IMG/VR virus record: IMGVR_UViG_3300010354_000672
Location: 1-23,600 of that record
Source: a virus
Direction: 5' to 3' (one strand)
Length of the DNA stretch: 23,600 bases
The notes beneath the pieces are model-generated. The model did no database searches. It saw only the letters and a list, made by a program, of their open reading frames with translations, and was not told the origin of the DNA. Positions 1 to 23,600 of the stretch are shown here, one piece after another. The position numbers and the translations under genes are program-made. How positions within the stretch are numbered: position 1 is the first letter of the stretch; each line of letters begins with the position of its first letter.

Positions 1-2664
1 TAATTTTGATTCTTCTTCGGATAGTAAATTATATTTTCCTTGTATTGGAGTAATGTAAGACTCTTGCACTTGGACATCTGAAACTGAAGATAACTCTAAA
101 GCAAAATAAAGAGGTTCAATCAACGAACTAAAATTGTATTCTGGCGAGAATTCATTAACGCCACTTATTGAAGATACAGATAAATACAGGCTATCATTAA
201 CCCCTAATAGATTTAATATTCTAGCTCTGTCAGTTAATGAAAGGTAATTAGCTGAAGAGGTTTCATTTACTGTTGGTAATGGCAAATGATCATAGGATAC
301 CGTTGAAGCATTAATGGAATAACCTCCCCCATCTCCTATATTTAAATAATTAAAAGAATTGTCTACTAATAATGACGGGATACCTGCATTTTTTAAATAC
401 AAAGGCTGCGTTGTCCCATCCAGTTGAATAGCGGGGAGTTTAGCTTCTAGATCTTCTAACAAAAATCTAGTTCTTTTTAAATCATTTCTAGTGGTAGATT
501 GCTCGTAGTTGCTAAACTCAGAATTTATGGATTTAGTTCCAAATGTATTTAAAGAAATTTCAACAGACTCAATTTGATTAGTAGAAACTAATTGAACTAT
601 TGGTTTGTTTTTATAAGATTCGTTTAATGATATGAAGTAATCGGCATCTATTTCATTTAATGTTCCTGTCATTAAATGAGATTTTACCATCAATATAAAT
701 TTATTAAAATTAGAATTTAAGATTGAAGATCTTTGAAGGTTGTTAAATGATTCTAAAAGATCTTTTCTTAGAGAAATTATTAGTTTTTCATTGGTTATGG
801 ATTGAATTATGGCTTCATTCCAAGGCTCTGACGTATCAGCATGGTCTAAGAAATATTTAACTTCCTCTGCTACAGACTCGTTAAATATATTAAGATACTT
901 GTCGTTAGAAACTATCCTAGTTGTTGGCTTAGGTTCAATTTTAAAGAAATTATATTCCTGGTTGTATACAGAAGCAGACTCATTTTCTGTATACAAGTAG
1001 CTTTGTCCTTTTATAGTAGATGAATTTTGTTCAATAATTTGCCTATTATTTATTTCTGATATTATTGAGGTAGATCTTAAAGCGGCATTGTCTATGGATC
1101 CAACTCTTGGAACTTGACTTGAGTTAATTCTTCTGTCGAGTCTTTCTTGATTAAGCCAAGCAGACTCTTGAATCCTGCCATTACCTTGATTTATATTTGG
1201 CTCTTGAGCATTAGGATCATCTGGGGGAGACTCAATTACCTGAATAGTTCCAAATATATCCCCAGGATCTCCATTAGGAATTATTGGATCTCCTGTATTT
1301 GGGTCTTGAGGGCTTTGTTCCTCCCCTGTAGTTGTTCCAGGTCTTCCTCCGGTTACGGGTATCCTTCTACAATTATTTGGGTCGGGAACACAGCCAGCAA
1401 ACAAAGTCCCTACATCTGGTAAGCAAAGTCCTGATGCATTATCATTCCAAGGACCGTTGCTATTCCACCCATTCCCAGACCTTCTTCTTCTATTGGCTTC
1501 CGCGTTATCTACATTAGCCTGTGCTGCTGTGCATGCAACTTTATTCCTTATATTAAAAGGAGGGCCATAGAATCCTTGAGGACATGTATTAGGGACAACT
1601 ATACACCTTGCTGTTGGAGTTGCTGGACCTCCAGTCCCTGGACCGAGGGGGCCTATCTCTGGCCCTGTATCTCCCCCAGTAGTTGGCCCTGGTCTTCCTA
1701 CGTCCACTGGAGTAGAAGCATCTACACAAGAATTTAAAGGTCCATTTACACACTCCCTAAAATATTCTAAATTAAAATCAGTGCAAATGTTATCGTAAAC
1801 ATTATTATAAGGAGGAAACTCGCTTACTAAACTATTCCAAAAATCTCTTGATGTTCTATCATTATCAAATTGTATGCGAGTGCAATCTACTGGCTTTCTT
1901 TTAATTTGTTTTAATTTTGTTTGATTTGGGGCATCGCAATACTCGTAATCAGCTTGACACTTAATAAACCCAGTGTTCGGTGTGGGATCATTATAATTAA
2001 TTGGACAAGGAGGATAAATTGTATCTATGCAATAAGTAAAAAATCTATTACTGTAATCAGTGCATACGTTATCAAAGAGATCATCGTAAGGGGATGTTAC
2101 AGGGTCTATACCAACAACATCAGTAAGAAAGTCTCTATAGGGAGCATCTCTAGTATAATCATCTAATAAGCACGGCTCTGGTCTTCTTCTTACGCTCTTA
2201 ATTGTAAACTCAAAAGGAGGATCACAATAAATATCCGTTCTTTTGCACCTAGTAAATATTAAAGATCTAGGAGGGCCGCCGGATGGAAGATAAAATCCAG
2301 GTAAATCTAAAGGAATCCAAGGTATAAATATTGGAGGATCTTCATTGTAACCACTTGGATCTTGAAGATAGCACTCTACTCTTTGCTCTGGAAGTTGTGG
2401 GGCCATTCCTCCCGCAGGGCCAGGAGGAATAAATAAAAATGGAATTCCTGATGTAGATGATGTAGACCCAGGGCCTGAAGTTGGGGGATCATAATCATCA
2501 GGAGGATCCCAAGGAATATAAGTTCCTCCGTCTCCTGGGGGATCCGATCCAGTTGGTGGATCCCATGGATTACCTAGTCCAGGTCCGCTTACTCCATTCC
2601 CATCTGCCGGTGGTCTAAAACCACTTGGATCAAATGGATCCCCACATTTAGTGATTACAACCAT
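1..2664 (-). CDS. Large Cys-repeat, Pro/Gly-rich virion protein (3' end beyond window)
   Basis: The minus-strand frame stays open for 888 codons from the ATG at 2662-2664 to the left edge. I read every codon and found no stop, so the gene continues outside the window. Residues 1-131 are rich in Pro, Gly, Asp and Trp, with recurring PWDPP-like units. Residues 140-432 hold three tandem six-cysteine modules separated by Pro/Gly-rich linkers. From about residue 470 the protein changes to ordinary Asn/Ser/Leu-rich sequence with likely helical stretches and no further Cys seen. The start lies one base after the TAG of the 882-aa fibre-like gene, with no clear Shine-Dalgarno, so translation is probably coupled. 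I recognise no family. Position at the end of the baseplate/fibre block suggests a peripheral virion protein. A signal peptide is not visible at the N-terminus. Confidence 0.88.
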   Translation of the reverse strand, partial: MVVITKCGDPFDPSGFRPPADGNGVSGPGLGNPWDPPTGSDPPGDGGTYIPWDPPDDYDPPTSGPGSTSSTSGIPFLFIPPGPAGGMAPQLPEQRVECYLQDPSGYNEDPPIFIPWIPLDLPGFYLPSGGPPRSLIFTRCKRTDIYCDPPFEFTIKSVRRRPEPCLLDDYTRDAPYRDFLTDVVGIDPVTSPYDDLFDNVCTDYSNRFFTYCIDTIYPPCPINYNDPTPNTGFIKCQADYEYCDAPNQTKLKQIKRKPVDCTRIQFDNDRTSRDFWNSLVSEFPPYNNVYDNICTDFNLEYFRECVNGPLNSCVDASTPVDVGRPGPTTGGDTGPEIGPLGPGTGGPATPTARCIVVPNTCPQGFYGPPFNIRNKVACTAAQANVDNAEANRRRRSGNGWNSNGPWNDNASGLCLPDVGTLFAGCVPDPNNCRRIPVTGGRPGTTTGEEQSPQDPNTGDPIIPNGDPGDIFGTIQVIESPPDDPNAQEPNINQGNGRIQESAWLNQERLDRRINSSQVPRVGSIDNAALRSTSIISEINNRQIIEQNSSTIKGQSYLYTENESASVYNQEYNFFKIEPKPTTRIVSNDKYLNIFNESVAEEVKYFLDHADTSEPWNEAIIQSITNEKLIISLRKDLLESFNNLQRSSILNSNFNKFILMVKSHLMTGTLNEIDADYFISLNESYKNKPIVQLVSTNQIESVEISLNTFGTKSINSEFSNYEQSTTRNDLKRTRFLLEDLEAKLPAIQLDGTTQPLYLKNAGIPSLLVDNSFNYLNIGDGGGYSINASTVSYDHLPLPTVNETSSANYLSLTDRARILNLLGVNDSLYLSVSSISGVNEFSPEYNFSSLIEPLYFALELSSVSDVQVQESYITPIQGKYNLLSEEESKL
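1369..1605 (-). repeat. Six-cysteine module, degenerate copy C (residues 354-432)
   Basis: Cysteines are at residues 354, 361, 378, 414, 425 and 432, giving intervals of 7, 17, 36, 11 and 7. PWNDNASGLC before the fourth Cys matches PYDDLFDNVC and PYNNVYDNIC in copies A and B. The rest has diverged and includes a run of four Arg (392-395). Cys spacing carries most of the evidence for homology. Confidence 0.78.
1726..1959 (-). repeat. Six-cysteine module, copy B (residues 236-313)
   Basis: Cysteines are at residues 236, 243, 261, 294, 305 and 313, giving intervals of 7, 18, 33, 11 and 8, which matches copy A apart from a three-residue deletion. KQIKRKPVDC and PYNNVYDNIC align with KSVRRRPEPC and PYDDLFDNVC of copy A, and RDF is again 12-14 residues after the third Cys. 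A and B are the closest pair. Confidence 0.9.
2005..2247 (-). repeat. Six-cysteine module, copy A (residues 140-220)
   Basis: Cysteines are at residues 140, 147, 165, 201, 212 and 220, giving intervals of 7, 18, 36, 11 and 8. A basic stretch, KSVRRRPEP, precedes the third Cys, and PYDDLFDNVC ends at the fourth. RDF lies 12-14 residues after the third Cys. The arrangement recurs 96 residues later in copy B. Confidence 0.9.
2473..2640 (-). repeat. Asp-Pro/Trp low-complexity N-terminal segment
   Basis: Residues 9-64 of the left-edge protein are built mostly from Pro, Asp and Gly. Short units recur: DPFDPSG, NPWDPP, SDPPGD, IPWDPP, DYDPP. A related IPWIP occurs at residues 114-118. The segment is probably extended or disordered, such as a flexible tether. 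Further Pro/Gly-rich linkers lie at 1609-1725 (between Cys modules B and C) and about 1261-1362 (after module C). Confidence 0.75.
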
Positions 2665-2665
2665 A

Positions 2666-5314
2666 CTACGCTAACTTTATAGTTGGATTCTGATTAAACA
2701 TCTGCCCAGAACTCATAGCGTTTCTTCCAGCAAAATTTGTTGGAATTCCAACAACTTCAAATTGAACTGTTGGATATATGGCGACACCGACAGTTGATTC
2801 TCCCTGTCTATTATTTGGACCTCTTCCTGAATCTATCACTGGGCCTGGGTTGTGATAATGGTGCCTAGTTATCCAATCTTTATTAAATACTGCAAACCCG
2901 GCAAAATGATTCCCTGTTCTATTTTCTCTTGGAATTATTGGGAAATTAACTGTATTTCCAGGAACTTGTGCAACGTCAGCTATATCTGCTCTAAAATCTT
3001 TTGCAGTCCAAGCGGCATATATTATAAAGTGATCTGTATATTTTTCTACCCATAAACCTGCCGCCCCAGCGATAGTTTCCCCACCCCCATGATTGTCTGG
3101 ATGCCCTGGCCTTCCACCAAGATTTCTAGAAGTTTGACTTGTTAGCGGAGTGCAATTCATAAATTGAACATTTACATTATAATCACACATCCATGGAACT
3201 CTGCTTCTATCCAAATTAACTCTTTTCTTAACGAATAAGAGATTAACCATGCCGTCTATCAATAATTCACCTCCGCTTACAGGATAAGAAGAGGTAGGAA
3301 ATTGATAATATCCTGATCTGTAGGATACAGTCCCATCTCGTTCGTATTGAACAAAATTTGGAATTGGAGTAGTTCCAAATCTCTTTAGTTTAGAACTTAA
3401 AGTATAATCAGAGTAAGCAGCATATTCATATACAGGAAGGCCCGCCGAATCTTTATTTCCATATGAATTCATTTTAAAGCTATGGAAATTTATTCTATCA
3501 TTTGGATATCTTCCTGGGTCTGAATATCTTGTTCCACACCAAGCCGCAATATCCCACTCTGGATAGCACTCTAGTCTAGTGTAGCCATAATCTCTTACTA
3601 ATCTTTCCACAGCTTGATCTCTAGTTAGTGTGGGATTTTGTTGCATTATGTAACTAAGCAATGCACCTTCAACGCCGAAAGCCCAACCACCTTGAATAGT
3701 ATTTGAATGAACTACTCTAGGGAATGTTCCATCAAAGCTTTGCTGCTCTGGCATATTGCTCAACACTCTATTTATTTCATATCCTAATTCAGCTTGAGTA
3801 ACGACTGGGTTAGCTAAAGATGGGGCAGGGATTGAGGCGGCCAATCCGGCTCTTTCATTATATGTTAATTCAGTAGTTCTAAAGAAAGGTCTAATATCTA
3901 TTACATCAGAATTTGTAATTATTGTTTGGCCTTCTTCATTTAATTGTGATGATTTTTTTACTACAATATAGGCTATAGGCAGAATGCTTTGTCCAATTAA
4001 TGGCAAGCTTTGCTTATCTAAAGTTAAATCTAAAAGTGGAGCTAAGTTCATTAAGTCATCAGGGGATGGGAATGAACCTTTTACATTTATACCGTCAATA
4101 TTAAATCCAGTGTTTATTCCAGATGTATCCCCAAAATGTGATAGCATCTTTGGAGTTCCATCTTCAAGAGTTGTATCATCTCCATCTAGATACTGACCCT
4201 TGTTAGTGCCTTGAGGGGTCAATACCTCTTGAACTCTTATTGGGCCAAAGTCTTTAAAGTTTACTCCAAGGCCAGCACCATACACCAAACCTAATTGGGG
4301 TTGAGTAATAGTTTGTGGAACACCATTTGTAAATTTAGCTATGGTGGTCGAGCTTGCATCTATTGGTTTAGAATATATGAATAATAAATCTATTCTTTGA
4401 GTTGCCGCATCTAAAAGAACTTTTTGTCTTGATTCATTATAATAAAAATAATCTTGAGGATTGAACGCAGGTATGCTTACACTAAGCTCTTCTGCAACAT
4501 CTACTATAGCGGTTCTTGCGACTCCTCTCCATCTTTTTACAAATGCAGTTTCAGCAGCAGGCAATCTAGCAAATCCAACTTGAGGATTTGAATCTCCTTG
4601 CTGTCTTATTGTATATGAAAAAGGTATTACAGGAAAATTTATTATAGGACCATTAGCATCTATAACTCCCCCGTTAGTCCCAGGGAGGTTAGCCGCGCTT
4701 TCAACTTTATTCCATAATATCGCACCTAACATAGGATAAGGAGGTTGCCCCCATAATCCATCATCTCCCGGGATGGCTTCAATAATAATTTGTGAGTTAC
4801 TTAAGAATTGAGATCCTCTTCCTGGTGATTGAGCAGGCCAAGTAAAAGCTCGTTCATATAATCCGTTCAAATCTAATTGAACAGCTTCTTTAAATTTGGC
4901 TATGGATGTCTGTATGGAGGGATGTGTCAAGCCTCCAGCTAACCATATATTATTCCATCTAAATTTTTCTTGATTTGGACTTCCAGGCAGAGGCGATGGA
5001 AGCAGTTTGAAAATTACTTGTAATGGATCTAAGTTATATGCATCATTTATTCTTGCACTGAACCTTCCTGGCTTTACCTTCACTATGTTATCTCTACCAT
5101 CAACGTAAGGTTTAAGCTCTGTAAATCCGCTTCGGTCTATAGTTGAATCCCCGGCTATTCCAAATATTTGATCTTTCAGCCAAAGATCGTTTTCTTGAAG
5201 TTGCTTTAATGGTATATTATCAACTTCATAATAAATTGGATCGTTAGCTTTAAAAAATCTAATAGGACTTGTAAACCTATATTGGCTATCCCTGTAATTT
5301 CTAATAATATCCAT
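2666..5314 (-). CDS. Large baseplate-associated / tail fibre-like structural protein (882 aa)
   Basis: No enzymatic motif is visible. The N-terminus (residues 28-50) contains DNIPLKQLQENDLWLKDQI, which aligns without gaps to residues 39-57 of the beta-helix protein encoded just upstream. I take it as a shared virion-attachment segment. The body is mixed beta-type sequence. Around residues 480-510 it has an IDIRPFFR...ELTYNERAGLAA stretch. Near the C-terminus are two His clusters, HPDNH (738-742) and HHYH (818-821). The start codon overlaps the TAA of the 1177-aa gene by one base (TAATG) and has a GGAGAG Shine-Dalgarno nine bases upstream. The gene ends in TAG and is followed one base later by the next ATG. 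The role is inferred from context and the shared N-terminus. Exact family unknown to me. Confidence 0.85.
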   Translation of the reverse strand: MDIIRNYRDSQYRFTSPIRFFKANDPIYYEVDNIPLKQLQENDLWLKDQIFGIAGDSTIDRSGFTELKPYVDGRDNIVKVKPGRFSARINDAYNLDPLQVIFKLLPSPLPGSPNQEKFRWNNIWLAGGLTHPSIQTSIAKFKEAVQLDLNGLYERAFTWPAQSPGRGSQFLSNSQIIIEAIPGDDGLWGQPPYPMLGAILWNKVESAANLPGTNGGVIDANGPIINFPVIPFSYTIRQQGDSNPQVGFARLPAAETAFVKRWRGVARTAIVDVAEELSVSIPAFNPQDYFYYNESRQKVLLDAATQRIDLLFIYSKPIDASSTTIAKFTNGVPQTITQPQLGLVYGAGLGVNFKDFGPIRVQEVLTPQGTNKGQYLDGDDTTLEDGTPKMLSHFGDTSGINTGFNIDGINVKGSFPSPDDLMNLAPLLDLTLDKQSLPLIGQSILPIAYIVVKKSSQLNEEGQTIITNSDVIDIRPFFRTTELTYNERAGLAASIPAPSLANPVVTQAELGYEINRVLSNMPEQQSFDGTFPRVVHSNTIQGGWAFGVEGALLSYIMQQNPTLTRDQAVERLVRDYGYTRLECYPEWDIAAWCGTRYSDPGRYPNDRINFHSFKMNSYGNKDSAGLPVYEYAAYSDYTLSSKLKRFGTTPIPNFVQYERDGTVSYRSGYYQFPTSSYPVSGGELLIDGMVNLLFVKKRVNLDRSRVPWMCDYNVNVQFMNCTPLTSQTSRNLGGRPGHPDNHGGGETIAGAAGLWVEKYTDHFIIYAAWTAKDFRADIADVAQVPGNTVNFPIIPRENRTGNHFAGFAVFNKDWITRHHYHNPGPVIDSGRGPNNRQGESTVGVAIYPTVQFEVVGIPTNFAGRNAMSSGQMFNQNPTIKLA

Positions 5315-8300
5315 TAGTTATTTCTCTCCATATCAAACAAATTGAGCGACCCTAATCCTAAAAGTCTTGCAGAATCTCCATATCTAACCTGAGATCCCCC
5401 AGGTTCATAATTATATGGATAATAAATTGTCACTAATTTAGCATTATTTGACTTTCCAGTAGAACAATGTTTTGCATTAGCAAAAGTTTCCGCCGCTGAT
5501 TCATCAAGAATAGCTCTCACACTATTATTTAATATTATTTCTTTTCCATAATAGTATCCAGAAGGAACATAATTTCCACTAGTATTTTGTTTAATTAATG
5601 ATTTATATACAGAGCTTAAAGACCCACTACAAATCATTAAATTAGACGAAGGCTGATACCCTTGTGAATATAGCTGAGGTATAATCCCATAGCCGCTTCC
5701 GTCTAGATTAACTAAAGTATTTGCAGCAGTGTCTATTGAAAAGTAAAGCCTGAAAGGACCAAAATTACTAGCTGAAGTTGAAGTATATGGAATTGTAGCA
5801 GCAGACAAATTAGCTCCATACAAATCAAGTATGGAAACAGTGCTTGTATCTGGAGTTGAAGATGGAACTCCAAAACAAATAGAGCTTGCTCCTGTTCCAC
5901 TAGTCCATGCTCCATATGGACCTCTATACCCTGACGTTCTTGGATATAGCCCGCTTACTGAAATATATGATGCCTTTAATAATGAGTCATCGCATATGTT
6001 CCATATAAATGAGTGATAAGCGGCCCCAGTGACAGATAAAGGTATGTTAGAATCAAAGTAAGGAGCAGATGCGTTCCACCATCCACATGGAAAGTTTACG
6101 TTGTGTATATTTACATTACTATTATTTACTGCTTTAACACATACCCCTCCGAAGGTTGCAGCACTCATAGATAAGCCAGTTAATGCTAAATTATGTAAAA
6201 AGTAATAGTTTAATCCAGCAGCAGTAAATTGATCTACGTCCTCAAGCTCTGTAGAGAATGATTCAGCTATTTGATTGTTAGTAAGTGGTGAAGGTAGCGG
6301 ATTAGGATAAAACTGTAAACTTCCACCACTTGTAAACAATCTTTGTGGAATTGAAATATCATTATAATCAAGTCCACTGAAGTTAAATATAGAGTAGCCC
6401 ACAGGATCTCCACCATCCAATCCCCAAGTTGATGCAACATCTCCTAAATCCCTTGCTTCAAATATTGAATGGTTATCTACAACAACACAAGATCTTGTGC
6501 TATGAAGTTCTACTGCTGTGTGGTTGGCTGGATCTGTTGTATCTATGGTAAATATATCTAATGAATTATCTGCTGTTTGTCTTGGAGGGGATATTAAAAT
6601 TTTTGAATTGTTTTCCGCTAAGAGGTCTACTCCAAATTGAGCTATGACGGTAGGACCATTCAAATGAATGGCAGAGTTCTTATCTGCATACAAAGCAGCT
6701 AGGTTTACAGAATAGTCTGCATTAGCTGGCCCGAAAATTTTTGTTGCAAAAAATTTGGTTCCACGTAAAGTGGCTTTAGAGTTATCTAGAACACTAATCT
6801 CAGAGCCCTTTTTCGAATATCGACTATCGTCGGGTATCGCTATAGTAAAATCATTAGTTCTTATAAATTGTGGAGCTATAAAAGTTGCTTCTGAATTATT
6901 TTGTATTTTAACTGCTTCTGGGATAGCAACACCAAGGAAAATCGCAGGGTCACCAATTATCTTTCCTATTGAATTTTCAAAAACAATTCTTGCAAAAGTT
7001 TTTTCCATTGAAGATGTCAACACTGGAGACATTATGGAATTATTAAGAATTAAATGTTGTCCATTTTGTTTGAAATAATATGGATGAGTGTAGAAATCAA
7101 GTAATCCTCCTGTTGAATGGAATATATTAAAATTTTTGTTATATATAATCTTAGAATTTATAGAGTTTATTCCTTGTTTTTGATTTGCAGCACAAGTTAA
7201 TTTGTCTAATTCTAAAATTGAATTATTTAATTCAGCACCAACAAGGTTCTCTAGTAATCTTAGTCTTCCATCTAATGAAACTTTTGAATTGTTTGATATT
7301 ATTCCATGTCCGACATTGTGAGCAAAATCAAAGTATGACTCATACAATGATGGGTATGCTTTTAATGTCTCTTGAATTTTTCCACCTTGAACAATGGAAT
7401 TATTTAATATCATTCCATTAGCATTCTTAGTGAATTCAAAAACATAATAATTAGCTGTAAATGGCGTAGCACTAGCAGGATTCCAACTAGAGCTATACAA
7501 TTTATTTTCTATCTCATGTGTAGAAGAGAAAGTTATTGTTGAATTATTGGCTACAATTCCCGCTGCTAAATCATCCTGAGGGTAGCCAGATGCGATATTG
7601 AATGACAAGAACTTTCTTCTTACGTCATAATCAGCAGTTAGTCTATTACCACTAGAGTCAAAATCATATATTCTTGTAGCTACACAACCTCTAGTAAGTA
7701 TCACATTAGAATTGTTAAATTTAAATCCAGCTTTTCTATATCTTGTGGCTACAATGTTTTCTAATACTATGTTTTGACAGTTGTTTACTTCTACGCCGTG
7801 GGAATTATTTGTCTTAGTTGATCCACCGCCTTCTAGAAAAAAGTTTCTTATAAAGATTTTACCATCGCAGTTATTTACAAATAACTTGTTTAGTTTGTTT
7901 CCGTAATAAAGGCCGTTATATCCAGATAAGACAGGCCCACCTTGCCAAGCGTTGCCAAGATAAATATTTAAATTAGAGAAGTAATTTAATGTGCTAGGAT
8001 CCTTTGTCGTTATTTGCTCTGATGGATGAGGATTTAAATCATATGGTTTAAATTTTAATGAAAACTGATCTCCTACAGTGTATGGATTTGTAGTATTAAA
8101 ATCATCTATTACTAAAGTAGATCTACCATAGTTATCTAATGATTTTTGTAGAGATACATAAGCGTTTAATTTAGATATTGATCCTGTCCCAGACAACCTA
8201 GAGTCTGTTGTTGAACTAAATACAGGAGCAGATATTGACAAACAACTAGCTTCTAGGAAGCCCTTCAAAGGAGCTATTCTAGACGTTGAAGCATCATAAA

Positions 8301-8847
8301 ATGCAGAGTTTGGATTTCTAACTACAGAAGATACGTAACTAAACGTATTAGCTATTGAAGAGTCAACAACTCCAACTACAGGAGAATTTAATCCATACGA
8401 GTTACCTGGAGAAGATACCGACACTTCTTGTTTAGCAAAATTTCTATTTATAATTTCAAGAGAGCCCCTAGGCCCAAATCTAATATTACTTAAAACTAAA
8501 TCACCTAATTGACCGAAGCTTGCAACTTCTACTAATACAGGGAAATTTATTCTTTGGGGCAATGTTTCTATGGCTGCACTTAAGGATCTAAATATTCCTT
8601 TATTGCAGGCTATTGAGGAGTCTGGCGCATCTGCTGACACAACAAGCGTTACTCCCGGCATCGAAGACGTTGGATATCCTAATTGCTCCCACAGGAAGAA
8701 TGTTCTATCTTCAAGATCGTATATCGGTAAGTTATCTTGCTCCCAGTTATAGAAAGAGCTAGAGTCATATTTAGTTACTTTATCTGTCCAACAGCCATAA
8801 AGTTTTAGAGATCCACTGCCTGAATAAATATCGCCTGGGAAAAACAT
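5314..8847 (-). CDS. Right-handed beta-helix tailspike/fibre-like protein (1177 aa)
   Basis: Residues 32-57 hold a probable attachment segment (YNWEQDNLPIYDLEDRTFFL). Residues about 75-140 have the GIFRSLSAAIETLPQRI entry typical of pectate-lyase-type right-handed beta-helices. From about residue 325 to 800, and again near 909 and 1109, short strands alternate with N-N-S-x-hydrophobic turns, for example FNNSNVIL, ANNSTITF, LNNSIVQG, SNNSKVSL, LNNSILEL and ENNSKILI. Such stacked Asn positions form ladders in known beta-helix proteins. Trimeric beta-helix spikes bind or cleave host surface polysaccharide. I cannot point to catalytic residues, so binding versus depolymerase is open. The ATG is one base after the upstream TAA (TAATATG). 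The only SD-like element is a GGAG 14 bases away. The gene's stop overlaps the next ATG. Confidence 0.88.
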   Translation of the reverse strand: MFFPGDIYSGSGSLKLYGCWTDKVTKYDSSSFYNWEQDNLPIYDLEDRTFFLWEQLGYPTSSMPGVTLVVSADAPDSSIACNKGIFRSLSAAIETLPQRINFPVLVEVASFGQLGDLVLSNIRFGPRGSLEIINRNFAKQEVSVSSPGNSYGLNSPVVGVVDSSIANTFSYVSSVVRNPNSAFYDASTSRIAPLKGFLEASCLSISAPVFSSTTDSRLSGTGSISKLNAYVSLQKSLDNYGRSTLVIDDFNTTNPYTVGDQFSLKFKPYDLNPHPSEQITTKDPSTLNYFSNLNIYLGNAWQGGPVLSGYNGLYYGNKLNKLFVNNCDGKIFIRNFFLEGGGSTKTNNSHGVEVNNCQNIVLENIVATRYRKAGFKFNNSNVILTRGCVATRIYDFDSSGNRLTADYDVRRKFLSFNIASGYPQDDLAAGIVANNSTITFSSTHEIENKLYSSSWNPASATPFTANYYVFEFTKNANGMILNNSIVQGGKIQETLKAYPSLYESYFDFAHNVGHGIISNNSKVSLDGRLRLLENLVGAELNNSILELDKLTCAANQKQGINSINSKIIYNKNFNIFHSTGGLLDFYTHPYYFKQNGQHLILNNSIMSPVLTSSMEKTFARIVFENSIGKIIGDPAIFLGVAIPEAVKIQNNSEATFIAPQFIRTNDFTIAIPDDSRYSKKGSEISVLDNSKATLRGTKFFATKIFGPANADYSVNLAALYADKNSAIHLNGPTVIAQFGVDLLAENNSKILISPPRQTADNSLDIFTIDTTDPANHTAVELHSTRSCVVVDNHSIFEARDLGDVASTWGLDGGDPVGYSIFNFSGLDYNDISIPQRLFTSGGSLQFYPNPLPSPLTNNQIAESFSTELEDVDQFTAAGLNYYFLHNLALTGLSMSAATFGGVCVKAVNNSNVNIHNVNFPCGWWNASAPYFDSNIPLSVTGAAYHSFIWNICDDSLLKASYISVSGLYPRTSGYRGPYGAWTSGTGASSICFGVPSSTPDTSTVSILDLYGANLSAATIPYTSTSASNFGPFRLYFSIDTAANTLVNLDGSGYGIIPQLYSQGYQPSSNLMICSGSLSSVYKSLIKQNTSGNYVPSGYYYGKEIILNNSVRAILDESAAETFANAKHCSTGKSNNAKLVTIYYPYNYEPGGSQVRYGDSARLLGLGSLNLFDMERNN
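5324..5329 (-). promoter_or_regulatory. Shine-Dalgarno GGAGAG for the 882-aa gene
   Basis: GGAGAG on the minus strand ends nine bases before the ATG at 5312-5314, inside the last codons of the upstream gene. It supports that start. Confidence 0.6.
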
Positions 8848-8848
8848 A

Positions 8849-9451
8849 TTAGAAATTAATACTCCATCTAAAAATTAATGCGAAGTCTGTAGTCTTTCTT
8901 ATTGGACTAAAAACTCTATATGCAACTAATATAGGTGCTACAGGATTGTTATTTTTTATATTTTTAATAAACAATCCAACTTCTCGTATATTAGCATCTC
9001 CTGATATATCTGTCAGATTGTTGCAAGCAAACTCATCTAACACAATTGTATACCGGACAGTATTTGCGTCAACTCGGGTTATGTGATGCTGTGGGATTAT
9101 GCCGTAAATTTTAGAGTTATTAACAACTGAGTTATTAACTATTTGATATCCTGAGGCAGTTATAACATTGCTGTTTAATCCATATGAAGATACTACCCCT
9201 ATGGGAAGGCTTAACATGGTAGTAGAAACGCTCTCAGCATTAGCAGAGGTTCCTATTTGGAATCTGTCTATTTGATAGTCTAATATAGAATTTGATCCTG
9301 ATAGGGCAAACAAGTGAGCTAAAGCCACACCCATGCCGGAAACAATTATATTATGATCATCAAATACAATTTCTTCAGATCCATCACGATATAATTTAGA
9401 TATCGTAAGGTGTCCATTAACATCTAGTTGTTCTAATAAATTTAATTCCAT
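8849..9451 (-). CDS. Small fibre-adaptor-like virion protein (200 aa)
   Basis: I place the start at the ATG 9449-9451. A TTG at 9458-9460 would add only M-C-N and would overlap the upstream gene by eight bases. The ATG gives the one-base gap after TAA seen at five other junctions. The N-terminus (GHLTISKLYRDGSEEIVFDD, then HNIIVSGMG) resembles small phage proteins found near tail fibre genes. The C-terminal third has a REVGLFIKN segment and ends FSPIRKTTDFALIFRWSINF, a beta-strand finish similar to that of the 327-aa protein encoded just before. No enzymatic motif is seen. An adaptor between baseplate and fibres is my inference from size and place; no family assignment is certain. Confidence 0.85.
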   Translation of the reverse strand: MELNLLEQLDVNGHLTISKLYRDGSEEIVFDDHNIIVSGMGVALAHLFALSGSNSILDYQIDRFQIGTSANAESVSTTMLSLPIGVVSSYGLNSNVITASGYQIVNNSVVNNSKIYGIIPQHHITRVDANTVRYTIVLDEFACNNLTDISGDANIREVGLFIKNIKNNNPVAPILVAYRVFSPIRKTTDFALIFRWSINF

Positions 9452-9452
9452 G

Positions 9453-10436
9453 TTACACAAACTTTATGTTCCATTTTAATACTATTACAGGAAGAGCAAA
9501 ATCCCACCCAGATCCATCTTGAAATAATACTTTAAAAGATGACAATCCAAACTCATCTTCATTAAAAGTTAAATCTTTATTGAATGTTTTCTTTGCAAAT
9601 AATTTATATCTTCTTTTATTATTTAGAGGATTAAATGAATAAGGTGGACTATTTCCTTCTTTTAACATTTGTTTTATGTCTAAACACCATAAACCTATGT
9701 GATATACCCCTCCAAATAAACTTAATGCTCCACATTCCCCGCCAAAAAGACCCCATTTTAATGAAACCTCAGATGGAAAGTTAGATTCAGCAGATCTAAT
9801 GACCCCTAGACATATTGAATCTGGGTAAGTATTCAAGTCTTCGCTGTAAGTATACAAAAATTGTTGAATGTCCAAAGGAGCCTGAACAAAATTTAAAAAT
9901 CCAGAGGAATCCATTAATCCGCTTAAATTATAAATACTACCCAAAAGAACACCTGATAATATTAAATTATTAGATGTATCAAATATTTGATATTTACTTC
10001 CACCAGCAGATGGGATTCCCCCGATAAGATGAGCCATGGAGGATAGCTGAGGATGAATGGTTGGGTTTAAATATTGTCCAAGATCAGGAACACCAGATGA
10101 ATAATTAGGAGCCGTTGAGTTGGGCTCTAGCCTAGTGTCAGTTGGTTTTGGTGAACTTGGATATTGATTATAATTTAAATAAGCTGCTGTAGCGGATGGA
10201 CTGTAATTAGATGCAGACTTATTGCCATAAGATATAACTTTTATAATTCCATCACCGGAAGGTGTTAAGATAGTATGAGCATGGTATTTAAATCCTGCTG
10301 CATCCTTCCCATAAGATATAGCTTGAAAAGTATAGTTAGAAGTATCCAATATGGAAGATGCAGATGGAATAGCTGATAAACTCCGATTGACGGTCATTAT
10401 ATCTGCTAAGTGTTCTCCGGCTTTGTCTACAAACAT
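9453..10436 (-). CDS. Putative baseplate-peripheral structural protein (327 aa)
   Basis: Unrecognised family. Residues about 25-56 read SILDTSNYTFQAISYGKD followed by GFKYHAHT. A Ser/Pro/Asn/Tyr-rich middle follows, with several LSG and GG turns. The C-terminal third (GGVYHIGLWCLDIKQML and the YKLFAKKTF region) leads to a closing WDFALPVIVLKWNIKFV, like the end of the neighbouring 200-aa protein. There are no transmembrane segments or catalytic motifs. The ATG follows the TAA of the 1317-aa gene by one base (TAAAATG) and has no visible Shine-Dalgarno, so it probably depends on coupling. Position between the wedge genes and the large fibres suggests a connector, but that is inference only. Confidence 0.85.
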   Translation of the reverse strand: MFVDKAGEHLADIMTVNRSLSAIPSASSILDTSNYTFQAISYGKDAAGFKYHAHTILTPSGDGIIKVISYGNKSASNYSPSATAAYLNYNQYPSSPKPTDTRLEPNSTAPNYSSGVPDLGQYLNPTIHPQLSSMAHLIGGIPSAGGSKYQIFDTSNNLILSGVLLGSIYNLSGLMDSSGFLNFVQAPLDIQQFLYTYSEDLNTYPDSICLGVIRSAESNFPSEVSLKWGLFGGECGALSLFGGVYHIGLWCLDIKQMLKEGNSPPYSFNPLNNKRRYKLFAKKTFNKDLTFNEDEFGLSSFKVLFQDGSGWDFALPVIVLKWNIKFV

Positions 10437-10437
10437 T

Positions 10438-13400
10438 TTAGTTATTAAAAGTATATGCTATATTTATTCCATAGAATGAATTTGCTGTATTGATACTCCA
10501 GTCTGGATTCTCTACATAATTTATTCTACTTCCACCGCTAGCCTCATAGAGAGCTTGTGTTTTAGAAGCCTCTCTGCTGGCTAGCCCTGCATTATGATAC
10601 GCTCCACGAATGTCATTAAAGTATTTAAATATGTTAAATATTTCTTGTTTTGTTAAATCAACTTTAAATTCTTTAGAATACAAATTTCCATAGTCAGCAG
10701 CATTTCCAACCCCTGACACTAGAATTTCTGACATCTTCTTTAATGTTAAATCCTGCATATTAAAGTTTGTAAATAAAATATATTTATCATCCTGAACAGG
10801 TAACATAAAAACTTCTATAACATATTTTTGATTTAATCTATGAACTTTGTTTTGATAATTATTTGGAGTTTCTATTTTATAGTTTAAAGTATTAAACTTT
10901 ATTTCAATATCTTCAAACTCTGATTGAGCAAAAGAATTGATTGCGTCGTTTTCTTTGTTTGGATTATTTGGAATCAAATACCGTAAACATTGAGTGGTAG
11001 GCAATCCTAATTCAGCTTCTGGTGCTCTTTGAGAGTTTGATATAAATGTATTTATGGAATAATTACTTATGATTGATCCTCTGGTTATCCCAGATGCATC
11101 ATGCTGTATCCATTCTTTATTTTTATTGAACGACCAAACTTTTCCATCCTCAACATCAGTATGAATCCATACTCCTATCGAAGCTCCGCCAAGACTTCTT
11201 GCAGTAGGTTCACTTACCAAGCATTTGAATTTAAAGGAAAATTCATGATCTGGACTTAGGAAGTTATATGTTGGCGAAAAGTTGTTTATCGTATATAAAG
11301 AATCTGTCCAAGGATACTTAGAAATATTAAATATTAATCTACCAAAACCGTCAACAGAAGTTTGCTTTACTATTAAATTATCATAAATAAATTTATTAAT
11401 AAAATCTTCTGATCTGTTACGCTTATCTAATTTAATTATTGAAAATCCATTTTGTCTACTGGACCCTGAGGTTTGACATAGCTCTACCTCCGAGATTAAT
11501 GATGAAGATCGTATTTCATTTATACCAGTTCCATAATTTAAAATTGAACTTGCCAAGTAGCATCCGCTAGCTAATCCACTACTAGAGAATATTTCTCCAC
11601 CATAGTTTAATGATTTGAAGTTTGTTAAAGAAGTTGTGATAAAATTATATGGACTGTTAGATTGTTTATTAACGTCTGCTATCAAAGGTCCAAAAGTATG
11701 TGAAAATATGTTTGGGCCATGCATGTCTAATATATTTGGAAATAGATTGTGCTGTTGGAAAGCATGGCAGTATTCGTAATAATATTTATGGAAATTTTTA
11801 CCAAACCCAAAGTTCAAATAATCATCAAATGAATTAGGGAAATTTCCACTAAATTCAGTTGAACTGTTAGCATAGCTACCAATCACATTATACCAATTTT
11901 TATTCTTTATATAAAAATTTGGATTTGTATAGTAGAATGCTGACGCTTGCTGATCTTTGATTCTCTCTCGGATAGAATGTAATGTAGCAATAAAAGGATT
12001 TAAAACACCTTTTTCAAGTGTGCTACTAGATTCCCAACCTCTGATTGGGTATGTATTACTAACCATTACTTGATTGTAAGAGTTAGGAGAACTAAGGTTT
12101 TCGCATATGCCGTATATAGCTGGCAAGTCGTTGTAATTTGGTATAGGAACGTATTGAAACGAGGAAGGAACAAACCCTAAAGGAAGAAATCTATTTATTG
12201 AATCTGTGTAATTATTTATAGGAACAGGCATATTGAATCCTGTTCTGTCATAGTATCCCTCTGTTGGTATTATATTTTTTAAATTTCTTCTTCTGTGAGA
12301 TCTTCTTGGTAAGTTAGCTATTGTTCCTCCTGGGGAAACAAAAGGATCTACTAATGAATCTACCTCCCGACGAGAGAATGTGGGTGTAGAAGTTGGTGTC
12401 AACCCTCTTTTATATGATGACATCGCTAATGCTGATGCCCCATAAGTAGACATTATGTTTGAGCTAGCTGTTAGAACTGCCGCATGATCTGTCTTGTAAA
12501 AACTTATATAATTATTGTTTCTATGAAAATTAGTGTAATTATCTTCGTCCGTTATTTTAGCTAAAACATGAGGGATAGCATGTGCAGGAGAGAACTCGCC
12601 AGCAATTTGTGCAGCAACTTTGATAGTTTCTCTAGTGTCTGACTCTAATGAATTTTTGTTGAAATCAAATCCTGATGCATCAAGGACTACTTTGAAGTGA
12701 GAAGATTTACTATTCCATAATGGCAGGTATTCTGCTTTTGTATTTGTTATATCTTTTATTATTGAATCCCAGTTAGGCGGGTATTGTGTTGCTGAAGTAA
12801 AGAACAAAAACCCATTTCTTATTGCAACATCATCAGTTAAGAATAAGTTTGTATTTATATAATCTTTGACTTTTAAAGCAAACTCTTGTGGGACTGAATA
12901 GCAAACTAATTTATCTGCTATAAACTCAACCATGTTTTTTGTTATCACTGATTGAGTGTAATAAGGATATTGCTCAAAAGGTGGAATCTTTCTATCAATT
13001 CCTCTATAATTAAAAATAAAATCAGCAGAGCTTAATGGAAATTGCTCTGTTCCTAAAAAGAAATTAGAAGAGAATTGATAAACTACATCTTCTAATATTT
13101 TATCTGTGCAAGCTCTTATGTTGTGGTCAAAATTGTCAAAAGAATAATTTGTTATTCCTAAAGAGTTGGCTACTGTTTGAGTAAAGACATCGTAGTTCTT
13201 TAAAATAGTTGATTCTGTTGCTAAAGAATAATAAATAAGATTTGGTATATAAGATTCCCACTGTTCTAGAATAGTCGAGCTTATATCAAATACTTCCTGC
13301 CCGAATACTGAATCAACTGCAAACTGAATTGATTTCTTTGTTCCTGTCGTTCTGTAAATGTCAACAGCATTAGCTAACTGGAGTCTCCACCTATCAGGCT

Positions 13401-14391
13401 CAGATCCGAATAACTTCCACCCTATCAACTCTGCTATCCTAGGTAAAAGATTGTCTTCACATCTATTAAGATCATTTATTACTTCTAGTCTATCAATAGT
13501 GTTTTGATAGTCAGCAAATGCCATAGAAAAGGCTTTAATCAGTCTACTAAATGCTCCGTAATTAGATTTTACAGTTATACGATCTCCTGTAACTAAGAAA
13601 TCGTCAATAGCATTTTTTACGCGATTATCTGAAGAATCTATGTATAAAGGGGAATAAACAATATCAATTAGAGTTTGTAGCTTTTGAAGTTGTTGAGTTC
13701 CGCTTGTATAAGTTGTCGATTCCACCAACGGAGTAAGACTATTTGGTAAAATTCCTAAGCTTTGCCAAGGAGTGCATACGCTGTAATTTCTCCAAATGTA
13801 TTCTGCAAAAGATTTTATTCCATCATTTATTAGTATTGGTTCATTTACATAAAGTTTTCCAATAATCAAATCATGAACTATGCTGGATGGACTGTAGGCT
13901 AATGAAGGTGAACCAGTATTTAGAAAGTATAGCCAAGACAAATTAGTAATAAGATATTTGTGATTTGCCGAAGTGGATCCACCTTCAAGGAAATCTAATG
14001 TTGGATTATTAAGACGTATTCCAGGAAGTAAAGTAGTATTTAAATAGTCTGAGAACTCCGCGCTCCCAGCAAAATTCTTCAAACTTATATCTAAAGGAAC
14101 TAATACTTTTCTTTCAAAATCACTAAGGTCTAAATCGGTTAGATTGTTTTGTTTTACAAAATAAGGTGCTATTGATTCTGGTGTAGTCAGTGTGCTTACG
14201 TTTAGTATCGAGCTAAAATTTGCTATACAATTTAAATGAGAATTTATTACTTGGTCTAATATATCTACTTCTTTTTGGGTGCTCTTATTGTCTTCATCAA
14301 AATAAAATGGTGGTATTACATATTTCAAAGCAGCATCATAGTTAGATTTGAAATATTGATTATTACTTGTTAACTTTGAAATATTAGACAT
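10438..14391 (-). CDS. Tail protein I-like giant baseplate wedge protein (1317 aa, gp7-like position)
   Basis: The clearest domain is at about residues 313-362: LLPRIAELIGWKLFG, an Arg-rich helix, then ANAVDIYRTTGTKKSIQFAV. This is the pattern of P2-type tail protein I (proline/Trp segment, then Y-R-x-x-G-T). In P2-like phages gene I follows J, and here the gene directly follows the J/gp6 homologue and overlaps it by eight bases. The protein is far longer than P2 gpI and somewhat longer than T4 gp7 (1032 aa), so a gp7-like wedge arm fits. Residues about 694-702 hold an Arg-rich patch (PRRSHRRRN). Residues about 1044-1090 (EFSFKFKCLVSE, then GVWIHTDVEDGKVWSF) look like a beta-sandwich binding module. 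No Shine-Dalgarno is visible. Assignment of the I-like part is good; the remainder is unassigned. Confidence 0.88.
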   Translation of the reverse strand: MSNISKLTSNNQYFKSNYDAALKYVIPPFYFDEDNKSTQKEVDILDQVINSHLNCIANFSSILNVSTLTTPESIAPYFVKQNNLTDLDLSDFERKVLVPLDISLKNFAGSAEFSDYLNTTLLPGIRLNNPTLDFLEGGSTSANHKYLITNLSWLYFLNTGSPSLAYSPSSIVHDLIIGKLYVNEPILINDGIKSFAEYIWRNYSVCTPWQSLGILPNSLTPLVESTTYTSGTQQLQKLQTLIDIVYSPLYIDSSDNRVKNAIDDFLVTGDRITVKSNYGAFSRLIKAFSMAFADYQNTIDRLEVINDLNRCEDNLLPRIAELIGWKLFGSEPDRWRLQLANAVDIYRTTGTKKSIQFAVDSVFGQEVFDISSTILEQWESYIPNLIYYSLATESTILKNYDVFTQTVANSLGITNYSFDNFDHNIRACTDKILEDVVYQFSSNFFLGTEQFPLSSADFIFNYRGIDRKIPPFEQYPYYTQSVITKNMVEFIADKLVCYSVPQEFALKVKDYINTNLFLTDDVAIRNGFLFFTSATQYPPNWDSIIKDITNTKAEYLPLWNSKSSHFKVVLDASGFDFNKNSLESDTRETIKVAAQIAGEFSPAHAIPHVLAKITDEDNYTNFHRNNNYISFYKTDHAAVLTASSNIMSTYGASALAMSSYKRGLTPTSTPTFSRREVDSLVDPFVSPGGTIANLPRRSHRRRNLKNIIPTEGYYDRTGFNMPVPINNYTDSINRFLPLGFVPSSFQYVPIPNYNDLPAIYGICENLSSPNSYNQVMVSNTYPIRGWESSSTLEKGVLNPFIATLHSIRERIKDQQASAFYYTNPNFYIKNKNWYNVIGSYANSSTEFSGNFPNSFDDYLNFGFGKNFHKYYYEYCHAFQQHNLFPNILDMHGPNIFSHTFGPLIADVNKQSNSPYNFITTSLTNFKSLNYGGEIFSSSGLASGCYLASSILNYGTGINEIRSSSLISEVELCQTSGSSRQNGFSIIKLDKRNRSEDFINKFIYDNLIVKQTSVDGFGRLIFNISKYPWTDSLYTINNFSPTYNFLSPDHEFSFKFKCLVSEPTARSLGGASIGVWIHTDVEDGKVWSFNKNKEWIQHDASGITRGSIISNYSINTFISNSQRAPEAELGLPTTQCLRYLIPNNPNKENDAINSFAQSEFEDIEIKFNTLNYKIETPNNYQNKVHRLNQKYVIEVFMLPVQDDKYILFTNFNMQDLTLKKMSEILVSGVGNAADYGNLYSKEFKVDLTKQEIFNIFKYFNDIRGAYHNAGLASREASKTQALYEASGGSRINYVENPDWSINTANSFYGINIAYTFNN

Positions 14392-15991
14392 AAGATATAT
14401 TTAAAGTATAATTATTTAATTGAGCTATTTCGTTGAAGTTGAGTTTTATAGCATCTTTGATATTGTCAATCGTAGCATACCTAACTTCTTCAACTTCAAA
14501 TACCTTATACAAAAGTTCTTGTGGATTGAACTCTTTGCCAAAATCATTGTTGTCTACATTGAAATACTCTAAAACTTTTTGACTTACTTTACTCTTAATA
14601 GAATTTTCAATCGTTTGATACTTATCATCAACTTTTAAAGTTATTATTACATCCAGGGTTCTTATCAATCCGTCAACAACTACAACTTCATCAGTGAGCA
14701 TTTTCCTATCTTTGATTGCCTCTGCTAGCTGTCTCTTGTATTCAGGAGTAGCTTTTCTTAGTTGTATGTTGTTCGACTTTTCAAGAACATAAAGGTCGAT
14801 GATGTTTGCCGAAGAGTAAGCCCTTCTAGTTGCTGCTGTAGCTTTACCTACTGATCCATAAGAGCTTATGTAGCTATTAGCAAATGCTTTATAGTCTAGC
14901 AGCGTCACAAGTCTGCTTTGTGATCTAAACATCAAAGGACCATATCTTTTTGCGTGCTCAACTGTTTCTGCGTCAGAGCCACCTGTGGCTTTAGACATAT
15001 TTTGAACTGTCATAGATATCTGCGTTGGAGTAGCTGCTATTGACGAATAGTATTGGCAATTTGAATTAGCGTTTATTAATTCTTTTACAATATTACCTCT
15101 AGTTCCTCCACCAGCCCTGTAAATTATTGTATATGTATCCCCGATGGCAGGAACTTTGCCTAAGTTATTATCTCCAAATACCACTGTGCCGCCGTAGTTT
15201 TCATCGGATACTAGCTGGAATATCTTATCATCTCCTGATGAAGCATAGAACAAATTGTCTACTTGCCTATACTGACCTTCAGTTTGAGCGGTGCCTGATA
15301 TGAAGGCTTGAACGCTCCCTTCTATAACAGGCGATTTTTGTAGCCTTACAGCCTTTAAAGCCTCGGTATCCGAGAACTCTCCAGTCTCTTTTACTAAAGA
15401 ACCCTCTAAAAGGATTAGGCTTGATAACGCAGTATTAGATGCTCTTTCTGTATCATTTATAATTAAATCCCCGTCTTGATTTGACAAATCAAGATCTCCG
15501 TCCACACCAATTTTGTATAGAGTGTAAGTGACTGGATTACCGTCCTCTGGGGATTGAATTGTTATAACTCTGCTATCAGCGGGTATTTTAATGAAAGATC
15601 CTGCGGGCCACCCAGGAGCAGTGGACAGGGTAGCTCTAGCATCAGCCGCAGCGGCGATTGGACCCTTCATTCTAACTCCAATTAAATTAAATAACTTTCT
15701 AATGCTCTCTCTAGATCTAGCTGTGCTTAAAAAATTCTCATTAGCTAAATAGTCAGCCTTGTAAGACATTACGTGTCCCATGTAGGCAACTAGTTCCACC
15801 AACATCATTCCAAGGTCTGACTCAGCAAAGTAAGTATAATCTAATGGGTAAACTGCTTTTATGTAATCAATTAACGACTGTCTTAAAGTTAAAAAATCTA
15901 CTGAGGCAAAATTAATTAAAGTATTTTTATCAAAATCTTCAATCTTTGCTAATTTTAAAAAATCAGATTCTATCTTACCGTTGAATACCAT
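14384..15991 (-). CDS. Baseplate wedge protein, gp6/J family (535 aa)
   Basis: The N-terminal half has the family signature: YFAESDLGMMLVELVAYMGH (54-73), then YKADYLANENFLSTARSRES (77-96), followed by LIGVRMKG. A glycine-rich YRAGGGTRGNIV turn follows near residue 300, and the C-terminal region ends with strands that fit the gp6 dimerisation half. T4 gp6 (660 aa) and P2 gpJ form the ring that joins the wedges and switches the baseplate to trigger sheath contraction. The ATG overlaps the TAA of the gp25-like gene by one base (TAATG), and AGAGGT lies six bases upstream. The gene order gp25-J-I matches that of P2-like and many other contractile tails. Confident assignment. Confidence 0.95.
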   Translation of the reverse strand: MVFNGKIESDFLKLAKIEDFDKNTLINFASVDFLTLRQSLIDYIKAVYPLDYTYFAESDLGMMLVELVAYMGHVMSYKADYLANENFLSTARSRESIRKLFNLIGVRMKGPIAAAADARATLSTAPGWPAGSFIKIPADSRVITIQSPEDGNPVTYTLYKIGVDGDLDLSNQDGDLIINDTERASNTALSSLILLEGSLVKETGEFSDTEALKAVRLQKSPVIEGSVQAFISGTAQTEGQYRQVDNLFYASSGDDKIFQLVSDENYGGTVVFGDNNLGKVPAIGDTYTIIYRAGGGTRGNIVKELINANSNCQYYSSIAATPTQISMTVQNMSKATGGSDAETVEHAKRYGPLMFRSQSRLVTLLDYKAFANSYISSYGSVGKATAATRRAYSSANIIDLYVLEKSNNIQLRKATPEYKRQLAEAIKDRKMLTDEVVVVDGLIRTLDVIITLKVDDKYQTIENSIKSKVSQKVLEYFNVDNNDFGKEFNPQELLYKVFEVEEVRYATIDNIKDAIKLNFNEIAQLNNYTLNISYV

Positions 15992-16455
15992 TAATTTACC
16001 TCTAACTTAACTTCAAAGTTTACATTGTCTTCCTCTGCTATTGAGCAGAATAATTTAATTATTAGTGTGCTTCCCTCTGCTAATTTAGAATTTTCGTCAA
16101 ATAATATTTGTAATTTATTTACTCTTACGTTAGTTGCATAAGTATTTATGGACTCTAGTATTTCTAATCTTATTTGATTAAGTAAATATTGATCCAAAGG
16201 TTCCATTAAATAATTTTTTAAATTAGTTCCAAAGTTAGGAAGCATAACTCTTTCTCCCCTGGTAGTCTGGAGAAGTTGCCTAAGGTTGGATTTAATTAAT
16301 TCTAAATCAGAAGATTTCTTTAAGAAATTACCTTCTTTGACATCCCCGAATGGAAATTTTAATCCATATCGTTTTCCACCCTTTGATTTGGAATCATATG
16401 AAACTGACTTAACAGGTTCTATGCCATACAGGGTTGTCTGAGAATTTAATGCCAT
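15991..16455 (-). CDS. Baseplate wedge protein, gp25-like (GPW/gp25 family, 154 aa)
   Basis: Residues 52-100 carry the family core: an IKSNLRQLLQTTRGERVMLP helix-turn followed by NFGTNLKNYLMEPLD and a long helix. The rest is a short beta-meander ending EVKLEVN. Gp25 homologues nucleate sheath assembly at the baseplate and clamp the gp6 dimer; they are among the most conserved parts of contractile systems. T4 gp25 is 132 aa, and the extra residues here are the polar N-terminus (about 1-45). The ATG starts two bases after the TAA of the LamG-protein gene with no visible Shine-Dalgarno. The gene overlaps the gp6-like gene by one base, so the two wedge partners are translationally linked. Confident. 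Confidence 0.96.
   Translation of the reverse strand: MALNSQTTLYGIEPVKSVSYDSKSKGGKRYGLKFPFGDVKEGNFLKKSSDLELIKSNLRQLLQTTRGERVMLPNFGTNLKNYLMEPLDQYLLNQIRLEILESINTYATNVRVNKLQILFDENSKLAEGSTLIIKLFCSIAEEDNVNFEVKLEVN
15998..16003 (-). promoter_or_regulatory. Shine-Dalgarno AGAGGT for the gp6/J-like gene
   Basis: AGAGGT on the minus strand sits six bases before the ATG at 15989-15991, within the end of the gp25-like gene. It supports the chosen start. Confidence 0.6.
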
Positions 16456-16457
16456 AA

Positions 16458-19166
16458 TTATTTATTAAATGAAGGATACCAAACGTCTATGTTCTTAAAG
16501 AAGTCTTTTTGAGACTTATAATTATTTAGTATTTCGTTACTATTCAATGGCTTAGAATAGAATTTTAAGCTGCCAATATATCCTCTAAGCCCACTTATTA
16601 TTCCTCCATACTCTCCACCCATAAAGTTTCCTCTTAGAGACATTCCATCAGTGTAACCTCCACCGACTATCCATGGCGTGAAGTATCTGTCCAGCTTTGG
16701 TCCCGCCTTGAGACTAGCAGGAGCTAGGGATCCGACAGAGCTTGAATTATATTCAAAGCTGTTGGCTTTCTTAAATGTTGGAATATTTGGCATTGAATAA
16801 GCAGGAATTCCAAAGACATAAGACAAACTAGAAGTGGCAAACTTCTCGCCGTCAAAGTATATGGATATGCTATCCTGAATAGGGTCAAAAGTTACTGATA
16901 TGTTGCAGAATTCTTTTCCACATGCAGACAAAGCTCTACCTTCATTTAAATTGTTGAGCTTAACAACCATTGAGTGATACTTGTTTGCATCAGTGCAGTT
17001 ATCGTTATCGTAGAAGTTTCTATTTATTAATCCCACAGACGATGCTGTTAAGGATTGCGTTGGGGCTAAGAAAAACACAGACGCACTTACTGGGTTATCG
17101 TTTGTGTTGTTAGATGCAGGAAGCTCAGAGCATAGTCTTCTATCTCTTGTGAACCCCATCATGAAGCCTCTAACCACCTTGTCTCCAAAATCGTTTCTGC
17201 TGGCCTCTGTTCCACTAGTGCCTGAGCCTATGACGCCTGTGTTTTCGTTTGCTAATACCAACCTATACAAGCTAGAGACGTTCCCAGAATCGTATCCTAG
17301 AGAGACAGAGGAAAGGTTTGGCATGTAAGTCCAGAAGTCTATTGTAGCCCCTGTCTTGCTATACAATAAATCGTTGTATTGTGGAATGTTAGGCAGCTTT
17401 ACATAACTTCCTAATGCACTTGGATTTGTTGGAACTGCGCTCGAATTTATAGTTATTCCTTTAAGGTATGGAATTCCTAGCCCTGATCTAAATATAAAAT
17501 CTTGATCATCAGATACTAGTTGAGCATAGTTCTCAGATGAAACTGCTATGTAATTCTTTAAATTGTAATTAGTTGAAGAAGGCTGATCTAAGGTTGTTTC
17601 CAAGAAGTTATACATGGAAATCATAGAATCAGTTACTATAGAGTTCTCAGCTTGTAATATAACTGAGTCTACCGAGGATATGGAGTAACCGTCATAGATT
17701 ATTGCACCGTCTCCAATGCTTGGAAGAATTAGATGCTCTACGGACGATTGCTTTGTGTATATCTGGGGGACAGTTGTTGCTGCACTCGTTTGCAAGGGGG
17801 ATACTACCCCTGATATATCCACTTGAGAAAACATCAAAGCTTTTTGCTTTTGAATATCAAATGATATATTTAATCCAGCAAGATACGAGAAATCATTTAC
17901 CGGGATCTCTCCTGGTTCAAATATAATCTCTCCACGATAAATTGACGGCAGGGTTACAGCTAGTTCTATCTGCTTCTTTCTCTTATTAACAGCTTCTAAA
18001 TGATATGCATTCTCTGATATCAAAGATTGTTTAAGATTATAAATAATCGACTGGGAAGCGTTGTTAAGTTCTAAATCAGATATTTGACCAGAAATATCGT
18101 ATATTCTCTTATTCTTTACTCCGATTAAATGTTGTAACAGCAAGTCATTATCATAATAAGATTTTAGTAAACTGGAGTCATTTACCTTGTTTGGGTCTAA
18201 TACAGTATTTACATATGATTTTAAATCTTCAGTTGAGAAAGAATCTCCTCTCCCTCCCAAGTTAGGGGCATAATCAAATTTCCATTTTCTGTTAGATTGA
18301 AGCTCTGCTTTCTTTTGATTTATAAATATTAATGCTGGTAAAATACCACTGGATTGAGAATCAAAGTAGATTCCGTCATTTGATAATACGAACTGGCCGT
18401 AAGTAGACTTTGGTGGTCCGTATACTAATCTGAATATTTCTTTTTGCTCTTGAACTTGAGGAGCACATTGAACTGACAAAGTTGTTCCAGACAAGAATTG
18501 TAATGCTTCACAATTAAACACTGGCTCTAAACTGGGATCTAATGCTCTAGAGGAAATTATATCGTCTATAACATCTATTTGAGCATTGGCACTTACTATA
18601 AAGTTTTGAGCTTCTTGCATCTGGGCTATCTCTACAGAATAAAGATTATTAATGTAATCATTATATTCTTCATCAGTTAATCCGGCTAGCTCATTAGCCG
18701 AGTTGCCGTCTCTGTATTTCAAATAATTTCTATAGTCACCAATACAAGTTCTTATTCCATTAATTTGATTTTCCGCTGCTTGATAATTCTGATATAGCCT
18801 TCCCCCTAATGCTGTCGCTGCGTTTAAAAGACCTAACACGTTAGATAGCGGACCGAGGCGATCATACCCATTCTTAGAGGATGCCGATATAAATATAAAT
18901 CCTCCGTTCTCTAAATCCCATTGTATAATTCCTAACTTATTTCTTAGAAATTCATTTATACTTTGCATAACGCTGTCGGCAAGGTCAGCACCAAGACCAA
19001 GCTCTTCTGCCATGCCACCCAAAACGGATGTTGGAAGAATGTTAAGAATGTCCCTGCCTAACCCAATTATACAATTAGGAACCCCAAATCCAGTTCCAAC
19101 TGCTTGAGGGAAATCTCCTCCTTGCCCAGCTACTTTTGCTGCTGCTCTAAAATCAAATGTTGCCAT
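16458..19166 (-). CDS. Baseplate-associated protein with C-terminal LamG-like domain (902 aa)
   Basis: Residues about 600-895 look like a LamG/concanavalin-A-type jelly roll: GATIDFWTYMPNL at the start, then CNISVTFDPIQDSISIYFDG in the middle, and IGSLKFYSKPLNSNEILNNY at the end. These are the usual strand signatures of the fold, often sugar-binding in other proteins. The N-terminal 100 residues are Gly/Leu-rich (MATFDFRAAAKVAGQGGDF). Residues about 120-200 and 360-410 look helical and possibly coiled. I do not recognise the N-terminal part. The gene lies between the spike and gp25-like genes, which suggests a structural protein near the hub. Start: ATG two bases after the upstream TAA, with a weak GGTAAG five bases upstream. 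A hydrolase role is not supported by visible catalytic residues. Confidence 0.85.
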   Translation of the reverse strand: MATFDFRAAAKVAGQGGDFPQAVGTGFGVPNCIIGLGRDILNILPTSVLGGMAEELGLGADLADSVMQSINEFLRNKLGIIQWDLENGGFIFISASSKNGYDRLGPLSNVLGLLNAATALGGRLYQNYQAAENQINGIRTCIGDYRNYLKYRDGNSANELAGLTDEEYNDYINNLYSVEIAQMQEAQNFIVSANAQIDVIDDIISSRALDPSLEPVFNCEALQFLSGTTLSVQCAPQVQEQKEIFRLVYGPPKSTYGQFVLSNDGIYFDSQSSGILPALIFINQKKAELQSNRKWKFDYAPNLGGRGDSFSTEDLKSYVNTVLDPNKVNDSSLLKSYYDNDLLLQHLIGVKNKRIYDISGQISDLELNNASQSIIYNLKQSLISENAYHLEAVNKRKKQIELAVTLPSIYRGEIIFEPGEIPVNDFSYLAGLNISFDIQKQKALMFSQVDISGVVSPLQTSAATTVPQIYTKQSSVEHLILPSIGDGAIIYDGYSISSVDSVILQAENSIVTDSMISMYNFLETTLDQPSSTNYNLKNYIAVSSENYAQLVSDDQDFIFRSGLGIPYLKGITINSSAVPTNPSALGSYVKLPNIPQYNDLLYSKTGATIDFWTYMPNLSSVSLGYDSGNVSSLYRLVLANENTGVIGSGTSGTEASRNDFGDKVVRGFMMGFTRDRRLCSELPASNNTNDNPVSASVFFLAPTQSLTASSVGLINRNFYDNDNCTDANKYHSMVVKLNNLNEGRALSACGKEFCNISVTFDPIQDSISIYFDGEKFATSSLSYVFGIPAYSMPNIPTFKKANSFEYNSSSVGSLAPASLKAGPKLDRYFTPWIVGGGYTDGMSLRGNFMGGEYGGIISGLRGYIGSLKFYSKPLNSNEILNNYKSQKDFFKNIDVWYPSFNK

Positions 19167-19168
19167 AG

Positions 19169-20236
19169 TTACTTACCATAATCATTTATTATTGGAACAC
19201 CTATATTTAGGTTGGGTGCAGTTATTCTTACTGTGGAGTTAAGATCTAATGGGGTTGCAGATCTTCCAACCCTAGTTCCGGAAATCCCAGCAATTGTAGC
19301 CGTTCCGCCTGCTGTTATATTTATTCCTGCCGTCGCTCTAAGATTAATTTGTCTTCCAGCATCTAAATTAATATTTCCTGTGACAGATTTTAAGTTAATA
19401 TTAGATGCGGCGTTAACATTTACAGTAGTTCCATAAACATTTATTTCTTTACTTTTAAGCTGGATGACCCCTAGTGGAGTAGAAATTAAAACATTACCAT
19501 CGACTCCTTCAGAATAAATATTAATATCTTTAAATTTGCTAACTAAATTAACATTACCGAACTGGGGTATGGGATAAGAGTTATAACCTGCGGAATTGTT
19601 TACAATGCTAATATCTCTTCCTTCAACTAGACCCATGTATATCTCTCCGAAATAAGATACACACCTGTAATTACCTTTTGATTTTATATCTATGGAGTTA
19701 CTGGGATATGCTGCATTTTTATTTGCAGTTATAGTTATTCCATCCCCATCTTTGTTTCTTAAAATTACGCAATCTTTTATTGGAGTATCGCTTAATTTTA
19801 GCATGTGCCCCTGAGTGCTCTTTAAGCTTACATAGTTATTTGGAATTGACCCTTCAGTAAAATCATTTACTATCTTTAACCCAGCATTCTTATTGTCTTT
19901 AAAAGTCATCGTTTGAGGTCTACATTCACTGTTGTAAACATATTTCTCAATCAATGGCTTCTCATTATTTTCTTGTTTTATGCCTGTCCACTTCGGATCT
20001 GATACAATAGTTGATATGTAATAGTAATCGTTAGTATCTTCATCATAGAAAACTAAAACCTCCGACTCCAATGGCGGTATAGTTATGATACCAGTCTCAT
20101 TTCTGGTGAAGTATGGGGAGGTGTATATAACCGTTTTGGCTTGCTCTGGGTCGAACTCTGGGGATACGGTTATCTGGAACCTGCCTTTCTTTTCACAGTC
20201 TACAATCGAATGAACTCTACCTTTGATTACTTTCAT
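19169..20236 (-). CDS. Tail spike/needle protein, gp5/VgrG-like, no lysozyme domain (355 aa)
   Basis: Residues 6-83 form an OB-fold-like segment (GRVHSIVDCEKKGRFQITVS through YYYISTIVSD), as in T4 gp5 and VgrG/gpV proteins. Residues about 225-315 are a run of short beta strands with alternating polar and hydrophobic residues (INVYGTTVNVN, INLKSVTGNINLDA, INLRATAGINITAGG), the pattern of a trimeric beta-helix needle. T4 gp5 (575 aa) carries a lysozyme domain between these parts; the intervening segment here shows no such signature. The protein would form the membrane-piercing spike on the hub. Its ATG overlaps the TGA of the hub gene (ATGA), which agrees with a hub-spike pair. The C-terminus NIGVPIINDYGK would face a PAAR tip, which is not encoded in this window. 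Confidence 0.92.
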   Translation of the reverse strand: MKVIKGRVHSIVDCEKKGRFQITVSPEFDPEQAKTVIYTSPYFTRNETGIITIPPLESEVLVFYDEDTNDYYYISTIVSDPKWTGIKQENNEKPLIEKYVYNSECRPQTMTFKDNKNAGLKIVNDFTEGSIPNNYVSLKSTQGHMLKLSDTPIKDCVILRNKDGDGITITANKNAAYPSNSIDIKSKGNYRCVSYFGEIYMGLVEGRDISIVNNSAGYNSYPIPQFGNVNLVSKFKDINIYSEGVDGNVLISTPLGVIQLKSKEINVYGTTVNVNAASNINLKSVTGNINLDAGRQINLRATAGINITAGGTATIAGISGTRVGRSATPLDLNSTVRITAPNLNIGVPIINDYGK

Positions 20237-22455
20237 AAAACTTCTACATATTTCTTTAACAATCTAAATTCTGAATACATTCCCTCAGGATTTATAGTAT
20301 GTTTAAATCCAACTATATTATAAACTCCAGAAAAGAAATCTAATTGATTAATTAAATCTTTTAGGTTAGGATTATTTGGAGTTATCTGTCCTACCGTCTT
20401 TTTAGATATAAGTATTGCATATTTGTTAGCTACAGTTCTAAAATCTGAAAGGTTAAAGTATGGCAATGTTCTAATTTGTATATTTGGTGACCCGATAGTA
20501 TAGAGTCTCTTGAATATTGCTGCCCTTCTGAACTCTTCAGATGAAGAACCGTAGCTATCTTTTAATGATATTAAATAGTCTTTATTTTTTAGTAACTTAT
20601 ATACAAGGTTCACCAGAGCATCATCTGTCGAAGCTGTGGACTGACCCTCTGGGCTTGTCTTAGATGATATGTATTGTAAAGTTGATTTTATAACTTGCTT
20701 TAAATCTTTTTGATCTTGCTTATTTGTTTGCATCAAATTTTTTATTTGTTCTACATCTTTATTAACTTCAGAATCTGAACCCGCACTGTCTTTAAATTGT
20801 TTATCAGTTTTTGAACTATTTATTATTCTTGAAACTGTATCAACTAATCTATTTAATTCAAGTTCAGTGTTTTTATATTCTTGTTTTTCTTGTAATTTAG
20901 ATTGAGCTTGTTCAATAAGAAGGTTGTAAAAATCTGTCTCTATGGCGTAATTAATCGCTAAAAGATATGAGTTTTTATTATTTTCTAAATTTATGGACAA
21001 GACGTTAGAGTTTACAAGATTGTGTGTAAACACTGGCGTATCTGTATCCTCATATTGCCTCACTGCTTTTAATAATTGTTTAACTACAGGGTCTATCACC
21101 CTGTTTGTATTTTGATTGGGTGAGCTTTCAAGAGAGAATTCATCTAAATTTATTTCTTCTTCGAATCCAGAGCTATTCTTTTTCTTTCTAAATATACTTC
21201 TAATAGCTTCTTTGTATGCATTTTGTTGTATGTTTTTATGTTTGCTTTTTTCAAACAAACTCAACACGGGTTCAGCGGTATTTGTAATTGAAAAATTGTT
21301 TAAATAAATTAATTCACTTATTTGTTTTGAAAGTCCAATAATTACACATCTTCCATCTGAATCTTTTATTAAACCTTGTTCTTTAAATTTGTTTAAGAAT
21401 TTTACACTTATTTCTTCGGATGCAATAACCCCATCTGAGTCTGCCAACTTTAAAAGTTTTTGAATTCCTAATGATAGACAATTTATTGGAGCATGAAAAT
21501 CAATATCTACCAGAGAGTTTGGGTTTAAGTTACCAAATTTATGCTGGTTGAAAGTTGCTGTCTTTTCTTTTGCTTTTCTGTTTTGTAGTTTATCTTTTTC
21601 TAAGTTAACATCCGCTTTTGTAGTTTTTGTTTTCGTTATGGCAGATTGAGTTTCGACATCAGATCCAACGTCATTTGACGGTTCTATTAAATCTATAAAA
21701 AATGTTTCAGAGAATATTTTATCTGAATCCTCATTTCTTTTAAGGGCAATCTCTGATATTGCCTCATCTATACCAGCAGGAATTAAAATTATCACATTTT
21801 TAGTTTCACAAATTTTACTAATATATTCGTAGTAGTATTTCTCTAAAATTTGCGAATAAGAATCTCTTTCTACTTTAACCTTACAAGTAACTAAATGTTG
21901 TGCATTTAGGAATGGAGTTCTCTCTTGTTGAGGATTTATTTCATCTGCATCAATCGTAATTTGCTTTCTAAATAGTGATGAGTTGCTTGGGCTATACATT
22001 AATTTAAAATATCTAATGCCATTTTCTAAATCAAGGTCAGCTTCTCTCAGCTCAAACTTTAATGGATCAGACCAATTTCTAGCCTTGTCGCCAGATCCAA
22101 ATGAAACGTAAATAGTATCTCGATATTTAGATTTTAGTTCCTCTGGATCAATGTCCTCAAACTTCCTGGCCTCTATTTGTGCCTTGATTAAGGTTGTCAT
22201 GAGGTCATTATTAGAGAGATACTCAATTTCAAACCTACCATCAAAATCTGCAAACACAAGAGATAAGAAAGTATGACTATTAGAGTTATAATTTATTTCA
22301 TACTCTAAAGAAACTAAATATTTATTCCTTTTAGGAGATACTAAAAACTTGTCAGGATCAATTGATTCAAAATCTAATGTATCAGCATTGAATAGATTTT
22401 CCAATGCTTTTTTATCTCTAGTTATGATAACATTAGATGTAAGTATCTTCGCCAT
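20233..22455 (-). CDS. Baseplate hub protein, gp27/late-control-like, with large insertion (740 aa)
   Basis: Both ends look like a hub protein. The N-terminus has beta-rich sequence (KYLVSLEYEINYNSNSHTFL). The C-terminus has IQIRTLPYFNLSD (about 663-675) and GVYNIVGFKHTINPEGMYSE (about 710-729) followed by the final strand, a pattern common in gp27/XkdQ/gpD-type hubs. Between them lie Lys/Thr/Glu-rich linker sequence (about 268-302) and helices that may form coiled coils (about 505-545 and 565-600). T4 gp27 is 391 aa, so much of the middle is additional. The gene follows the gp53-like gene after one base (TAATATG), has no clear Shine-Dalgarno, and overlaps the spike gene by four bases. Assignment rests on the C-terminal pattern plus position. 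Confidence 0.85.
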   Translation of the reverse strand: MAKILTSNVIITRDKKALENLFNADTLDFESIDPDKFLVSPKRNKYLVSLEYEINYNSNSHTFLSLVFADFDGRFEIEYLSNNDLMTTLIKAQIEARKFEDIDPEELKSKYRDTIYVSFGSGDKARNWSDPLKFELREADLDLENGIRYFKLMYSPSNSSLFRKQITIDADEINPQQERTPFLNAQHLVTCKVKVERDSYSQILEKYYYEYISKICETKNVIILIPAGIDEAISEIALKRNEDSDKIFSETFFIDLIEPSNDVGSDVETQSAITKTKTTKADVNLEKDKLQNRKAKEKTATFNQHKFGNLNPNSLVDIDFHAPINCLSLGIQKLLKLADSDGVIASEEISVKFLNKFKEQGLIKDSDGRCVIIGLSKQISELIYLNNFSITNTAEPVLSLFEKSKHKNIQQNAYKEAIRSIFRKKKNSSGFEEEINLDEFSLESSPNQNTNRVIDPVVKQLLKAVRQYEDTDTPVFTHNLVNSNVLSINLENNKNSYLLAINYAIETDFYNLLIEQAQSKLQEKQEYKNTELELNRLVDTVSRIINSSKTDKQFKDSAGSDSEVNKDVEQIKNLMQTNKQDQKDLKQVIKSTLQYISSKTSPEGQSTASTDDALVNLVYKLLKNKDYLISLKDSYGSSSEEFRRAAIFKRLYTIGSPNIQIRTLPYFNLSDFRTVANKYAILISKKTVGQITPNNPNLKDLINQLDFFSGVYNIVGFKHTINPEGMYSEFRLLKKYVEVL

Positions 22456-22456
22456 A

Positions 22457-22744
22457 TTAAATAATTGGAATTAATAATCTATCCCCTACATTAAGTTGCT
22501 GAAAAGGATCTGAAATATTATTATACATCATAATCAACCAATCATTTTTTACTGTATTGTAAAAATTAAATGATATTAAATCTGGTCTATGCTCATATCC
22601 TGCGGGAATATACACTACCTCTATTCTTTCAACATTTATTGATTCAAGAAAATCATAAATTTTGTCTGAGTCAGCTTTAACTATTTTTTTGTCTTTGTGA
22701 ACAACTGACTGTGTTCCTAAAGATAAATGATTAATGTAATCCAT
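22457..22744 (-). CDS. Baseplate protein gp53-like / LysM-like (95 aa)
   Basis: Residues 53-95 contain the recognisable core: RPDLISFNFYNTVKNDWLIM, then YNNISDPFQQLNVGDRLLIP. The pattern RPDLIS, aromatic pair, W-LI, N-I-DPF, G-L-IP is that of small baseplate proteins related to T4 gp53 and to LysM-type tail proteins. T4 gp53 (196 aa) binds several wedge and hub parts and helps close the wedge ring. This one is about half that length but complete, with its own stop. It is the only gene in the window with a near-consensus Shine-Dalgarno (GGAGGT, ten bases upstream) as well as the TAATATG junction. A peptidoglycan-binding role is possible for LysM folds but not needed here. Confidence 0.87.
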   Translation of the reverse strand: MDYINHLSLGTQSVVHKDKKIVKADSDKIYDFLESINVERIEVVYIPAGYEHRPDLISFNFYNTVKNDWLIMMYNNISDPFQQLNVGDRLLIPII

Positions 22745-22745
22745 A

Positions 22746-23600
22746 TTAAGCTAAACCTCCAGTGGGTAATAAGTCTGGAGGTTGCCCATAGTTCTCGTAA
22801 GGATCCATAGTTCCTTGATCTATGACACATTCCCACCCAGCTAGGTTCTCACCTTTAACATGATTAAATGGTTGAAACTTTCCAAAATCTCCTGTTCGAT
22901 TCTCCATAAGCTCTAAACTTACTTTTATAGTTTTAGGAGTTAAAGAGAATATCTCATAAGTTGACTGTTCTTCAACTGAGATGTTGTAGTTCATGCAAAC
23001 ACATGGAATATTGTTATACATAGTTCCATGATTGAGATAAATTGTTGGAAGTCCTAGACTAGTGTTAAATGAATTTCCAACTGTTGAAGTCCTTATAACA
23101 TTTATCAATAATATCAAAAGATTTACAGAGTCATCTTTTAAATTTGATACTTGCCCAATATTCGATTTATTTTGTGAATTAGTTTGGAAAAAATTTGTAA
23201 GTTTAGAAATTTCTTGAGGTAGAGTAGGGTTAAATAATTCAAACGACAACATTTTTTCTATTTTTTCGCCTGTCCCTCTTATAAAAGAGGAAGATATAAA
23301 TTCTTTTTCAAATGAATTTGTTGTCGCTTCTTCATTTTTTAATTTTGAAGTTGCTACTGTATAATAATTAATTTTAGTATTAACTCTATTTCCCGTCCTA
23401 GTTTCCCATTTTTCTTGTTCTCTAACTTTAGAATTTGTAAATTCTATTTTAGGTATCCCAACTTCATTTACATAATGGTAAATATGATCTAAGTTAAATG
23501 AAAATTGTAATTTGAATGATCTTGAGTTAGCACCTTGAAATGTAAACAAGTTACCTGATCTTCCTAATATTTCAAGCTGACTCAGCCTTGATTTTTGAGA
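22746..23600 (-). CDS. Tube-initiator/baseplate protein, gp48/gp54-like (5' end beyond window)
   Basis: The frame is open to the right edge, so the gene begins outside the window; 284 residues are visible. A TTG at 23547-23549 lies in the middle of conserved-looking sequence (residues reading GRSGNLFTFQGANSRSFKLQ) and is not a likely start. Features resembling gp48/gp54-type tube-initiator proteins are the NSRSFKLQFSF strand, SFELFNPTLPQEISKLTNFF (about the middle) and the C-terminal LPTIYLNHGTMYNNIPCVCM followed by LTPKTIKVSLELMENRTGDF. In T4 these proteins form the junction between hub and tail tube, on which tube polymerisation starts. The gene ends one base before the gp53-like ATG. The exact assignment is moderate, since the tube-initiator fold is shared by several tail proteins. 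Confidence 0.8.
   Translation of the reverse strand, partial: SQKSRLSQLEILGRSGNLFTFQGANSRSFKLQFSFNLDHIYHYVNEVGIPKIEFTNSKVREQEKWETRTGNRVNTKINYYTVATSKLKNEEATTNSFEKEFISSSFIRGTGEKIEKMLSFELFNPTLPQEISKLTNFFQTNSQNKSNIGQVSNLKDDSVNLLILLINVIRTSTVGNSFNTSLGLPTIYLNHGTMYNNIPCVCMNYNISVEEQSTYEIFSLTPKTIKVSLELMENRTGDFGKFQPFNHVKGENLAGWECVIDQGTMDPYENYGQPPDLLPTGGLA
22755..22760 (-). promoter_or_regulatory. Strong Shine-Dalgarno GGAGGT for the gp53-like gene
   Basis: GGAGGT on the minus strand, ten bases before the ATG at 22742-22744, is embedded in the last codons of the upstream gene. It is the closest to consensus of the sites I checked in this window. Confidence 0.7.

Follow-up and report, generated by a model that had tools for sequence, protein, structure and literature searches.

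The window, i.e. the whole stretch of DNA analysed here (a 23.6 kb IMG/VR virus fragment), encodes a protein with three modules of six cysteines at fixed spacing, carried on Gly/Pro-rich linkers ahead of a conserved C-terminal domain. The domain family is real and new, and the protein that carries it is modular and of virion type. We consider it fairly probable that this is a virion protein displaying shuffled, disulfide-stapled, putative surface-binding modules, and that it belongs to a T4-superfamily lineage so far uncultivated. The sequences themselves show the homology of the modules, their fixed six-Cys pattern, the even cysteine numbers, the gain, loss and exchange of cassettes and the T4-type tail/head operon; that the protein is part of the virion, that and when disulfides form, and that the modules are exposed and bind a surface is what we infer.

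The open frame of the Cys-module protein lies on the minus strand, starts at ATG 2664 and continues beyond the window's first position; it is thus partial, with 888 residues seen. Cysteine makes up 2.25% of the protein, whereas the other 12 genes of the window have 0-1.2%. The 18 module cysteines form three six-Cys modules of about 85 residues between 2247 and 1369, minus strand, exactly as the original prediction had placed them: residues 140, 147, 165, 201, 212 and 220 in module A (intervals 7-18-36-11-8), 236, 243, 261, 294, 305 and 313 in module B (7-18-33-11-8) and 354, 361, 378, 414, 425 and 432 in module C (7-17-36-11-7). When 18 cysteines were placed at random in this stretch, 300,000 trials never gave this periodicity, even with a spread of 3 allowed per interval. 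The two sequence signatures that had been described along with the spacing are both present: P-[YW]-[DN]-[DN]-x4-hydrophobic-C before Cys4 (PYDDLFDNVC in A, PYNNVYDNIC in B, PWNDNASGLC in C) and a basic stretch ahead of Cys3 in A (VRRRPEPC) and B (IKRKPVDC). Only two cysteines, Cys7 and Cys98, are found outside the modules. The parts of the protein and its neighbours are listed in Table 1.

Table 1. Features of the window, with the basis of each assignment.
Feature	Position	Strand	Basis
Cys-module protein, partial CDS	1..2664	-	open frame, ATG 2664 directly after upstream gene; homologue L005
N-terminal Cys-Gly motif MVVITKCGDPFDP, Cys7 at 2646-2644	2626..2664	-	CG in most homologues
Gly/Pro-rich linker with Cys98	2248..2625	-	sequence
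Six-Cys module A, residues 140-220	2005..2247	-	Cys pattern, module profile
Six-Cys module B, residues 236-313	1726..1959	-	Cys pattern, profile; AlphaFold2 pLDDT 82
Gly/Pro/Thr linker B-C (..GPTTGG..GPLGPGTGG..)	1606..1725	-	sequence
Six-Cys module C, residues 354-432, exchanged cassette	1369..1605	-	62.5% identity to L019 module
Conserved C-terminal domain, first 325 of ~600 residues	1..975	-	alignments
Neighbour, 882 aa, function unassigned	2666..5314	-	served to find L005
Neighbour, 1177 aa, FYNWEQDNLP near N-terminus, clade marker	5314..8847	-	relatives search
Baseplate wedge subunit, T4 gp6-like	14384..15991	-	phrog_219 1.4e-40
Baseplate wedge subunit, T4 gp25-like	15991..16455	-	phrog_261 1.2e-15

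The Cys-module protein has no credible match in Pfam, PHROGs or PDB sequences; weak Pfam/PHROG matches (FXR_C1 at 0.004, ADPRTs_Tse2 at 0.07, phrog_17389 at 0.02) were judged to be chance. Direct searches of viral contigs, and tblastn of 50,697 phage genomes, returned nothing. Homologues were reached via the 882-aa neighbour, the C-terminal domain (C-domain) and then the 1177-aa neighbour. The first homologue, L005:12534-15869, has 1111 aa, 37% identity to the window protein and two six-Cys modules; L008, L009 and L010 were found next with the C-domain, and the search with the 1177-aa neighbour brought 67, later 80 contigs. This marker gene has 285 relatives in IMG/VR and none in the 50,697 phage genomes. 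By extraction with a C-domain profile, 67 distinct homologues were obtained in uncultivated phage contigs. The C-domain, about 600 residues with few cysteines, is common to all; ahead of it stand an N-terminal Cys-Gly motif (in most members), Gly/Pro linkers and from 0 to about 80 cysteines. L034, L055, L131 and L137 have at least 60 N-terminal cysteines each, and the existence of members with no module at all (L022, L063, L008, L009 and L074) argues that the modules are dispensable. In L039 the Cys region (4443-5927, 29 Cys) and the C-domain (5961-7901) share one reading frame but form two neighbouring ORFs, separated by several stops. If the L039 contig is correct, this split suggests that the two parts can be separate polypeptides.

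Window-type modules number seven in four phages (A, B and C; two in L005; one each in L019 and L020). Loss of the cysteines in homologues, named beforehand as a result that would speak against the original prediction, did not occur: all six are kept in 7/7, including the modules outside the window. A profile of these seven finds only them above noise, plus weak matches to four L039 blocks, and a search with the module C pattern gave no further viral contig. An eight-Cys form (L010, L025, L032, L039) starts with two cysteines 7 or 8 residues apart and has an extra C-x-x-C. The Cys-rich blocks of L048, L055 and L068 have no visible relation to window-type modules; these proteins (at about 13,600-17,300) contain 43-65 N-terminal cysteines in an acidic, Asp/Gly-rich context and start with MAN[FY][IL]TCWL in place of the CG motif. 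Their Cys regions look like a different module family. Tandem four-Cys repeats of about 40 residues, W-x-C...C...F-x-T...C-x3-C, form a third module type in L010:2271-3860. A Pfam scan of the Cys-rich regions of the relatives gave no match to any scanned region. The claim of homology covers window-type and related blocks, not all block types.

Confident AlphaFold2 models were obtained for module B (pLDDT 82), with three strands and helices between strands two and three, and for the C-domain in its L009 copy (pLDDT 87.5). With Foldseek, module B had no match below 0.001 in the PDB, and the C-domain had none below 0.001 in the PDB and BFVD. On these models, neither module nor C-domain has a known fold relative. 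The assertion that the units belong to no described family thus stands after Pfam, PDB and Foldseek searches: a match to a described domain, the second result named as contrary, was found neither by sequence nor by fold.

The relationships of the modules differ from those of the C-domains. Module C and the only module of L019 share 62.5% identity (69% at the DNA level) and follow the same linker, GPLGPGTGG, whereas the C-domains of these two phages are 37.9% identical and the nearest C-domain to that of the window is from L005 (42.8%). The C-domain tree pairs the window with L005 and, separately, L019 with L020, each at 99/97; a grouping of the window with L019, a pair picked by module and not by tree, is rejected (AU p 0.0008). 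L147 and L150 have C-domains 86% identical, but the linker of one includes a complete six-Cys block that the other lacks, and L067 has 8 Cys against 1 Cys in L074 with C-domains 68% identical. In these three cases whole modules have come, gone or passed from phage to phage as units, the Gly/Pro linkers being likely junctions of exchange. A recent duplication giving A and B, with C as an older copy, had been proposed. This is not supported: identity between A and B is only 31.6%, while A has 39% with the one module of L020 and C, as mentioned, 62.5% with that of L019. From these identities, the set looks assembled by exchange, not by recent duplication in place.

The modules could be a disulfide-stapled spacer only, i.e. 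a stalk whose number and length of units set the reach, with no binding of their own. The protein is conserved at both ends, the linkers are collagen-like Gly/Pro repeats and module number varies freely, all of which would suit a stalk. But the module surfaces are strongly diverged between copies while the cysteines are fixed, and distant phages have exchanged specific modules; a mere spacer would call for none of this. We find this explanation rather unlikely. Cassette variation with a fixed Cys framework is what one would expect of a device that binds changing surfaces, and the position in the tail operon is in keeping with this. An exposed fibre had been suggested, but the layout is not that of a classical tail fibre, in which the C-terminal tip is variable; here conserved ends flank the modules.

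Cys-rich modules with paired cysteines are a hallmark of secreted proteins and of animal proteins; they are not usual in the proteins of tailed phages, which are made and fold in the reducing cytoplasm. The original prediction had allowed for either metal or disulfides. We counted the cysteines before the C-domain, the conserved N-terminal CG cysteine being excluded. The count is even in 49/53 members, and in 45/49 after removal of those more than 60% identical (p 8e-10), bearing in mind that even-Cys blocks copied as units make members not fully independent. For the control, a neighbour protein two genes away in the same phages, 21 counts are even and 23 odd. Such an excess of even numbers is recognised as a signature of proteins that use disulfides (PMC3177088). 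The exceptions are four members, including the window (19) and L005 (13). The extra cysteine of each, Cys98 and Cys101 respectively, lies at a corresponding place ahead of the modules and could pair with the N-terminal cysteine; the total of the window protein is even only when both Cys7 and Cys98 are counted.

Binding of zinc or another metal would give the protein stability while it is still in the reducing cytoplasm of the host, where folding would then pose no problem, and the eight-Cys variants of the relatives do have R-C-x-x-C, CxxC being also used by metal sites. However, zinc-type sites have four ligands, from CxxC knuckles or Cys/His, and would give counts in multiples of four, while modules A, B and C have six cysteines each, no His and no CxxC. 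Cys counts are strongly even, yet modulo 4 they are flat (23:22), with no preference for multiples of four. Metal binding thus seems quite improbable. The even numbers, together with the lack of His and CxxC in A, B and C, favour disulfides, and on these grounds we hold with good confidence that the modules contain intramodule disulfides rather than metal sites; of the two options first envisaged, that of metal loses ground. What speaks against disulfides is that tailed phage proteins fold in a reducing cytoplasm, and that a search of 23 large contigs, themselves fragments, gave no gene for DsbA or thioredoxin; a search of the contigs for Erv1 is void, being without positive control.

Disulfides could also join subunits. 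In Agrobacterium phage Milano, intersubunit disulfides lock the sheath and baseplate (PMC10811340), and the cysteines described here might likewise cross-link tail or baseplate subunits covalently until infection. The N-terminal CG cysteine, conserved and left over after pairing, would be at hand for such a role. Fixed spacing inside six-Cys blocks and even numbers nevertheless fit intramodule pairs, and members free of modules exist; a general cross-linking role is therefore distinctly unlikely. The resemblance to Milano is that of a contractile-tailed phage with disulfides in tail proteins of the particle, disulfides that here we infer from genes. The difference is that its bonds are between subunits, whereas here repeated, exchangeable modules of fixed spacing are found in a separate protein.

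The N-terminal motif of the window protein, KCGDPFDP, is a form of the family motif xCG.[FY].PG. Its cysteine (Cys7, 2646-2644), conserved in most members, is unpaired by count. Judging by its conservation, a cross-link to another subunit or to a partner through this one residue is possible. Anchoring as a lipoprotein via the CG motif was dropped, the cysteine having no preceding hydrophobic stretch.

The window also contains a gp53-like gene, on the same strand as the Cys-module, gp6-like and gp25-like genes. In the relative L009 the Cys-protein gene is followed by genes for the head maturation protease, gp23, a head-tail adaptor, a sheath stabiliser and the sheath. Taken together, these genes place the Cys-protein gene in a phage of the T4 superfamily, with tail/baseplate genes on one side of it and head genes on the other, and the phage structural context that had been supposed is indeed a T4-type tail operon. 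Gene order is fixed: the neighbour genes lie to one side of the Cys-protein gene and the head cluster to the other. This fixed place, and the fact that nearly all members have the modules fused to the conserved domain, make it very improbable that the modules are no part of the virion but a factor, secreted or injected, whose gene has been joined to a structural one, in spite of the separate ORF of the Cys region in L039.

The two neighbours upstream have similar N-terminal motifs, YYEVDNIPLKQLQENDLWL in the 882-aa protein and FYNWEQDNLPIYDLEDRTFFLW in the 1177-aa protein (near 5250 and 8750, minus strand), as if one docking peptide served both. Across all relatives, FYNWEQDNLP hardly varies. 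A 203-aa protein at 8849-9460 matches phrog_5417 (7e-10), whose function is unassigned.

In a gp23 tree the clade is placed outside the T4-like/cyanophage branch. It stands, on long branches, at a great distance from both a cyanophage and a Stenotrophomonas phage, and is separate also from Rhodothermus phage RM378, which is without the C-domain and the neighbour protein. Far-T4 phages are uncultivated and aquatic, with T4-type structural genes and a distant gp23 (PMC4360716, PMC7198788). The present clade is similar in all these respects and has no isolate; it may correspond to these phages, the likeness being one of description. One difference is that its gp23 stands apart from that of the isolate RM378. 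For one Far-T4 genome a Bacteroidetes host is predicted (PMC7198788). A search of 84,980 bacterial and archaeal genomes with the C-domain and the neighbour gave no relative. The 595 kb phage LR756511 has gp6 in common with the window; its C-domain matches (E 0.008 and 0.03) have stops inside and were judged to be chance.

We propose the following mechanism of module display, which seems likely from the genes. The C-terminal domain and the short N-terminal Cys-Gly motif would fix the protein to the particle, and the flexible Gly/Pro linkers would carry a variable string of small Cys-rich modules, three six-Cys ones in the window. The module cysteines would pair into disulfides once the particle reaches an oxidising environment, either after lysis or in a host whose cytoplasm is itself oxidising. 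The modules would then be rigid, protease-resistant knobs with surfaces free to vary, and recombination in the repetitive linkers would allow them to be gained, lost and exchanged between phages. Their most likely targets would be the surface of the host or other matter in the water; binding could then change while the particle anchor stays untouched. More tentatively, one may see here a variable-binding system based on disulfides and proper to a widespread lineage, in which shuffled cassettes of a new fold are oxidised only after release and would give knob-like binders to lytic phages whose assembly takes place in a reducing cytoplasm.

Ig-like and collagen-like insertions in phage virion proteins are small surface modules and Gly-Pro repeats that are gained and lost. 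The modules and Gly-Pro repeats described here resemble them in being gained and lost in structural proteins, but the modules have at least six cysteines and match no such Pfam domain. By analogy only, they recall the disulfide-rich binding domains of animals (Cys-rich repeat receptors, toxins), where a fixed Cys framework supports a variable surface; for the window modules neither Pfam nor the PDB gave a match by sequence or fold.

If true, a fixed anchor bearing exchangeable cassettes of disulfide type would add a new means of surface variation to those of phages. The timing of virion disulfides and the binding partners of the modules have become testable questions.
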